Source: Bradyrhizobium algeriense (GTDB taxonomy: Bacteria > Pseudomonadota > Alphaproteobacteria > Rhizobiales > Xanthobacteraceae). Taken from it: a stretch of 64,000 nucleotides of DNA. Positions 1 to 64,000 of the stretch are shown piece after piece. Below the pieces are notes generated by a model, which saw nothing but the letters and a program-made list of their open reading frames with translations, searched no databases and had not been told where the DNA came from. The stretch is from NCBI RefSeq assembly GCF_003062295.1, contig NZ_PYCN01000004.1:124001-188000 (forward strand), read 5' to 3'. Position 1 is the first letter of the stretch, and every line of letters starts with the position of its first letter. The translations under genes and the position numbers were made by a program.

Positions 1-589
1 CTTTGAAGCGGTCAATGGTCTCTGCAAGGCGCGAGCACCCGAGGAAGGGATAAATTTCGAGAGGTTCACCCTCCACCGTGTCGACAATCGGGGCATAGTG
101 AAGGACCACGACGGCGCGCCGGCTGTTCACCGTGCGCATGATGTTCTCCAGCCGCATCGCTTCATTCATCGCTTCGGCAACAAACGTCTTGATCGCCGGC
201 TCGCCGAAAGAGCTTAGCATTCGTGGACCAAATCCGCCGACAAAGCCCTTCACGCCAATAAATGCCACGCCATTAACTTCGGCTGCCTGGCCATCGAGCA
301 GGTGTACGCCCGCGTCACAAAGGATTCGCTTCACCTCGTCGGCATGTCCCGACTCGTAATCGTGGTTCCCAAGGACGCCGATTACCGGGACAGAGCAGAC
401 ACGCAGCTCTTTAGCGAGGATTTCCGCCTGTGCCGGAGTTCCGGTATCGGTGAGGTCGCCGCAAAGGACCAGGGCGCCGGCACTCTTCGAGATTGCTTGA
501 AACAATTCGCGAAGCGAGCCCGACTGCCCATCCTTCACATGAAGATCGCCGATGCTTGCAAATGTGAATGAACTTGCATCATCGGTCAT
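1..589 (-). CDS. Metallophosphoesterase (calcineurin-like), 3' end beyond window
   Basis: The reverse strand reads open from an ATG at 589 to the window edge (196 codons). It carries the metal-binding blocks of calcineurin-like phosphoesterases: Asp15-x-His17 (GDLHV), GDLTD at 44-48, GNHD at 74-77 and a later VLHYAP block. The C-terminal GHxH block, if present, lies outside the window. The family hydrolyses phosphomono- or diesters with a two-metal centre; the substrate cannot be read from sequence. There is no signal peptide, so it is probably cytoplasmic. The start overlaps the end of the upstream nucleotidyltransferase-like gene by 11 nt, so the two are probably translated together. Confidence 0.85.
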   Translation of the reverse strand, partial: MTDDASSFTFASIGDLHVKDGQSGSLRELFQAISKSAGALVLCGDLTDTGTPAQAEILAKELRVCSVPVIGVLGNHDYESGHADEVKRILCDAGVHLLDGQAAEVNGVAFIGVKGFVGGFGPRMLSSFGEPAIKTFVAEAMNEAMRLENIMRTVNSRRAVVVLHYAPIVDTVEGEPLEIYPFLGCSRLAETIDRFK

Positions 590-1373
590 TGCCGCACTCG
601 TCTTCGACGTTCAGGAAGCCCCATTTCTCGGTCGCACTTCGGTAATCGGAGCTGGAAAGCAACCGACCGCGGCAGAGTTTCGTCGCCGGTGGCGGACCTT
701 CCCGCTGCCGACTCAATCGTTCAAGAAGATCGTCAAGCAGCCAATCTGGAATGGCATCTCGCTCACTCGGATAGATCCAACGAAACATGAGCAGATGACA
801 AAGCAGTATCTCCCAATGTGGGTTCATGTACATGATCAGGCGCTGCCAATCGATTGCCTCTCGCTGCTTAAGAATGAGATGGACGATATCGACGCCATCA
901 TGACGGTTCCGCTTCTGGATAAACGCCTTGGTCCAGATCAGCTCGGTGGGGTTGATCACAGGCACGCAATGCCCGAGCACTTGAGCCTGTGCTGCATACT
1001 GAAACCACTCTTCCTGAACCGGCACGGCGCCATTGCTGGAACCAAAGATGACGTCAACGAAATCGCGACCGCAGTGAACTTTTCCCAGCCAACTCTCATC
1101 CGCCGATACCCGATTGTTCCGCTGTAGGTGAGAGAGCAGGCGAGGGAATTCCGCGGCAGTCGTAAAAATGTCCAGGTCCTTTGTCGGGCACCGCGCGTGG
1201 GTATAAAGATTTACGGCGTACCCGCCTCCGATCATGAACGGAAGGTCCGATTCGAGGAGATCCCTCAGGACACTTGAATAGAACTGCTCCGTATGGGTAA
1301 GCGACGCGAGCTTGAACGCATCGACATCTGTCGAACATTCCGTACCCGGCGCTGGGCGATCTCGCGCGTGCAC
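579..1373 (-). CDS. Nucleotidyltransferase-like protein
   Basis: The 264-residue protein has the nucleotidyltransferase-fold signature: a Gly-rich turn at 49-51 followed by TKDLDIF with Asp66 and Asp68, and a likely third acidic residue at Asp107 in DFVDVIF. This resembles the minimal nucleotidyltransferase or AbiEii-type group, which transfers NMP to proteins, RNA or small molecules; the target here is unknown. Translation starts at a GTG (1373), the first start in the open frame. Its end overlaps the metallophosphoesterase start by 11 nt, suggesting that one enzyme adds and the other removes a phosphate-containing group, but that is inference. A stand-alone toxin-like role is an alternative. 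Confidence 0.75.
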   Translation of the reverse strand: MHARDRPAPGTECSTDVDAFKLASLTHTEQFYSSVLRDLLESDLPFMIGGGYAVNLYTHARCPTKDLDIFTTAAEFPRLLSHLQRNNRVSADESWLGKVHCGRDFVDVIFGSSNGAVPVQEEWFQYAAQAQVLGHCVPVINPTELIWTKAFIQKRNRHDGVDIVHLILKQREAIDWQRLIMYMNPHWEILLCHLLMFRWIYPSERDAIPDWLLDDLLERLSRQREGPPPATKLCRGRLLSSSDYRSATEKWGFLNVEDECGNDR

Positions 1374-1660
1374 TGATCACTCCCATTTGGTCCTGAATAC
1401 TAATCGGCGCGCATCGTGGAAGTTCCTTTGAGTTCCGAGTTGAACGACTCGGCGCGAACGGCCGGGCGCGTGCGAAAGAGCAGGACAAACGCTTCCTAGC
1501 GACGCGCGCTCGCGACGAAAGGTGGCGGATGTCCTTCAAATTCGTCTCGAGAGGCAAACGGTCACGCACTGCGAGCGCGCTTCAACATTGCAATAACAGC
1601 GGCGATGACCTGGCGCGATCACTCTCAAAACGAACGGTCGCCGCAATCATTCCGATAGTC

Positions 1661-1867
1661 TCATCCAGGCGGCTGCAACCCCGGCGAAGTCAGCCATTCG
1701 TCGATATGAGCGGCATCGCGCGCCTTCTTCAAAAGAAAGTCTCGATCCTCTAAAAGAAGATCTCGATCCTCTCCCGGCGGCAGACGCTCGGCTTGCCTTC
1801 TGACCTGCTCGGCTTCTCGGAGAAGGCTCTCTTCAATCGAGGTCGAGGGCCTGCTACGGTGCTTCAT
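1661..1867 (-). CDS. Small charged hypothetical protein (68 aa)
   Basis: A short acidic/basic helical protein whose layout (REAEQVRRQAERLPPGEDRD, then a C-terminal EWL-SPGLQPPG) matches small conserved proteins that I recall from Bradyrhizobium; no function is known. A GGAGG lies 7 nt upstream of the ATG at 1867. A 21-bp in-frame tandem duplication (1730-1771) gives two copies of the heptad EDRD-L/F-LL, lengthening the helix compared with the usual form. No membrane segment or signal peptide is visible. Confidence 0.6.
   Translation of the reverse strand: MKHRSRPSTSIEESLLREAEQVRRQAERLPPGEDRDLLLEDRDFLLKKARDAAHIDEWLTSPGLQPPG
1730..1771. repeat. Two tandem 21-bp units inside a small CDS
   Basis: Units 1730-1750 and 1751-1771 match at 18 of 21 positions. 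They encode two heptads on the reverse strand and keep the reading frame. Confidence 0.8.
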
Positions 1868-2068
1868 GAGGGGCCTCCGTCGTTTCGGTTCCCCGCCCGA
1901 GGCCCATTGATAACCCCGCTGACCAGGGCCGGGTTCCCTCTCCGCACGGTAGGAGCATCATGTTGATCGGCATGCTATCGGGCGCTTTCCCAGGCGCTAC
2001 GTGCCTGCGCTCGAATTGCAGAATTGAACGGGATTTCCCTTCCTCCATCGCGGTCCTATCAGACCAGA

Positions 2069-2224
2069 CCTTTGCTGGGTTTTTTGCTTCAGGAGTTCGG
2101 TACCATCCCTACCATTGGCGATAGAATTGATGTTAAGGGATGGCGATTCGAAATCGTCGACCTCGACGGCAGGCGCATAGACAAGGTTTTGGTCAGCTGG
2201 CTTGGAGCCTCAATAAATGCTTGA
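2069..2224 (+). pseudogene. C-terminal remnant of a CorC/HlyC-type (TlyC) protein
   Basis: The frame ending at 2224 encodes a stretch with EFGTIPTIGDRID, GWRFEIVDLDGRR and IDKVLV. This is the pattern of the CorC/HlyC transporter-associated domain that closes CBS-domain hemolysin-type proteins. Nothing upstream encodes the DUF21 membrane part or the CBS pair. An ATG at 2024 opens the same frame, but the first 15 or so codons do not look like the family. The run of six T near 2080 looks one base too long: removing one T would give the expected TFAGFLLQ reading. I read it as a decayed 3' fragment and not an expressed gene. Confidence 0.55.
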
Positions 2225-2225
2225 T

Positions 2226-2342
2226 AGCTGCTCCTGGCACCTTGAGACATGTCCGCCTATCCTGAGAATGTCCGTTCGCCGGGGTAGACCGGAAGTCGCC
2301 GTCATCCGGTCTAACCGACGCGATTGACTCCAAACGGACATC
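2226..2342. repeat. Dispersed repeat family A, copy 1
   Basis: This copy shares with those at 5113, 6311 and 7645 the blocks GGCAC-TT-AGACATG-CCGCC, GAGAATGTCC, CGGGGT-GACCGGAAGTC and GACGCGATTGA. It lies between the CorC remnant and a small membrane protein gene. Its short open frames look like chance products. Confidence 0.65.
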
Positions 2343-2391
2343 CGACCAGAGACGCCCCGCAACGCTAGGTCTGGAAATGTTCGTCTTTCTG

Positions 2392-2601
2392 CTAATTCGT
2401 TCGCGGACTTGCAGCGACTAGGTAGAGCCCGACCACCAGACAAATGATGGCGGTCACGAGAAGGCCAGCCAAGACCTTCTCTGAACCAAAGGATAGACTG
2501 ACGGTGTACATGTGGTCCTTCCACACGATCCATCCGGCCACGACGAGCACCACGGGCAATACCCCTAAGACGAGAAGCGCTATCCCGATTGGCCTCTGCA
2601 T
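2392..2601 (-). CDS. Small two-helix membrane protein (69 aa)
   Basis: Starting at the ATG at 2601, the product is a short basic N-terminus, a hydrophobic helix (about residues 5-24), a loop of about 22 residues, and a second helix (about 43-63). A longer in-frame start at 2772 would run through the upstream gene and is unlikely. The gene lies 10 nt after the stop of the zinc-ribbon gene on the same strand, so the two probably form an operon. The family was not recognised. Confidence 0.5.
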   Translation of the reverse strand: MQRPIGIALLVLGVLPVVLVVAGWIVWKDHMYTVSLSFGSEKVLAGLLVTAIICLVVGLYLVAASPRTN

Positions 2602-2611
2602 TTGCGATGTC

Positions 2612-2809
2612 CTAGTTTTTGCCCGGCTCCGGGATGATGCCCATTTCGCTGAGCATTCCCTTCCATCCGCAGTTCGGACACTGAACAGCAGCTCTTTCAT
2701 CATCGTGAGCATTTGCGCCTTCCTGATAATCAAAACCAGGGCTTCGGCATTTCGGGCAACAACCCACGCCAATTCGTTTGACGATCTTTTCCCAAGCCAT
2801 TTCGTTCAT
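2612..2809 (-). CDS. Small zinc-ribbon protein (65 aa)
   Basis: Two Cys pairs, CCPKC near residues 17-21 and CPNC near 44-47, form a rubredoxin-like or zinc-ribbon knuckle. The start is placed at the ATG at 2809 (MNEMAWEK); an ATG at 2800 is also possible. A longer frame upstream would read into the IS1182 end and is rejected. The following membrane-protein gene starts 10 nt downstream. Zinc ribbons of this size often bind nucleic acid or a partner protein, but no specific role can be given. The IS element lies immediately upstream and may have displaced the native promoter. Confidence 0.55.
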   Translation of the reverse strand: MNEMAWEKIVKRIGVGCCPKCRSPGFDYQEGANAHDDERAAVQCPNCGWKGMLSEMGIIPEPGKN

Positions 2810-2869
2810 TCCAGCCCAAGGCGACCTCTTTCCTATCAGGCCAAGCCCGCGATGTCGCCTCCTGACCCT

Positions 2870-4436
2870 GGCTGTGTGAAAACGCTGCACTTGATGTGAT
2901 TCGTGCGATATGATTCCCGCACGATTTGCGGGGGGCTCGGATGAAGCGCTTCATTGAGGGTGCGGATCGTGGGCAGAGCATGCTGTTTCCTGAATGCGTG
3001 GAAGACTGGATCGGCGAGGACAATCCAGTTCGCGTCATCGACGTCCTCGTCGACGGCCTCGATCTGGCCGAGCTTGGGTTCGGCGGGGTCGATCCCGAGG
3101 CAACCGGCCGGCCGTCGTACCACCCCTCGATTCTCCTCAAGCTGTACATCTACGGCTATCTGAACCAGGTGCAGTCGAGCCGGCGGCTCGAACGAGAAGC
3201 CGGACGCAATGTCGAGGTCATGTGGCTGCTGGGTCGGCTTGCGCCTGATCACAAAACGATCGCGGACTTCCGCAAAGACAATGGCCTGCGCTTCGCAAGG
3301 TATGTGCGCGCTTCGTCGAACTCTGTCGTGAGATGGGTCTTCTCGCGACGACGAGCGTTGCCATCGATGGCAGCAAGTTCAAAGCCGTGAATAACCGGGA
3401 CAAGAACTTCACACGGGCGAAGGTGGAACGGCGGCGGGCCCAACTTGAGGAGAGCGTCGCGCGCTATCTGAGCCAACTTGACACGGCCGACCGGCAGGAG
3501 CCGACGGAGGCGCTGGCCGCGAAGGTGACAAGACTTACCGAGAAGCTCACAAAACTGAAGGAGGAGATGGGCAAGCTTGCCGTCTACGAGAGGCAGATGC
3601 TTGCGTCACCTGACCAGCAAATCTCGCTGACCGATCCTGACAGCCGTTCGATGGCGACGAGCGGCCGCGGCTCCGGCGTCGTCGGCTACAACGTGCAGGT
3701 CGCCGTGGATACCAAGCACCACCTGATTGTGACGCATGAGGTAACGAACAGCGGTTCAGATCGGGCTCAATTGGCGAGTGTGGCCAAGCAGGCGAAGGCC
3801 GTTCTACAGACCGAGACGCTCGAGGCTGTTGCCGATCGCGGCTACTTCAGCAGCGTGGAGATCCTCGCCTGCCACGAGGCCGGCATCACAGTAACTCTGC
3901 CCAAGCCGCAGACGTCTGGCGCCAAATCGGATGGGCGTTTCGGCAAGCAGGACTTTGTCTATTTGCCGGAGGAGGACGCCTATCGCTGTCCGGCTGGAGA
4001 GCAACTGCCATATCGCTTCACAAGCGAGGAAGATGGCAAGCGGATAAGACGTTACTGGACCAACGCTTGTCAAAATTGTTCGCTCAAGTCCCAGTGCACG
4101 ACAGGGCCAGAGCGGCGGATTCCACGATGGGAGCATGAGCACCTGCTCGACGCCGTGCAGCAGCGCCTTGATGCGAACCCGCTCGCCATGCGCCAGCGTC
4201 GCGAGACGGTCGAGCATCCGTTCGGCACGATGAAGGCCCGCATGGGGGCGACACACTTCCTCACCAAAACGCTTCCAAAAGTAGCTGCCGAGATGGCTCT
4301 CTCGGTCCTGGCCTATAATCTGACGCGGGTCATGAACATCGTCGGGACCAAGCCGCTGATGGCTGCGGTCGCGGCCTGAGACCGAACGAGTCCTGGCTTC
4401 TCACCAACTTCCCTGGAAGAGCGTTTTTACACGACC
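2870..4436 (+). mobile_element. IS1182-family insertion sequence
   Basis: An element of about 1.57 kb with imperfect terminal inverted repeats. The left end at 2870 reads GGCTGTGTGAAAACGCT, and the reverse complement of the right end at 4436 reads GGTCGTGTAAAAACGCT; 14 of 17 positions match. The single transposase gene covers most of the interior and is interrupted by a frameshift. I saw no convincing target-site duplication. The right boundary is set from the repeat match and could move by a few bases. Confidence 0.75.
2941..4379 (+). pseudogene. IS1182-family transposase, frameshifted
   Basis: The N-terminal part (2941 to about 3290) has the family opening: MKRFIEGADRGQSMLFPE, a GRPSYHP block and LLGRLAPDHKTIADFRKDNG. 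After about 3290 the frame changes to -1 and continues ARFVELCREMGLL, then VAIDGSKFKAVN (a catalytic Asp) and on to VEHPFGTMKARMG (the catalytic Glu). Restoring one G in the CTGCGCTT stretch near 3287-3292 would rejoin the frames as LALRKVCARF. No slippery heptamer is evident and I do not know of programmed frameshifting in this family, so the copy is probably inactive unless complemented in trans. Confidence 0.8.
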
Positions 4437-4507
4437 AAGACCCAACGCGGAAGTCAGGCGCCTTCCGTCTTCATTGGCCACCGACGCGCGGAAACTTGTT
4501 GGCGCTC

Positions 4508-4996
4508 TTACTCGGGGCAGCCATTGGACAGGCGGATGTTCTGAAGGCGAACGTTGTTCTGGCCTGGGATTAGAACAACCCGCTCGACTTCGAGAAGCTT
4601 GGCGTCGCGAAGGCTGAAGAGAAAGCGGACGCCCAGATGCGCCGGCAAGCCCTCTGGAGATGGCGAGTCGCGGAACTGAACTCCGATATAATGCGGCACT
4701 ATCGACTCGTCATGATACCAGGAGCCTGTGATAAAAAGGCTGCGAAAGGAGCCACTCGAAACCAGCCTTAGTAAGCATGGTTGAACGCGGGTTTCCCCTC
4801 CAGAGGACAGGAAGTTCAGTTGCTGCAAGGTCCCCGCATCGGCTTCTGAGAAGGCAACGTGTAGGCGCGTTGTCTGATAGGCCGACGGAAGCTCCGGGAT
4901 GACGCCATCCGCGTGGACGGAAAGGATACGATCCTGGTGCGCAAATGCCGCGGTGGCGATCACCATAAAAGCGACAAGAAGCGTGGTGCGTTTCAT
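4508..4996 (-). CDS. Secreted hypothetical protein (162 aa)
   Basis: An N-terminal Sec signal is clear: MKRTT, a hydrophobic stretch, then AAFA with cleavage before HQDR. The mature part has two Cys (in QPCLL and SNGCPE) that could form a disulfide. It is rich in beta-type sequence. No family was recognised. The gene is isolated, with the IS element on one side and a repeat copy on the other; its product is predicted to act in the periplasm or outside the cell. Confidence 0.6.
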   Translation of the reverse strand: MKRTTLLVAFMVIATAAFAHQDRILSVHADGVIPELPSAYQTTRLHVAFSEADAGTLQQLNFLSSGGETRVQPCLLRLVSSGSFRSLFITGSWYHDESIVPHYIGVQFRDSPSPEGLPAHLGVRFLFSLRDAKLLEVERVVLIPGQNNVRLQNIRLSNGCPE

Positions 4997-5112
4997 TGGC
5001 TTGACATTCGATCACAGTTGCTGCGGCACGCGGGTTCGTCCGCGGCGCAATGCGGACTGCCTCTAGCACGAGACGTCTTATTTTGACGATCTCAGAGTCC
5101 GGAAATGGCACT

Positions 5113-5214
5113 TTTCGGAAGTGGTGGTCCCGATGCGTGATGTCCGCAGTTGGGTGAAGACCGGAAGTAGTCGGCCGACGACCAAGATGACGCGATTGAC
5201 CCACTTCAGACATT
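5113..5214. repeat. Dispersed repeat family A, copy 2
   Basis: It shares GAAGACCGGAAGT and GACGCGATTGACCCA with the copies at 2226 and 6311. It occupies most of the gap between the secreted hypothetical gene and the hydrolase; the rest of 4997-5299 shows nothing else that I can assign beyond a possible promoter. Confidence 0.6.
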
Positions 5215-5299
5215 GGCTTTGGGCAGCCGAAAACTCGACACAATTCTATCGTCGGTGGGTTGATCAATTCTCTTGGCTGAATTTTTGGGGGCGGTTTTG

Positions 5300-6286
5300 G
5301 TGCTCAAAAAGTATTTTGCTTTTGCCTTGGTCCTTTGTTGTTTGGTCTCTCCTGCCGAGGCAGCAGGCATCCAGCTTATCGACTCAGGCCCCGGCTTGGC
5401 TGGCGCTATTTGGTATCCATGCGTAGGTGAACCGAAAGATGTAGCACTCGGCAAACTTGCGCCTCCCGTCGATATCGCTTTACCTGGCGTAAAGAATTGT
5501 CCCGTCGTTGGGGCGAAGTTGCCGCTTGTTATTTTCTCTCACGGTCGGGGCGGTTGGTTCGGCGGTCACAATGATACTGCAGAGGCGTTGGCCAACGCTG
5601 GCTTTGTAGTCGCAGCCGTCAATCATCCCGGCGACAGCGGTAGCGATTCTTCGCAGCGAGACAGCTTGTCCGTCCTGGCGTCACGTCCGGCGGATATGAT
5701 CCGCTTGCTCGATTTCATGTTGAGTAGCTGGAAGGACCGAGCCGCCATCGATCCCGCCAAAGTCGGTTTCTTCGGCTTCTCCGCCGGTGCCTATACAGGC
5801 CTGGTGTTGGCGGGAGGAAATCCGGATTTCCGCAGGATAGCGCCTCTCTGTACGGAGTCGAACAAATCGAGAGGTTGCGAACAGTTTCGCAACAACGACA
5901 TTCCATCCAACCTGCCGCATGAGCCCCGAATCCGGTCCGCTGTGCTTGCCGATACCGCAGTGAACTTTGCATTTACAAAGGAAGGCTTGGCCGGGGTCCA
6001 AATCCCGCTGCTGATCTGGCGATCTGAGTTGGGAGGTGGAGGCGTGGACCCGAAAAATTCGCTACTCACCGCCAACAATCTTCCGGGCAAACCAGACATT
6101 CGCACCGTGCCGGCCAATCACTTTGCCTTCCTGCCACCGTGCCCACCGCAACTCGCAACGGCGGTGCCGCGCATCTGCACCGACCTGCCCGCTGGCTTCG
6201 ATAGAGCGGCCTTTCATCGCGATTTCAACGCGAGCGTTGTGACGTTTTTTCGGGATAGTTTGGCTAGTGATGGCGCAGCTCGCTAA
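5300..6286 (+). CDS. Secreted alpha/beta hydrolase, dienelactone-hydrolase-like
   Basis: A 328-residue alpha/beta hydrolase with a signal peptide (MLKKYFAFALVLCCLVSPAEA). The fold signatures are LVIFSHGRGG (oxyanion region), VNHPGDSG, and a nucleophile elbow GFSAG within KVGFFGFSAGAY; a late NHFAFLPPC supplies a plausible catalytic His. It resembles the predicted dienelactone hydrolases of COG4188, which cleave esters or lactones; the substrate is unknown. The GTG at 5300 is chosen because it is preceded by GGGGGCGG and begins directly with the signal peptide; a TTG at 5273 would add nine residues. Six Cys in the mature chain suit a periplasmic enzyme. Confidence 0.75.
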   Translation: MLKKYFAFALVLCCLVSPAEAAGIQLIDSGPGLAGAIWYPCVGEPKDVALGKLAPPVDIALPGVKNCPVVGAKLPLVIFSHGRGGWFGGHNDTAEALANAGFVVAAVNHPGDSGSDSSQRDSLSVLASRPADMIRLLDFMLSSWKDRAAIDPAKVGFFGFSAGAYTGLVLAGGNPDFRRIAPLCTESNKSRGCEQFRNNDIPSNLPHEPRIRSAVLADTAVNFAFTKEGLAGVQIPLLIWRSELGGGGVDPKNSLLTANNLPGKPDIRTVPANHFAFLPPCPPQLATAVPRICTDLPAGFDRAAFHRDFNASVVTFFRDSLASDGAAR

Positions 6287-6310
6287 CTTTGTGGGATTGC
6301 TGGAATGACC

Positions 6311-6406
6311 GCTGTTGGCACCTTTGAGACATGCCCGCCTGTCATGAGAATGTCCTTTCACCGGGGTGGACCGGAAGTCGGGTTAAATCGACGCGATTGA
6401 CCCAAA
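6311..6406. repeat. Dispersed repeat family A, copy 3
   Basis: This is the closest match to copy 1: TTGGCACCTTTGAGACATG, GAGAATGTCC, CGGGGTGGACCGGAAGTCG and CGACGCGATTGACCC. The remainder of 6287-6603 holds no gene that I can support. Confidence 0.7.
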
Positions 6407-6603
6407 AAATGCGACGTCACGCAGCACTTAGGCGGATCGCTTCCAAGCGTCGACAGGCCGACACCAGAATGGTATAAGCCCGGCTTCCATCTAGGATTTC
6501 CCGATGTTGATCAGGATTATTTCCGAGTTCTGAGCCGATAACGCGCCGCCGGTCCATCGCAGGATGGACTCGACGAGTACATTCACGGCACGGAGCGATC
6601 CAG

Positions 6604-7929
6604 ATGGCTTCATCATCTCTTCCGGTTCTCTATTCAACGCCGCGCGCAGAGGCGGTGGCGGATTTTGTCTCAATGCACTACGACTTGCCCGGCTCGATTG
6701 CGTGCAAGCTGTTGCGCCGCGGCTTCAACGACACCTTCGAGGTTCGGACCAAGAACGGCGAGCGTTTCATTTTTCGCATCTCAACGCGACGCGCGCGCGG
6801 TGACGCCGACGTTGCCTCGGAAACCGCGTTTCTCGCTCATCTGGACAGCCAGGGCATTCCCGTGGCTGCCGCCATTCCGATGCGTGACGGATCGCTTTTT
6901 ACGTCGGCATTTTTTCCGGAAGGTCAGCGTCCCGCTGTCCTGTTCCGCTATGCAGAAGGACGCCCGTCTCAGGCAGGAAGTTCCGCCGCCGACGCAAGAG
7001 CAAACGGGGTGACCCTGGCGCGGATTCATGATGTCGCCGGCAGCTTCGCCTCAGGCGACGAGGGCCGCTACCGGCTCGACATTGACCATCTGCTGCACAG
7101 ACCCTTATCCGCCATATTGGCGCTTGAGGATCTCAGCGATTCCGTGCGCACAGGGTTGGTCGATTTGACTGGGCGATTGTCAGCTGGGTTCGCGGAACGG
7201 GACGGACTTTCCTGGACGCGCTGCCACGGTGATTGCCACGGTTACAACGCCGTCGTTGCGCTGCAGGGACCCATGGCCGGCCAAGCGGTCTTCTTCGATT
7301 TCGACGATGGCGGTCCGGGATATCTGGCTTACGATGTCGCGGTATTTCTCTGGCGTTGTGTTACGTTCGGGCGAAAGCAACACGCATTCTGGCACGCCTT
7401 CATTGAAGGCTATCGCACGATACGCGAAGTGCCGCCTGCGGATCTTGAAGCCGTGCATCTTTTCGTTCCCATCCGTCACATCTGGCTTATGGGGGAGTAT
7501 GCCAGTCGTATCCACGAATGGGGCAGGCAAGCCGCGGCCGCTGATTGGATCGCCGCACAGCTGGATTTCATGCTGTCGTGGGAAAGGAGAAACTGGCGCC
7601 AGGGCTGTTCTGAGCAAATCGGATTCTCTGGGGCAAAGGCCCCTATGTCGCTTGTTGGCACTTTTCAGACCTGCCGATCCTCGCAGCGAACGTCGGCTTT
7701 GAGGGGTAAAGCGGAAGTGGCGCGGGCGTCGCCAAACCGGCGCGAGGACGGAGAAGTCAGTGGAGCCGTTCTCGCCGGGTGTGAGGCCGTCGTGAAGGTC
7801 GTTAAACCTCATGAAGCGCGCAGCGAGTTCAACTTCAGTCGAGCGGCTAGCGCTTCGGCTTCCTTTTGGGTTCCTTCAGAAGCATCCGTTGCGCCCTCAA
7901 CTCCGCACGTTTCTTTATCTCGGCCTTGA
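6604..7929 (+). CDS. APH-type phosphotransferase with repeat-derived C-terminal tail
   Basis: Residues 1-335 form an aminoglycoside phosphotransferase/choline kinase-type enzyme: HGDCHGYN at 208-215 (catalytic loop) and FDFDDGG near 231-237 (Mg-binding Asp). Relatives phosphorylate amino sugars, homoserine or other small hydroxyl compounds; the substrate is not evident. From about residue 348 the frame runs into a copy of dispersed repeat A (MSLVGTFQTCRSS) and on through low-complexity sequence to residue 441. The native stop was probably near codon 335, so the last 95 or so residues look acquired. The start at 6604 is the first ATG in a good coding context. Confidence 0.8.
   Translation: MASSSLPVLYSTPRAEAVADFVSMHYDLPGSIACKLLRRGFNDTFEVRTKNGERFIFRISTRRARGDADVASETAFLAHLDSQGIPVAAAIPMRDGSLFTSAFFPEGQRPAVLFRYAEGRPSQAGSSAADARANGVTLARIHDVAGSFASGDEGRYRLDIDHLLHRPLSAILALEDLSDSVRTGLVDLTGRLSAGFAERDGLSWTRCHGDCHGYNAVVALQGPMAGQAVFFDFDDGGPGYLAYDVAVFLWRCVTFGRKQHAFWHAFIEGYRTIREVPPADLEAVHLFVPIRHIWLMGEYASRIHEWGRQAAAADWIAAQLDFMLSWERRNWRQGCSEQIGFSGAKAPMSLVGTFQTCRSSQRTSALRGKAEVARASPNRREDGEVSGAVLAGCEAVVKVVKPHEARSEFNFSRAASASASFWVPSEASVAPSTPHVSLSRP
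7645..7725. repeat. Dispersed repeat family A, copy 4 (inside the phosphotransferase frame)
   Basis: GTTGGCACTTTTCAGACCTGCC, AACGTCGGCTTTGAGGGGTAAAGCGGAAGTG follows the layout of the other copies but in the form usually seen in Bradyrhizobium intergenic regions, as I recall it. Here it is translated as the C-terminal tail of the upstream gene. Confidence 0.65.
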
Positions 7930-7983
7930 TCTTAGCAATCAAGGTCTTCGCTTCAGGTGGGCGTACTTTGAGGGTTGAACCCA

Positions 7984-8391
7984 CTAGCGCCTCGACGTTT
8001 TCGCTTTCTTTTTCTTCGCAACGTTCTTCTTCCCAACAGCCTTACGCCCGGCAGTTGCGGGTGAATGCTTGGCCGCCCTCTTTGATTTTTTAGCAGCGGA
8101 TTTCTTTGCAGACTTCTTGGCGGTTTTCTTAGCCGCCTTTTCTGCGGCTGCTTTCTTCGGCGGCGTCTTCATCGATGCGCGTTTGACCCGGGCCTTCCGC
8201 TTCTTTGGAGCAACAGGGGGTATAGGCATCGCCGCCGCATCGGCGACTAACGGCACGTCCATTACGGTCATCTTCTCTTCTTCACCTGGCGTAGCGGCTG
8301 ACTTCGCAGCGTCCGCTATCGAACTCGCCATATCCTTCACGGCCTCTGTCGCCTTCTCAATTCGAGACCTATCGCCCTCGTCGTCGTCCAT
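7984..8391 (-). CDS. Lysine/alanine-rich histone-H1-like protein
   Basis: The 135-residue product has an acidic N-terminal third (MDDDEGDRSR, later GEEEK) and a C-terminal tail from about residue 70 made of AKK, KKSA and KKTA repeats, like the C-terminal domain of histone H1 and bacterial HU-extension or Hc1-type proteins. Such tails bind DNA or RNA non-specifically through charge. The ATG at 8391 is chosen because GGGAGG lies just upstream; a start at 8445 would add 18 residues. There is no folded domain beyond the N-terminal helix, so a nucleoid role is inference from composition. Confidence 0.6.
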   Translation of the reverse strand: MDDDEGDRSRIEKATEAVKDMASSIADAAKSAATPGEEEKMTVMDVPLVADAAAMPIPPVAPKKRKARVKRASMKTPPKKAAAEKAAKKTAKKSAKKSAAKKSKRAAKHSPATAGRKAVGKKNVAKKKKAKTSRR

Positions 8392-8402
8392 GGCGCCCTC
8401 CC

Positions 8403-8561
8403 ATGAGTCGGAAGGGCAATATAGCTCATTTGGCGCTCGCCGCATACGTGGCGGGCAACGTGCCCGACCATCCCATCGCTAATCTCATCCTGACGGAGGA
8501 GAACACGGCCAAGGCGGCCAGTGCGGCAAGGGCGCGCAACAACCCGCCCAGGAAATACTGA
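8403..8561 (+). CDS. Possible small protein (52 aa)
   Basis: A short open frame starts at the ATG at 8403 (MSRKGNIAHLALAAYVAGN) and ends RARNNPPRKY. Codon choice is GC-rich at third positions and the product reads as one amphipathic helix pair, unlike a random frame. No ribosome binding site stands out, and it lies head to head with the histone-like gene with only 11 nt between the starts. The reverse strand over the same bases has no convincing product. Confidence 0.3.
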   Translation: MSRKGNIAHLALAAYVAGNVPDHPIANLILTEENTAKAASAARARNNPPRKY

Positions 8562-8579
8562 CTGCCGCCAACGCCGGGG

Positions 8580-8666
8580 TACGCGCAGGGTCACGAGCTT
8601 GCCGCCGTCCGCCAACGCGATAGGCTCGTCAAACTTGCGGCTCCAGCCTGTTGAACGCTTCGACAT
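8580..8666 (-). pseudogene. N-terminal remnant of a small conserved protein
   Basis: The frame from 8666 reads MSKRSTGWSRKFDEPIALA, then DGGKLVTLR. I recall this as the opening of a small conserved Bradyrhizobium protein (WSR-FDEPI-LPDGRKLVTLRDA). After LR the sequence no longer follows that pattern and the frame runs into unrelated residues, so only about 29 codons remain. The assignment is from memory of the motif. Confidence 0.35.
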
Positions 8667-8694
8667 CTCCCTCGCCCCCGGGCGCATACACGAA

Positions 8695-8931
8695 CTACTT
8701 TTTTTGCTGATGTCGGAGAGCACGAGCAAAAAAGTCGCGAGCTATCGTGTCCAAGACCGCGGAGATTTGTTCGCCTGACTCCGGAGCCCTTTCGAGTCGT
8801 TCGGCCTCGCGAATGTAGTCTAACGACAATTCGCGCAAGCGCTGGACTTCGGAATCATCCGGCAAGGGAGCGATTTGAGCCAGCAAGTGTAGTGCGCGCG
8901 CACGCGCGCGTTCGCTTCTGGAGCCATCCAT
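8695..8931 (-). CDS. Small helical hypothetical protein (78 aa)
   Basis: The ATG at 8931 follows TTGGAGG at a 7-nt distance. The product is almost entirely charged helix (RARALHLLAQ, LRELSLDYIREAERLE, LDTIARDFFARAL) and ends in a basic tail. This pattern suits a small coiled-coil or regulator protein, but no family was recognised. Its 3' end approaches the FDEPI remnant on the same strand. Confidence 0.5.
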   Translation of the reverse strand: MDGSRSERARARALHLLAQIAPLPDDSEVQRLRELSLDYIREAERLERAPESGEQISAVLDTIARDFFARALRHQQKK

Positions 8932-9486
8932 GATGGGCCTCCAAGATTGTTATCGTGAGCTTCTGATATTGAAGACCGCGGTTGCGGTCTGTTCTCCCCA
9001 GCCCGAACCATAACATTCGGCACACATTGGGAGGGCCGTTGAGCCCGGCTCGATTAAACTAAACGCGCTTCCTTGTGTCTGGTTCCCGACACTAGGGCTT
9101 CGCGCTGTGAGCCGCTTAAACGGCTGCCATCCCGATCAGCCGCGCGGTCAGGGCGCCGGCATCACAATTCGTTTTTCGTCACCGGATTGGGCTCTGGCGC
9201 ACGGTCCCGAGTTAGCTGCTCGCCCGCGCCGAAGAGGTGATCGAATAGAGCTGTTGTTTTCTGCGGTGCATGAGTCCGTTCATGGCACATATCGTCGTTT
9301 CGCTGCTATGCAGCAGCACGTCGGGTATCGGGGCATAGCGGACGCCGGCGCGGTGTCAGCCCGGCAAATTTATGGCTTCATGGACTGGATGCATCGGCCG
9401 CCGCCTGCGCCAAGGCTTCTCGACGGCCCGAACCCGCAAGTCCCGGCGAGGTGCTGGCGTCGCGGGGTCACGGAGCATGACAACGT
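8932..9486. other. Gap of 555 bases without a supported gene
   Basis: The left part holds the ribosome binding site and presumably the promoter of the small helical gene. A forward frame from 9107 runs on into the RND pump gene and looks like a shadow. The stretch around 9270-9345 (CATGAGTCCGTTCATGGCACATATCGTCG and following) may be another decayed dispersed repeat; I could not match it convincingly to family A. Confidence 0.4.
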
Positions 9487-12400
9487 CTATCGCTTCACTG
9501 GCGCCGGCGGGCCGACCAACTCGGCTCCCGCGGTCTCCTCTACCTTCTCCCGGTCTCCCGCCAGCACGCGCTGCACGGAGACGAAGAACACCGGCACCAT
9601 CAACAGCGCCAGGATCACCACCGCGATCATGCCGCCCATGACGCTGGTGCCGAGGGCCTGCTGGCTGGCGCCGCCGGCGCCGGTCGCGATCGCCATCGGC
9701 AGCACGCCGCAGACGAAGGCGAGACCCGTCATCAGGATCGGGCGGAAGCGCAAGCTGCACGCTTCGATCGTTGCCTCGACCAGCGGCTTGCCCTGCGCGC
9801 GCAGATCCTTGGCGAATTCGATGATGAGGATGGCGTCTTTTGCGGCCAGGCCGATGATGGTGATCAGGCCGACGGTGAAATAGACGTCGTTCGGCAGGCC
9901 GCGCATGGTGGCGGCAATCACCGCGCCGCAGATGCCGAGCGGCACCGTCAGCAGCACCGCGAGCGGAATGGTCCAGCTCTCATAGAGGGCGGCGAGCAAG
10001 AGGAACACCACCAGCACCGAGAGGCCGAGCAGGAACGGCGCCTGCGAACCCGACAGCTTTTCCTGCAGCGACTGCCCGGTCCATTCGAAACCGAAGCCGC
10101 GTGGCAGCTTGTTGGCCAGCCGCTCCATCTCGGCGATGGCGTTGCCGGACGTGAAGCCGGGCTTGGCTTCGCCGGAGATGCGCACGGCGGGATAGTAGTT
10201 GAAGCCCGCGATCTGGGTCGGCCCCCTCGACCACTGCACCGTGGCAAAGGCGGAGAACGGCACCAATTGCCCGCGACTGTTCTTGACGTTGTAGTTGAGG
10301 ATGTCGTCGGCGTTCATGCGGCTGGCGCGGTCGGCCTGCACGATCACGCGCTGCATCCGGCCGCGGTTCGGGAAGTCGTTGATGTAGTTCGAGCCGAGAT
10401 TGGTCGAAATCGTCTGGTTGATGTCCTCGAAGGTGACGCCGAACGCGCCTGCCTTTTCCCGGTCAATCATCAGATTGACCTGCGGCGCCGGCGGCAGGCC
10501 CTCGACATAGACCTTCTGCAGCACTGGGCTGGCATTGGCTTCGGTGATCAGCCGGTCCGCGGCGGCGACCAGCGCCGGATAGCCTTTCTGTCCGCGGTCC
10601 TGCAGGCGGAACGAGAAGCCCGAGGAATTGCCGAGATTGTCGATCGGCGGCGGCTGCAGCGCGGAAATTTTTGCGTCGCGGATCGAAGACAGCTCGCGGT
10701 TGACGTCGGCGACGATCGCCGCAGCGGAGTCCTTTTTGCCCCGCTCCGACCAGTCCTTCAGCGTGATAAAGGCCTGCGCGGTGTTCATGCCCTGGCCGAG
10801 GAAGCTGAAGCCGGTCAGGAACGTGACGTCCTCGACGCCGGCGCGCTCGCGGAGATATTTTTCGACCTGCTCGACCGCGGCCTCGGTACGGGCATAGGAC
10901 GAGTCGGACGGCGTTTGCACGTCGGTGGTGATAAAACCTTGGTCGTCGACCGGCAGGAAGCCGCCGGGCAGCCGCACGAAGGCCCAGCCGAGGCCGATGA
11001 ACAGCACCGCGTAGATCGCCATCAGCCGGCCGGTGCGCTTCAGCGATCCCTTGACGGTGCGCGTATAACCGCCGCGGCCGCTCTCGAGCACACGGTTGAA
11101 CCAGCCGAATACGCCCTTCTTCGCATGACCATGGCCTGCTTCAACCGGCTTCAGCAGGGTCGCGCACAGCGCCGGCGTCAGCGAAAGCGCCAGCAGCGCG
11201 GAGAACGCGATGGCGGACACCATGGTGACCGAGAACTGGCGGTAGATGATGCCGACCGATCCCGGGAAGAACGCCATCGGCACGAACACCGCCATCAGCA
11301 CCAGCGTGATGCCGATGATGGCGCTGGTGATCTGCGACATCGCCTTGCGGGTCGCTTCCTTCGGCGGCAGGCCCTCCTCCGCCATGATGCGCTCGACGTT
11401 CTCGACCACGACGATGGCGTCGTCGACGAGGATGCCGACCGCCAGCACCATGCCGAACATCGTCAGCATGTTGATGGAATAGCCGGCGGCCATCAGCATC
11501 GCGCAGGTGCCGAGCAGCGCCACCGGCACCACGATGGTGGGAATGATGGTGTAGCGGATGTTCTGCAGGAACAGGAACATCACGATGAAGACCAGCACCA
11601 CCGCCTCGACCAGCGTCATCAGCACCTTGTTGATCGAGGCCTTGACGACGGGGGTGATGTTGTAGGGGATTTCGTAGCCGATATTGGTCGGGAAGAACTT
11701 TGACAGTTCTTTCATCTTGGCTTCGACGGCGCTGGCGGTCTGCAGCGCGTTGCCGGTCGGCGACAGCAGCACCGAAAGGCCCGCGGTCGGCTTGCCGTTC
11801 AGCCGCGTGTTGAACTGGTAGCTCAGGCCGCCGATCTCGATGCGGGCGACGTCGCGTAGCCGCACGGTCGATCCGTCCGGATTGGCGCGCAGCGTGATCG
11901 CGCCGAATTCGTCGGGCGAGGACAGCTGGCCCTTGACCAGCACCAGCGCGGAAATCTTCTGCTCCGGCGTGCTCGGCTCGGCGCCGACGCTGCCCGAGGC
12001 GACCTGCGCGTTCTGGGCTGTTATCGCCTTGTTGACGTCGTCGGCGGTGAGGCCGTAACCGACCAGCCTGGCCGGATCGACCCAGATCCGCAGGGAACGC
12101 TCGGTGGAATACAGCGTGGCGCGGCCGACGCCGGGAATGCGCCTGATTTCGCCGAGCACGTTGCGGATCATGAAATCGCCGAGACCAATTTCGTCGAGCG
12201 AGCCATCGGTGGAGTTCAGCGTGATGATCTGCAGCACGGCGGAGGAGGCTTCCTCGACCAGGATGCCCTGCTGGATCACCGCGCGAGGCAGCCGCGCCTC
12301 GACGCGCTTGAGGCGGTTCTGCACTTCGACCGAGGCCGCGCCGGTTTCGGTACCAGGCACGAAGTTGGCGATGATTTCGACCTGTCCCAGCGAGTCAGAG

Positions 12401-12642
12401 GTGGATTCGAAATTGAGGATGCCGGAGGCGCCATTGAGCTCCTCCTCGATCAGGCGCGTGACGCTGTTGTAGAGATTTTCGGGCGACGCACCGGGATAGC
12501 TGGTCGAGATCGAGATCGAGGGCGGCGCGATGATCGGATATTGCGCAACCGCGAGCAGCGGAATCGAAATCGCGCCGATCAAACAGATGAAAAGCGCAAC
12601 CACCCAGGCGAAGATCGGCCTGTCAATGAAGAAGGAGGGCAT
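9487..12642 (-). CDS. RND multidrug efflux pump, inner-membrane subunit (HAE1 family)
   Basis: At 1051 residues this is full length for an AcrB/MexB-type pump. It begins with FFIDRPIFAWVVAL (TM1). GILVDDAIVVVENVE in TM4 carries the paired Asp of the proton relay, GFEWTG and ESWTIP lie in the second half, and the last helices follow. Such pumps form trimers that export drugs, bile salts, solvents or signals with proton antiport, together with a periplasmic adaptor and an outer-membrane channel. The adaptor gene is 9 nt upstream on the same strand. No outer-membrane channel or local regulator gene is next to it, so a channel encoded elsewhere is probably shared. Confidence 0.93.
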   Translation of the reverse strand: MPSFFIDRPIFAWVVALFICLIGAISIPLLAVAQYPIIAPPSISISTSYPGASPENLYNSVTRLIEEELNGASGILNFESTSDSLGQVEIIANFVPGTETGAASVEVQNRLKRVEARLPRAVIQQGILVEEASSAVLQIITLNSTDGSLDEIGLGDFMIRNVLGEIRRIPGVGRATLYSTERSLRIWVDPARLVGYGLTADDVNKAITAQNAQVASGSVGAEPSTPEQKISALVLVKGQLSSPDEFGAITLRANPDGSTVRLRDVARIEIGGLSYQFNTRLNGKPTAGLSVLLSPTGNALQTASAVEAKMKELSKFFPTNIGYEIPYNITPVVKASINKVLMTLVEAVVLVFIVMFLFLQNIRYTIIPTIVVPVALLGTCAMLMAAGYSINMLTMFGMVLAVGILVDDAIVVVENVERIMAEEGLPPKEATRKAMSQITSAIIGITLVLMAVFVPMAFFPGSVGIIYRQFSVTMVSAIAFSALLALSLTPALCATLLKPVEAGHGHAKKGVFGWFNRVLESGRGGYTRTVKGSLKRTGRLMAIYAVLFIGLGWAFVRLPGGFLPVDDQGFITTDVQTPSDSSYARTEAAVEQVEKYLRERAGVEDVTFLTGFSFLGQGMNTAQAFITLKDWSERGKKDSAAAIVADVNRELSSIRDAKISALQPPPIDNLGNSSGFSFRLQDRGQKGYPALVAAADRLITEANASPVLQKVYVEGLPPAPQVNLMIDREKAGAFGVTFEDINQTISTNLGSNYINDFPNRGRMQRVIVQADRASRMNADDILNYNVKNSRGQLVPFSAFATVQWSRGPTQIAGFNYYPAVRISGEAKPGFTSGNAIAEMERLANKLPRGFGFEWTGQSLQEKLSGSQAPFLLGLSVLVVFLLLAALYESWTIPLAVLLTVPLGICGAVIAATMRGLPNDVYFTVGLITIIGLAAKDAILIIEFAKDLRAQGKPLVEATIEACSLRFRPILMTGLAFVCGVLPMAIATGAGGASQQALGTSVMGGMIAVVILALLMVPVFFVSVQRVLAGDREKVEETAGAELVGPPAPVKR

Positions 12643-12651
12643 ATCCCGATC

Positions 12652-13884
12652 TCAGCGGGCGGCTTGCGTCGCCGGCGCACTCGGTGTCGCCGGCGCGCCC
12701 GGTATGGTACCCACCGAGGCATCCGCATCGATCCACGCCTTCGCCTTGACCTTGTCGCCGGGCACGAATTTCTGGAACCCGTCGACGACGACGCGGTCGC
12801 CGTCCTTGAGGCCCTCGCTGACCAGCCACAGGCCGTCCTGCACCGCGCCGGTGCGGACCGGCTGCGTCGCGATACGGCCGTCATCCTTGACCACGAACAC
12901 CTCGCTGCCGCCGCCGGCATCGCGTTGGATCGCCTGCTGCGGCACCGCGATGGCGTCGGAATCGATACCCTGTTCGATCAGGACGCGGACATACATGCCG
13001 GGAAGCAGTTCGCGACTGGGATTCGGGAACTGCCCGCGCAGCGTGACCTGTCCGGTATAGGCATCCACCTTGGCTTCGGAAAACAGCAGCTTGCCGGGAA
13101 TCGGATAGACCGTTCCGTCGTCCAGCACGAGGCGGACCTTGGCTGCGTCGGGCGCAATCCGGTCGAGATCGCCATTGTCAAAGGCACGGCGCAGCTTGTG
13201 CATCTCCGAGACCGATTGGGTGAAGTCGGCATAGATCGGGTCGAGTTGCTGGATCGTGGCGAGACTGGTGGTCTCGTTCTGCACCACCAGCGCGCCTTCG
13301 CTTACCAGCGCGGCGCCGACGACGCCGCTGATCGGCGCACGGATCGTTGCATAATCAAGGTTCAGCTTGGCGCGCGCGACTTCGGCCTTGCGGCTGCCGA
13401 CCTCGGCCTCGGCCTGGCGCTGGGCCCCGATGGCCTTTTCATTCTCAGCCTCGGGCGCCGCGCGCTGGCTGGTCAGTGTCGAGATGCGCCGAGCATGCTG
13501 CGAGGCGAGATCGAACGCGGCCATAGCCTTGTCCAGCGCGGCTTCGCTCGCCTGCAGTTCGACCTCGAACGGCTTGGGGTCGATCCGGTACAGCGGATCG
13601 CCGGCGTTCACCTCGGTTCCCTGCTGGAACAAACGCTCGACGATAATCCCGGAAACGCGCGTGCGAACTTCCGAAACCCGGGTGGGCGCGATCCGGCCGG
13701 GCAATTCACGCAGGAGGGCGCGGGACTGAGGCCGTACGGTGAAGGTGCCTACTTCAGGCTCTTGCGGTTTTGCCGCGGCGGTAGCGGCGATCGGTTCATT
13801 GCAGGCAGCCAAAAGCGGCGCTATCGCAGTCAACATCAAAACGATGCATGCCGATCGCGTTTGTAGTCCGGACATTGAAAGCAT
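12652..13884 (-). CDS. RND efflux periplasmic adaptor (membrane fusion protein), lipoprotein
   Basis: The 410-residue protein opens with a signal peptide ending in a lipobox (LLAACNEP, Cys about residue 28), so it is tethered to the inner membrane by lipid. The adaptor layout follows: a beta-barrel/lipoyl half (FTVRPQ, TRVSGIIVERLFQQG), an alpha-hairpin rich in Ala and Glu (about 105-165), the second lipoyl half (ATIRAPISGVVGAALVSEGALV), and the C-terminal barrel (LLPGMYVRVLIEQG). It bridges the pump and an outer-membrane channel. It is the first gene of the two-gene operon; the start at 13884 directly precedes the signal peptide. Confidence 0.93.
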   Translation of the reverse strand: MLSMSGLQTRSACIVLMLTAIAPLLAACNEPIAATAAAKPQEPEVGTFTVRPQSRALLRELPGRIAPTRVSEVRTRVSGIIVERLFQQGTEVNAGDPLYRIDPKPFEVELQASEAALDKAMAAFDLASQHARRISTLTSQRAAPEAENEKAIGAQRQAEAEVGSRKAEVARAKLNLDYATIRAPISGVVGAALVSEGALVVQNETTSLATIQQLDPIYADFTQSVSEMHKLRRAFDNGDLDRIAPDAAKVRLVLDDGTVYPIPGKLLFSEAKVDAYTGQVTLRGQFPNPSRELLPGMYVRVLIEQGIDSDAIAVPQQAIQRDAGGGSEVFVVKDDGRIATQPVRTGAVQDGLWLVSEGLKDGDRVVVDGFQKFVPGDKVKAKAWIDADASVGTIPGAPATPSAPATQAAR

Positions 13885-14123
13885 TGCCCCAGTTCAGGTT
13901 GGAAAGCGCGAATTGAGCATTCGCGACGTTATCGTCGGAAGACGTCGTAAGCGGTCTTTGGAACTCACGGTTGTTGATGGAACATAGGATAGGGAGAGCC
14001 TGCTGCGACGCAATACGGTTTCGTGGCGGCCCAATGTCACACAACGCTACCGCGCTGAATTAACGTCGGTTTTTCCGGAGTCACTCGATTGTGAGCCGGG
14101 GTTCCATCTACTTATTCGCAGGA

Positions 14124-14242
14124 GTAGCCCGGATGGAGCGAAGCGCAATCCGGGGAATCGGCATCCGTTCGACGGCCCCGGGGTTCGCGGAGCCTGTTAT
14201 CGGGCGCGCATTCGCGCGACCCGTTCGCTCACCCGGGCTACG
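14124..14242. repeat. Palindromic intergenic repeat, family B (GTAGCCCGGATGGAGCG)
   Basis: It opens GTAGCCCGGATGGAGCGAAG and closes with CACCCGGGCTAC, giving short complementary ends around a GC-rich core. The same family occurs at 50774-50862 with much longer arms. It sits just downstream of the methyltransferase stop and may act as a transcription end or mRNA stabiliser. Confidence 0.7.
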
Positions 14243-14244
14243 GG

Positions 14245-15276
14245 CTAACCGGCGGCCGCCTTCAGCCGGTAATGGCTGACGCCCCACTCGCTGCCGCCGG
14301 CGTAACCGAACAGGCCTGCGGTGGCGAGCAGCAACCAGCGCCAGCGCCGCATCCACAACGCGGTCTCGCCGCCATGGACCTTGCGAAGCACGCGCTCGAT
14401 TTCGTAGCGATGCGTGTCGAAGTTCTCCAGCCAATCCTGCGCGGTGCGCTGATAATGCACGCCGCTCCAGCGCCATTCCTTTTCGACCCCGAACAGATCG
14501 GCATATTGCCGGATCAGATGATGGCTCGGCATCACGCCGCCGGCAAAGAAACGTTGCGCGATCCAGTCCTCGCCATCGGCGCGATCGAACAGATAGGCGC
14601 CGGAGCGGTGGGTGAAGATGTGCAGGAAGAAGCGGCCATCGGGCTTCAACCACGCGCACACGCGGGTCATCGATTCGCGCCAGTTCATCATGTGCTCGAA
14701 CATCTCGACGGAGACGACACGGTCGAACTGCGCATCGGGCGCGAACACGTTCATGTCCTGCGTAATGACGCGCAAATTGGCCAGGCCTCGCTGGGCGGCT
14801 TCGCCCTCGACGTATTCGCGCTGCGCGTTCGAGTTGGAGACCGCCGTGACCAGCGAATGCGGAAATTGCCGCGCCATCCAAAGCGACAGCGAACCCCAGC
14901 CGCAGCCGAGTTCGAGGATCGATTGCCCGTCGGCCAGGTCGGCATGCTCGACAGTCTGGCGCAGCGCTTCCTCCTCGGCCTCCTGCAGGGTCGAGGCCGC
15001 CTCCCGGTAGAAGCAACAGGAATATTTGCGATTGGGACCGAGCACGCGGGCAAAGAACTCGGCCGGCACCTCGTGGCCGCGGACATCGGGCTCGTCGCTA
15101 TATTCGGCGATGGCGCGCGCCGCCATTTCGTCGGCGAGCCAGGCATCGCTCTCCGCATTCCCGGTGGCGAGCCGCGTGGCGGCGCGCGAGCAGAGCTGGT
15201 GGATTGCGGCCCGGATAATGGCGTCGGGCAGCGGCACGCGCTCGGCGGTTCCCATGATCGTGGAGACGAAGCTCAT
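14245..15276 (-). CDS. SAM-dependent methyltransferase, cyclopropane-fatty-acid-synthase family
   Basis: The 343-residue enzyme carries the SAM-binding loop LELGCGWG at 121-128 and the family blocks YSCCFY (about 85-90), EMFEHMMNW, FFLHIFTHR and HYQRTAQDWLENF. CFA synthases add a methylene group to unsaturated phospholipid acyl chains; this member is shorter at the N-terminus than E. coli Cfa (about 380 residues) and ends in a hydrophobic stretch (WRWLLLATAGLFGYAGG). It may be one of the CFA-like methyltransferases of unsettled substrate. It stands alone. Confidence 0.85.
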   Translation of the reverse strand: MSFVSTIMGTAERVPLPDAIIRAAIHQLCSRAATRLATGNAESDAWLADEMAARAIAEYSDEPDVRGHEVPAEFFARVLGPNRKYSCCFYREAASTLQEAEEEALRQTVEHADLADGQSILELGCGWGSLSLWMARQFPHSLVTAVSNSNAQREYVEGEAAQRGLANLRVITQDMNVFAPDAQFDRVVSVEMFEHMMNWRESMTRVCAWLKPDGRFFLHIFTHRSGAYLFDRADGEDWIAQRFFAGGVMPSHHLIRQYADLFGVEKEWRWSGVHYQRTAQDWLENFDTHRYEIERVLRKVHGGETALWMRRWRWLLLATAGLFGYAGGSEWGVSHYRLKAAAG

Positions 15277-15618
15277 GTGACCACTCCCTTGGGTGGAGAA
15301 CGGGCTGCAGTGGCTGGTCTATCTCGGAGCAGGTGCTTCTTTCGAACAGCCGCTGGACCGGGCGACCGCCCCACGGGGGGCCCGTCACGACTGAAAGCGA
15401 TACGGGGACGGCCCGCCGGTCCCTCGTGATACAAGGCCGTCATGAAAAATCCCGGTTGGACATCGAAACGTTCCAAAATACGCTGATGTCAAAGCCGGGT
15501 TTCGGGAAGAGGTTCCACCATCGTCCACTCGAAATCGCGGCTTCGCAGCTTTTTTCTCCAGCCCGCTGTGCCATATTGGTTCCCAGCTCGGCTTTTCGTA
15601 ACGGATGACACCCCGCAA

Positions 15619-16614
15619 ATGCCCCCAGGCCACTCCTCCCGCTCCGAAATGGAGATCGAACTGAGCAAACTGTCCTCGCCCCGGATTTTTCTGGTGCGGA
15701 TGCTGGTGTTCCTGGTGCTGTGTGCGCTGGTGACGGTCGTGCTCTACAAGCAGATCATCGCGGCGTTCTTTGCCAATCCCGGCCTCAACGCCCTGATCGG
15801 CGCGGTGCTTCTGATCGGCATCATCCTGTCGTTCCGGCAGGTGATCCGGCTCTATCCCGAGGTCTCCTGGGTCAACAATTTCCGCATCGCCGATCCGGGT
15901 CTCGCGATCGACCGGCGTCCGAGACTGCTGGCGCCGATGGCGGCGATCCTTGGCGGCGAGCGCTCGGGGCGGATGACGATTTCGCAGCAGACCATGCGGC
16001 ACCTGCTGGATTCGATCGCGACGCGGCTGGATGAAGCGCGCGACATTTCCCGCTACATGACGGGCTTGCTGGTGTTTCTCGGCCTGCTCGGCACCTTCTG
16101 GGGCCTGATCGAAACGGTCGGCTCCGTCGGCAAGGTGATCGACGGCTTGAAGGTCGGCGGCGATTCGGGCGCCCTGTTCGATACCCTGAAGGACGGGCTG
16201 GCCGCCCCGCTCGGCGGCATGGGCATTTCGTTCTCGTCCTCGCTGTTCGGCCTCGCCGGCTCGCTGATCCTGGGCTTCCTCGACCTGCAGTCGAGCCAGG
16301 CGCAGAACCGCTTCTACACCGACCTCGAGGACTGGCTCGCCTCCACCGTTCGCGAATATGGCGATGGCGCGTCCGGCCTCGGCGGCGAATTGCAACATGC
16401 GATGGAACGGATACGCGCGGTGGTTGAAGAGAGCGGCAGCGGCCGCAGCACCACGGCGGCGATGGCCAACCTCGCCGAGGCCATCCAGGGCCTGGTCGCA
16501 CATATGCGCACCGAGCAGCAGATGATCCGCGAATGGGCCGACGGCCAGGGCGAGCAGAACCGCGAGATCAAGAAGCTGCTGGAGCGGATCGCCAAGCAGC
16601 CCGAGAAGAGCTGA
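15619..16614 (+). CDS. MotA/TolQ/ExbB-family proton-channel protein
   Basis: About 331 residues, with two N-terminal membrane helices (IFLVRMLVFLVLCALVTVVL and LNALIGAVLLIGIILSF), a cytoplasmic stretch, then the conserved MotA_ExbB block of two helices: SRYMTGLLVFLGLLGTFWGL and GGMGISFSSSLFGLAGSLIL. The C-terminus is helical (NREIKKLLERIAK). Relatives form the ring around a peptidoglycan-linked partner and use proton flow. The partner is the next gene, whose start is 90 nt after this stop. The start is uncertain: TTG/ATG choices at 15568, 15619 and 15649 are all in frame. No flagellar or Ton/Tol genes are nearby. Confidence 0.85.
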   Translation: MPPGHSSRSEMEIELSKLSSPRIFLVRMLVFLVLCALVTVVLYKQIIAAFFANPGLNALIGAVLLIGIILSFRQVIRLYPEVSWVNNFRIADPGLAIDRRPRLLAPMAAILGGERSGRMTISQQTMRHLLDSIATRLDEARDISRYMTGLLVFLGLLGTFWGLIETVGSVGKVIDGLKVGGDSGALFDTLKDGLAAPLGGMGISFSSSLFGLAGSLILGFLDLQSSQAQNRFYTDLEDWLASTVREYGDGASGLGGELQHAMERIRAVVEESGSGRSTTAAMANLAEAIQGLVAHMRTEQQMIREWADGQGEQNREIKKLLERIAKQPEKS

Positions 16615-16628
16615 AGAAGTGGAATGTT

Positions 16629-16683
16629 CGTGTCCCGGACGCGGCGCAGGCGGCGTTGCACGCCGCACCGCGTCCGGGACACG
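16629..16683. repeat. Perfect 16-bp hairpin between the MotA-like and OmpA-like genes
   Basis: The arms 16629-16644 (CGTGTCCCGGACGCGG) and 16668-16683 are exact reverse complements around a 23-base loop that itself contains a smaller GC hairpin. It could attenuate or process the two-gene transcript. The sequence type also recurs as an intergenic repeat in this bacterial group, as I recall. Confidence 0.85.
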
Positions 16684-16703
16684 AGATTGTCGGAGAATCG
16701 GAA

Positions 16704-17732
16704 ATGGCCCTCGCCCGTGCACGCCGCAATGATTCCGGTTTCAACTACTGGCCGGGGTTCGTCGACGCACTGTCGACACTGGTGCTGTCGATCGTGTTCC
16801 TGCTGTCGGTGTTTTTGGTGGTGCAGTTCTTCCTGTCGCAGGAGGTCACCGGCAAGGACAAGGCACTGGAACAGCTCAACGCCAAGATCGCGCAGCTCAA
16901 CGACCTGCTGTCACTGGAAAAGCTCGGCAAGATCACGCTCGACGACCAGGTCGGGCAATTGCGCGCCGGCCTCGCCGCCGCGGAAGGCGAGCGCGACCGT
17001 ATCAAGGGGCTTTACGAGGGGCTGGCCGGCGCCGGCAGCGACGCCCAGGGCCGCACCAACGAGCTCAACAAGGCGCTGGAATCCGAAAAGACAGTGTCCT
17101 CGCGCGCGCTCGCCCAGATCGAGGTGCTGAACCAGCAGATCAGCGCGCTGCGCCGCCAGCTCGCGGCGCTCGAGGAAGCGCTGGAAGCGTCCGAAAAGCG
17201 CGACAAGGAATCGCAGGGGCGGATTGCCGATCTCGGCCAGCGCCTGAACGTCGCGCTGGCGCAGCGCGTGCAGGAATTGTCGCGCTACCGTTCGGAATTC
17301 TTCGGCCGCCTGCGCGCCATTCTGGGCAATCGCCCCGATATCCGGATCGTCGGTGACCGTTTTGTCTTTCAGTCGGAAGTATTCTTCGATACCGGCCAGG
17401 CGCTGTTGCTCCCCGAAGGCCGCGCCGAACTCGACAAGCTCGCCACCGCACTGATCGACCTGGACAAGCAGATTCCAAGCGAGATCGCCTGGGTGCTGCG
17501 GGTCGACGGCCACACCGACATGCGGCCGATCAACTCGCCGCTGTTCAAGTCGAACTGGGAATTGTCGTCGGCGCGCGCCATCTCGGTGGTGCAATACCTG
17601 GTTTTCCTCGGCGTCCCCGCGCAGCGGCTGGTCGCCGCCGGCTTTGCCGAATTCCAGCCGCTCGATCCAGCACCCAACGAAGACGCCTACAAGCGCAACC
17701 GCCGCATCGAACTGAAGCTGACGGAACGGTAG
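16704..17732 (+). CDS. OmpA/MotB-like peptidoglycan-binding protein with long coiled coil
   Basis: The 342-residue protein has one membrane helix near residues 20-40 (LSTLVLSIVFLLSVFLVVQF) and a long coiled coil (about 45-200: LNAKIAQLNDLLSLEKL, LEEALEASEKRDKESQGR). A C-terminal OmpA-like domain follows, with FVFQSEVFFDTGQALLLPEG, RVDGHTDMRPI, NWELSSARA and NRRIELKL. The domain binds meso-diaminopimelate of peptidoglycan. With the MotA-like protein it should form a wall-anchored, ion-driven complex; what it drives is unknown. The ATG at 16704 is chosen because earlier in-frame codons run through the hairpin. Confidence 0.88.
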   Translation: MALARARRNDSGFNYWPGFVDALSTLVLSIVFLLSVFLVVQFFLSQEVTGKDKALEQLNAKIAQLNDLLSLEKLGKITLDDQVGQLRAGLAAAEGERDRIKGLYEGLAGAGSDAQGRTNELNKALESEKTVSSRALAQIEVLNQQISALRRQLAALEEALEASEKRDKESQGRIADLGQRLNVALAQRVQELSRYRSEFFGRLRAILGNRPDIRIVGDRFVFQSEVFFDTGQALLLPEGRAELDKLATALIDLDKQIPSEIAWVLRVDGHTDMRPINSPLFKSNWELSSARAISVVQYLVFLGVPAQRLVAAGFAEFQPLDPAPNEDAYKRNRRIELKLTER

Positions 17733-17753
17733 GGTGACCTTCACGCACACCAC

Positions 17754-17871
17754 GTCGTCATGGCCGGGCAAAAGCGCGAAGCGCGTCTTCGCGCGGACGT
17801 CCCGGCCATCCACGTCTTGTGGATCGGCTAAAAGAAAGACGTGGATGCCCGGGAAAAGCCCGGGCATGACG
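17754..17871. repeat. Palindromic intergenic repeat, family C
   Basis: It starts GTCGTCATGGCCGGGCA and ends CCCGGGCATGACG, with an internal GACGTCCCGGCC / CCACGTC pair. Its right end supplies an in-frame ATG upstream of the acetyltransferase (MDAREKPGHDD), which is a repeat artefact and not protein. Confidence 0.7.
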
Positions 17872-17885
17872 ATTTGGGTATCGGC

Positions 17886-18335
17886 TTGACCCCATCCTTC
17901 ACACTCCGTCCCTATCGCGCCGAGGACGAAGAAGCGGCAATCGAGCTGTGGCGGCTGACCTGGCAGCAGGCCTATCCCGGAATCGACTTCACCGCACGCG
18001 TGCCGTGGTGGCGCGAGCGCTGGCGCAATGAGCTGGTGGCGAACGCTGCGATCATCGTCGCCGAACAGGCGGACGCGCTGATCGGGTTCGTGACCATCGA
18101 CGGATCAGGCTATCTCGACCAGCTCGTGGTCAGCCCCGATCACTGGGGCTCGAAACTTGCTACCGCACTGGTCGATGAAGCCAAGCGCCTGTCGCCCGAT
18201 GGCGTCACGCTTCTGGTTAACAAGGACAACGCGCGCGCCATCCGCTTCTACGAACGCAACGGCTTTGTGCACGATGGCGAGGACGTCAACCCGACATCGG
18301 GGCGGCCGGTCTTGAAGATGGCATGGAAGGGGTAG
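17886..18335 (+). CDS. GNAT-family N-acetyltransferase
   Basis: A single acetyltransferase domain of about 149 residues: FTLRPYRAEDEEAAIELWR at the start, the motif A region YLDQLVVSPDHWGSKLATALVDEAK (acetyl-CoA pyrophosphate loop, here HWGSKLA in place of the usual Q/R-x-x-G-x-G/A), and NKDNARAIRFYERNGF near the end. The acceptor is unknown. A TTG start at 17886 is preferred, because the ATG at 17841 begins inside the repeat and adds the repeat-encoded MDAREKPGHDD. Confidence 0.75.
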   Translation: MTPSFTLRPYRAEDEEAAIELWRLTWQQAYPGIDFTARVPWWRERWRNELVANAAIIVAEQADALIGFVTIDGSGYLDQLVVSPDHWGSKLATALVDEAKRLSPDGVTLLVNKDNARAIRFYERNGFVHDGEDVNPTSGRPVLKMAWKG

Positions 18336-18367
18336 CAGCGGGCGACGCCCAACTTGGGCGCTCTCTT

Positions 18368-18469
18368 CGTCGTGCCCCGCGAAGGCGGGGCATCCAGTAC
18401 GCCGCGGCCTTTCGATTCCACCACTGACGTCTCTGGAATACTGGGTCACCCGCCTTCGCGGATGACGAC
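18368..18469. repeat. Intergenic repeat, family D
   Basis: CGTCGTGCCCCGCGAAGGCGGGGCATCCAGTACGCCG opens the element, and CTGGGTCACCCGCCTTCGCGGATGACGAC closes it. The ends are partly complementary. It lies between converging genes. Confidence 0.65.
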
Positions 18470-18481
18470 AGCGGCGCAAGT

Positions 18482-20338
18482 TCAAATCCCCTCAAATTGC
18501 AGCCGCGCCAATCGCGCGTAGAGCCCGTTCGCTGCAACCAGCTCCGCATGCGTGCCCTGTTCGACGATCCGGCCCTGGTCCATCACCATGATGCGGTCGC
18601 AGGACAGCACGGTGGCAAGGCGATGGGCGATCACGAGCGTGGTGCGGTGGCGCATCAATTCTTCCAGCGCGGTCTGCACCAGCGTCTCGCTTTCCGCATC
18701 GAGCGCGGAAGTGGCTTCGTCGAGCAATAGCAACGGTGCGTCGCGCAGGATCGCGCGCGCGATCGCGATGCGCTGGCGCTGGCCGCCGGACAGCGTCACG
18801 CCACGCTCGCCGAGCTGCGCCTCAAAACCACCCGGCAGCCGGCGGAGGAATTCGGTGGCATGGGCGAGATCGGCGGCGCGCTCGACTTCGGCATCGCTGG
18901 CGTCAGGTCGGCCAAAGCGGATGTTTTCGCGCGCGGAGGCCGCGAACACGACCGAGTCCTGCGGCACCAGCGCGATGCGCGAACGCACGTCAACCGGATC
19001 GGCCGATCTGACCGGCACGCCGTCGAGTGAAATCGTGCCGCGTGCCGGATCGTAGAAGCGCAGCAGGAGGTGAAACAGCGTGCTCTTGCCCGCCCCTGAC
19101 GGGCCGACGATCGCGACCTTCTCGCCGGCCTTGACCGCGAGCGAGACATTGTCGATCGCAAGCATGTCCGGCCGTGTCGGATAGGCGAAGCTGACATTGT
19201 CGAAACCGACGTCGCCGCGCGCCTGCTGCGGCAGTGCGGCCGGCTGCGGCGGCGCGGTGATCTGCGATTTGACCCGCAGGATTTCGAACAGCCGCTCGGC
19301 GGCGCCCGACGCAGCCGAGACTTCGCCCCAGACTTCGCTGAGTTGCCCGAGACCGGTCGCGGCGAACGCCGCATACAGCACGAACTGGCCAAGCCGGCCC
19401 GGCGTGATCTGGCCGGTCAGCACGTCGTGCGAGCCGACCCAGAGGATCGCGACGACGCTGGAGAACACGATGAAGATGATGATCAGCGTCAGCACCGCGC
19501 GCGCCCGCGTCGAGCTGCGCGCCGCCTCATAGGCCTGCTCGACCTCGCCGCCGAAGCGGTTGGTTGCCATCCGCTCGCTGGTATAGGCCTGCACGGTCCG
19601 GATCGCGCCGATCAGTTCGGAGGCGTAGGCGCTGGCGTCCGCCAGCGTATCCTGCGCGTTGCGCGACAGCCGCCGCACCCAGCGCCCGAACGCGACCAGC
19701 GGAATCACGATCAGCGGGATCGCCAGCAGCACGAAGCCGGACAATTTCGGGCTCGTGATCACCATCATGGCGGTGGCGCCGATGAACAGCATCATGTTGC
19801 GCAGCGCGATCGATACCGACGCGCCGACCGCTGATTTGATCTGGGTGGTATCGGCGGTCAGCCGCGACACCAGTTCGCCCGAGCGCGCGGAATCGAAGAA
19901 CGCCGGCGACAGCGAGACCAGATGCGTGAACACGTCGCGCCTGATATCGGCGACGATGCGTTCGCCGATCGTCATGACGAGGTAGTAGCGCGACGCGCTT
20001 GCCGCAGCCAGCACCGCGACAATGGCGATCATGACGCTGAAATAGCTGTTGATCAGGGCGATGCCTTCGGGGCTGAAGCCGAAATCGATCATGCGCCTGA
20101 CCGCGATCGGCACCACCAGCGTGGTGATTGCCGCGACCGTCAGCGAGATGAAGGCGAGAGCCGCCCGTCCGCGATAGCGCGCGACGTAGGGCGCCAGCGC
20201 CAGCAGCGGGCGGAGCCTGGCGCTCGTCTTGGCCGGCGACTGCGTCAGCTGGGCCTCGATAAAGGCCTCTTCCTCGAGCAGGGCGTCGCGCCGTGGAGGC
20301 GTGCCAGGGGGGGCTTCAAACTGTTCCGCTGCGCTCAT
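18482..20338 (-). CDS. ABC exporter (fused permease-ATPase, MsbA-like)
   Basis: A 618-residue half transporter. After a cytoplasmic N-terminus, six helices span about residues 55-340 (for example [21 protein letters not shown] and [18 protein letters not shown]). The ATPase follows with Walker [11 protein letters not shown]-loop [12 protein letters not shown], signature [16 protein letters not shown], Walker [16 protein letters not shown] and the switch His in VIAHRLATV. Homodimers of this type move lipids or drugs; the closest named group is MsbA-like. The ATG at 20338 begins [12 protein letters not shown]; an upstream start at 20392 would add 18 residues. Confidence 0.9.
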
Positions 20339-20517
20339 GAAATCCGACCGGTTTTGCCGCCCCCAGATAGGCCCCGCAGCCCCCTCTGGCAAATCCGGGA
20401 GATTCCCAATCGGGGGTTATACGTAGCTTGTTTTGGCGGGCGGCTTACGTTATAGAGCCGCCAAATCCCGTATCCCCTGACTTTTGCGACGGGCGCCGGC
20501 GCGCCGAAGGATATGCC

Positions 20518-20745
20518 ATGAAAGCCGAAATTCATCCGAATTATCATACGATTACGGTCGTGATGACCGACGGGACCGAGTACCAGACCCGCTCCACCTG
20601 GGGCAAGGAAGGCGACAAGCTGAACCTCGATATCGACCCCAAGTCGCATCCGGCCTGGACCGGCGGATCCCAGCAGCTCCTCGACCGGGGCGGCCGTGTG
20701 TCGCGCTTCCAGAAGAAGTTTTCGGGCTTCCTCAAGAAGGACTGA
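20518..20745 (+). CDS. rpmE: Ribosomal protein bL31
   Basis: The 75-residue protein has the L31 layout [44 protein letters not shown] and a basic C-terminus. It has no Cys, so it is the zinc-independent (C-minus) form. It sits between the small and large subunits of the ribosome. The start is the ATG at 20518; the longer in-frame start at 20428 would add residues not in the family. A strong terminator follows at 20782. Confidence 0.97.
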
Positions 20746-20781
20746 GGGTTTTCGGACCCTCCCCGTACCGATCCAGAATGC

Positions 20782-20813
20782 AAAAACGCCCCGGTTTTCC
20801 GGGGCGTTTTTTT
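20782..20813 (+). terminator. Intrinsic terminator after rpmE (bidirectional)
   Basis: A stem of ACGCCCCGG / CCGGGGCGT with a TTTT loop is followed by seven T on the forward strand; five A before the stem give T on the other strand, so it could also end rcdA transcripts. Confidence 0.9.
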
Positions 20814-20827
20814 GTTTGCTGTTCGCT

Positions 20828-20953
20828 GTCGTCATTCCGGGGCGATGCGAAGCATCGAACTACGATGCGCAATTGCGCATCGGAGAATCTCGCGATTCCC
20901 CAGTGCGCAATTGCGCACCTGAGGTCTGGTCCTTCGGACCATCCCGGAATGAC
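20828..20953. repeat. Palindromic intergenic repeat, family E
   Basis: The ends GTCGTCATTCCGGGGCGATGC and CATCCCGGAATGACG are complementary, and the core contains the smaller hairpins GATGCGCAATTGCGCATC and GTGCGCAATTGCGCAC. It fills the gap between rpmE and rcdA. Confidence 0.75.
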
Positions 20954-20970
20954 GGTTGTGGTTTTTAGAC

Positions 20971-21483
20971 TTACTGCTCGAACGCCGCTTTCAGGCGGTT
21001 GAGCTGCGGCACCAGCGGATTGCCGATCGGGGCCCGTTCAGCAACGGGCGCGTGGATCGAGGTGTCGAGGCGGCGGACCCGCGTCTGCAGGCTCATCGAG
21101 CGCGCAATCAGATCCTGCAATTGCTGCGGCAGCTTTGCGATCATCTCCTCAGTGCCGGGATCGGCAGCCGTGAGCTTGACCTTGGTCTTTTCCCGATTGG
21201 CCTGGGTCAGCGTCATCTCGCCTTCCTTGACCGCGCGATGCAGCAACAGCCAGGACGCGAGCTGCATCAGGCGGGTGGTGAGGCGCATGCTTTCGGTTGC
21301 GTAAGTCAGGCTGACGGAGCGTTCGAGCGCCTTGGCCTCATTACGGCCGTCGCCGTCGAGATAGGCAGCGGTTTCCTCGACCAGATCCATGCCTTCCCGG
21401 AACAGGGTTCCGAACGCCGCAGAATTGGTGAGCCGCTCGCTGAACAGAACGAGCGCGGATTCGCTTTGCGAACGGTCCGCCAT
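20971..21483 (-). CDS. rcdA: RcdA-like protein (DUF1465), regulator of CtrA degradation
   Basis: The 170-residue helical protein matches DUF1465: FSERLTNSAAFGTLFREGM, ERSVSLTYATESMRLTTRLMQLASWLLLHRAV and LPQQLQDLIARS. In Caulobacter, RcdA is an adaptor that helps ClpXP degrade the cell-cycle regulator CtrA. The start is the ATG at 21483 (MADRSQSES); an upstream start at 21582 would add 33 residues of atypical sequence. The neighbouring DUF1192 gene is on the same strand but separated by a terminator and a repeat, so it is probably not co-transcribed. Confidence 0.85.
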   Translation of the reverse strand: MADRSQSESALVLFSERLTNSAAFGTLFREGMDLVEETAAYLDGDGRNEAKALERSVSLTYATESMRLTTRLMQLASWLLLHRAVKEGEMTLTQANREKTKVKLTAADPGTEEMIAKLPQQLQDLIARSMSLQTRVRRLDTSIHAPVAERAPIGNPLVPQLNRLKAAFEQ

Positions 21484-21642
21484 GGTTAACGCCCTCACGC
21501 CACTATTTGCCCCACCGGCTGTGAACCACCGGCTTATGATGAACAAATCATTGCTCGGGCGAGATCGAGAGTCCAGCGGCAACCGGATTTATGGTTTCCA
21601 GCGTATGGGGGCACAAAATAGCCGCGCTCCGCACAAAAAAGA

Positions 21643-21666
21643 GCCGCCGTTTCCGGCGGCTTTTGA
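21643..21666 (-). terminator. Intrinsic terminator downstream of the DUF1192 gene
   Basis: GCCGCCG-TTTC-CGGCGGC forms an 18-base hairpin. Read on the reverse strand it is followed by CTTTTTT, so it suits the leftward DUF1192 transcript; on the forward strand only TTTT follows. Confidence 0.75.
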
Positions 21667-21838
21667 AGTTGATAACAGGGAGGCGTCAAACAGAGTGGAC
21701 AGGAGCCACTCGGTGTCCAAACGAGGACGATGCCAGTCATAAAGGAGAAAGCTTAATCCTTCGTAAACGAGCGATTTTCTTCAGAGATTATTTGCCATGT
21801 CGGCCAGTGGCCGAGTTTTTGGATTGACTCCAGCCCCT

Positions 21839-21962
21839 CGTCGTCCCTGCGAACGCAGGGACCCATAACCACCGGTCGTGATGAGCGAGGGAAAGTCGGC
21901 CAACGGCCTTGCCAAAACAGACGGGCCGCGGCGTATGGGTCCCGGCGTTCGCCGGGACGACG
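21839..21962. repeat. Inverted-repeat element, family F, copy 1
   Basis: The ends CGTCGTCCCTGCGAACGCAG and CGTTCGCCGGGACGACG are complementary apart from a few bases, continuing inward through GGACCCATA / TATGGGTCC. The same family is at 43915-44083 with perfect 29-bp arms. Confidence 0.8.
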
Positions 21963-21987
21963 TGGTGAGAGATCGCGTTCGAAGATC

Positions 21988-22179
21988 TTACGTTTTGAAA
22001 AAACTGTCCGCAGCGTCCTTTGACGCGCGCTTTTTGGTGACGGCTTCTTGCAGCCGTTCGATCTCCGAATTCATCAGCGCGATCCGTTCGGTCAATTCCT
22101 CGACTGACAGCAGCGACAGGTCCTGGCCGATTTCGTGGGTGATCTTCTTCCGCGGCTTGTCGTCATCCTCGATCGCCAT
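21988..22179 (-). CDS. DUF1192 family protein
   Basis: The 63-residue acidic/basic protein shows the DUF1192 pattern: DDDKPRKK, HEIGQDLSLLSVEELTERI, then ALMNSEIERLQEAVTKKRASKDAADSFF. The second half is a short coiled coil. It is widespread in Alphaproteobacteria and of unknown role, often near quinone oxidoreductase or rcdA-type genes. It diverges from the quinone oxidoreductase gene with about 100 nt between them. Confidence 0.85.
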   Translation of the reverse strand: MAIEDDDKPRKKITHEIGQDLSLLSVEELTERIALMNSEIERLQEAVTKKRASKDAADSFFKT

Positions 22180-22282
22180 GCGTTTCTCCTTGGGCTCGGC
22201 GGTCCCCGGAGCGGTTGCCAGCCGGGGCCGGGCTGGCTAATCAGGGGCCGCCTCAATTCTCAGCCTTTCGCAAGGACAAATC

Positions 22283-23281
22283 ATGGAAAAGCTGCCCGCG
22301 CAAATGACCGTCGTCGGCATCAGCAAGCCCGGCGGCCCCGAGGTGCTGTTGCCCGAAACCCGCGCCGTGCCCCTGCCCGGTCCGGGCGAAATCCTGGTCA
22401 AGGTGATGGCCGCCGGCGTCAACCGTCCCGACGTTGCCCAGCGTTCCGGCGCCTACCCGCCGCCGCCCGGCGCCAGCGACCTGCCCGGCCTTGAAATCGC
22501 CGGCGAAGTGGTAGCCCTCGGCGAAGGCGCGGCCAAGCACAAGCTCGGCGACAAGGTGATGTCGCTGGTGGCGGGCGGCGGCTACGCTCAATATTGCATC
22601 GCGCAAGACGCGCAGGCGATGGCGGTGCCGCCATCGCTTTCGATCCAGGAAGCCGGCGCGCTCCCGGAAACGCTGATGACGGTCTGGCACAATGTGTTCG
22701 AGCGCGGCGCGCTGAAGCCGGGCGAAACCTTGCTGATCCATGGCGGCTCATCCGGCATCGGCACCATGGCGATCCAGCTCGCGAAAGCGTTCGGCTCGAA
22801 AGTGATCGTGACCGTCGGCTCGCAGGACAAGATCGACGCCTGCCTGAAACTGGGCGCTGACCGCGCCATCAACTACAAGACCGAGGACTTCGTCGCCGTG
22901 GTCAAGGCGGAGACCAACAATGCGGGCGCCAACCTGATCCTCGACATGGTCGCCGGCGAATATGTCGATCGCAACTACGACGCCGCCGCGGTCGATGGCC
23001 GAATCGTGCAGATCGCAACCCTCAACGGACCCAAGGTCACCGTCAACATTGCCAAGGTGATGGTGAAGCGGCTGACCCATACCGGCTCGACACTGCGCCC
23101 CCGTACTAATGCGGATAAGGCCGCGATGGTCGCGGCAATCGAGGCCAAGGTCATGCCACTCTTGCGCGAAGGACGGGTAAAACCGCTGATGGACAGCTCA
23201 TTTCCGCTGGAAAAGGCCGCCGATGCGCACCGGCGGATGGAGACCAGCGCACATATTGGCAAAATTGTGTTGGCGGTTTAG
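22283..23281 (+). CDS. NAD(P)H quinone oxidoreductase (QOR/PIG3-like)
   Basis: The 332-residue enzyme of the medium-chain dehydrogenase/reductase family lacks the catalytic zinc Cys pattern and so fits the quinone oxidoreductase branch. It has VLVKVMAAGVNRPDVAQRSG (N-terminal GroES-like part), ETLMTVWHNVFERG, and the nucleotide loop HGGSSGIGTMAIQLAKAFG. It ends with VKPLMDSSFPLEKAADAHRRMETSAHIGKIVL. It probably reduces quinones or enones with NADPH in the cytoplasm. The start is the ATG at 22283, 16 nt after a CAAGGA-type site. Confidence 0.9.
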   Translation: MEKLPAQMTVVGISKPGGPEVLLPETRAVPLPGPGEILVKVMAAGVNRPDVAQRSGAYPPPPGASDLPGLEIAGEVVALGEGAAKHKLGDKVMSLVAGGGYAQYCIAQDAQAMAVPPSLSIQEAGALPETLMTVWHNVFERGALKPGETLLIHGGSSGIGTMAIQLAKAFGSKVIVTVGSQDKIDACLKLGADRAINYKTEDFVAVVKAETNNAGANLILDMVAGEYVDRNYDAAAVDGRIVQIATLNGPKVTVNIAKVMVKRLTHTGSTLRPRTNADKAAMVAAIEAKVMPLLREGRVKPLMDSSFPLEKAADAHRRMETSAHIGKIVLAV

Positions 23282-23401
23282 CCGATCGCAAGTGGAGCGA
23301 AGGTGGAAACCCTTTGATTCACTTTGCTTTCATGTCATTTATCGCGGCAACGCCGACCCGTTCGCTGGGCCGGGAGGGTCGTTGTTCGCGGAGTACTGAC
23401 A

Positions 23402-26278
23402 TTGCGTCTGATCAGGTGCCTTGCGCAGTTTGCGCTGGGCCTCATGATTGTTGCGGCGGCGCCTCCGGCGCACGCCATTGACGCTGTCAGCGTCCGCAGC
23501 GACGCGCCTGCCATCGACCTCACCGCCGTCCTCGACCACCAGCGCAGCGAAACCGACCGCATCCAGGTTTCGACGGCGCCGGGAACCGACGGTATCGTCC
23601 GCCGCATCGAGGTCCGCGCCCGCGAAGGCGGGCAGAACTGGGTGGTGTTCGCGCTCGCCAACAACACCGACGACCAGCTCGACCGCCTGATCGTCGCCCC
23701 GCACTATCGCATCGTGTCGTCCGGCCTGCTGTGGCCCGATCTCGGCCTGTCGCGCATCGCGACCATCACGCCATCAGTCGGCGATCGTCCCGAGCGTCAG
23801 GAAAGCGCGACCGCCGACATCTTCCGCATCACGCTCGATCCCGGCGCCGTCGTCACCTTCGTGGCGGAATTGCGCACCGACAAGCTGCCGCAGCTCTATC
23901 TGTGGGAACCCGACGCCTACAAGGACAAGGTGAACTCGTTCACGCTCTACCAAGGCATCGTGATCGGCATCTCCGGCCTCCTGGCCCTCGTGCTCACCAT
24001 TCTGTTCGTGGTCAAGGGCAGCATCATGTTCCCCGCCGCCGCCGCGCTGGCATGGGCGGTGCTGGTCTATATCGGCGTCGATTTCGGCTTCTGGGGCAAG
24101 GTGCTGGACATGTCGAACAACGCCGAGCGCGTCTGGCGCGCGGCGGGCGAAGCGATCCTGGCGGCGACGCTGCTCGTGTTCCTGTTCGCCTATCTCAATC
24201 TCAGCCGCTGGCATGTGCGCTATTCCCACATCACCGTCGGCTGGCTGGCCTTCCTCGGCTCACTGGTGGCGCTGGCGCTGTTCGATCCCGCGGTCGCCTC
24301 CGGCATTGCGCGGATCTCGCTGGTGCTGATCGCCTTCGCCGGCTTCACGCTGATCGTCTATCTCTCGACGCATGGTTTCGACCGCGCGGTGCTGTTGATT
24401 CCGACCTGGTTCCTGCTGGTGGTCTGGGTGATCGCGGCCGGCATGACCGTGGGGGGCTCGGTCACCAACGACATCGTGGGCCCGGCTTTGCTCGGCGGCC
24501 TCGTGCTGATCGTGATGCTGATCGGATTTACGGTCATGCAGCACGCCTTCGCCGGCGGCGGCGCGACCACCGGCATCGTATCCGACATCGAGCGCCGCGC
24601 GCTGGCGCTAACCGGCTCCGGCGACCTGATCTGGGACTGGGACGTCTCCGCCGACAAGGTGTTCACGAGTCCCGAAACCGAAAGCCTGCTCGGGCTGAAA
24701 CGCGGCACGCTGGAAGGTCCCGCCGCAAAATGGCTCGAGGTGCTGCACCCGCTCGACCAGGATCGCTTCCGCGCAGCGCTGGACAGCGTGCTCGACCAGC
24801 GCCGCGGCCGGCTCGTGCAGGATTTCCGCCTGCGCACGCCCGACGGCCATTTCATGTGGTTCGCGCTGAAGGCGCGCCCGGTGGTCGGCTCCGACGGCGA
24901 GGTCTCGCGCGTGGTCGGCACGCTCACTGACGTCACCGACATCAAGAACGCCGAAGAGCGCATGCTCCACGACTCCGTGCATGACAACCTCACGGGTCTT
25001 CCGAACCGCAAATTGTTCATGGACCGCCTCGGCGCGGTGGCCAATTTCACCAAGAGCATGCCAACGCTACGGCCGACGCTGATGGTGATCGACCTCGACC
25101 GCTTCAAGCAGGTCAATGATTCCGTCGGCATCGCGGTCGGCGACTCCATCCTGCTGACGCTGGCTCGGCGGCTGACGCGCATCCTGAAACCGCAGGACAC
25201 GCTGGCGCGGCTGGCCGGCGACCAGTTCGGCCTGATCCTGATATCGGAGCAGGACCCGGCGCGCATCACCGCGTTCGCCGAAACCATCCGCAAGACAATC
25301 CGCGCGCCGATCGCCTTCAACGACCGCGAGATCTTCCTGACCGCCTCCATCGGGCTCGCGCTGTCGGATCCGCAGACGCAATTGACGGAGGAGATCATCA
25401 AGGACGCCGAGCTTGCGATGTATCACTCCAAGCGCATCGGCGGCGACCGCATCGATGTGTACAAACCGGCGATGCGCGCGCGGAAAACCGACCGGCTGAC
25501 GCTGGAAAGCGAATTGCGCCGCGCCATCGAGCGGCAGGAAATCACGATACTCTACCAGCCGATCGTGCGGCTGGAAGACCGCTCCATTGCCGGCTTCGAA
25601 GCGCTGGCGCGCTGGGACCATCCAAAACTCGGCCGGATGTCGCCGTCGGAATTCATCACGATTGCCGAGGAAATCGGCCTGATCGTCGATCTCGGCATGT
25701 TCGTGCTCGACCAGACCGCGCGGCAGCTTTCGGTGTGGCAGCGCGCGATGCGCTCGCGCGAACCGATCTTTGCCTCCGTCAACGTCTCCTCCCGGCAGTT
25801 GCTGCGCCACGATCTGATCCACGATATCCGCACCGTGCTGTCACGCTCGTCGGTGGCGCGTGGCACGCTCAAGCTCGAACTGACGGAATCGCTGGTGATG
25901 GAGAATCCGGAGCACGCGGCGCAGATGCTGACGCGTATCCGCGAGCTTGGCACCGGGCTGTCGCTCGACGATTTCGGCACCGGCCATTCCTCGCTGGCCT
26001 ATCTGCAGCGTTTTCCGTTCGACACCATCAAGATCGACCAGTCCTTCGTGCGCACCACCAGCCGCGGTACGCGCCCCGTGATCCTGAAATCGATCATCGC
26101 GCTGGCGCACGACCTCGGCATGGACGTGGTGGCGGAAGGCGCGGAGACGGATTCGGATGCGGTCGAGCTCTATCAATTGGGCTGCGAATACGCGCAGGGC
26201 TTTGCTTTCGGCGAGCCGATGGATGCGGATGCCGCGATGCGGCTATTGACGGAAGAGCGGCTGGAAGCGGCGAGTTAA
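23402..26278 (+). CDS. Membrane GGDEF-EAL protein, likely c-di-GMP phosphodiesterase
   Basis: About 958 residues. A signal peptide is followed by a periplasmic domain of about 160 residues and roughly eight to nine membrane helices (about 185-375). A PAS domain (about 400-520, WDWDVSADKVFTSPETESLLG) leads into a GGDEF domain and then EAL. The GGDEF core is degenerate, AGDQF near residue 604, so cyclase activity is doubtful. The EAL domain is intact: EALARW near 732, DDFGTGHSSLAYLQRFP and VVAEGAET. It should hydrolyse c-di-GMP in response to a periplasmic or membrane signal. A TTG start at 23402, 9 nt after GGAG, begins directly with the signal peptide; a TTG at 23324 is also in frame. Confidence 0.87.
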   Translation: MRLIRCLAQFALGLMIVAAAPPAHAIDAVSVRSDAPAIDLTAVLDHQRSETDRIQVSTAPGTDGIVRRIEVRAREGGQNWVVFALANNTDDQLDRLIVAPHYRIVSSGLLWPDLGLSRIATITPSVGDRPERQESATADIFRITLDPGAVVTFVAELRTDKLPQLYLWEPDAYKDKVNSFTLYQGIVIGISGLLALVLTILFVVKGSIMFPAAAALAWAVLVYIGVDFGFWGKVLDMSNNAERVWRAAGEAILAATLLVFLFAYLNLSRWHVRYSHITVGWLAFLGSLVALALFDPAVASGIARISLVLIAFAGFTLIVYLSTHGFDRAVLLIPTWFLLVVWVIAAGMTVGGSVTNDIVGPALLGGLVLIVMLIGFTVMQHAFAGGGATTGIVSDIERRALALTGSGDLIWDWDVSADKVFTSPETESLLGLKRGTLEGPAAKWLEVLHPLDQDRFRAALDSVLDQRRGRLVQDFRLRTPDGHFMWFALKARPVVGSDGEVSRVVGTLTDVTDIKNAEERMLHDSVHDNLTGLPNRKLFMDRLGAVANFTKSMPTLRPTLMVIDLDRFKQVNDSVGIAVGDSILLTLARRLTRILKPQDTLARLAGDQFGLILISEQDPARITAFAETIRKTIRAPIAFNDREIFLTASIGLALSDPQTQLTEEIIKDAELAMYHSKRIGGDRIDVYKPAMRARKTDRLTLESELRRAIERQEITILYQPIVRLEDRSIAGFEALARWDHPKLGRMSPSEFITIAEEIGLIVDLGMFVLDQTARQLSVWQRAMRSREPIFASVNVSSRQLLRHDLIHDIRTVLSRSSVARGTLKLELTESLVMENPEHAAQMLTRIRELGTGLSLDDFGTGHSSLAYLQRFPFDTIKIDQSFVRTTSRGTRPVILKSIIALAHDLGMDVVAEGAETDSDAVELYQLGCEYAQGFAFGEPMDADAAMRLLTEERLEAAS

Positions 26279-26280
26279 CT

Positions 26281-26364
26281 GTCGTCCCGGCGAAGGCGGC
26301 GACCCATAGCCGCAGCTTTTCTGTGAGACGATAACGCCCTGTGGTGATGGGCCCCCGCCTTCCC
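26281..26364. repeat. Decayed copy of a GTCGTCCCGGCGAAGG-type repeat
   Basis: It opens GTCGTCCCGGCGAAGGCGGCGACCCATA, like the family F ends, and has GATGGGCCCCCGCCTTCCC on the other side; the arms are imperfect. Confidence 0.5.
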
Positions 26365-26384
26365 TACACGCGGCGTGCCACGCC

Positions 26385-27932
26385 TTACCACCAGCCCGGT
26401 TGCATCGGACGATAGTACTGGCCGCTGCCGCGGCGGCGCGTATTGCCGGTTTGGGGGGCCGGATCGCGCGGGAAATTGAAGAAGCCAAAACCGTTGTCGC
26501 CCTGGACGTCGTCGCTCGCAATGAGGACATCGGCCGACGGCCGGCGCGTTATAAAGCCGCCCTGCGGCTCGGTGCTCAGCACCGCGACGAACTCGGTGCG
26601 ATAGTTGGTCTCGCTGCTCAGCGGCTCGTCCGAGATGACGATCGAGGATCGCGGCAACGCGGTCGGCGCGATGCGATCGAGCACATCCTGCGGAATCGTG
26701 ATGCGGTCGAGCGCGGCCTTGGCGTTGTCGCCGTTGTCGATCGTGACCGCGGTCCAGCGCAGGGCCGCCCCGTTGCGCGCCACCGCCGTGAGCACATGCG
26801 TGCCGATCGGTCTTTCCGGATTACGGATCGTGACCGGAACCTCAATCGTCGCATCGAACACGATGCCGCCGCCGTCCGGTGCCGGCTTGTGCGTGGGGCG
26901 GCGCACGTAAAGCTTCTGCGTTGCGCGGCTGATGTAGATCGAGACCGGCTCGAGCGCGAGCTTCGCCTCGCTCGCCGCTCTGGCGGTGTCGGCCTTCCTG
27001 GTCTCGGCCGCCTTGGCGGCGTCCTTTGCGGCAGCAGCGGCGCCGGGTTTCGACTGCGCGTCATTCCTGGCAGTGTTGATCTGGTTCGCCAGTTCCGCGG
27101 ACTTGGCGGCGGCCTTTTGCTTGAGGTCCTCGGCCCGCGCCTTGGCCTCGTCGGTCTTGGCGGCAGCGAGCGTCTTGTCGGCGTAAGCGAACTCGGCGTC
27201 GGCGCGGGTCTTGAGCTGTTCCAGCTTGCGCAGCGACACCTTGAGCGACGCCGCCTCGCGCGCCACTGCCGCGGCGGCTTTCTTCGCCTCTTCGGCCGTC
27301 CTGGCGGCCTCCGCCGCCTCGCGGGCGAGCGTCTCGGCGCGCGTCGGTGCAGCCGCAATGGCCTCCGACCTCGGCACGAATAGCACCGGGTGGGAGAACT
27401 CGACCGGCTCGGCGTCATCAGGCGAGACGATTACCCGCATCCCGATCCGCGTCCTGTCGAACAACTTCTCGGCAAAGCCAAAGGGCATCCGGACGCAGCC
27501 GTGCGAGGCCGCATATCCGGGCAGCGGCCCGCCGTGCAGCGCGATGCCGTTCCAGGTGATGCGCTGCATGTTCGGCATCTCGGCATCGTCATAGAGGCTT
27601 GAGCGGTGGTCCTTGTTCTTCTCGAGGATGGCGAACACGCCCGCGGGCGTCTCGCGTCCCGTGGTGCCCGTCGATACCGGCGCGCGCAGGATCCAGCCGT
27701 CGGCGTCGTAGATAGTGACCTGCTGGGTCTTGATCGACACGATCGCCATGATCGGCTCGCCTGCATCGCGCGGCGCCGCCGTCTCGGTGGCAGGCTTGGG
27801 GCGCGCCTGTTTCGCCGCGGCGTCGGCGGTCAGCGCCGTCAGTGCGGCCATCACCGCGAGCGTCACAATGGCGGGGGAACCCCAACGCTGCATCGCCACG
27901 GTGGATCGCGCCGTCGTAGATCGATTCGCCAT
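26385..27932 (-). CDS. L,D-transpeptidase (YkuD) with long coiled coil and YkuD-like C-terminal domain
   Basis: The 515-residue protein has a signal sequence or anchor near residues 19-39 and a YkuD domain at about 60-190. Its catalytic motif is HGGPLPGYAASHGCVRMP, with His133 and Cys146. An Ala/Lys/Glu-rich coiled coil follows (about 195-330). A C-terminal region (about 335-470, SIYISRATQKLYVRR, VPVTIRNPERPIGTHVLTA, RSSIVISDEPL) looks like a second YkuD fold but contains no Cys, so it cannot be catalytic. The family makes 3-3 crosslinks in peptidoglycan or attaches proteins to it. The ATG at 27932 is preferred; 28055 is possible. Confidence 0.85.
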   Translation of the reverse strand: MANRSTTARSTVAMQRWGSPAIVTLAVMAALTALTADAAAKQARPKPATETAAPRDAGEPIMAIVSIKTQQVTIYDADGWILRAPVSTGTTGRETPAGVFAILEKNKDHRSSLYDDAEMPNMQRITWNGIALHGGPLPGYAASHGCVRMPFGFAEKLFDRTRIGMRVIVSPDDAEPVEFSHPVLFVPRSEAIAAAPTRAETLAREAAEAARTAEEAKKAAAAVAREAASLKVSLRKLEQLKTRADAEFAYADKTLAAAKTDEAKARAEDLKQKAAAKSAELANQINTARNDAQSKPGAAAAAKDAAKAAETRKADTARAASEAKLALEPVSIYISRATQKLYVRRPTHKPAPDGGGIVFDATIEVPVTIRNPERPIGTHVLTAVARNGAALRWTAVTIDNGDNAKAALDRITIPQDVLDRIAPTALPRSSIVISDEPLSSETNYRTEFVAVLSTEPQGGFITRRPSADVLIASDDVQGDNGFGFFNFPRDPAPQTGNTRRRGSGQYYRPMQPGWW

Positions 27933-28279
27933 GCCATGCCCCGGTTGAAATGACCGTCCGTGCTTGCGTCGATCAGGTGTCAGATCGCGACTCCTGGACC
28001 AACTAGCCGCTGCCACCATCCGCGCCGCCAATTCGCTCCTTAAGACGATCGGCACGTTCCGTTGGCAGTTCTCTCAATATACGACAGCCCGCGCAGCAGG
28101 AAGAGAGACTCGCGGCTGAAATTGGCGCTTTTTGGACGTGCAGCATGAAGCGAGAGGACGTCTACCCGAGAGGGAGAGCGGACGTCCCCGTCATAATGCC
28201 CGACTTCCCAAAGTGACGCAAAGCGCCATTGCACAACGTGCGCCATTCGGTTCGCTCGATCATGCTTTCCTCGCTGTCG
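27933..28279. other. Gap of 347 bases upstream of the L,D-transpeptidase gene
   Basis: It should hold the promoter of the leftward transpeptidase gene and the 3' end of the monooxygenase transcript. A reverse 68-codon frame (28040-28246) has atypical codon use and no recognisable product. I see no RNA gene or strong hairpin. Confidence 0.4.
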
Positions 28280-29497
28280 CTATAGCGCTTCCGCCGCGTC
28301 ATGCACATAGAGCCAGCCGATATTGGCGATCGAGCGGTCGCCGGACGCGGCCAGCGCCTCGTCGCGGGCGCGTTGCGCTTCGCCGTCGGGCAGATGGAAG
28401 CGGCTGCGGTTGGCGGCACTCGCCTCCTGCAGTTTCGTGGCGCGCGGCTTGCGCACCGCCTCATAGCGTGCCAGCGCGCTCGCGATGTCGTCGGGCATGG
28501 CCTTAAGAAGCGTTGCGAGCGCGGCGCCGTCCTCGATCGATTGCGCGGCGCCCTGCGCCATCATGGGCAACATGGGATGGCAGGCGTCGCCCAGGAGCGT
28601 GACACGACCGGCGCTCCAGCACGGCAGCTCGGCGCGATCGTGCAGCGCCCAAATGAAGGTCTGTGGAAAGGCGCTGATCAGGCTGCGTACCATCGGATGC
28701 CAGCCCTCATAGCGCGCGAGCACATCGGCTACCTCGCCTTTGTCTGTCCAGGACTCCCGTGTCCAGTCGCCGTGCTCGACGACGCAGACGACGTTCATCA
28801 TCCGCCCGCCCGAGACCCAGTAGTGCACGACATGGCCGTCCGGTCCCAGCCAGCAATACGAAACAATCTCAAAGCCGAGATGCCTGATGCGCTCGGCCGG
28901 AACCAACCCGCGCCAAGCGACGCAACCGGTGAAGCGCGGCTTCTCGGGACCGAAGACGAATTCCCGCACGCGTGAATGGATGCCGTCGGCGCCGACCAGG
29001 AGGTCAGCTTCCGCAGTCGCGCCGTTTTCGAACCGCGCAATCACGCGCTCGCCCTTCTGCTCCAACCCTGTGAGCTTGTGACCGACATGCAAACGCTCTT
29101 GCGGCAGCGCGTCGGCCAGAAGATTTACAAGGTCCGCGCGATGGAAGTGGTAGTACGGCGCGCCGAAGGCAGCCTCGACCTCAGGCCCGAGTGGAGCGCG
29201 CTGCAAGATGCGTCCATCGTCCCAGCGCCGCTGATGCACCGCGCGTGGCCGTGTGCCGAAGGCGTCCATCGCGGCCCGGAGGCCCAGCCGCAGCAGGATC
29301 CGAGAGGCGTTGGGGCTGATCTGGATGCCTGCGCCGATTTCGGCGATGTGCGGCGCCTGCTCATAGACGTGAACGTCGAGCCCCACCTGAAGGAGCTGCA
29401 GCGCCGCCGAAAGCCCGCCGATGCCGCCGCCGATAATTGCGACTTTCATGGGAACTGTTTTGGACCGCGAATCTGTTTGAGCATAGGCGTCGGGCAT
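28280..29497 (-). CDS. FAD-dependent monooxygenase (salicylate hydroxylase-like)
   Basis: A class A flavoprotein hydroxylase of about 405 residues: the FAD-binding GGGIGGLSAALQL near residue 20, the LVGADGIHSRVR block (DG motif) and the second FAD site GDACHPMLPMMAQGA. It ends near WLYVHDAAEAL. Such enzymes hydroxylate aromatic rings using NAD(P)H and oxygen, for example salicylate or 6-hydroxynicotinate. The ATG at 29497 (MPDAYAQ) has an AGAAGAG site; the ATG at 29449, directly before the FAD motif, is an alternative. It lies about 100 nt after the alcohol-oxidation genes on the same strand. Confidence 0.87.
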   Translation of the reverse strand: MPDAYAQTDSRSKTVPMKVAIIGGGIGGLSAALQLLQVGLDVHVYEQAPHIAEIGAGIQISPNASRILLRLGLRAAMDAFGTRPRAVHQRRWDDGRILQRAPLGPEVEAAFGAPYYHFHRADLVNLLADALPQERLHVGHKLTGLEQKGERVIARFENGATAEADLLVGADGIHSRVREFVFGPEKPRFTGCVAWRGLVPAERIRHLGFEIVSYCWLGPDGHVVHYWVSGGRMMNVVCVVEHGDWTRESWTDKGEVADVLARYEGWHPMVRSLISAFPQTFIWALHDRAELPCWSAGRVTLLGDACHPMLPMMAQGAAQSIEDGAALATLLKAMPDDIASALARYEAVRKPRATKLQEASAANRSRFHLPDGEAQRARDEALAASGDRSIANIGWLYVHDAAEAL

Positions 29498-29600
29498 CGC
29501 GCACTCTTCTACCTGGCAGGCTGGCGTTACCGCATTGTTCGCCAAAATCCCGGCAGTTGTGAGATCACAGGAGCGCGAGCCTTCGGATCCGGATCATGCC

Positions 29601-30248
29601 CTAATCCCTGGCTCGCAATATGCTGATCCGCGTTTCATCGACGAAACTCTTGATGTCCTGATCGGGCCGGCGGAACAGACTGCGTTCGACAATGAGCGAA
29701 CGGCCGGCGACCGTCTTGGTGCAGCGTTCCCTGAGATAGACGCCACCCACCGGCTGGTCTCCTGCTTCGGGCCGACCTTCACTGCACGTCCAGCCTTCCG
29801 GGCCGTAGCGCGATTTGGCCTGTAGCCCCAGGAGAAACGCCTTCTTGCGGATATAGAGCCGCGCCTTCGGATCGGTCTCGATCTGCAAACCGGCGACATG
29901 GCCGGTATCGTCGATCAGCAAGGTCAGGATCGCGGGATGACCCGCCACCATCGTGCCGTCGCGGCTGGTCGATGGATCGTAGCCAAATCGGATCGCCCGC
30001 GTTCCGCTCGCGTCGGCAGGACAGTCACGCCAGTTCTTCCAGCCAGCCAACGTTCGCTTCTCTTCCGCCGCGCAAGAGAAGTCGACATAGCCGGACTCCG
30101 CCAATTCGGCCGCAGCCATTCCGAGGCGAATGTCGCGCAGATCGTTGCCGCCGAACTCTTCCGCCCGTGCCGGAGAGTGCGCAAGTGCGACGGACTGCCA
30201 GGCAAGCAGGCCTGCGGCAAGAACTCCCGATAGCGTCAGTCTGTCCAT
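29601..30248 (-). CDS. Unknown secreted protein coupled to cytochrome c
   Basis: The 215-residue protein has a signal peptide (MDRLTLSGVLAAGLLAWQSVALA) and four Cys in the mature chain (FSCAA, RDCPA, WTCSE, RERCTK), probably two disulfides. No heme or metal motif is visible and no family was recognised. Its ATG shares the last A of the cytochrome c stop codon (TGATG), so translation is coupled. The position at the end of the PQQ dehydrogenase-cytochrome set suggests a periplasmic accessory or maturation factor for that enzyme; this is inference from context only. Confidence 0.65.
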   Translation of the reverse strand: MDRLTLSGVLAAGLLAWQSVALAHSPARAEEFGGNDLRDIRLGMAAAELAESGYVDFSCAAEEKRTLAGWKNWRDCPADASGTRAIRFGYDPSTSRDGTMVAGHPAILTLLIDDTGHVAGLQIETDPKARLYIRKKAFLLGLQAKSRYGPEGWTCSEGRPEAGDQPVGGVYLRERCTKTVAGRSLIVERSLFRRPDQDIKSFVDETRISILRARD

Positions 30249-30814
30249 CACTGGCCCTTCCCCGTGCTGGCGGTCGTATGATCCGGCTGCTGAGTCTTGT
30301 AGACGTCGCAGACCCGCGACGTGCTCGAGAAGAAAGCGACGCATTCCGCGTAAGTGGGTTCGCCGGCTCCCTTGATGTGGGCGATCACGTAATCGGCGAC
30401 GGCTTCGATATCTTTCGGCCGCAGGAACGTTGCACCCTCGGGCGGTATCTGTGCCCCCGCATCCTGGCGGTTCATGCCGTGGCATTTCACCTCATCGTAG
30501 CCGCCGCGTATAAAGAACGGCATCCCCGTGCCCGGCCGCCCGCAGCCGACGGTTTCAATGATCTGATCCCGCGTCAGCTCGGTCTTGCGCAGCGACAGCG
30601 CATCGCCGCCATAGCCGCCGCCGCCATTGCCGTGCCATTTGTGACAGCCCACGCAGTTTGCGCGACTGAATACCGCCTTGCCGGCATTGGTCGGGTCCGA
30701 GGCCGGCGGCTGCGCCGACTGACCGCAGGCAGCGGCTAGCATCGAAAAATTCAGGGCGACGACGCTCGCGAGCAGCACGCCCGCACGCGCCGCTAGTCTG
30801 TTGAAGATCATCAT
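30248..30814 (-). CDS. Periplasmic c-type cytochrome, partner of the PQQ dehydrogenase
   Basis: The 188-residue protein carries a signal peptide (cleavage near residue 29) and one heme site, CVGCH at 54-58. A GTGMPF segment near 96-101 provides the likely axial Met. Four further Cys (91, 111, 148, 159) may form disulfides. The C-terminal KDIEAVADYVIAHIKG is the usual last helix of class I cytochromes. It should take electrons from the PQQ dehydrogenase encoded 59 nt upstream and pass them to the oxidase. The ATG at 30814 precedes the signal peptide; the longer frame to 30946 overlaps the dehydrogenase gene. Confidence 0.85.
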   Translation of the reverse strand: MMIFNRLAARAGVLLASVVALNFSMLAAACGQSAQPPASDPTNAGKAVFSRANCVGCHKWHGNGGGGYGGDALSLRKTELTRDQIIETVGCGRPGTGMPFFIRGGYDEVKCHGMNRQDAGAQIPPEGATFLRPKDIEAVADYVIAHIKGAGEPTYAECVAFFSSTSRVCDVYKTQQPDHTTASTGKGQ

Positions 30815-30873
30815 TGCGTCTCTTGTCGAGGAAGCGGAGGCCCGCGGTTGACGGGCCTCCACTTTCGAGAATG

Positions 30874-32661
30874 TCAGAGCGAGAATACGTAGAGCATCGA
30901 TCCCGGCTGTATTTTCTTCAGTTCGGGCGTCGAATCGATGAACCACTTGTCCCAGGCGCCGCCCAGGCCGACCAGAATGGCGATGTACTGCTTGCCATCG
31001 ACCGTAAAGGTCATCGGCGGTGCGTTGACGCCGCCGCCCGTGTTGAACTCCCAGAGCTTCTGCAATGACTTGGCGTCAAGCGCATGCACTTCGCCGGATG
31101 GCTGACCGGTGAAGACGAGATCGGGAGTCGCAAGCATGCCGCCCAGATTGGGGAACGGCGTTTCCATTTTGCCGGCTATCTTGCCGGTCGTTACATCGAT
31201 CGCCGTCACGCTGCCGGTGATCTTGAACGGCTGGCTCGGGCCGCCGCCGGTCCAGAACTCCCGCGGTTTCAGTTTGTCCGGCGTCATCACCTCCACCTTG
31301 ATGCGATTGCAGCTCTCGATTACCGGGATGTACCAGAGCTTCAGATCCGGATTGTAGGCCGTCGGCGGCCAGTTCTTGCCGCCCATGTTGCCGGGGCAGA
31401 TATCGGTTTCCATGTTGGTGCGGCTTGGCGTCACCGACGCGATATAGGTCTGCACGGACTTGTTCGGGTCATACTCGATCGGCTTGCCGCTCTCCGGGTC
31501 GAGCCCCTTGGTCCATGTGACTTTCTTCACGAACGGAAGGCCCCAGACGAACTTGCCGTTGGTGCGATCGATCGCATAGGCGAAGCCGTTGCGGTCCGCT
31601 TCGAGCGCGAGCTTCCGCGGACCACTGGGCCCGGGGACATCGACCAGCACGTTTTCCGCCACGCTGTCATAGTCATAGGGGTCATTTGGTGTGTGCTGAT
31701 AGTGCCACTTGATCTTGCCGGTCGTGGCATCGAGCGCCAGCGAGCTGTCGGTGTAAAGGTTGTCGCCCGGCCGATATTCATTATCCCAGTCCGGTCCGGG
31801 ATTGCCGATGCCCCAGATGATGGTGTCGGTTGCGGGATCGTAGGTGCCGGTCACCCAGGTCGAACCGCCGCCGGCCGCAGCCGCGTTGTTGCTGTCTTTC
31901 CAGGTTTCGCTGCCGGGCTCGCCCTTGCCCGGGATCGTGTGGGTGCGCCAGACCTCCTTCTGGGTCGCCAGATCAGTTGCGGCGATCCAGCCACGGATGC
32001 CGTACTCTGCGCCGGCCACGCCTGTTATCGCCATGTTCTTGACGATCAACGGCGCGCCGGTGATGACCTCACCCTTGTCCGGATCGGCCACATTACGCTG
32101 CCAGGCGACCTGGCCGGTTTCCTTGTTGGTCGCGATCAGCCGTCCATCCAGCGTATGGGAAATGACGAGATCGCCCCACAAAGCGACGCCGCGGTTATCG
32201 ACGCCGCAACACGCCACCGCACCAGCCCAGTCACGGTCCGTCTTGGGATCCATCTTCCAGACCAGCACGCCGCGGCCGCCATGCGCGTCGATCTTGTAGA
32301 CCGAACCCCATCCATCGGTGACGTAGAGGAAGCCGTTCTCGGCAATCGGCGTGCCTTCGAGCCCGCCATGGCTCCAGATGCCGCCGCCTTCGATACCGCC
32401 GAGATGCATGGTCCAGGCGACCTTCAGGTTCTTCACGTTATCGCGGTTGACCTCCTTCAGCGTGGAGAACCGGTGAGCCGCGTAATTCTGATGATGATGA
32501 AGCCAGTTGCCCGGCTCCTTGTCGACGTTGAGCAGCCGTTCCTGATTGACCTGGTCTGCAGCGGAGACTGTCAGTGCGCCCATCACGCTTGCGGCAGCAC
32601 CTGCTACGACAAGCAGACAAGCTCGCGTCAACATTTTTGTGTGACCTGAAGATCGCTCCAT
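30874..32661 (-). CDS. PQQ-dependent alcohol dehydrogenase, lanthanide-type signature
   Basis: At 595 residues this is a full-length quinoprotein alcohol dehydrogenase. It has a signal peptide (cleavage near VSAADQ), the eight-bladed propeller with repeated W-motifs, the vicinal disulfide pair Cys151-Cys152 (VACCGVDN) next to PQQ, and DPYDYDS. In the last, Asp330 is the catalytic base and Asp332 is the extra acidic residue that marks lanthanide-dependent enzymes (XoxF, ExaF, PedH); calcium enzymes such as MxaF have Ala there. Substrate (methanol, ethanol or other alcohols) cannot be settled here. GGGAGG lies 9 nt before the ATG at 32661. The cytochrome gene follows. Confidence 0.92.
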   Translation of the reverse strand: MERSSGHTKMLTRACLLVVAGAAASVMGALTVSAADQVNQERLLNVDKEPGNWLHHHQNYAAHRFSTLKEVNRDNVKNLKVAWTMHLGGIEGGGIWSHGGLEGTPIAENGFLYVTDGWGSVYKIDAHGGRGVLVWKMDPKTDRDWAGAVACCGVDNRGVALWGDLVISHTLDGRLIATNKETGQVAWQRNVADPDKGEVITGAPLIVKNMAITGVAGAEYGIRGWIAATDLATQKEVWRTHTIPGKGEPGSETWKDSNNAAAAGGGSTWVTGTYDPATDTIIWGIGNPGPDWDNEYRPGDNLYTDSSLALDATTGKIKWHYQHTPNDPYDYDSVAENVLVDVPGPSGPRKLALEADRNGFAYAIDRTNGKFVWGLPFVKKVTWTKGLDPESGKPIEYDPNKSVQTYIASVTPSRTNMETDICPGNMGGKNWPPTAYNPDLKLWYIPVIESCNRIKVEVMTPDKLKPREFWTGGGPSQPFKITGSVTAIDVTTGKIAGKMETPFPNLGGMLATPDLVFTGQPSGEVHALDAKSLQKLWEFNTGGGVNAPPMTFTVDGKQYIAILVGLGGAWDKWFIDSTPELKKIQPGSMLYVFSL

Positions 32662-32783
32662 GAGTAATGCCCTCCCTTGTTGGCAAGTTCTTGTGGCAGT
32701 TCATGTTGGATTGAACGTCCGGCATATCCGGGCGTTTCGCTGTCGGGCCCCATTCAGCGGACTTCACCAGTCCGCTGTCGCGA

Positions 32784-33299
32784 TCACGGCGTTCGTGAAA
32801 CCTGCACCTCCGTTTCCTTGGTTCCGGCTTTCTGGAAAACGACGGCGCATGTAAACGTCTCGCCGTCGAGGAGCTTCTGCCGCGTCTGCAGCAGCATCAC
32901 GTGATAGCCGTCGTGCTTGAGTTCGATCGTCTTGCTCTCCGGGATCGGAATGGACTTGATCTCGCGCATGGCGGGCGCGCCTTCGCCGCGATCGACGGTG
33001 TGCTTTACAGCGAAATTCGCAAACGGACAGCGGACGCGCAGGATCGCGTCGGCTTCGGCCGCATCGTTTCTGATCGTCATCAGCAGCGGGAGATCGATAC
33101 CAATCTCGTCGGACGCGGGCACCCGCGCGCTCGTCACCTGCAGTGCGTCGCCGGCAGCAGCGAAACCGGGCGTCAGCCCAAGTCCAGCGCCAAGGCCGGC
33201 AACCAGTCCGAGCGCGAGAAACCGGGATCTGCCGGGCAGCGCAGCCCACCCTGCCCGATCAAGCGCACCATCAAGGCTCGATGTCGCTATGGCGGTCAT
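32784..33299 (-). CDS. PCu(A)C-type copper chaperone
   Basis: The 171-residue protein has a signal or anchor region near residues 20-48 and a cupredoxin-like domain typical of PCu(A)C (DUF461). The motifs are LPLLMTIRNDAAEADAIL, RCPFANFAVKH, and the C-terminal copper-site block KTIELKHDGYHVMLL with His and Met (HxM). The family delivers Cu(I) to cytochrome oxidase or other periplasmic targets. The start is at 33299 or a later in-frame codon. It lies about 120 nt upstream of the PQQ dehydrogenase on the same strand, so copper supply to the terminal oxidase used by this chain is plausible. Confidence 0.8.
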   Translation of the reverse strand: MTAIATSSLDGALDRAGWAALPGRSRFLALGLVAGLGAGLGLTPGFAAAGDALQVTSARVPASDEIGIDLPLLMTIRNDAAEADAILRVRCPFANFAVKHTVDRGEGAPAMREIKSIPIPESKTIELKHDGYHVMLLQTRQKLLDGETFTCAVVFQKAGTKETEVQVSRTP

Positions 33300-33566
33300 C
33301 GGCTATCGCCGCGGCCATCAGAGATTTACAGGCGTGGGACGCCCAAACGACCCTGTCGTCGGAATCATCGGCGCCATCCTCCCAGATCGATTCTTCTTGT
33401 CTTTTTACTTGCGCCCCAGGGAGAACCAAATCATCCCAAATTGAGGCGACGGTAGGGCCGGTGCTTGGAAAATGATTCCAACAGCAGCTGGTCCACCGTA
33501 TTCCATACCAATCGATATCCGGCACGGAAGACCGGCGCTGCGTGCGCCGGCGTGAGCCACGCGCGC

Positions 33567-33836
33567 TCACCGCCTCGCCGGAATCTTCTTGAACTTCACG
33601 CTCTTCCCATCCGCTTGCCGCGTTGCGATGTAGCCTGCTTCGAGACAGGCTTCGCGCTGCGGCATCTTCTCCTGCGGGCTGCGCAACGTCTCCCACCAGG
33701 ACGCGCGCTGCGCGGCGCGCGGCAGGGCCGCGTCGATGATCTCCTCGATCTGTTCGAAGCTCAGCACGAATTCAGGAAGTTTCTGCTTCTTCAGATAGTC
33801 CCTCAGCAGGTCGTAGTCGTTCACCCGTGTCTCCAA
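33567..33836 (-). CDS. Small hypothetical protein (89 aa)
   Basis: Residues 5-50 (VNDYDLLRDYLKKQKLPEFVLSFEQIEEIIDAALPRAA) form a compact helical domain that I remember from small rhizobial proteins without a known function; the C-terminal half has WWETLRSPQEKMPQREACLEAGYIATR and a basic end. There is no signal peptide. A GTG four codons later is an alternative start. It diverges from the diguanylate cyclase gene. Confidence 0.6.
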   Translation of the reverse strand: METRVNDYDLLRDYLKKQKLPEFVLSFEQIEEIIDAALPRAAQRASWWETLRSPQEKMPQREACLEAGYIATRQADGKSVKFKKIPARR

Positions 33837-33958
33837 ATGGCGATTTGCATAAAACCGTAGCTCCCGGCAACCAAGCGTTAACTGATTATCCTATCGCTGT
33901 CGCCGTTTAAGGCCGCAACAACATATCCGGCCGCATACCGGAAGGGTTGGAGCGGACT

Positions 33959-35485
33959 ATGCCATTTGGACGGCAAAGCGATGTGACCAGAATTGCCTGG
34001 TTCAGGAGAGATTCCGGCCGCCGGCCCTGGCGGTTGTCGGCGAAGCTGTTGATCGCGTCGTCGATCGCGACCGTGATCGGCTTCTCCACGATTTGCGCCA
34101 GCGTCATGCTCGACATGCGCCGCGGCGAGGAAGAGCTCGCGCGCCAGACCCTCGAAAATCTCGCCGCGGGCATCGATGCCGACATCAGCCGGAACATCGA
34201 ACTCTATGACCTCTCGCTACGCAACGTCGCCAGCAATCTGGTGATGCCGGAGATCATGAGCGTCAGCAAGGAGATCCAGCATCTGATCCTGTTCGATCAT
34301 GCCGCCACCGCCAAACATTTCGGCGCAATCCAGGTGTTCGACGCGCAGGGCAAGCTGACACACGATGCGGCCAGCCTCGATCCGGCGCCGGAGGATCGCA
34401 GCGACGAGGAGTATTTCCAGGTCCATCGCGCCAATCCCGACGTAGGCCTGTACATGAGCCGACCGATGCTGCGCCGCAGCGCCTATTCGATCGTGCTCAG
34501 CCGGCGCATCAACGACACCGATGGTGGTTTCCTCGGCGTCGTGGTGGGCTCGATCCGCTTCACTTATTTCCATGACTTGTTCGGCCGGCTCACCCTCAAC
34601 CCCGGCGATACGATCACCGTGTTGCGCCGCGATCGAACGATCATCATGCGGACGCCGTTCGACCTGGATGTCATCGGGAAGAACCTGGCGGAGCGGCCAA
34701 AATGGCGCGCGGACAATTTGAAGGAAGGCATCGCCTATGCCGGCGTCGGACCGGTCGATCCGACACCGCGGCTTTACGTCCGAAGCGGCAGCACGAACTT
34801 GTTCTTTGTCGTGGTCGGAAAGCCGCTGGCGAGCATCCTGAACCTTTGGCACCGGGAGGTGCTGCGGATCGGGGCGGTCATGACGACGCTGATCCTGTTC
34901 GTGGTCGGCACCACGCTGTTCCTCGCCCGCGAGATCGGCCGCCGCGCCGAGGCGGAAGAGAAGCTCGAGGAACTCGCGACGACGGACGCGCTGACGGGGC
35001 TGAAGAACCGGCGCAAATTCGATATCGAGATCGATCTGGAGTGGCGGCGGGCAGCGCGCAACAAGACCCCTGTCGCGGTGCTGATGATCGATGCGGACCA
35101 CTTCAAGGCCTACAACGACACCTACGGACACCAGGCCGGCGATCAGGTGCTGGTCGGCATTGCGATCTGCATTTCGGACTCGGTGCGGCGGTCGGGCGAC
35201 TGTCCGGCGCGCTACGGCGGCGAGGAATTCGCGATACTCCTGCCGGGCCTCTCGGCGGTGGAAGCCTTCACCGTTGCCGAGACCATCCGCCTGAAGGTCG
35301 AACAATGGGCGGAAGACCCCAGCGTGACGACCGTCAGTATCGGTGTGGCGAGCATGACGCCCACGGCAGCCATCGACTGGTCCTATCTGATCGAAGCGGC
35401 TGACAAGGCGCTCTACGCCGCCAAGGCCAACGGCCGCAACCAGTCCGTGCTCGCCGCGGTCCCGCAGCTCGCGCTGGTGGCTTAA
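33959..35485 (+). CDS. Membrane diguanylate cyclase with periplasmic sensor domain
   Basis: The 508-residue protein has a membrane helix near 25-47 (LLIASSIATVIGFSTICASVML) and a periplasmic double-PDC/Cache-like sensor (about 50-295, with YMSRPMLRRSAYSIVLSRRI). A second helix follows near 300-325, then a short linker helix (RRAEAEEKLEEL) and a GGDEF domain. The active loop is intact, YGGEEF near 419, with TDALTGLKNRRKFD and DADHFKAYNDTYGH upstream, so it should make c-di-GMP. The ATG at 33959 is 8 nt after GGAG. No RxxD inhibitory site is obvious before GGEEF. Confidence 0.9.
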   Translation: MPFGRQSDVTRIAWFRRDSGRRPWRLSAKLLIASSIATVIGFSTICASVMLDMRRGEEELARQTLENLAAGIDADISRNIELYDLSLRNVASNLVMPEIMSVSKEIQHLILFDHAATAKHFGAIQVFDAQGKLTHDAASLDPAPEDRSDEEYFQVHRANPDVGLYMSRPMLRRSAYSIVLSRRINDTDGGFLGVVVGSIRFTYFHDLFGRLTLNPGDTITVLRRDRTIIMRTPFDLDVIGKNLAERPKWRADNLKEGIAYAGVGPVDPTPRLYVRSGSTNLFFVVVGKPLASILNLWHREVLRIGAVMTTLILFVVGTTLFLAREIGRRAEAEEKLEELATTDALTGLKNRRKFDIEIDLEWRRAARNKTPVAVLMIDADHFKAYNDTYGHQAGDQVLVGIAICISDSVRRSGDCPARYGGEEFAILLPGLSAVEAFTVAETIRLKVEQWAEDPSVTTVSIGVASMTPTAAIDWSYLIEAADKALYAAKANGRNQSVLAAVPQLALVA

Positions 35486-35504
35486 GGCACGGCTGTCACA
35501 CAAC

Positions 35505-35589
35505 CGTCATTGCGAGCGAAGCGAAGCAATCCATCCATCAGCGTATGCGGAGCGATGGATTGCTTCGTCGCTACGCTCCTCGCAATGAC
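35505..35589. repeat. Palindromic intergenic repeat, family G
   Basis: The ends CGTCATTGCGAGCGAAGCGA and CGCTACGCTCCTCGCAATGAC are near complementary and continue inward through AGCAATCCATC / GATGGATTGCTT. It lies between converging genes and could end transcription for both. Confidence 0.8.
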
Positions 35590-35616
35590 AGGGAAAGGCC
35601 GCTACGCCTTCGCCCG

Positions 35617-36498
35617 TCACTTCTCCAGATACTTCTTCATCTCCGCGCGCAGGCCATCACGAAGGTCGTCGCGCGCCATGCCGTAGGCGATGTTGGCGCG
35701 CAGGAAGCCGGACTTCGAGCCGCAATCGTGCCGCTCGCCCTCGAACTCCACGCCGTAGAAGCTTTGCGTTTTGGCGAGGGTTTTCATCGCGTCGGTGAGC
35801 TGGATCTCGTTGCCGGCGCCGCGCTCCTGGGTCTCCAGGATCTTGAAGATTTCCGGCTGCAGGATGTAGCGCCCGGTGATCGACAGGTTGGACGGCGCCG
35901 TGCCCTTTGGCGGCTTCTCCACCATGCCGTCGACCTCGAACATGTTTTTCGCGAGCCGCTTGCCGACGCCGCAGATGCCGTATTGGTGGGTGAGATCGTC
36001 GGGCACCGCTTCCACCGCGAGCAGATTGGACTTGCCGCCGAGCTTGGCCGCAGCCTCGATCATCTGCTTCAGGCAACCCGGGCTGTTCAGCACCAGCTCG
36101 TCCGGCAGCACCACCGCGAACGGCTCGTCACCGACGATGTCGCGCGCGCACCAGACCGCGTGGCCGAGGCCGAGCGGCGCTTGCTGGCGGGTGAAGCTGG
36201 TAGCGCCGGCCTCGGGCTGGTCGCGCGCCAAAATATCCTGCTCGGCCTTCTTGTTCCCGCGCGCAGCCAGCGTGGTGTCGAGCTCGAACATCCGGTCGAA
36301 ATGATCCTCGATCACGCCCTTGTTGCGCCCGGTGACGAAGACGAAATGCTCAATGCCGGCCTCCTTGGCCTCGTCGACCACGTATTGGATCAACGGCTTG
36401 TCGACGATGGTCAGCATTTCCTTCGGCATCGCCTTGGTGGCGGGCAGAACGCGGGTGCCGAGACCGGCGACCGGGAAGACGGCTTTGCGGATTTTCAT
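35617..36498 (-). CDS. galU: UTP-glucose-1-phosphate uridylyltransferase
   Basis: The 293-residue enzyme has the nucleotide-binding opening KAVFPVAGLGTRVLPATKAMPKEML, then DKPLIQYVVDEA, the GLGHAVWCAR block, FAVVLPDELV, and the C-terminal GVEFEGERHDCGSKSGFL. It makes UDP-glucose for exopolysaccharide, LPS core and periplasmic glucans. The ATG at 36498 begins MKIRKAV; a start at 36558 would add 20 residues outside the family pattern. It diverges from the lytic transglycosylase gene. Confidence 0.95.
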   Translation of the reverse strand: MKIRKAVFPVAGLGTRVLPATKAMPKEMLTIVDKPLIQYVVDEAKEAGIEHFVFVTGRNKGVIEDHFDRMFELDTTLAARGNKKAEQDILARDQPEAGATSFTRQQAPLGLGHAVWCARDIVGDEPFAVVLPDELVLNSPGCLKQMIEAAAKLGGKSNLLAVEAVPDDLTHQYGICGVGKRLAKNMFEVDGMVEKPPKGTAPSNLSITGRYILQPEIFKILETQERGAGNEIQLTDAMKTLAKTQSFYGVEFEGERHDCGSKSGFLRANIAYGMARDDLRDGLRAEMKKYLEK

Positions 36499-36725
36499 GG
36501 GATGTCGAGGGCCTTGGAAATGAGGAATTTTGGAACGGGGAAAGTGCTCTGATTGCACGTTGGTAGCCGGTTTGCATCCCCCAACAAAGGCGGATGTATG
36601 GTGCCAATTGTTTCGCCTGCCCTTGCGCCGACCGGGGGCGACGACGAAATTCCGCCTCTGTTAAGCTGTTGGAAACCGTGGCAGAGCCTTCTGAACCGGG
36701 GTGAGAAGCAACGGACGGACACTGA

Positions 36726-38126
36726 ATGGGTTTGCCTGAACGAGCGATGACCAATCGAGCCGGCGCGATTCTAATCGCGGCCGCGCTGGTGTGTTCCAGC
36801 CAAGCCGTTTTTGTCAGCCCATCTCAAGCCCAATCCTCCGACAACGGGATTTCGAACTTCTTGGGCAACATCTTCCAAGGTCCGAAATCCGGCCCGGCGC
36901 CGCAGGCCGCGCCCGGCCCCGACGGCGGTCCGCCGCCCTGGAGCGGCGAGGACGGCGCCTCCGGCCATCCGCTGATGACGGCTTCCGCGATCCGGGAGGC
37001 GGCTGCGAACTTTCAAAATTGCGTTGCCGCGATGTGGCCTGATGCCGCACGGCGCAACATCACGCAAGCGAATTTCGAGCGCTTCACCGCAGGTCTCGCG
37101 CCTGATCTGCGCATCATGGACCTGATGGATTCGCAGCCCGAATTCACCAAGGCGATCTGGGACTATCTCGACATCCTCGTGAACGACAACCGCCTCGCCA
37201 AGGGGCGCGAGATCCTCGCCAAGTACAAGCCGCAGTTCGACGCGGTGGAGAAAGCCTACGGCGTCGACCGCTACGCAATCGCCTCGATCTGGGGCATCGA
37301 GTCGAACTACTCGACGCAGATGGGCGACCGCAACGTGGTGCAGTCGACGGCGACGCTGGCCTGCGTCGGCCGCCGGCAGGCCTATTTCAAGGACGAATTC
37401 CTCACCGCGCTTGAAATCCTCAACCGCGGCGATCTGCGTCCCGAACAGATGCGCGGCTCCTGGGCCGGCGCGTTCGGGCCGACGCAGTTCATGCCGACCG
37501 CCTTCAAGCGCTACGCCGTCGATGCTGATGGCGACGGCCGCCGCGACGTCGTCGACAACGCCGCGGACCTGATCGCCTCCACCGCCAACAACCTCAAGAA
37601 GGACGGCTGGCAGACCGGCCGGACCTGGGGCTACGAGGTAGTGCTGCCGGAAGGTTTCAATTTCATGCTGGCAGACAAGGCCAAGGCGATGACGATCGCG
37701 CAGTGGCAGAGCCAGGGAATGAAGCGGGCCGACGGCAAGCCGTTCCCGGATTCGACCGAGAAGGCCTACCTGCTGGCGCCTGCCGGCACGCAGGGGCCCG
37801 GCTTCCTGATGCTGCAGAATTTTCGGGTGATCATGAAATACAACCCGGCGGAGGCCTATGCGCTGGCGATCGGCCATTTTGCCGACCGCCTGCGCGGCGG
37901 ACCCGCCTTCGTGCAGCCCTGGCCACGGCAGGAACGAGTGCTGTCGCGCGCCGAACGGCTGGAACTGCAGCAGCTTTTGGCCCAGCGCGGCTTCTACAAG
38001 GGCACACCGGACGGCCAGTTCGGTGGCCAGACGCGGGAGGCGCTGCGCAGCTTCCAGGCCTCGATCGGGGCGCCGGCGGACGGATTTGCCTCGTCCGACG
38101 TGCTGGAGCGGCTGCGGGGGCGTTAA
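36726..38126 (+). CDS. Lytic murein transglycosylase (MltB-type) with peptidoglycan-binding domain
   Basis: A signal peptide (to about residue 36, SPSQAQ) precedes a Pro-rich linker and an SLT_2 catalytic domain (about 80-390). This includes YAIASIWGIESNYS, whose Glu near residue 193 is the likely catalytic acid, WAGAFGPTQFMPTAF and YAVDADGDGRRD. A peptidoglycan_binding_1 domain closes the protein (about 405-465, LQQLLAQRGFYKGTPDGQFG). The enzyme cleaves glycan strands to 1,6-anhydro products in the periplasm. Starts at 36726 and 36747 are both possible; the second is closer to a typical signal peptide. Confidence 0.92.
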   Translation: MGLPERAMTNRAGAILIAAALVCSSQAVFVSPSQAQSSDNGISNFLGNIFQGPKSGPAPQAAPGPDGGPPPWSGEDGASGHPLMTASAIREAAANFQNCVAAMWPDAARRNITQANFERFTAGLAPDLRIMDLMDSQPEFTKAIWDYLDILVNDNRLAKGREILAKYKPQFDAVEKAYGVDRYAIASIWGIESNYSTQMGDRNVVQSTATLACVGRRQAYFKDEFLTALEILNRGDLRPEQMRGSWAGAFGPTQFMPTAFKRYAVDADGDGRRDVVDNAADLIASTANNLKKDGWQTGRTWGYEVVLPEGFNFMLADKAKAMTIAQWQSQGMKRADGKPFPDSTEKAYLLAPAGTQGPGFLMLQNFRVIMKYNPAEAYALAIGHFADRLRGGPAFVQPWPRQERVLSRAERLELQQLLAQRGFYKGTPDGQFGGQTREALRSFQASIGAPADGFASSDVLERLRGR

Positions 38127-38135
38127 ATCCCTTCG

Positions 38136-38185
38136 GTTTGACGCGTTTTCTTCACGCGAACCGGTCCACTTCGCTCGAAAACGCT
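38136..38185. repeat. Intergenic repeat, family H (partial copy)
   Basis: GGTTTGACGCGTTTTCTTCACGCGAACCGGT followed by CACTTCGCTCGAAAACGCT matches the right part of the element at 40199-40301. Confidence 0.75.
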
Positions 38186-38329
38186 ATGAAAGTAACCCTG
38201 AAAACCACGATTCGGCTTGAGCCTTGACGGTCAGGCCGGAACCCCGGTTTATGGGGAAAATCTGCCCGCTTGCGGCCCGATTTCGCTATTATATTTGACA
38301 CATCCACGACCCATTGCGACCGAGCCGGA

Positions 38330-40102
38330 ATGCGAAAGCCAAAGTCCTTCTTGCACGTGTTCACCGACACCGGCCCGCTGGTGGCGCTGGCGGTTGCGAT
38401 CGCGCTGCTGATCGGGATCGTGGGCCCTGCCTCGGCGCAGTTTTTCAATTTCGGAGGGCCCTCCCGACCCGCCCCGCGCAGCGGCGGCAGCTGGTTCGGG
38501 GGCGATTTCTTTGCGCCATTCCAGCAGCAGGCCCCGCAACAAGCGCCGCGCCAGGATTTTTCCCGCGCGCCTGGGCCCGCCAAGCGCGACACCGTGCCGG
38601 AACGTAACGTGCTGGTGCTGGGCGACGCGATGGCGGACTGGCTCGGCTATGGCCTGGAAGACACCTATACCGAGCAGCCCGACATGGGCGTGATCCGCAA
38701 GCACAAGACCGTCTCCGGCCTGATCAAGTATCAGCCACGCGGCGAGCCCGCCGATTGGGCCGCGGCCGCCAAGGCCATCCTCGCCACCGAAAAGCCTGAT
38801 GCCATCGTCGTCATGCTCGGCCTCCACGACCGCGTGGCCATCCGCGAGGCGGCGCCTGAGAAGAAGAGCGACAAGAAAGACGACAAGAAGGACGCGCGCG
38901 CCAAGCCGGGCGATGCAAAGCCCAGGCCCGAAGGCTCGACTGATACCGCCAAGGCCGATGCCGGCAAGGCTGATGGAACCAAGGCAGACACTGCCAAGGT
39001 TGATACTGCCAAGGCTGACACTACCAAGGCTGATACCGCGAAGGCTGACGATGCCGAGGACGATGATGCGGCACAAATCGCCGCCCCCGAAAAGAGCGCG
39101 CGCGCGGGCGGCGGGCTTTACGAGTTTCGCGACGAGCGCTGGGTCGAGCACTACGCCAAGAAGATCGAAGAGCTGATCGGCGTACTGAAATCCAAGGGCG
39201 TGCCGGTGTTGTGGGTCGGGCTGCCGGCCATCCGCGGCCAGAAGGGAACGTCCGACATGCTGTTCCTCGACGCGCTGTATCGTGACGGCGCGGGCAAGGC
39301 CGGCATCACCTATGTCGATGTCTGGGATGGCTTCGTCGATGAAGCCGGCCGCTTCCTGCAAAAAGGTCCCGACTTCGAAGGCCAGATCCGCCAGTTGCGC
39401 ACCGCCGACGGCGTGTTCTTCACCAGGCCCGGCGCGCGCAAGCTCGCGCATTATGTCGAGCGCGAGGTGACGCGCCTGCTTGCCGCCCGCTCCGGGCCGA
39501 TCGCCGTGCCGATCGAGCCGGCAACCCCAGAGGCCAATGTCGCGCCTGGCCAGCCGGCGCCGCGTCCGCTGGCCGGACCGGTCATGCCGCTGGTGGCCTC
39601 TTCCGTCGGCACCGATCAGTTGCTCGGTGGTCCCGGCTCGCGTCCGGCCGGGGTGGATGCACTGGCTGCGCGCACGCTGGTAAAGGGTGAAGCGCTGGCG
39701 GCACCGGCCGGCCGCGCCGACGATTACGCCTGGCCGCGCCGGGAAATCGGCCGCGAGCAGGCCAAGGGCGATACGCCGGTAGCAGCCGCATCGCCGAGCG
39801 GAACGGTGGCGGCGGTGCCCGGACAGAGGCAGCTTTTGCTTCCGCCGCCGCAGCAAACGTTACAGCAACAGAAGAAGCCGCCACAGCAGCCGATGCAGAT
39901 CCGACCCCCGCAAAACAACGGGCCGTCGCTGCGCGATTTCTTCGGCGGGTTCGGCGCGGCGCCGCGTCAGCCCGCGCCGCCTGCGGCCGCACCGCCGCGT
40001 GGACCCGTGGCCCCGGGACCCATGGCCCCGGGCGTGCCGCGCCCGCCGGGCAATGTCGGACGATCGGCCGAGGTCCCGCCGGGCAATCTCACGCGATTCT
40101 GA
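38330..40102 (+). CDS. Secreted DUF459/SGNH-like protein with KADTA repeats
   Basis: The 590-residue protein has a signal peptide (MRKPKSFLHVF, cleavage near GPASAQ) and a low-complexity linker. An SGNH-hydrolase-like core follows (about 88-150 and 260-385): VLVLGDAMADWLGYGLED, DAIVVMLGLHDRV and VFFTRPGARKLAHYV. In the first block the usual nucleophile Ser (GDS) is replaced by Ala. Between the two halves (about 182-250) lies a Lys/Asp/Ala repeat insert, and the last 200 residues are Pro/Gln-rich. It could be a peptidoglycan or polysaccharide O-acetyl-type protein, or a non-catalytic relative. The start is the ATG at 38330; a TTG at 38270 is in frame. Confidence 0.75.
   Translation: MRKPKSFLHVFTDTGPLVALAVAIALLIGIVGPASAQFFNFGGPSRPAPRSGGSWFGGDFFAPFQQQAPQQAPRQDFSRAPGPAKRDTVPERNVLVLGDAMADWLGYGLEDTYTEQPDMGVIRKHKTVSGLIKYQPRGEPADWAAAAKAILATEKPDAIVVMLGLHDRVAIREAAPEKKSDKKDDKKDARAKPGDAKPRPEGSTDTAKADAGKADGTKADTAKVDTAKADTTKADTAKADDAEDDDAAQIAAPEKSARAGGGLYEFRDERWVEHYAKKIEELIGVLKSKGVPVLWVGLPAIRGQKGTSDMLFLDALYRDGAGKAGITYVDVWDGFVDEAGRFLQKGPDFEGQIRQLRTADGVFFTRPGARKLAHYVEREVTRLLAARSGPIAVPIEPATPEANVAPGQPAPRPLAGPVMPLVASSVGTDQLLGGPGSRPAGVDALAARTLVKGEALAAPAGRADDYAWPRREIGREQAKGDTPVAAASPSGTVAAVPGQRQLLLPPPQQTLQQQKKPPQQPMQIRPPQNNGPSLRDFFGGFGAAPRQPAPPAAAPPRGPVAPGPMAPGVPRPPGNVGRSAEVPPGNLTRF
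38935..39058. repeat. Imperfect 15-bp tandem repeats encoding KADTA units
   Basis: About eight units of AAGGC(T/C)GA(T/C)AC(T/C)GCC encode KADAG, KADGT, KADTA, KVDTA, KADTT, KADTA and KADDA. The units stay in frame. Confidence 0.85.
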
Positions 40103-40198
40103 CGCCTCACGGTGAGACGCGGGCCGGACGATGCATCCGCATCGCCGGGGCCGGACGATGCATCGCATCGCATCGCCCGGCAAACCAATGAAGACCGT

Positions 40199-40301
40199 TC
40201 TAGAGCCCCGTTCCGATGGAATCGGAACGGAGCTCTAGATTTTTGCTTTGACGCGTTTTCTTGACGCGAACCGGTCGCCACTTCGCTGGAAAACGCTCTA
40301 G
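40199..40301. repeat. Composite intergenic repeat, family H (full copy)
   Basis: The left part is the palindrome TCTAGAGCCCCGTTCCGATG / ATCGGAACGGAGCTCTAGA; after ATTTTTG the right part is the GACGCGTTTTCTTGACGCGAACCGG element, ending GAAAACGCTCTAG. The final CTA is also the reverse-strand stop codon of the CsbD-like gene. Confidence 0.8.
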
Positions 40302-40672
40302 CCGTAATAGCGCCAGCGCGGCGGCGGACGGCGCGGCGGACGTGTCATCAACAGTGCCAGCGCAAATCCAATTCCACCTGCGACCAACAGCGCGCCGAGC
40401 GGATTTTCCCGCACGGTCTTCGCCACCACTTGCTGACTGCTGCGAACGGTGTCGCCGCTGTTTTCATAGGCGTCCTTGGCATAGTTGACGGCGGCGTCGG
40501 TGGCGTCGCGGGCCGCATCCTTGGCCTGGCCGTAGAGATTCTGCACCGTGCCGGCCGCCTCGCGCGCGCGGCCTTCGGCTTGCGTCTTCGCATCGCCAGC
40601 CATGTCCCCGACAGTGCTTTCGACCTTACCCGCAAAATCCTTGGCCGAGCCGACAATCCGATCCTTGTCCAT
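40298..40672 (-). CDS. CsbD/ElaB-like stress protein with C-terminal membrane anchor
   Basis: The 124-residue protein opens with a CsbD-like domain (MDKDRIVGSAKDFAGKVESTVGDMAGDAKTQ...), followed by an amphipathic helix rich in Ala and Asp (AKDAARDATDAAVNYAKDAY). It ends like DUF883/ElaB with VRENPLGALLVAGGIGFALALLM and a basic, Pro/Arg-rich tail. CsbD proteins rise under stress; ElaB-type tails anchor ribosome- or membrane-associated factors. The fusion of the two patterns is common in rhizobia. The stop codon lies inside repeat H. Confidence 0.8.
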   Translation of the reverse strand: MDKDRIVGSAKDFAGKVESTVGDMAGDAKTQAEGRAREAAGTVQNLYGQAKDAARDATDAAVNYAKDAYENSGDTVRSSQQVVAKTVRENPLGALLVAGGIGFALALLMTRPPRRPPPRWRYYG

Positions 40673-40764
40673 CGCGGTCTCTCCTGTTTTCAGGGAAAAC
40701 TAACCGGCGAGACCCCGTTCGGGTTCCTAAAGCGCTCGAAATGCCCCGGTTCAGAACGCTTGGC

Positions 40765-41499
40765 TCAAAGTATAAGCCCGCCATCTACCACGATGGTCTG
40801 GCCGATGATGTAGGACGAAAGCGGCGAGGCCAGGAACAGTGCCGCACCGGCCATGTCGGCGGGCGTACCGAGCCGCTTCAGCGGGATCCGCTCCAGCGCG
40901 CCTTCGAGGCGTTTCGGATTTGATGTCGTCGCCTTGGTCATCTTGGTGTCGACCAGGCCGGGCGCGATGCCGTTGACGCGGATGCCGTTCTCGGCCCACG
41001 CCTCGCCGAGCGTGCGCGTCAAGCCCATCGCGCCGGTCTTCGAGGCGTTGTACGCCGGATTACCCATGGTGGAATGATAGGCGGCGGTCGAACTGACAAT
41101 GATGAGCGAGCCTTGGCTGGCGCTCAGCATCGCGTGAAATTTGGTCGCGCACGCCATCAGGCTCATCAAATTGACTTCCAGCACCTTGCGAAAGCCATCC
41201 ATCTCGAATTCGCCGCGGCGGTAGATCACCGCGCCCTGCGCCAGCACCAGCACGTCGAGTTTTGCAAATGGCGGCTTCAAGGCTTCGATCGCCTGCGGGT
41301 CGCTGACGTCGAGCCGGAAGTAATCGAGACCTTCGAGATGTGATCCTTCGTCAGGCGAATAGTCCGCTGCACTTGCGCGGGTACCGCAGACGGCGACATG
41401 CGCGCCCTTGGCGCGGAAGGCCTGCGCGATGCCGTTACCGATGCCGCTGGAGCCGCCGACCACCAGCACCTGCCTGCCGCTGAAATCCAGTTCGTTCAT
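40765..41499 (-). CDS. Short-chain dehydrogenase/reductase
   Basis: A classical SDR of 244 residues: VLVVGGSSGIGNGIAQAF (cofactor loop), LDVLVLAQGAVIYRRG (NNAG position, here LAQGA), Ser and Tyr-x-x-x-Lys in SSTAAYHSTMGNPAYNASKTG, and VNGIAPGLVDTKM. The substrate is unknown. The start is the ATG at 41499 and the GNAT gene is 34 nt upstream on the same strand, so the two may be co-transcribed. Confidence 0.88.
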   Translation of the reverse strand: MNELDFSGRQVLVVGGSSGIGNGIAQAFRAKGAHVAVCGTRASAADYSPDEGSHLEGLDYFRLDVSDPQAIEALKPPFAKLDVLVLAQGAVIYRRGEFEMDGFRKVLEVNLMSLMACATKFHAMLSASQGSLIIVSSTAAYHSTMGNPAYNASKTGAMGLTRTLGEAWAENGIRVNGIAPGLVDTKMTKATTSNPKRLEGALERIPLKRLGTPADMAGAALFLASPLSSYIIGQTIVVDGGLIL

Positions 41500-41533
41500 C
41501 GCTCGCGATCCTTCTTTGTTGATTTGTTGGGCT

Positions 41534-42052
41534 CTAGTTCCAGCCTTCGCCGAGGCAATTGACCATCAGGACACGATCGTAATATCGCCCGTCCCGCTTG
41601 AGACCCCTCTTTTCATAGCCGTACTCGACAAAGCCCGAGGCGCTGTAAAGCCGGCGCGCGTCGTCGTTCTCGCTTACCACGGTCAGTTGAATCATCTCGA
41701 CGCGTTCGCGTGCATGGTTGAGAACCGCCGCGACAAGCTTCTTCCCAAGCCCCAGATTTCTTGCGGTGTTTCGCACGTACATGCCCCAAAGCGTCGCCTT
41801 ATGCGCTTGCTTCGAACCTTCCTGCGCGGCATATGCCGCCACGCCCGCAAGCGTCCCATCGAGGAAAGCGCCGAAGATGTCGGCGCGGCCAAGGACGGCT
41901 TCGAACCACGACAGCGGCTGCGCGTTTTCCTTCTCAAACGTGCTGCCGAATGCTTCGGGACTTATCCGAAGACCTTCCAGCCGGATCTCCCTGTACAGGG
42001 CAGCATCCGAAGGCTCCAGGCGTCGGATCTGCAGGTCACGAATAGTGGTCAT
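41534..42052 (-). CDS. GNAT-family N-acetyltransferase
   Basis: The 172-residue acetyltransferase domain shows IRRLEPSDAALYREIRLEGL at the start and acetyl-CoA motif A as LWGMYVRNTARNLGLGKKLVAAVLNHAR (a variant of Q/R-x-x-G-x-G). VVSENDDARRLYSASGFVEYG follows in motif B. The acceptor is unknown. It diverges from the next SDR gene with about 80 nt between the starts, and is probably followed by the SDR at 40765. Confidence 0.85.
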   Translation of the reverse strand: MTTIRDLQIRRLEPSDAALYREIRLEGLRISPEAFGSTFEKENAQPLSWFEAVLGRADIFGAFLDGTLAGVAAYAAQEGSKQAHKATLWGMYVRNTARNLGLGKKLVAAVLNHARERVEMIQLTVVSENDDARRLYSASGFVEYGYEKRGLKRDGRYYDRVLMVNCLGEGWN

Positions 42053-42134
42053 GTTTGCATCTCGCTCGACGTCGTTTGACCTGTCTGCGGATCGGTGCCA
42101 GCCTTGTCAATCCTGCACCTTTCCGGACCCCATC

Positions 42135-42914
42135 ATGTCAGACTTCAAACGGCTCAGCCGCTCGGTCAAAGGCCTGACCGTCCTCGTCACCGGCGCCGCG
42201 AGCGGCATGGGCCGCGCCACCGCGCGGGTGTTCGCCGCCGACGGCGCCAACGTCGCCGTCACCGACATCAGCGCCGAGGCCACTCAGGCCGTGGCCAGCG
42301 AAATCGCGGCAAGCGGCGGCGCCGCAAAAGCGTGGACGCTCGACGTCGCCGACCGCTACAACATCACCGCCGTCGTCAACGAGGTCGCGGCGCATTTCGG
42401 CGGGCTCGATATCGTCGTCAACAATGCCGGCATCTCGGTGCGCGTCGCAATTGACGACGAGGGCTATGACGAGGCCTGGGCAAAAGGGTTGGCGGTGATG
42501 CTGACCGCGCATCAACGCATCATCCGCGCCGCGTTACCCTATTTGCGCAAATCGAAATCGCCGCGGATCGTCAATATCGCCTCCACCGAGGCGCTCGGCG
42601 CTACCGCATTGCACAGCCCCTACTCCGCCGCCAAGGCCGGCGTCGTCGGCCTGACGCGTTCGCTTGCGGTCGAGCTCGGCCGCGACGGCATCACGGTGAA
42701 CTGCATCTGCCCGGGGCCGATCCTCACCGGCATGACCGCCCGGATCGCCGCCGAGCACAAGGCGATCTACGCCAAGCGCCGCACTGCGCTCGGCCGCTAC
42801 GGCGACCCCGAGGAAGTCGCGCACATGACGCTGAGCCTGTGCCTGCCGGCGGCCTCGTTCCTGACCGGCGCCGTGATCCCCGTCGACGGCGGGTTGATGG
42901 CGCGAAACGCGTAA
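42135..42914 (+). CDS. Short-chain dehydrogenase/reductase (FabG-like)
   Basis: The 259-residue SDR has LTVLVTGAASGMGRATARVF (cofactor loop), LDIVVNNAGISVR, the catalytic Ser-Tyr-Lys in NIASTEALGATALHSPYSAAKAG, VNCICPGPILTGM and a C-terminal ITGAVIPVDGG-type ending. It probably reduces or oxidises a keto/hydroxy compound with NAD(P). A dioxygenase gene follows about 100 nt downstream; a shared catabolic role is possible but unproven. The start is the ATG at 42135; longer frames upstream overlap the divergent GNAT gene. Confidence 0.88.
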   Translation: MSDFKRLSRSVKGLTVLVTGAASGMGRATARVFAADGANVAVTDISAEATQAVASEIAASGGAAKAWTLDVADRYNITAVVNEVAAHFGGLDIVVNNAGISVRVAIDDEGYDEAWAKGLAVMLTAHQRIIRAALPYLRKSKSPRIVNIASTEALGATALHSPYSAAKAGVVGLTRSLAVELGRDGITVNCICPGPILTGMTARIAAEHKAIYAKRRTALGRYGDPEEVAHMTLSLCLPAASFLTGAVIPVDGGLMARNA

Positions 42915-43012
42915 CGGGCATGCGTCCGTAGCGTTGACTTGGGCACGTCAGGGAGTAATTTTTATCGCAAAGGGAGCGGGACAAACCGCCCGCGGCATAC
43001 AGGACAGACGCC

Positions 43013-43900
43013 ATGACGGTCACGATCCGGCAGCTTCATCCGCATTTTTTCGGCGAGGTTTCGGGCGTTGATTTGCGCAATCCCCTGACCCCGCAGGAAG
43101 CGGCCGATATCGAAGCCGGCATGGACAAATACGCAGTGCTGTTGTTTCGCAATCAGGACATCACGGACGAACAGCAACTGGCCTTTGCGTTGAATTTCGG
43201 CGAGCGCGAGAAGGCGCGGGGCGGCACCATCACCAAGAAGGAAGACTACCGCCTGACGTCAGGCCTGAATGACGTTTCAAACCTCGGCAAGGACGGCAAG
43301 CCGCTGGCGCGCGACAACCGCACCCATCTGTTCAATCTCGGAAACTGCCTGTGGCATTCCGACAGCTCGTTTCGCCCGATCCCGGCAAAATTTTCGCTTT
43401 TGTCGGCGCGAGTGGTGAACCCCAAGGGCGGTAACACCGAATTCGCCGACATGCGCGCGGCCTATGACGCGCTCGACGATGAGACCAAGGCCGAAATCGA
43501 GGACATGATCTGCGAGCATTCGCTGATGTATTCGCGCGGTTCGCTCGGCTTCCTGGATTATAGCGACGAAGAGAAAGCGATGTTCAAGCCGGTGCTGCAA
43601 CGGCTGGTGCGAACGCATCCGGTGCACCGCCGCAAGTCGCTGTATCTGTCATCGCATGCCGGCGCCATCAAAGGCATGAGCATGCCGGAGGCGCGGCTGT
43701 TGCTGCGCGACCTCACCGAGCACGCCACGCAGCCGGAATTTGTCCACGTCCACAAATGGACGTTGCATGACCTCGTGATGTGGGACAACCGCCAGACCAT
43801 GCACCGCGTCCGCCGCTACGACCAGTCGCAGCCCCGCGACATGCGCCGCGCAACAGTGGCGGGCACCGAACCGACGGTGCAGCAGCAAGCGGCGGAGTAG
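43013..43900 (+). CDS. Fe(II)/2-oxoglutarate dioxygenase, TfdA/TauD family
   Basis: The 295-residue enzyme has the iron ligands His115-x-Asp117 (WHSDSSF) and distal His264 (QTMHRVRRY), with an Arg-rich stretch near 275-279 for 2-oxoglutarate. The N-terminal HFFGEVSGVDLRNPLT and the FNLGNCLWHSD block resemble TfdA-alpha proteins, as found in Bradyrhizobium, which open aryloxyalkanoic acids such as 2,4-D. A sulfonate or other substrate cannot be excluded. The SDR gene upstream is on the same strand. Confidence 0.88.
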   Translation: MTVTIRQLHPHFFGEVSGVDLRNPLTPQEAADIEAGMDKYAVLLFRNQDITDEQQLAFALNFGEREKARGGTITKKEDYRLTSGLNDVSNLGKDGKPLARDNRTHLFNLGNCLWHSDSSFRPIPAKFSLLSARVVNPKGGNTEFADMRAAYDALDDETKAEIEDMICEHSLMYSRGSLGFLDYSDEEKAMFKPVLQRLVRTHPVHRRKSLYLSSHAGAIKGMSMPEARLLLRDLTEHATQPEFVHVHKWTLHDLVMWDNRQTMHRVRRYDQSQPRDMRRATVAGTEPTVQQQAAE

Positions 43901-43914
43901 GAAATCTCTACGTT

Positions 43915-44083
43915 GTCGTCCCTGCGAACGCAGGGACCCATACCGCGTGATCCATCGATGAGGTGCGGTAGCAGACGCGCTGCGTTAGCCGGTTGCTGTT
44001 GTGAGTTGTTGAAGCGAAGCCGTCGCCCAGTGTGCCCATTTCGCCGGCCGCGGCGTATGGGTCCCTGCGTTCGCAGGGACGAC
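43915..44083. repeat. Inverted-repeat element, family F, copy 2 (perfect 29-bp arms)
   Basis: Positions 43915-43943 and 44055-44083 are exact reverse complements (GTCGTCCCTGCGAACGCAGG then GACCCATAC), enclosing about 111 bases without a gene. It lies between converging genes. Copy 1 at 21839 has the same ends with a few changes. Confidence 0.9.
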
Positions 44084-44116
44084 ACCGAGAGTGTGGTACA
44101 GTTCGCAGACGCCGGC

Positions 44117-44767
44117 CTACGCGTGCCCGGCCTCGTTCGACAGCATGCCGGGGTCGATGCCGATCTTGCGCAGCGCGCGCAGGTATTTGTCGTCGACGTC
44201 GTCGCCGAAGATCAAATCCGGATCGGCGTCGCAATGCAGCCAGCCATTGTGCTGGATCTCGTTCTCGAGCTGGCCCGGCGCCCAGCCGGCATAGCCCAGC
44301 GCCAGGATCGCGTGCTTCGGTCCGGTGCCCTTGGCGATCGCCTTGAGGATGTCTACCGTCGCGGTCAGGCAGATGCCCTCGTCGATATTGAGCGTCGCAT
44401 CCTTGATGAAGAAATCGCTGGAATGCAGCACGAAGCCGCGGCCGGTATCGACCGGGCCGCCCTTCAGCACCTGCATGGTCTCGGCGTTTTCCGGCAGCTT
44501 GATCTGGTCGGCCTTCTGGATGATGTCGAGTTGCACCAATAGGCCGGGAAAATCGATGCTGCCGGCCGGGCGGTTGACGATGATGCCCATCGCCCCTTCC
44601 GAGGAATGCGCGCACATGTAGATGACGGAGCGCTCGAAGCGCGGATCGCCCATGACCGGCATGGCGATCAGCAGCCGGCCGTCCAGGTAGCCCTCGCCGG
44701 ACGAATTGTCGCCAATACCGGCGGCTTTGCGGCGAACGGGCTTCGATGTCTTGCCTTCAGGGCTCAT
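44117..44767 (-). CDS. YqgE/AlgH family protein
   Basis: The 216-residue protein shows the family blocks [55 protein letters not shown], and [20 protein letters not shown]. YqgE is cytoplasmic and of uncertain function, named for a Pseudomonas alginate regulator. The ATG at 44767 follows AGAGAGG at about 9 nt and is preferred over 44794 and 44827. It diverges from the DsbD-like gene. Confidence 0.9.
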
Positions 44768-44902
44768 CCGCAAAGGCCTCTCTTGCTGATTCATATCCTG
44801 ATATCGGGTGCGGTTTCTGTCAATCAAGCTTCCGGCATCATTCGGCGGCCGATCACACGCAATTCAATGGTTTGCGCCGCAACTTGCCTGTAAAGACGTC
44901 CC

Positions 44903-45739
44903 ATGATCGTGATGGTTCCCCTGCGCGCCGCGCTCGGCGTCGCCGCTTTGTGTGTTGCGTGTGCGACGTCGGAGGTTCGCGCCGAGGATGCCTCGCCGTG
45001 GCAACGCGACGCGCATTCCGCGGTGCGGCTGCTGGCGGGATCGCGCAGCGGCCCGGTGCTGCTCGGCGGCGTGGCCATCCAGTTGCAGCCCGGATGGAAG
45101 ACCTATTGGCGGACGCCCGGCGATTCCGGCGTCCCGCCCCGCTTCGATTTCTCAAAATCGGATAATGTCGAAGCCGTGACCGTGCTGTGGCCGGCACCGA
45201 AGAAGTTTGACGATGGCGCCGGTGGCACCGCGCTGGGATACAAGCAGCAGGTCGTGCTGCCGTTGCGGATCGTCGCCAAGAATGCCGACAAGCCGGTGAC
45301 GCTGCGCGCCCACATCAATTATGCCGTCTGCGACAAGCTCTGCATTCCGGTCGAAGCCCATGCCGAACTCGCCTTTGCCAGCGTGGCAAGCACCGAGGAC
45401 GGCAACCTGTCCGATGCGCTCAATACCGTGCCGAAGCCCGCCAATGTCGGCGACCCCAATCCGCTGACCATCCGCGACGTCAAGCGCGAGGGAAAGAACA
45501 ACGTGCTGGTCGACGTCACCGCGCCCGAGGCCAAGGAAGTCAGCCTGTTCGTCGAGGGGCCGACGCCGGACTGGGCGCTGCCGGTTCCCAGGCTCGTCGA
45601 GCAAAGCCCGCCCGGCGTCAAACGCTTTGCCTTCGAACTCGACGGCCTGCCGCCCGGCGCCAGCCCGGAAGGCGCCGCGCTCAAGCTGACCCTGGTCAGC
45701 GGCGACCGGGCCTATGAGTTCAACGTCAGTTTGAATTGA
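44903..45739 (+). CDS. DsbD-alpha-like secreted protein
   Basis: The 278-residue protein has a signal peptide (cleavage near EVRAED) and matches the N-terminal (alpha) domain of DsbD: GGVAIQLQPGWKTYWRTPGDSG, FDFSKSDNVEAV and NYAVCDKLCIPVEA, with a redox Cys pair in C-x-x-x-C form. The membrane and thioredoxin domains of full DsbD are absent. It probably passes or senses periplasmic thiol electrons with a separate partner. It stands alone. Confidence 0.85.
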   Translation: MIVMVPLRAALGVAALCVACATSEVRAEDASPWQRDAHSAVRLLAGSRSGPVLLGGVAIQLQPGWKTYWRTPGDSGVPPRFDFSKSDNVEAVTVLWPAPKKFDDGAGGTALGYKQQVVLPLRIVAKNADKPVTLRAHINYAVCDKLCIPVEAHAELAFASVASTEDGNLSDALNTVPKPANVGDPNPLTIRDVKREGKNNVLVDVTAPEAKEVSLFVEGPTPDWALPVPRLVEQSPPGVKRFAFELDGLPPGASPEGAALKLTLVSGDRAYEFNVSLN

Positions 45740-45877
45740 CGCGACTTGCCGTCCCTCCGGACGTGCCCAGCCGCGCCACGATGCCGCGACGTGTTTCCGC
45801 CACGGTGCAGCGACGCTTTCTGGTCTGAGGAGAGCCGGCGCTTGGCAGCAAGCTCTCCTCTTCAGCAACGTGTACTC

Positions 45878-46141
45878 CTAGCTTTTCTGCCCGCTGATTT
45901 GCTGCGCGCGCACATAGCTCTTGCAAGCGCCGCGCATGTCGCCCTTTGCCATGGCGGCATTCGCCGCGCCCATCTCTTTCATCATCGCAAATTTGCCGGG
46001 ACTGTCAGGCATAGCGTTGCCGGACGCGACGAGCTTGGCCATGTTTTCGCTTGTGCAAGCCGGCTTCTGCGCCTTCTGCGCCGAAGCCGGGCTGAAAGCC
46101 AGCGCAGTGGCGACTGTAATAGAGGTAACAAGCAGTTTCAT
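45878..46141 (-). CDS. Small secreted hypothetical protein (87 aa)
   Basis: GGGGAGG lies just upstream of the ATG at 46141. A signal peptide (MKLLVTSITVATALAFSPASA) leads into a mature chain of about 65 residues with two Cys (PACTSEN and RGACKSY), which could pair, and many Met and Ala (KFAMMKEMGAANAAMAKGDM). This pattern is known from small rhizobial periplasmic proteins without a role that I can name. Confidence 0.65.
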   Translation of the reverse strand: MKLLVTSITVATALAFSPASAQKAQKPACTSENMAKLVASGNAMPDSPGKFAMMKEMGAANAAMAKGDMRGACKSYVRAQQISGQKS

Positions 46142-46360
46142 ATTTATCCTCCCCGGCCGCACCATGCGACCGGACCTAAAAGTTGGAAAAGGCCGGAAAA
46201 GTTCCAGCGAGCTGGATCGCGTGGGCCGGGCGATCTCGGCAACGAGCCGCGAGATGGCTGGTAACGGCGCCCGGAACCCCAATCCAACCCAATCTTAACG
46301 AATGGTTGATACATCCGACTATCGCCGCCGCCTCGCGGCACGTTTCGGGGATGCACCCTT

Positions 46361-47734
46361 GTGGCCGTGATGGATACGCAATCCGCAACCGCCTCGCCTA
46401 CCGGCGTGACCGCGCGCCTGCGCGCGCTGCTTGGCGGCTCCAGTGAGGCCTCCGTCACCAGGCGGCTGGCCGGCACCATCTTCGTCATCCGCGTCTTCAG
46501 CGCAGCGCTCGCCTATTTCGCGCAGATCCTGCTGGCGCGCTGGATGGGCGGCTCGGATTACGGCGTCTATGTCTATGTCTGGACCTGGGTGCTGCTGCTC
46601 GGCAGCATGATGGATTTCGGCATCTCGGCATCCGCGCAGAAGATCATTCCGGAGTATCGAACCCGCGGCGAACATGCCCTGCTGCGCGGCTTCCTCTCCG
46701 GCAGCCGCTGGATCACGTTCGCCGTCTCTTCCATCGTCTCGCTGCTGCTGGCGGGCGTGGTGAAGGGATTGTCGCCGTGGATCGACGCCAACGCGATCGT
46801 TCCCCTCTATATCGGCTGCCTGACGCTGCCGGCGTTTGTCGTCGCCAACACCCAGGACGGCATCGCCCGCTCGCATGACTGGATGCGGCTCGGCCTGATG
46901 CCGCAATTCATCGTGCGGCAGTCGCTGATCATCGGCCTGACCGCCGGCGCCTTCGTGCTCGGTTTCAATCTCGGCGCTACGGCTGCGATGTGGGCCAGCA
47001 GTGCTGCGGTATGGATCGCGATGATCGGCCAGATGATCGTGCTGAACCGCAGGCTCGGCGGCCACATCGCGCCTGGCCCCAAGGCCTATGATTTCCGCGG
47101 CTGGCTCGCGGTCTCGCTGCCGATCCTGATGGTCGAGGGATTTTACCTGCTGCTTTCCTACACCGACGTGCTGGTGCTGCAGCAATTCCGCTCCTCCGAA
47201 GAAGTCGGCGTCTATTTCGCGGTGGTGAAGACGCTGGCGCTGGTTTCCTTCATTCACTATGCGATGGCGGCGACGACGGCGCATCGCTTTGCCGAGTATC
47301 ACGCGCAGGGCGACAAGCCGCGGCTGTCGGCCTATGTGGCGCATGCGATCCAGTGGACGTTCTGGCCGTCGCTGGCCGCGACCATCCTGCTGCTGGCGCT
47401 GGGCAAGCCGCTGCTGTGGCTGTTCGGACCGCAATTCGTGGTCGGCTACGACATCATGTTCATTGCCGCCGCTGGCCTCGTGGTGCGATCCGCCATCGGC
47501 CCGGTCGAGCGCCTGCTCAACATGCTCGGCCACCAGCACATCTGCGCGCTGGCCTATGCGCTCGCCTTCGTCATGAACCTCGTGCTGTGCGTGATGCTGG
47601 TGCCGCGCTTCGGCGGCCATGGCGCTGCGGCCGCGACCTCGATCTCGCTGGCGTTCGAGACGGTGCTGCTGTTCTGGATCGTGCGCCGGCGGCTCGGACT
47701 GCACGTGCTGGCGTTCGGCAAACGCGGCCTCTAG
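46361..47734 (+). CDS. Wzx/PST-type polysaccharide flippase
   Basis: The roughly 457-residue protein has about 12 to 14 membrane helices from residue 35 on. It begins FVIRVFSAALAYFAQILLARWMGGSDYGVYVYVWTWVLLLGS, which is the opening of the polysaccharide transporter/MATE-like family. Such proteins flip lipid-linked oligosaccharides for O-antigen, capsule or exopolysaccharide. No glycosyltransferases are adjacent, so the substrate is unknown. GTG 46361 and ATG 46370 are both possible starts. Confidence 0.85.
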   Translation: MAVMDTQSATASPTGVTARLRALLGGSSEASVTRRLAGTIFVIRVFSAALAYFAQILLARWMGGSDYGVYVYVWTWVLLLGSMMDFGISASAQKIIPEYRTRGEHALLRGFLSGSRWITFAVSSIVSLLLAGVVKGLSPWIDANAIVPLYIGCLTLPAFVVANTQDGIARSHDWMRLGLMPQFIVRQSLIIGLTAGAFVLGFNLGATAAMWASSAAVWIAMIGQMIVLNRRLGGHIAPGPKAYDFRGWLAVSLPILMVEGFYLLLSYTDVLVLQQFRSSEEVGVYFAVVKTLALVSFIHYAMAATTAHRFAEYHAQGDKPRLSAYVAHAIQWTFWPSLAATILLLALGKPLLWLFGPQFVVGYDIMFIAAAGLVVRSAIGPVERLLNMLGHQHICALAYALAFVMNLVLCVMLVPRFGGHGAAAATSISLAFETVLLFWIVRRRLGLHVLAFGKRGL

Positions 47735-47908
47735 AGCCCGCATCGGCGATGGCAGAACATCGGTTTCGCCCTGCACCGGCAAATTGCCACCGGATTCCGG
47801 TGCACGCATGAAATATTCGTATTTCGCCCGATCCCCCGCCATCGATAGGACGTTCATCTCCTGCGTTGATATATATTCGCACATGCGAAATGGAATTTGC
47901 GCCCGGAA

Positions 47909-48000
47909 ATGATTGATCCGCTTTACGTTGCATCGGGATTCGGCGTCGGCCTGCTGGTCGGGATGACGGGCGTCGGCGCGGCTCGCTGATGACGCCATTG
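47909..48000 (+). pseudogene. N-terminal remnant of a TauE/SafE (TSUP) permease
   Basis: From the ATG at 47909 the frame reads MIDPLYVASGFGVGLLVGMTGVG, the standard start of TSUP sulfite-exporter-type permeases, where G-V-G-G-G-S-L-M-T-P follows. Here one G is missing near 47975, giving AAR and a stop; the next frame resumes SLMTPLL and then diverges. About 31 codons of the gene survive. The stretch 47735-47908 shows no gene that I can support. Confidence 0.65.
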
Positions 48001-48061
48001 TTGCCAGGAGCGCCACCCATTAGGATTTTAGGTGTGCGCTCCCGGGAGCCGTTCGCAATTC

Positions 48062-48850
48062 CTACTCCGCGGTCCAGCCGCCGTCGATGGAGTAGTTGGA
48101 CCCGGTGATCTGGGCTGCATCGTCGCTGCACAGGAACAGTGCCAGCGCAGCAACCTGCTCTGACGTCACGAACTCCTTGGTCGGCTGGGCGTCAAGAAGC
48201 ACGTCCTTGATGACCTGCTCCTTGGTCATGTTGCGCGCCTTCATGGTCTCCGGGATCTGGTGCTCGACCAGCGGCGTCCAGACATAGCCCGGGCTGATGC
48301 AGTTGCAGGTGATCTTGAAGGTCGCAACCTCCAGCGCCACCGTTTTTGTCAGCCCGGCGATGCCGTGCTTGGCCGAGACATAGGCCGACTTGAATGGCGA
48401 AGCCACCAGCGAATGCGCTGATGCGGTGTTGATGATGCGGCCCCAGCCGCGCTTCTTCATGCCGGGTACGGCGGCGCGGATGGCATGAAATGCCGATGAC
48501 AGATTGATCGCAATGATCGCGTCCCATTTCTCGATCGGAAACTCCTCGATCGGGGCGACGAACTGGATGCCGGCATTGTTGACGAGGATATCGACCGAGC
48601 CGAAGGTCTTCTCGCCGAGCGCGACCATTTCGGCGATTTCGGCGGGCCTGGTCATGTCGGCAGGCGAATGCACCGCGCGGACTTTGAAATCCGTCTCGAT
48701 GCCGGAACGCTCGCGCTCGATATCGGCCGGGACGCCCATGCCATTGAGAACGATATTGGCGCCGGCGCCGGCGAAAGCGCGCGCATAAGCCAAGCCGATG
48801 CCGCTGGTCGAGCCGGTCACGACGGCGGTTTTGCCTTTCAACGTACCCAT
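48062..48850 (-). CDS. bdhA: 3-hydroxybutyrate dehydrogenase
   Basis: The 262-residue SDR has the D-beta-hydroxybutyrate dehydrogenase pattern: GKTAVVTGSTSGIGLAYARAFA, DILVNNAGIQFVAPIEEFP, TASAHSLVASPFKSAYVSAKHG (catalytic Ser, Tyr, Lys) and ISPGYVWTPLVEHQI. It interconverts (R)-3-hydroxybutyrate and acetoacetate during breakdown of polyhydroxybutyrate. The patatin gene lies 6 nt upstream on the same strand and the two should be co-transcribed. Confidence 0.92.
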   Translation of the reverse strand: MGTLKGKTAVVTGSTSGIGLAYARAFAGAGANIVLNGMGVPADIERERSGIETDFKVRAVHSPADMTRPAEIAEMVALGEKTFGSVDILVNNAGIQFVAPIEEFPIEKWDAIIAINLSSAFHAIRAAVPGMKKRGWGRIINTASAHSLVASPFKSAYVSAKHGIAGLTKTVALEVATFKITCNCISPGYVWTPLVEHQIPETMKARNMTKEQVIKDVLLDAQPTKEFVTSEQVAALALFLCSDDAAQITGSNYSIDGGWTAE

Positions 48851-48856
48851 ATCAAT

Positions 48857-50041
48857 TCACTCCTGTTTGCCTTCGGCTGGGTTTGAGCCCTTCCCCGTGA
48901 GATCGTAAGTCGCCATGGTCTGCCCGGGTTGCGGCCGCTCCAGCCGTTCTTTGTTACGCATCGACAAATGCACATCGCGAACACCCGCTTCCCAATGTTC
49001 GACCATGGCGACATGCGAGAAGTCGTAGTCCTTGGAATTTGTCTCGTAATTCTTGCTCTTGTAGATCAGGTGCACGACCGTGACGGTGTTTTCCTTCGAC
49101 GCCTTGCGCAGGAATTCGACCGACGGATCGTTGTTCAAATGATCCGGTAATTTGCTGAGCAGATCGCGCACCGCCTTCCGCGCGTTGTGGATCTGCTTGT
49201 TCTTGTCGGTACTCGTGCGGGTGCGGCTGGAATAACGGATGTCCTTTTCCCGCTCGGCGGCCTCGAGCAGCGACGTCGGCAGGTCGCCACGCGCGCTGAA
49301 CAGGTCGACCTGGAAGATCAGGAGATCGCGGTTGAACTCTTCTTCCAGCACGAAATCGAGCGGCGTGTTCGAGGCGATGCCGCCGTCCCAGTAATGCTCA
49401 CCTTCGATGACAACGGACGGAAAACCGGGTGGCAGCGCGCCGGAGGCCATGACGTGCTCGGGGCCGATCTTCTTGCCGGCCTTCCTGAACTCGACATTGT
49501 CGAAATATCTGAAATTGCCCGAGGTGACGCCGACCGCGCCGACGCTGAACCTCATCTTCAGATCGTTGATGCGGTCGAAATCCACCAGCCGCTCGAGCGT
49601 TTTCTTCAGCGGCGCGGTGTCGTAATAGCTCTGCGACTGCGGGCTGCCGGGCGGCCACAACGGTGCAGGCGGAATCCGCGGCGTGAAGAAGCCGGGCACG
49701 CCGAAGGTCGCGATCAGTGCGGCTGAGGTTTCGTTGAACAGCGAGCGTGCGCGCTCACCTGGTGTCACCGGATTCCACGACACCGGAGATGACACCATCT
49801 CCCAGAATTCCTTCAAACGGTCGACGCGCGTTTCCGGTCCGTTGCCGGCAATGATCGCGGCATTGATGGCGCCGATCGAAATGCCCGCGACCCATTCCGG
49901 TTCGAAACCCGAGCGACACAATGCCTGAAAGGCGCCGGCCTGATAGGAGCCGAGCGCGCCACCGCCTTGCAGCACCAGCACACGCTGCGCTTTGGCGGGC
50001 GTGGTGGCCGGCACAGAGTCGGAAAGATCCATCGTGACCAT
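48857..50041 (-). CDS. Patatin-like phospholipase (DUF3734-type)
   Basis: The 394-residue enzyme has the patatin layout: glycine-rich oxyanion loop LVLQGGGALGSYQ, nucleophile elbow GISIG with Ser55, the catalytic Asp in HYWDGGIASNTPL, and a C-terminal extension typical of DUF3734 with DVHLSMRNKER near the end. It hydrolyses acyl esters; the substrate here is unknown. Coupling with bdhA points to polyhydroxybutyrate or lipid turnover. Starts at 50041 and 50032 are both possible. Confidence 0.88.
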   Translation of the reverse strand: MVTMDLSDSVPATTPAKAQRVLVLQGGGALGSYQAGAFQALCRSGFEPEWVAGISIGAINAAIIAGNGPETRVDRLKEFWEMVSSPVSWNPVTPGERARSLFNETSAALIATFGVPGFFTPRIPPAPLWPPGSPQSQSYYDTAPLKKTLERLVDFDRINDLKMRFSVGAVGVTSGNFRYFDNVEFRKAGKKIGPEHVMASGALPPGFPSVVIEGEHYWDGGIASNTPLDFVLEEEFNRDLLIFQVDLFSARGDLPTSLLEAAEREKDIRYSSRTRTSTDKNKQIHNARKAVRDLLSKLPDHLNNDPSVEFLRKASKENTVTVVHLIYKSKNYETNSKDYDFSHVAMVEHWEAGVRDVHLSMRNKERLERPQPGQTMATYDLTGKGSNPAEGKQE

Positions 50042-50168
50042 CGACTAGTGGACAAAGACAGTGGCACCGTGGCGACAGTTCGCCACCGCGTCAATTGGCG
50101 AGATCGAAGCAAGGATCACGCCGAGTTTACCGTCTCGTGAGGCATCGAAGCCCGTAACCGGACCTGCT

Positions 50169-50666
50169 TCAGGTTGATGCAAGGATGAGCGTCCAGAACA
50201 CCTTGTATTTGGTGTTTGGAGCATAGGCCGCCGCGATGCCCAATTTTGTGACACCGTTCTTGAGCATATTGGCCTTGTGCGGCGGCGAGTCGCGCCAGCC
50301 GGAGAAGGCTTCCGCCAGGGTGTGATATCCGGCCGAGACATTTTCGACGGCGAGCTTCGCCGGATAGCCGGAGGCTCCCAGCCGCTTTTCCAGAGGGCCC
50401 TTCACATTGTGGTCCATCTTGTTGCGCGCCGCCATCGCCTGCGACTGCTGCTCGGCGAGCCTGGTCAGCTCAGGATCGACCACCACGGTGCCGAGGCCGT
50501 TGTTCTGGCGGTATTGCGAGATCATGATCGCGGCCGCGACCGGATCGAGCGTGGCGCCGGGTTGCGCCATGTCGAGATACATGGCCGGCTGATCCGGGAT
50601 CTTGACGTCTGCCGAGCAACCGGCAAGCAGCAAAAGCCCGATAATGGCGGTAGTCGCCCGTTTCAC
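50169..50666 (-). CDS. CAP/SCP-domain lipoprotein
   Basis: The 165-residue protein starts at GTG 50666 with a lipoprotein signal (AIIGLLLLAGCSAD, Cys17). The CAP (cysteine-rich secretory/SCP) domain follows: LTRLAEQQSQAMAARNKMDHNV, ENVSAGY, FSGWRDSPPHKANMLKN and KVFWTLILA. The His of DHNV and PPHK are the usual CAP-cavity residues. Roles in this superfamily vary and none can be assigned. The longer frame to 50852 runs through the repeat at 50774 and is rejected. Confidence 0.82.
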   Translation of the reverse strand: MKRATTAIIGLLLLAGCSADVKIPDQPAMYLDMAQPGATLDPVAAAIMISQYRQNNGLGTVVVDPELTRLAEQQSQAMAARNKMDHNVKGPLEKRLGASGYPAKLAVENVSAGYHTLAEAFSGWRDSPPHKANMLKNGVTKLGIAAAYAPNTKYKVFWTLILAST

Positions 50667-50773
50667 TGAAAGAATCCCCCAAAGAATCCCGAAGGCTGGA
50701 CGCGGCCGTTGTTGCATACCAACCGTGGCTGAATGGTGAACGGGGGAGCGATTTGGGGGCAGCCGACGCGGCG

Positions 50774-50862
50774 GTAGCCCGGATGGAGCGCAGCGCAATC
50801 CGGGAACGGTCCGTCCGCGGCGCAAGCGGCCCCGGATTACGCTGCGCTCCATCCGGGCTACG
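50774..50862. repeat. Palindromic intergenic repeat, family B, second copy (31-bp arms)
   Basis: The arms GTAGCCCGGATGGAGCGCAG..CGGG (50774-50804) and its partner (50832-50862) are complementary at 30 of 31 positions around a loop of 27 bases. It lies just downstream of cysA's stop. Confidence 0.9.
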
Positions 50863-50874
50863 GGGCTACGGAAT

Positions 50875-51924
50875 TCAATCCTGTGCCGCGAAAATTCGGT
50901 AGCGGCGGGGCTGCAGGCCGATGATCTCGCCGGCCTGGAGTTCCCGGTCCCGGGGGGCGTCGATCTCGATCACGGTCTTGCCCTCGCCGCCCGAGAGCGT
51001 GACCTCCGCCCGCTGGATCGGGCCGAACGAGCGGACATGGCGCACCGCGCCCTCCAGCGAGCCGGTTCCCGCCGGCCCGATCTGCATGTCGTGGCGGCGG
51101 ACGAACAGTTTTGAGGCGCCGGAGGCCGCGCCATCGGCGGCGATATTGAGCGGCTGGCCGCCGAGCCGCACCGAGCCGCCGAGAACCTCCACCGGCAGCA
51201 CGATGGATTCACCGATGAAGCCGTGGACGAAAGCGGTGGCGGGATTGTCATAGACATCGCCCGGCGTGCCGATCTGCTCGATCCGGCCCTTGTCCATCAC
51301 CACGACGCGGTTGGCGACTTCGAGCGCCTCTTCCTGGTCATGAGTGACGAAGATCGAGGTGACGTGAATTTCGGAATGCAGCGAGCGCAGCCACTGCCGC
51401 AGCTCCTTGCGCACCTTGGCATCGAGCGCGCCGAACGGTTCGTCGAGCAGCAGGATGCGCGGCTCGATCGCCAGCGCGCGGGCAAGCGCAATGCGCTGTC
51501 GCTGGCCGCCGGACAACTGGCTGGGATAGCGGTTGGCCAGCCAGTCGAGTTGCACCAGATCCAGCAGCTCCTTGACGCGGGCGCGGATCGTGGCCTCGTC
51601 CTTGCGGATGGCGCGCGGCTGTACGCGCAGGCCAAAGGCGACGTTTTCGAACACCGTCATGTGGCGGAACAGCGCGTAGTGCTGGAACACGAATCCGACA
51701 TGGCGCTCGCTGGCGCCGTGTCCCAGCGCATCCTCGCCGTCGATCCGCACCTCGCCGGCATCGGGCCAGTCGAGGCCTGCAATGATCCGCAACAGCGTGG
51801 TCTTGCCCGAACCGGATGGTCCAAGAAGCGCCAGCAATTCGCCCTTGCCGACCTTCAGATCGACGTTATCCAGCGCAGCAAATGCGCCAAACTTCTTGAC
51901 GATGTTTTTGACTTCAATGGTCAC
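50875..51924 (-). CDS. cysA: Sulfate/thiosulfate ABC transporter ATP-binding protein
   Basis: The 349-residue ATPase has Walker A GPSGSGKT, signature [15 protein letters not shown], Walker [15 protein letters not shown], the His switch [11 protein letters not shown] and a C-terminal TOBE-like domain (about 240-345). It drives sulfate uptake with CysT, CysW and the binding protein. The start overlaps the cysW end by 11 nt, and the gene ends next to the repeat at 50774. Confidence 0.95.
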
Positions 51925-52900
51925 TTGGATGGTCCCTTGAATAGTCGCTTGGGCTTTGCGCTTCGTCCAGACGCTGTTCGAGCACTGTCTTCACGACCAG
52001 CGTGATCAGGGCCAGCATCGCCAGCAGCGAAGCAATCGCAAACGACGCCACGAATTGATACTCATTATAGAGAATTTCGACCAGCAGCGGCATGGTGTTG
52101 GTCTCGCCGCGGATATGGCCCGACACAACAGACACCGCGCCGAACTCGCCCATGGCGCGCGCGTTGCACAGCAGTACGCCATACAACAGGCCCCATTTGA
52201 TATTGGGCAGAGTGACGCGGAAGAAGGTCTGCAGGCCTGACGCTCCGAGCGAGGTCGCCGCTTCCTCCTCCTGCGTGCCCTGCTCCTGCATCAAGGGAAT
52301 CAGCGAGCGGGCGACGAACGGGAACGTCACGAAGATGGTGGCGAGCGCAATGCCCGGCACCGCGAACAGGATGTGGACGTTGTTCGCCTGCAGCCACGTG
52401 CCCCAATAGCCCTGCGCCCCGAACAGGAGCACGAAGACGAGACCCGAAATGACCGGGCTGACCGAGAACGGCAGGTCGATCAGCGTGATCAGAAAGGTTT
52501 TGCCGCGGAATTCGAATTTCGCGATCGCCCAGGCCGCGATCACGCCGAACACGAGGTTGAGGGTGACCGAGATCGCCGCAACCAGCAGCGTCAGCCTGAT
52601 CGCCGAAAGCGCCTCCGGCTCGGCGAGTGCAGCAAAATAGGCGCTGATGCCTTTCGAAAAGGCCGATGCGAACACCACGACCAGCGGCAGCACGACAAAG
52701 ACGGTGAGGAACGTGACAGCAAGCGCGACGATGATAAAGCGGACGGGTGCCGGCTCGGTCCGCAGGTCTTTTGGTGAAGTAACCGCGCGTGCCCGGTCGC
52801 CCGCCTCGCGGTGCGACGGCGGGGAGATCGCGAGGTCCGCCGTCGACGTATAGGCCCTTAGCGGCGTCGCCGGAGTCACAAAGCTCGTTTGCGTCGACAT
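51914..52900 (-). CDS. cysW: Sulfate ABC transporter permease
   Basis: The 328-residue permease has a long N-terminal extension (about 55 residues, [16 protein letters not shown] and on). Six helices follow, with the ABC-coupling EAA loop as [36 protein letters not shown]. The block [23 protein letters not shown] is typical of CysW. It pairs with CysT in the inner membrane. The N-terminal extension is unusual but has no start-codon alternative with a better site. Confidence 0.93.
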
Positions 52901-52910
52901 CGTCAGGTCC

Positions 52911-53747
52911 TCAATGCGCGGGAATGCGGGTTTGCGCCCAGCGTTGCAGGCGATTGACGACGAGGATGATCAGGAACGAAGCCAGCAGCATGATGACGGC
53001 GATGGCCGTCGCATCGGCATAACGAAATTCGGACAACCTGATCACGATCAGGAGCGGCGCGATTTCCGACACGTTCGGCAGATTGCCGGCAATGAAAATG
53101 ACCGAACCGTATTCACCGACGGCGCGCGCGAATGCCAGCGCAAAACCTGTCAGCAGCGCCGGAATAAGACTCGGCAGGATCACCCGGAACACCGTGTGCC
53201 AACGGTTGGCCCCGAGGCTCGCGGCCGCCTCCTCGATTTCAGGATCGAGATCGATCAGCACCGGCTGAACCGTCCGCACCACGAACGGAATGCCGATGAA
53301 GACCATCGCAATGAAAATTCCGATCGGCGTGAATGCGACCTTGATGCCGAGTTCGGCGAGCGGCGCGCCGAGCCATCCCTTCTGCGCGAACAATTGCGTC
53401 AGCGCCACACCCGCCACCGCGGTCGGCAGCGCAAAGGGAATGTCGACGATGGCGTCGAATATCCGCCGGCCCGGAAAACGATATCGCACCAGCGCCCAGA
53501 CGATGATCGTGCCCATCACCAGATTGACGCAGGCGGCGGCAAAGGAGAGGCCAAATGAAATTTTCAGCGCGTTCAAAGTGCGGCGGCTGGTGAGGATTTC
53601 CCAGAACTGTCCGGGCGAAAGCTCGAGCGTCTTGAGGAACAGGCCGGCGAGCGGGATGAGGATGATAACGGAGAGCCATGTCAGGGTCAGGCCCATGGTG
53701 AGCCCGAACCCGGGCAAGCTCGTCCGCCGTGCGACCGCTGTGCTCAC
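52911..53747 (-). CDS. cysT: Sulfate ABC transporter permease
   Basis: The 278-residue permease has six helices, DIPFALPTAVAGVAL in the middle, and the EAA loop EIEEAAASLGANRWHTVFRVILPSLIPALLTG. The segment FARAVGEYGSVIFIAGNLP is diagnostic of CysT (CysU). It follows the binding-protein gene by 39 nt and precedes cysW by 10 nt. Confidence 0.95.
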   Translation of the reverse strand: MSTAVARRTSLPGFGLTMGLTLTWLSVIILIPLAGLFLKTLELSPGQFWEILTSRRTLNALKISFGLSFAAACVNLVMGTIIVWALVRYRFPGRRIFDAIVDIPFALPTAVAGVALTQLFAQKGWLGAPLAELGIKVAFTPIGIFIAMVFIGIPFVVRTVQPVLIDLDPEIEEAAASLGANRWHTVFRVILPSLIPALLTGFALAFARAVGEYGSVIFIAGNLPNVSEIAPLLIVIRLSEFRYADATAIAVIMLLASFLIILVVNRLQRWAQTRIPAH

Positions 53748-53786
53748 AAATCCCCCTGCTTCCGCTACGGCTGGCCGTCAGCCAGA

Positions 53787-54776
53787 TCAATTCTTGTAAA
53801 TCTGGTCGAAAATGCCGCCTTCGCCGAAGTGATCCTTCTGCGCCTTGGTCCAACCACCAAAAACGTCGTCAATCGTGAAAAGTTCGACCTTGGCGAAGGA
53901 TTTTTCGTACTCCCTCGCAATTTCCGAATCGCGCGGACGATAGGAATTGCGTGCGGCAATTTCCTGACCTTCCTTGGTATACCAATACTTCAGGTAGGCC
54001 TCGGCGACGGCGCGGGTGCCTTTTTTGTCGGCAACCTTGTCGACGACCGCGACCGGCGGCTCGGCGAGAATCGACAATGGCGGCGCAACGATCTCGAACT
54101 TGTCCTTGCCGAACTCGCGCTGCGCCAGGAACGCCTCGTTCTCCCACGCCAGCAGCACATCGCCGACGCCGCGCTCAACGAAGGTCACCGTCGAGCCGCG
54201 CGCGCCGGTATCCAGCACCGGCACGTTCTTGAAGAGGTCGGCGACGAATTTCTTCGCCTTGTCGGCGGAGCCGAATTTCTTTTCCGCAAAGCCCCACGCC
54301 GCCAGATAATTCCAGCGCGCACCGCCCGAGGTCTTCGGGTTCGGCGTGATCACCTGCACGCCGGGCTTGATCAGATCGCCCCAATCCTTGATCGCCTTGG
54401 GATTACCCTTGCGCACCAGGAACACGATCGTTGACGTATAAGGCGACGCATTCAGCGACAGGCGCTTCTGCCAGTCCGGCGCCACCAGGCCCTTGGCGGC
54501 GATGGCGTCGATGTCATAGGCCAGCGCCAGCGTGACCACGTCCGCCTGCAGGCCGTCGATCACCGCGCGCGCCTGCGAGCCCGAGCCGCCATGCGACTGC
54601 TTGATCTCGACGCTCTTGCCGGTTTCCTTCTGATAGGCCGCCGCGAACACCTTGTTGAAATCGGCGTAGAGTTCGCGCGTCGGATCGTAGGACACGTTGA
54701 GCAGGGTATGATCGGCAGCGAAGGCCGAACTCGCCCAGAGCAATCCGGCAACAAGCGGCAGAATGCGACGGATCAT
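53787..54776 (-). CDS. sbp: Periplasmic sulfate-binding protein
   Basis: The 329-residue protein has a signal peptide (cleavage near SSAFAAD), then the sulfate-binding family blocks [26 protein letters not shown] (anion-binding loop), [26 protein letters not shown] and TARNSYRPR-type [10 protein letters not shown]. It delivers sulfate to the CysTWA permease. The ATG at 54776 begins MIRRILPL; longer frames upstream lack a signal start. Confidence 0.95.
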
Positions 54777-54825
54777 CGGTGATCTCCATTCGGCTAGATG
54801 AAACATATCATCAAGCGGGAAGCGC

Positions 54826-54855
54826 ATAAGTCGCGACGAAAGGTCGCTTAGTCAA
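54826..54855 (-). promoter_or_regulatory. Candidate promoter/operator upstream of sbp
   Basis: On the reverse strand TTGACT (54855-54850) is followed after 17 bases by a weak -10 (GACTTA or ACTTAT). The spacer contains the inverted repeat GCGAC-CTTTC-GTCGC (54833-54847), which could bind a regulator. This suggests the transporter genes have their own start in the 138-base gap after cysH. Confidence 0.3.
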
Positions 54856-54914
54856 CGAAACCGCATTTCATTGTTTTTGGTTCCGCAGCTTCGTTGTCCT
54901 ATGAAGTCCAGGTT

Positions 54915-55646
54915 CTAGGAAGTTTTCATCGTATGGATGCCGCATTCGGTCTTTTGCCTGCCCCGCCAGCGGCCGGCACGGGCGTCTTCGTCCGGCGCGG
55001 TCCGGCTCGAACATGGCATGCACCCGACCGACAGATAGCCCGAGGCGATCAAGGGATGTGGCGGCAATTTGGCGAGCTTGTAGATCGCCTCGATCTCCTC
55101 GCGCGACACGTTGGCGAACGGATTGAATTTCAGCTTCGCGCCGTCGTCCTCGACGACGGGAATCTCGGCGCGCGCGCCGCCCTGAAAGCGCTTGCGCCCG
55201 TTGATCCAGGCCGAGAACGGCTTGAGCGCCCGCGCCAGCGGTTCCACCTTGCGGATACGGCAGCAGGCATCGGGATCGGAGAACCACAATTCGCGATCGG
55301 GATCCTGGCGTGACAGCGCCTCTTCCAGCGGCTTGATCGAGCGAACGTCACGAAGGCCGAGGGCTGCGATCAGCCTGTCGCGATAGGCGAGCGTCTCCTC
55401 GAACAGCCATCCGGTATCGAGGAAGATCACGGGAATGGCGGGATCAACATCCGCCATCACCTTGAGCAGCGCCGCCGATTCCGTGCCGAACGACGACACC
55501 AGAGCAAGCTGTTCGCGGCCGACGAGCTTAAGCGCGGTCTCAATGACACGCGCCGGCGAGGCGTCACGCAGGGTATGGTCGAGCGTCTGCGCCGAATGAA
55601 GGATCGCCGCATCTGCGGCGAGGCCGTGCTGTACGATCATGCTCAC
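54915..55646 (-). CDS. cysH: Assimilatory APS/PAPS reductase
   Basis: The 243-residue reductase has the PP-loop-type opening LALVSSFGTESAALLKV and LDTGWLFEET, then the four-Cys cluster set: Cys128-Cys129 (DACCRIRK) and Cys209/Cys212 (VGCMPCSSR). These mark the iron-sulfur, adenylylsulfate-using type of plants and most alphaproteobacteria. Cys235 (ECGIH) is the catalytic residue. It reduces APS to sulfite with thioredoxin. The start overlaps the DUF934 stop by 4 nt. Confidence 0.93.
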   Translation of the reverse strand: MSMIVQHGLAADAAILHSAQTLDHTLRDASPARVIETALKLVGREQLALVSSFGTESAALLKVMADVDPAIPVIFLDTGWLFEETLAYRDRLIAALGLRDVRSIKPLEEALSRQDPDRELWFSDPDACCRIRKVEPLARALKPFSAWINGRKRFQGGARAEIPVVEDDGAKLKFNPFANVSREEIEAIYKLAKLPPHPLIASGYLSVGCMPCSSRTAPDEDARAGRWRGRQKTECGIHTMKTS

Positions 55647-56158
55647 TGGCCGGCACTCTCCGAATGACGCAACTGCATCCGCCGATTGAGCGCGGTGACG
55701 CGGCCATCGCCGGTCGGCTGGTAGAACACCGAATAGCGTTTCATGGTCTCGGCGAAGGCATCGGCGTCCGCATCCTTCTTCACCTCGAACGCGTCGAAGC
55801 CGGCGCGCGACATGAACACGAACTGGTCGCGCAGCACCTGGCCGGTGGCGCGCAGCTCGCCGTCATAACCATGCCGCTCCCGCAAGAGGCGCGCCTGGCT
55901 GTAAGCGCGGCCGTCGCGGAAGGACGGGAACACCAGCGCTACCGCGGCGAGACGATCGAGATATGGAACGAGATCATCGAGATTTCGATTGTTCGGCCAG
56001 ATCACGCCGACCCTGCCAGCGTGCTTCAGAATGGCTTCCGGATCCTCGAGGAACCGCGCCGCCGGAACAAGGATCGCTCCATCGCCCGGCAATTCGGCGC
56101 CTTCGGCAATATGGACGAACAGGTCGGGGGTAATTCTTCCGTTCTTAACGAGTGGCAT
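55643..56158 (-). CDS. DUF934 protein linked to sulfite reduction
   Basis: The 171-residue DUF934 protein begins MPLVKNGRITPDLFVHIAEG and has the family block VALVFPSFRDGRAYSQARLLRERHGYDGELRATGQVLRDQF, then FEVKKDADADAFAETM. It is routinely found beside cysI and cysH in proteobacteria and is thought to help sulfite reduction, but no activity is established. It overlaps cysI by 14 nt and cysH by 4 nt, so it is translated as part of the same chain. Confidence 0.9.
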   Translation of the reverse strand: MPLVKNGRITPDLFVHIAEGAELPGDGAILVPAARFLEDPEAILKHAGRVGVIWPNNRNLDDLVPYLDRLAAVALVFPSFRDGRAYSQARLLRERHGYDGELRATGQVLRDQFVFMSRAGFDAFEVKKDADADAFAETMKRYSVFYQPTGDGRVTALNRRMQLRHSESAGQ

Positions 56159-57800
56159 AGACCCGCTCCTTGAATGGCTCGACGCCCAGACGCTTCACCG
56201 TATCGACGAACAGTTCCTCGGGACGGTCGCGCAGCGCGAGATAGGCTTCGACAATGTCTTCGATCACATCGGCAACTTCCGCATAGGGAACGGCCGGGCC
56301 GATCAGCGCGCCCATCTGCGCGTTCTCGTCGGCGCGGCCGCCGATCGTGATCTGGTAAAACTCCTCGCCGTTCTTCTCGACCCCGAGAATACCGATGTGG
56401 CCGACATGGTGATGGCCGCAGGCGTTGATGCAGCCGGAGATGTTGATGTGCAGACGGCCGATCATTTCGGCGGTGTCATGATTGGCGAAACGCCGGGTCA
56501 GTTCCTGCGCGATCGGAATCGAGCGCGCATTGGCCAGCGAGCAGTAATCCAGCCCCGGGCAGGCGATGATGTCGGTGACCAGATTGACGTTCGGGGTAGC
56601 GAGCCCGATCCGGTCGAGCGCCTTCCATAGCTGCGGCAGGTCGCGCTTGGCGACATGGGGCAGCACCAGATTCTGCTCGTGACCGACGCGGATTTCGCCG
56701 AAGGAATACTTGTCGGCGAGATCGGCGACCGCATCCATCTGGTCGGCGGTGGCATCGCCGGGCGGGCCGCCCACCGGCTTCAATGACAGCGTCACGATCG
56801 AATAGCCCTGCACCTTGTGCGGGGCCACAGAGTTCTTGCGCCAGCGCTCGAACAACGGATCATGCGCGGCCTGCTTCAGCTCGTCCGGCATGTGCGGCAG
56901 CTTCTCATAGGCCGGATAGGAGAAACGCGAGCGCACTTCCTCGATGACGGAATGGTCGAGCGTCAGGGCGCTGTGACCCATCTGCTTCCATTCCTCATCG
57001 ACCTCCTTGGCGAACTTCTCGATGCCGAGCTCATGCACCAGAATCTTGATGCGCGCCTTGTAGATGTTGTCGCGGCGGCCGTACTGGTTGTAGACGCGCA
57101 GGATCGCCTCGACGTAACTCAGGATATCGCGGCCGTGCACAAACGGCTTGATCGTCTTGCCGATGAACGGCGTGCGGCCGAGACCGCCGCCGACCAGCAC
57201 CTCAAAACCGGTTTCGCCGTCGGCATTCCTGTGCAGGCGCAGGCCGATGTCGTGGACCTTGATCGCGGCGCGGTCGTGCTCGGACGCAGTGATCGCGATC
57301 TTGAACTTGCGCGGCAGGAACGAGAATTCCGGATGCAGCGTGGTGTGCTGGCGCAGGATTTCTGACCAGATACGGGGATCCTCGACCTCGCCCGGCGCGA
57401 CGCCGGCCCACTGGTCCGAGGTGACGTTGCGCATGTTGTTGCCGGACGTCTGCATCGCGTGGATGCCGACCTCGGCGAGTTCAGCGAGCGCATCGGGCAG
57501 ATCGGAAAGCTTGATCCAGTTGAACTGGATGTTCTGCCGGGTCGTGAAATGGCCGTAGCCGCGGTCGTAGCGGCGCGCGACATGGGCAAGCCGCCGCAGC
57601 TGCTTCGACGACAGCGTGCCGTAGGGAATGGCGACGCGGAACATGTAGGCGTGCAGTTGCAGATAGACGCCGTTCTGCAGCCGCAGCATCTTGAATTCGT
57701 CCTCGGTGAGTTCGCCGGAGAGGCGGCGCTTCACCTGGTCCCGGAATTCGGACACGCGTTCATTGATCAGCGTGCGATCGAGTTCGTCATATGCGTACAT
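56145..57800 (-). CDS. cysI: Sulfite reductase hemoprotein subunit (nitrite/sulfite reductase family)
   Basis: The 551-residue enzyme has two copies of the ferredoxin-like half domain and the siroheme repeat (RGYGHFTTRQNIQFNWI, and GEIRVGHEQNLVLPHV in the second half). The iron-sulfur/siroheme Cys are at 414, 420, 457 and 461 (ACPGLDYC and SGCINACGHH). It reduces sulfite to sulfide in six electrons. No cysJ flavoprotein is encoded in the window, so ferredoxin or another donor is likely. The DUF2849 gene lies 12 nt upstream. Confidence 0.93.
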   Translation of the reverse strand: MYAYDELDRTLINERVSEFRDQVKRRLSGELTEDEFKMLRLQNGVYLQLHAYMFRVAIPYGTLSSKQLRRLAHVARRYDRGYGHFTTRQNIQFNWIKLSDLPDALAELAEVGIHAMQTSGNNMRNVTSDQWAGVAPGEVEDPRIWSEILRQHTTLHPEFSFLPRKFKIAITASEHDRAAIKVHDIGLRLHRNADGETGFEVLVGGGLGRTPFIGKTIKPFVHGRDILSYVEAILRVYNQYGRRDNIYKARIKILVHELGIEKFAKEVDEEWKQMGHSALTLDHSVIEEVRSRFSYPAYEKLPHMPDELKQAAHDPLFERWRKNSVAPHKVQGYSIVTLSLKPVGGPPGDATADQMDAVADLADKYSFGEIRVGHEQNLVLPHVAKRDLPQLWKALDRIGLATPNVNLVTDIIACPGLDYCSLANARSIPIAQELTRRFANHDTAEMIGRLHINISGCINACGHHHVGHIGILGVEKNGEEFYQITIGGRADENAQMGALIGPAVPYAEVADVIEDIVEAYLALRDRPEELFVDTVKRLGVEPFKERVYATR

Positions 57801-57812
57801 GATGGATCAGCC

Positions 57813-58124
57813 TTAAGCCGGAAGCAGGTCAATGGTGAGACCCTTCGACCGGATGCGTTCGCGCAAATTGCCGGGTTTGATTTCGCCGCTGTCCTTGAGC
57901 TCGACCGGCGCGATATAGGCGCCGATCGCGCCGACGTCGTCGGCATTGGCTTCGTTGAGCAGCACCCGCGCCTCATCGGAAGTGTGGACGATCGCAGCGT
58001 CCGACAAGCTTGCCGACCAGCCCTGCTGCGCGGTGCGATAGATCACGATGCCATCCGAGGTGCGGTTGGCGGTCACCATCGAGGGACCGGTGATCTTGAT
58101 TTTTTGTTGAAGCGGAGAGGTCAT
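57813..58124 (-). CDS. DUF2849 protein
   Basis: The 103-residue protein begins MTSPLQQKIKITGPSMVTANRTSDGIVIY and has WSASLSDAAIVHTSDEARVLLNEA and YIAPVELKDSGEIKPGNLRERIRSKG. DUF2849 members sit between cysG and cysI in many alphaproteobacteria and have no known activity. No metal-binding motif is seen. The start overlaps the cysG stop by 4 nt (ATGA), so the genes are translated together. Confidence 0.9.
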   Translation of the reverse strand: MTSPLQQKIKITGPSMVTANRTSDGIVIYRTAQQGWSASLSDAAIVHTSDEARVLLNEANADDVGAIGAYIAPVELKDSGEIKPGNLRERIRSKGLTIDLLPA

Positions 58125-59557
58125 TCGGCAGCATCCAGCAGTTTGGAGATGACTTGATTGAGGTTGGACTGGCGCCACGGCGCGGAATGCGCGACGACGT
58201 CGCCGATGATGAGGACGGCAGGACCGCCATCGATTTTTTCGACCAGCGCAGGAAGATTCTCGAGCGTGCCGACCACGGCCTGCGCATCCGCCCGCGTCAC
58301 CCGCGCGAACACGCCGACGGGCGTTTGCGGCAACCGGCCGGCGGCCAAAAGACCCGCGCGCACCGACGGCGCGGCCGTCATGCCCATGTAGACTACGATG
58401 GTCATCTTCTTGTCGGTCAGCACCGACCAGTCGACCGTCTCGGCGTCCTTTGCCTTGTGCGCGGTCAGGAAAGTGATGCGCAGCGCTTCGTGACGGTAGG
58501 TCAGTGGCGCCTCGAACTGCGCGGCGGCACCGAGGCCTGCGGTAATGCCGGGCACCACCGAATAGGCGACGCCGGCTTCGCGCAGCACTTCGATCTCCTC
58601 GCCGCCGCGGCCGAAGATGAAGGGATCGCCGCCCTTCAGCCGCACCGCGCGCTGTCCGGCCTTCGCAGCGTCAATCAGCAATTTGTTGATCGCGTCCTGG
58701 CCGATGCCGGGTTTGCCGACACGGCGGCCGACCGGAATGCGCGCGGCGTCGCGGCGGATGCGATCGAGAATTTCCGGCGAGACCAGTTCGTCGTAAAACA
58801 CAACATCGGCATCCTGCAGCGCGCGCAGCGCCTTGATGGTGAGCAGATCCGGATCGCCCGGACCGGCGCCGACCAGCGTCACGCGGCCCTCGGCCTTGCC
58901 ATCCTTGCTCGCGCCGGCGAAGGCGGAGGGATCGGCGATTTCGTTCAGTGCTTTTTCAGCCTCGTCCTTGCGGCCGGCGAGCACCAGTGCGCCGATCGGG
59001 CCGTCGATCACACGCTCCCAGAAGCGGCGGCGCAGCGGGAATTCGGGAATGCGCGCATGCATCGATTTGCGAAAGCTGCCGATGAAGCCGGCGAGATCGC
59101 CGATCCGCGCCGGCAGCACCGCCTCGATGCGCTCACGCACGCGACGCGCGACCACCGGCGACGCGCCGCCGGTGCCGACGGCAACGACGACGTCGCCGCG
59201 ATCGACGATCGCGGGAAAGATGAAAGTGGAATGCGCGAGATCGTCCATCACATTGATGGGCAGCCCTACCGCCTTCGCGCGCGCCGACATCGCAACACCG
59301 ATATCGCCGGCGCCGGCGCAAAGGATTGCGATCACGCCGGACAGATCGGAAGTGAGCGGATCGCCGGTGGCGCGTTCGATCCGGGCATCAACAGCCGCAT
59401 CGAGCCCCGAAACGTCATGGCTGCCGTCGGTCGCATACCAGCGGATGTTCGCTCCGGCCGATGCCAGCAGGCGCAACTTCGCGCGCACGAGTTCGCCGGC
59501 TCCGACGAGCAGCACCACGCCGCTTTGCAGATCGAGAAACACGGGCAGGAATCGCAT
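58121..59557 (-). CDS. cysG: Siroheme synthase (fused CysG)
   Basis: The 478-residue fusion has an N-terminal precorrin-2 dehydrogenase/ferrochelatase (about 1-205): VFLDLQSGVVLLVGAGELVRAKLRLL, then FIFPAIVDRGDVVVAVGTGGASPV. The nucleotide loop reads GAGELV where most have GGGxVA. The C-terminal part (about 222-470) is uroporphyrinogen III methyltransferase: VTLVGAGPGDPDLLTIKAL, VRLKGGDPFIFGRGGEE and VVPGITAGLGAAAQ. It makes the siroheme used by CysI. The ATG at 59557 is chosen; a longer frame reaches into the control region. Confidence 0.95.
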   Translation of the reverse strand: MRFLPVFLDLQSGVVLLVGAGELVRAKLRLLASAGANIRWYATDGSHDVSGLDAAVDARIERATGDPLTSDLSGVIAILCAGAGDIGVAMSARAKAVGLPINVMDDLAHSTFIFPAIVDRGDVVVAVGTGGASPVVARRVRERIEAVLPARIGDLAGFIGSFRKSMHARIPEFPLRRRFWERVIDGPIGALVLAGRKDEAEKALNEIADPSAFAGASKDGKAEGRVTLVGAGPGDPDLLTIKALRALQDADVVFYDELVSPEILDRIRRDAARIPVGRRVGKPGIGQDAINKLLIDAAKAGQRAVRLKGGDPFIFGRGGEEIEVLREAGVAYSVVPGITAGLGAAAQFEAPLTYRHEALRITFLTAHKAKDAETVDWSVLTDKKMTIVVYMGMTAAPSVRAGLLAAGRLPQTPVGVFARVTRADAQAVVGTLENLPALVEKIDGGPAVLIIGDVVAHSAPWRQSNLNQVISKLLDAAE

Positions 59558-59591
59558 GCGAAACTCGCTTCCCCCACTTCGGGGTTGACTG

Positions 59592-59620
59592 GAATTATTT
59601 TCTATATATGTGTCGTTCAA
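59592..59620 (-). promoter_or_regulatory. Candidate promoter of the cysG operon
   Basis: On the reverse strand TTGAAC (59620-59615) and TAATTC (59597-59592) are 17 bases apart, a good sigma-70 layout, ending about 35 bases before the cysG ATG. Confidence 0.45.
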
Positions 59621-59629
59621 CGCTCGCAA

Positions 59630-59650
59630 AGAGAAAATTATTTCTTCTCT
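59630..59650. promoter_or_regulatory. AT-rich palindrome in the cysG-cysD control region
   Basis: AGAGAAAATT followed by ATTTCTTCTCT forms an imperfect 21-bp inverted repeat just upstream of the candidate cysG promoter and about 50 bases before the cysD ATG. It could be the site for a CysB-like or other regulator acting on both directions. Confidence 0.4.
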
Positions 59651-59700
59651 ATTGCAGCGCAACTTTAGAATTTTTCCACTCCGAAGTCCAAGGCCCAGAG

Positions 59701-60606
59701 ATGCATCTTCTCGACAATGAATCCGGCGGACACGGGTTGCGGCCCGCAGCCTTCACCAAGGCATCCTCGTTGCCGAAAATTTTGGCCGACGGACGGCTGC
59801 CGCCGCCCTCGATGGACCATCTCGACGAACTCGAGGCGCAGAGCATTTACATTCTCCGGGAGGCGTTCGCGCGGCTGAAGAAGCTCGCGTTGCTGTGGTC
59901 ACTGGGGAAAGACTCCAACGTGATGATCTGGCTGGCGCGCAAGGCCTTCTTCGGCCGCGTGCCGTTTCCGGCGCTGCACGTCGACACCGGCAAGAAATTT
60001 CCCGAGATGTATGCGTTCCGCGATCGCTTCGGCAAGGAATGGGATCTCGATCTCAAGATCGAGCCCTGCCCGCCGATCGACGCCGTCGATCCCACCCTGC
60101 CGCCGGCCGCGCGCTCCGCCGCGCGCAAGACCGAGGGACTCAAATGGGCGCTGACCAAATATGGTTTCGACGGCTTGATCGCCGGCATCCGCCGCGATGA
60201 AGAAGCCACGCGCGCCAAGGAGCGCGTGTTCTCGCCGCGCGGGCTCGAAGGCGGCTGGGACGTGCGCGATCAGCCCCCGGAATTCTGGGACCAGTTCAAC
60301 GCGTCGCCTCCAACAGGCGCGCATCTGCGCATCCACCCGATCCTGCATTGGACCGAAGCCGACATCTGGGCCTACACCAAGCGCGAGAACATTCCGATCA
60401 TCCCGCTGTATCTGTCGAACGACGGCAAGCGCTATCGCTCGCTGGGTGACCAGGACATCACCAACCCGGTGGCTTCGACCGCTTCCAGCATCGATGAGAT
60501 CCTGACCGAACTCGACGGCACCAAGGTGCCGGAGCGCGCCGGCCGCGCACTCGATCACGAAACCGAAGATGCATTCGAGCGGCTGCGTGTCGCCGGCTAT
60601 CTCTGA
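59701..60606 (+). CDS. cysD: Sulfate adenylyltransferase subunit 2
   Basis: The 301-residue subunit has the PP-loop LLWSLGKDS and the blocks PALHVDTGKKFPEMYAFRDRF, GIRRDEEATRAKERVFS, and LRIHPILHWTEADIWAYTKRENIPIIPLYLS. It makes APS from ATP and sulfate together with the CysN part of the next gene. The ATG at 59701 is used; earlier in-frame codons cross the control region. It starts the rightward sulfate-activation operon, 12 nt before cysNC. Confidence 0.96.
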   Translation: MHLLDNESGGHGLRPAAFTKASSLPKILADGRLPPPSMDHLDELEAQSIYILREAFARLKKLALLWSLGKDSNVMIWLARKAFFGRVPFPALHVDTGKKFPEMYAFRDRFGKEWDLDLKIEPCPPIDAVDPTLPPAARSAARKTEGLKWALTKYGFDGLIAGIRRDEEATRAKERVFSPRGLEGGWDVRDQPPEFWDQFNASPPTGAHLRIHPILHWTEADIWAYTKRENIPIIPLYLSNDGKRYRSLGDQDITNPVASTASSIDEILTELDGTKVPERAGRALDHETEDAFERLRVAGYL

Positions 60607-60618
60607 CGGATATTTGGT

Positions 60619-62568
60619 GTGAGCGTCGCAATGAACATGATCCTCCCCGCCAGCGTCTCGGTCACGCCGAACGGCACCACGTCGATGCCAAATGGCACGA
60701 CGCGACCGCAGGTCCGCATCGTCATCGTCGGCCATGTCGATCACGGCAAATCCACCTTGGTCGGACGCCTGCTGCACGAAACGGGCAGCCTTCCCGAGGG
60801 CAAGCTGGAAATGCTGAAGGCGGTCAGCGCGCGGCGCGGCATGCCGTTCGAATGGTCGTTCCTCCTGGATGCGCTGCAGACCGAGCGCGACCAGGGCATC
60901 ACCATCGACACCACGCAGATCCGCTTCCGCACCCGCTCGCGCGACGTCGTGCTGATCGACGCGCCCGGCCATGCCGAATTCCTCCGCAACATGATCACCG
61001 GCGCCTCGCAGGCCGACGGCGCGGTGCTGATCATCGACGCGCTGGAAGGCGTGCGCGACCAGACCAGGCGGCACGGCTATCTGCTGCACCTATTGGGCAT
61101 CAAGCAGGTCGCGATCGTCGTCAACAAGATGGACCGCGTCGATTTCAGCGCGGATCGTTTCAAGGAAATCAGCGACGAGATTTCGGCGCATCTGATTGGC
61201 CTCGGCGTGACGCCCACAGCCGTGATTCCGATTTCCGCCCGCGACGGCGACGGCGTTGCCGAACACACGCCGCGGATCGGCTGGTATCAGGGACCGACCG
61301 TGGTCGAAGCGCTCGATGCGCTCGAACCGGCCCGGCCGCTGGAGCAACTGGCGCTGCGTTTGCCGGTGCAGGCGATCTATAAATTCGACGACCGCCGCAT
61401 CGTGGCGGGCCGCATCGAATCCGGCAGCTTGAGCGCCGGCGATGAAATCGTCATCATGCCGGCCGGCAAGATTGCGAAGATCAAGACCGTCGAGAGCTGG
61501 CCGGTGACCCCGCTCACGGGCAGGCATGGCGCCGGCCGCTCGGTCGGCATCACGCTCGACCGTGAATTGTTTATCGAACGCGGCGACGTCATCGCCCACG
61601 CCGGCGCGACCCCGCGCGATACGCGACGAATTCGCGCGCGCATTTTCTGGCTGCACGACAAGCCGCTGTCGAAGGGCGATCAGATCCTGATCCGCCTCGG
61701 CACGCGGGAAAGCCGCGCCAGTGTCGTCGCTATCGAGAAGGCCGTCGATCCCGGCGAACTCTCCAATGAAGAGACCAAGGTGATCGCGCGCAATCATGTT
61801 GGCGAAATCGATATTTCGCTGGCGCAGCCGATCGCGGCCGACCCCTATCAGGAAAATCCACGCACCGGACGGCTGGTGATCGAAGTCAACGGACGCATCG
61901 CCGGCGGCGGCCTCGTGCTGTCGGTCGACGCCGGACAGCGCGCCGTCCCGATCGACATCGTGCCGGTCGAATCCGCATTGCGCCCCGAGGAACGCTCGGC
62001 GCGCTATCGCCACAACGGCGCGGTGATCTGGCTGACCGGCCTGCCCGGCTCCGGCAAATCGACGCTGGCGCGCGCGCTGGAGCGGCGATTGTTTTCGCGC
62101 GGCGGTTCGCCGATCCTGCTCGACGGCGACACCTTGCGCGCGGGCCTCAACGGCGACCTCGGCTTCTCGCCGCAGGACCGCACCGAAAACATCCGCCGCT
62201 TGGCGGAAGTCGCAACGCATCTGGCGCGCAACGGACACATTGCGGTTGTCGCCGCGGTGTCACCGTCGGCGGATGATCGTGCCGCCGCCCGCCGCATCGC
62301 CGACACGACGTTCCGCGAGATCTATGTCGCAACGCCGGCCGAGATCTGCGAGAGCCGCGACCCCAAGGGCCATTACGCCAAGGCGCGCGCCGGCACGTTG
62401 CAGGCCTTCACCGGCATCGGCAACGACTACCAGCCACCGGCCCAAGCAGAGCTCAGCATCGACACCTCGACCAAATCCGTATCTGACGCGACCGACCAGA
62501 TCGAGCGGATGCTGGCCGAGACTGGCATCCTGTTCGACGAACTGGTCGATCTGGCGGCCAATATCTAG
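60619..62568 (+). CDS. cysNC: Bifunctional sulfate adenylyltransferase subunit 1/APS kinase (NodQ-like)
   Basis: The 649-residue fusion begins with an elongation-factor-like GTPase (about 30-455): P-loop GHVDHGKS at 38-45, DAPGHAEF and NKMDRVDF. It continues into an APS kinase (about 465-640) with P-loop GLPGSGKS at 474-481 and [18 protein letters not shown]. The first half activates ATP sulfurylase by GTP hydrolysis; the second makes PAPS. NodQ of rhizobia has the same build. The GTG at 60619 or ATG at 60631 may be used. Confidence 0.95.
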
Positions 62569-62610
62569 GCTTTTTGGGGCCTTCTCATCGACCCGGCTTT
62601 AGGGCTAAAA

Positions 62611-62646
62611 GGGCGGCCAACGCCGCCCCTTTGGCGCGTTTTTTGC
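62611..62646 (+). terminator. Candidate terminator after cysNC
   Basis: GGGCGGC-CAAC-GCCGCCC forms a strong stem at 62611-62628; the T run (TTTTTT) comes about 10 bases later, so it is plausible but not canonical. Confidence 0.5.
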
Positions 62647-62700
62647 TGCTTTTCGTCTGAAAACAGCCCGTAAGCGCCAATTCTTTTGAGAAAGCCCATC

Positions 62701-64000
62701 ATGAATCGTGTCGACGCCCACGGATTGAAGATCGCCCCTGTCCTGTTCGATTTCATCGCCAGGGAGGCGACCCCCAAGACTGGGATTTCCCCCGACGCGT
62801 TCTGGGCCGGTGTCGCTGATATCATCAAGAAGCTGGGGCCGAAAAACCGTGAGCTGCTCGCCTTGCGCGACGCGCTGCAGGCCAAGATCGACGGCTGGCA
62901 TCGCGCCAACAAGGGCAAGCCGTTCGACATGAACGCCTATACGGCCTTCCTCAAGGAGATCGGCTATCTGCTGCCGGAGCCGGCGACCAAGGCAGTTGAG
63001 ACCGCCAACGTCGACGAGGAAATCGGCAAGATCTGCGGACCGCAGCTCGTCGTTCCCCTGACCAACGCCCGCTACGCGCTGAACGCGGCGAACGCGCGCT
63101 GGGGCTCACTCTATGACGCCTTCTACGGCACCGACGCGATCCCGCACGATCCGAACGAGGCTGGCCGCGGCTACAACAAGGCGCGCGGCGACAAGGTGAT
63201 CGCCAAGGCAAAAGCCTTCCTCGATGCGGCCGTGCCGCTCGCGACCGGCAGCCACACGGACGTGACGTCGTACAGCATCATCGCCGGCCAGCTCGCCGTG
63301 AAGCTCAAGAGCGGCAATGCCACCGCATTGAAGTCTGCTTCGCAGTTCGCCGGATATCAGGGCGATGCTGCCGCACCAACTGCGGTCCTGCTGGTCAACA
63401 ACGGCATGCATGTCGAAGTGAAGATCGACCGCAGCCACGTCATCGGCAAGGACGATCCGGCCGGCGTCGCCGACATGATCCTGGAATCGGCAGTCTCCAC
63501 CATTCTCGACATGGAAGACTCGGTCGCCGCCGTCGATGCCGAAGACAAGGTGCTGGTCTATCGCAACACGCTCGGCCTGATGGACGGCACGCTCTCGGCG
63601 GATTTCGAGAAGGGCGGCAAGACGCTGAAGCGCGCGCTCAATCCCGACCGCGTCTACAAGACGCCCGACGGCAAGCAACTCACGCTGCACGGCCGCAGCC
63701 TCTTGCTGATGCGCAATGTCGGCCATCACATGTTCACCGACGCCGTACTCGACGAAAAGGGCGAGGAGATTCCGGAAGGCCTGCTCGACGCCGCCGTCGC
63801 CGGCCTGCTCGCCATCCACGACCTCAAGGGCTCTTCGAAGACGAAAAACAGCCGCACCGGCTCGGTCTACATCGTCAAGCCGAAGATGCACGGCCCCGAC
63901 GAAGTCGCGCTGACGTGTGAGCTTTTCGGCGAAGTCGAGAAGCTGCTCGGCCTGTCGGAAAACACCATGAAGGTCGGCATCATGGACGAGGAGCGCCGCA
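62701..64000 (+). CDS. glcB: Malate synthase G, 3' end beyond window
   Basis: The frame from the ATG at 62701 stays open to the window edge (433 codons of an expected 720 or so). It opens [19 protein letters not shown] and carries the malate synthase G blocks [47 protein letters not shown] and [18 protein letters not shown], the last with active-site residues of the TIM barrel. It condenses glyoxylate with acetyl-CoA to malate. No other glyoxylate gene lies in the window. Confidence 0.95.

Follow-up and report, generated by a model that had tools for sequence, protein, structure and literature searches.

How rare-earth-dependent PQQ dehydrogenases acquire their cofactor and metal in the periplasm is unsettled even for XoxF. 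The literature account presents the roles of XoxJ, MxaJ and PedG as proposals, in which XoxJ and MxaJ bind a partly folded apo-enzyme so that PQQ and metal can be inserted (PMC12997753). These proteins, represented here by the model TIGR03871, are exported and encoded beside a PQQ dehydrogenase. The Pseudomonas ped cluster contains a pentapeptide-repeat protein, PedD, and truncating it in P. putida U is reported to impair growth on alcohols (PMC12997753). Conserved hypothetical proteins of about 110–130 aa, co-located with Ln-type dehydrogenases, are described for XoxF3 systems in a further paper (PMC10875860).

We describe a family of predicted exported proteins with four invariant cysteines (four-Cys proteins), which, save for a few cases, accompanies one branch of lanthanide-type dehydrogenases and probably assists in producing or operating those enzymes. 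Like XoxJ, MxaJ and PedG, its members are encoded beside a PQQ dehydrogenase, and in their case beside its cytochrome as well; unlike them, they have an unrelated sequence and, in the 30 genomes compared, never occur at the same dehydrogenase as a TIGR03871 gene, whether counted within 3 kb or within 5 kb. The XoxF3-associated hypothetical proteins are likewise nameless, but their described length sets them apart from the four-Cys family (202–267 aa in 41 named representatives), and the dehydrogenase studied here is nearer to PedH than to XoxF among solved structures. We rate the four-Cys protein as a new family within an established class, that of quinoprotein accessory factors. A nameless partner spread across a dehydrogenase clade in which XoxJ-type proteins are absent would offer a second, independent system in which to address PQQ and metal loading.

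The cassette and its four-Cys gene

The window is the whole stretch of DNA that was analysed, 64,000 nucleotides of Bradyrhizobium algeriense (contig NZ_PYCN01000004.1, positions 124,001 to 188,000). Along its minus strand lie, in order, genes for a PCu(A)C copper chaperone, a PQQ dehydrogenase, a cytochrome c and the four-Cys protein:

32784..33299, minus strand: PCu(A)C-type copper chaperone with an intact H-x10-M-x21-H-x-M, first cassette gene in Bradyrhizobium (Pfam PF04314 and motif)
30874..32661, minus strand: PQQ-dependent alcohol dehydrogenase, 595 aa, putatively lanthanide-type (Asp330-Tyr-Asp332), with adjacent CysCys (TIGR03075; PedH 6zcw with aligned DxD)
30248..30814, minus strand: c-type cytochrome of the periplasm, 188 aa with a single CxxCH, probably the electron acceptor (scores over the Pfam cut-offs of Cytochrome_CBB3 and Cytochrom_C)
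30246..30250, minus strand: TGATG, in which the cytochrome stop overlaps the four-Cys start (translational coupling; read directly)
29601..30248, minus strand: four-Cys protein, predicted to be exported, 215 aa (ORF and overlap, four invariant Cys, no named family)

The four-Cys ORF opens with an ATG at 30248-30246 and its stop ends at 29601. Within TGATG, the TGA closes the cytochrome c ORF and the ATG opens the four-Cys ORF. A longer in-frame mechanical ORF extends upstream of this ATG, to 30485; close homologues begin at the same overlapping ATG. Compared with five close homologues, the gene changes mostly at codon position 3 (e.g. 18/13/43), which argues that it is real, and this pattern together with its conservation rules out a chance ORF. 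The overlap with the cytochrome gene is conserved, being present in 67 of the 78 four-Cys genes measured (39 at -4, 20 at -1), a count in which the scripted choice of start favours an ATG with a ribosome site, so that its safer part is the 59 of 78 cases at -4 or -1. One member, at L109:6499-7007 in G681, is split over two frames by a frameshift or a sequencing error.

Cys59, Cys76, Cys155 and Cys176 are invariant in all 42 aligned members, and further near-invariant residues of this alignment cluster around GHP, DP, RYG--GWxC and VGG. The cysteines could form disulphides, most simply 59-76 and 155-176. In the predicted model, a hydrophobic helix occupies residues 6-23 and the confidence around it is low, which fits a signal peptide; the protein is presumably exported, as read from this start. 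The earlier note had described an unrecognised four-Cys secreted protein with a TGATG overlap; the ORF, the four cysteines and the overlap were confirmed, and the start resembles a signal peptide.

The copper chaperone gene stands first in almost all of the Bradyrhizobium cassettes among the 80 named loci described below, and its H-x10-M-x21-H-x-M is what we take to be the PCu(A)C motif. One possibility is that it would supply copper to a terminal oxidase fed by the cytochrome. A PCu(A)C chaperone also lies near the cassette in Methylobacterium, Hyphomicrobium and Beijerinckia loci (L175-L177). An FAD monooxygenase gene (28280-29545) was considered as a cassette member and rejected, with no alignment above 45% identity in 34 neighbourhoods.

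Family identity and predicted fold

Searches of Pfam, NCBIfam and PHROGs up to E = 1 and of PDB sequences up to E = 10 yielded no match for the four-Cys protein of the window, and a profile of the family found no PDB chain. The absence of a named family, as put forward from the sequence, thus holds for these four collections. Weak Pfam or NCBIfam matches in one or two of the 42 members (the best being DUF6965, E = 2e-4, in two) were judged spurious. No description of the protein was returned by a literature search made chiefly outside subscription journals and over titles and abstract openings. The family, covered by no Pfam or NCBIfam model, could be named.

Among the matches of the 42 members up to E = 0.1 there was neither TIGR03871 (the MoxJ/XoxJ/PedG-type model) nor a Pfam EF-hand of the kind expected for a lanmodulin-like protein. 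These results bear on the idea that the four-Cys protein binds the substrate alcohol or a lanthanide and delivers it to the dehydrogenase. Such a role would suit the signal-peptide-like start and the operon linkage, and clusters of this type do hold other exported binding proteins; we nonetheless consider it very unlikely, given that no EF-hand, binding-protein or other credible domain was matched and that, in our reading, the invariant residues form no obvious metal-binding cluster.

Structure models were predicted for the window protein (mean pLDDT 90) and for a distant member (81), and the fold is mainly an antiparallel sheet plus helices. Foldseek gave no match at E ≤ 0.001 (best E 0.08), and no structural match was decisive for a function. 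The top four VIA-align entries for both models were 4ygt (DUF4309), 4h0a and 4ifa (SCP-type proteins) and 1vr8 (TM1622), all with Z below 8 and with 2-12% identity in these rows: the first model aligned to 4ygt with Z 6.8 (4.9 Å over 127 residues), and the second to 1vr8 and 4ifa with Z 6.2. Mog1 and PsbP came further down both rankings, at Z of about 4-5. The likeness to DUF4309, SCP-associated domains, Mog1 and PsbP, which are among the best alignments of both models, may reflect nothing beyond a common arrangement, and families outside the Foldseek and VIA-align listings are candidates too.

Association with one branch of PQQ dehydrogenases

The window dehydrogenase scored 534.3 bits against TIGR03075 (cut-off 480.05). 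Its best PDB relative was PedH (6zcw), to whose DxD Asp330 and Asp332 align; the rare-earth-binding aspartates of PedH are Asp323 and Asp325 (PMC11845868). The second Asp was present in 142 of the 142 dehydrogenase alignments that cover the site in the fetched loci (six more lacked coverage), a count that covers four-Cys loci and is no contrast with Ca-type enzymes. This extra active-site Asp supports the lanthanide-type label that the earlier note had implied for the partner enzyme.

The four-Cys family is sparsely distributed. Matches were found in 11 of the 41 relatives, a fragment in one case, in 19 of 296 family genomes and in at least 9 of 385 class genomes, where the best seven candidates were scored per genome; one of these nine (G355) matched at E = 2.6e-4 and contains stops. 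A named scan, from which 80 of 94 loci were kept, returned mostly Bradyrhizobium, along with Tardiphaga, Methylobacterium oryzihabitans, Beijerinckia, Hyphomicrobium, Roseicella, Acetobacteraceae, Rhodospirillales and one MAG labelled Terriglobia. A plasmid-borne element was considered and rejected, as the four-Cys gene had no plasmid match.

Wherever the gene occurs, a PQQ dehydrogenase is usually beside it: in 78 of the 80 named loci (L173 and L183 are both cut by contig ends), in 32 of 34 neighbourhoods (the exceptions being L049, a remnant, and L072, limited by contig ends) and in 15 of 17 class-level loci (all except L094 and L103). These three sets overlap, and together they amount to 125 of 131 fetched loci with a PQQ dehydrogenase, some of them partial at a contig end. 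L094 still sits in a PQQ alcohol dehydrogenase cluster, with TIGR03863 and TIGR03866 above cut-off. L103 (G411:C8:83590-84324) has no dehydrogenase within 6 kb and, by eye, no PQQ-linked neighbour. In eight genomes, 23 of 26 four-Cys copies lay within 2 kb of a TIGR03075 match, where 0.9 would be expected, and in 22 further genomes 29 of 32 copies lay within 2 kb of a dehydrogenase; the three misses were G738:C5 at 4.1 kb, G735:C148 beside an omitted partial dehydrogenase, and G735:C175 with none on its contig. Pairs within 2.5 kb were on the same strand in 117 of 122 cases. The association of the four-Cys protein with PQQ dehydrogenases is strong, and the reverse pattern, homologues mainly away from such enzymes, is the opposite of what was found.

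The cytochrome c gene also adjoins the four-Cys gene in most of the 80 named loci, as an immediate neighbour that overlaps it in most cases measured, and the window cytochrome carries four cysteines besides CxxCH, its leader Cys not counted. The four-Cys protein could on these grounds be a folding or disulphide partner of this cysteine-rich c-type cytochrome rather than of the dehydrogenase. Yet its cysteines are far apart and form no CxxC redox motif, and the dehydrogenase is the steadier companion at class level, where a window-like cytochrome on either strand was found in at least ten of the 17 loci by a one-query tblastn. We therefore regard the cytochrome as an improbable client.

Presence and absence across genomes follow the same line. 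Within the set of 41 relatives, an intact four-Cys gene and a dehydrogenase of at least 72% identity mark exactly the same ten genomes. Relatives that lack the gene carry as many as 12 PQQ dehydrogenase matches (G015). The eleventh relative, G019, carries fragments of the dehydrogenase and four-Cys genes joined by a deletion. At this locus (L049:5992-6363), the last ~44 codons of the four-Cys gene follow on the first 76 of the dehydrogenase, the cytochrome has been lost, and the copper chaperone is kept. In the 296 family genomes, a four-Cys gene was found in 19 of the 20 with a dehydrogenase at E ≤ 1e-125, a threshold picked after the comparison of the 41 relatives, vs 0 of the 276 others among the matches listed. 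The best four dehydrogenase candidates and up to ten four-Cys candidates were scored per genome, and the four-Cys search used a single protein query, not a profile. In the exception, the one-contig genome G095, the dehydrogenase falls in the clade described below and the four-Cys profile A1 finds no match; as a control, A1 found all of eight other genomes, a weak one since these had been chosen for having the gene. The four-Cys protein thus comes close to being obligatory without being strictly so. The view of it as a candidate accessory factor of the PQQ dehydrogenase, for which co-occurrence with lanthanide-type dehydrogenases had been suggested as a check, gains support from this linkage and co-occurrence.

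A FastTree tree of 105 dehydrogenases, non-redundant at 85%, placed 46 of the 47 four-Cys-linked enzymes in one clade of 74 tips with local support 1.0. The lone linked enzyme outside it, in L167 at 6029, has its four-Cys gene in common with an enzyme of the clade. The clade also holds 28 of the 47 dehydrogenases with neither factor within 3 kb, which come from genomes sampled for having the gene and so are not independent evidence, and none of the 11 XoxJ-type-linked ones. Where an intact four-Cys gene is missing, the best dehydrogenase lies outside the clade in all 20 relatives placed; a twenty-first, G029, has a weak match alone and was left unplaced in the tree.

Partner and enzyme diverge together. 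Four-Cys and dehydrogenase distances are correlated (r = 0.86 over 104 pairs), as they are among the paralogues of G411 and G697 (r = 0.83, 11 pairs, 0 of 2000 permutations) and those of G061 and G119 (r = 0.88, 7 pairs, 1 of 2000 permutations). This correlated divergence is what would be expected if the four-Cys protein were a permanent extra subunit or docking protein easing electron transfer from PQQ to the cytochrome. The frequent overlap of the four-Cys start with the cytochrome stop points the same way, as does L063, a cluster with the dehydrogenase, cytochrome and four-Cys genes each present twice. Nevertheless, there are three-dehydrogenase arrays with one four-Cys gene (L065, L095), and several loci keep the dehydrogenase and the four-Cys gene with no window-like cytochrome beside them on the same strand. 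The 28 of 74 clade tips without a four-Cys gene within 3 kb likewise better suit a reusable factor, and we consider a fixed subunit rather unlikely.

Some genomes are rich in these enzymes. The 6.1-Mb genome G061 (L065, L068, L069, L071, L231-L247) has 34 TIGR03075 matches, many of which belong to the four-Cys clade, and only five four-Cys genes. G411 and G697 are of ~2.5 Mb each; with partial TIGR03075 matches counted, G411 has 20 of them and nine four-Cys genes, and G697 has 17 and five.

XoxJ-type proteins, pentapeptide repeats and a putative function

Many genomes with a four-Cys gene also carry TIGR03871 genes, placed at other dehydrogenases. In eight genomes, namely those with TIGR03075 places out of the 12 covered for TIGR03871, the 72 dehydrogenases comprised 25 with a four-Cys gene within 3 kb, 8 with a TIGR03871 gene, none with both and 39 with neither. 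For 143 dehydrogenases in 22 genomes, the corresponding numbers were 30, 25, 0 and 88. The 30 genomes together gave 55, 33, 0 and 127 among 215 dehydrogenases (one-sided Fisher 2.2e-5, a value that ignores relatedness), and at 5 kb there was likewise no dehydrogenase with both. TIGR03871 was unmatched in seven of the 30 genomes at the limits used, and it misses some distant binding proteins: it found none in G737, a genome in which tblastn revealed such proteins next to two dehydrogenases (L264, L265), neither of which has a four-Cys gene. A tblastn search with nine XoxJ-type binding proteins matched in none of the 131 four-Cys loci. The exclusion may be explained by the ancestry of the two dehydrogenase branches alone. 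Neither factor lies within 3 kb of 127 of the 215 dehydrogenases, so these enzymes do not always require a partner encoded nearby; this is a point against the reading that follows, as are the 28 unlinked clade tips and G095.

Based on these patterns, we tentatively favour, at somewhat less than an even chance, a four-Cys protein that serves one dehydrogenase clade as its own periplasmic accessory factor, likeliest acting in maturation or activation and standing in for XoxJ. Its constancy with the dehydrogenase, the absence of XoxJ/PedG-type genes at its loci and the single copy per array in L065 and L095 together argue moderately for a reusable factor over a fixed subunit. Its synthesis would be coordinated with that of the cytochrome c, the electron acceptor of the dehydrogenase, and the protein would be exported and oxidised to a compact disulphide-bonded domain. 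It would then act on the dehydrogenase or on the dehydrogenase-cytochrome complex, most likely by holding the apo-dehydrogenase during PQQ and metal insertion. This putative maturation role is the job proposed for XoxJ, MxaJ and PedG, and here it would fall to an unrelated protein. If so, the four-Cys protein might also matter for making such dehydrogenases in other hosts, which is speculation.

The PENTAPEPTIDE link concerns four-Cys genes fused to or beside a pentapeptide-repeat protein, which was the case in 14 of the 27 loci examined, most of them distant. Three four-Cys domains of G411 and G697 (L097, L098, L102) run into a pentapeptide-repeat domain with CxxCDL at its start; the repeats were confirmed by Pfam for L098 and L102, where they are limited to the fused C-terminal part. 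Eleven more of the 27 loci have a separate pentapeptide-repeat gene nearby by repeat pattern, with Pfam confirmation for L094 and L100. No pentapeptide-repeat gene was seen in the window cassette, and the window four-Cys protein has no Pfam match to such repeats, unlike PedD. PedD resembles the family in that it is small, exported and part of a cluster for a PQQ alcohol dehydrogenase, and distant four-Cys domains are fused or next to CxxCDL repeats; repeat type and place suggest that these neighbours are relatives of PedD. It is possible, though we doubt it more than we believe it, that in this large clade of lanthanide-type enzymes a non-homologous activator has replaced XoxJ/PedG and would load PQQ and the rare earth with the help of a PedD-type scaffold, so that two systems divide the dehydrogenase family. 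Long open frames at three four-Cys copies of G738 may be further fusions.
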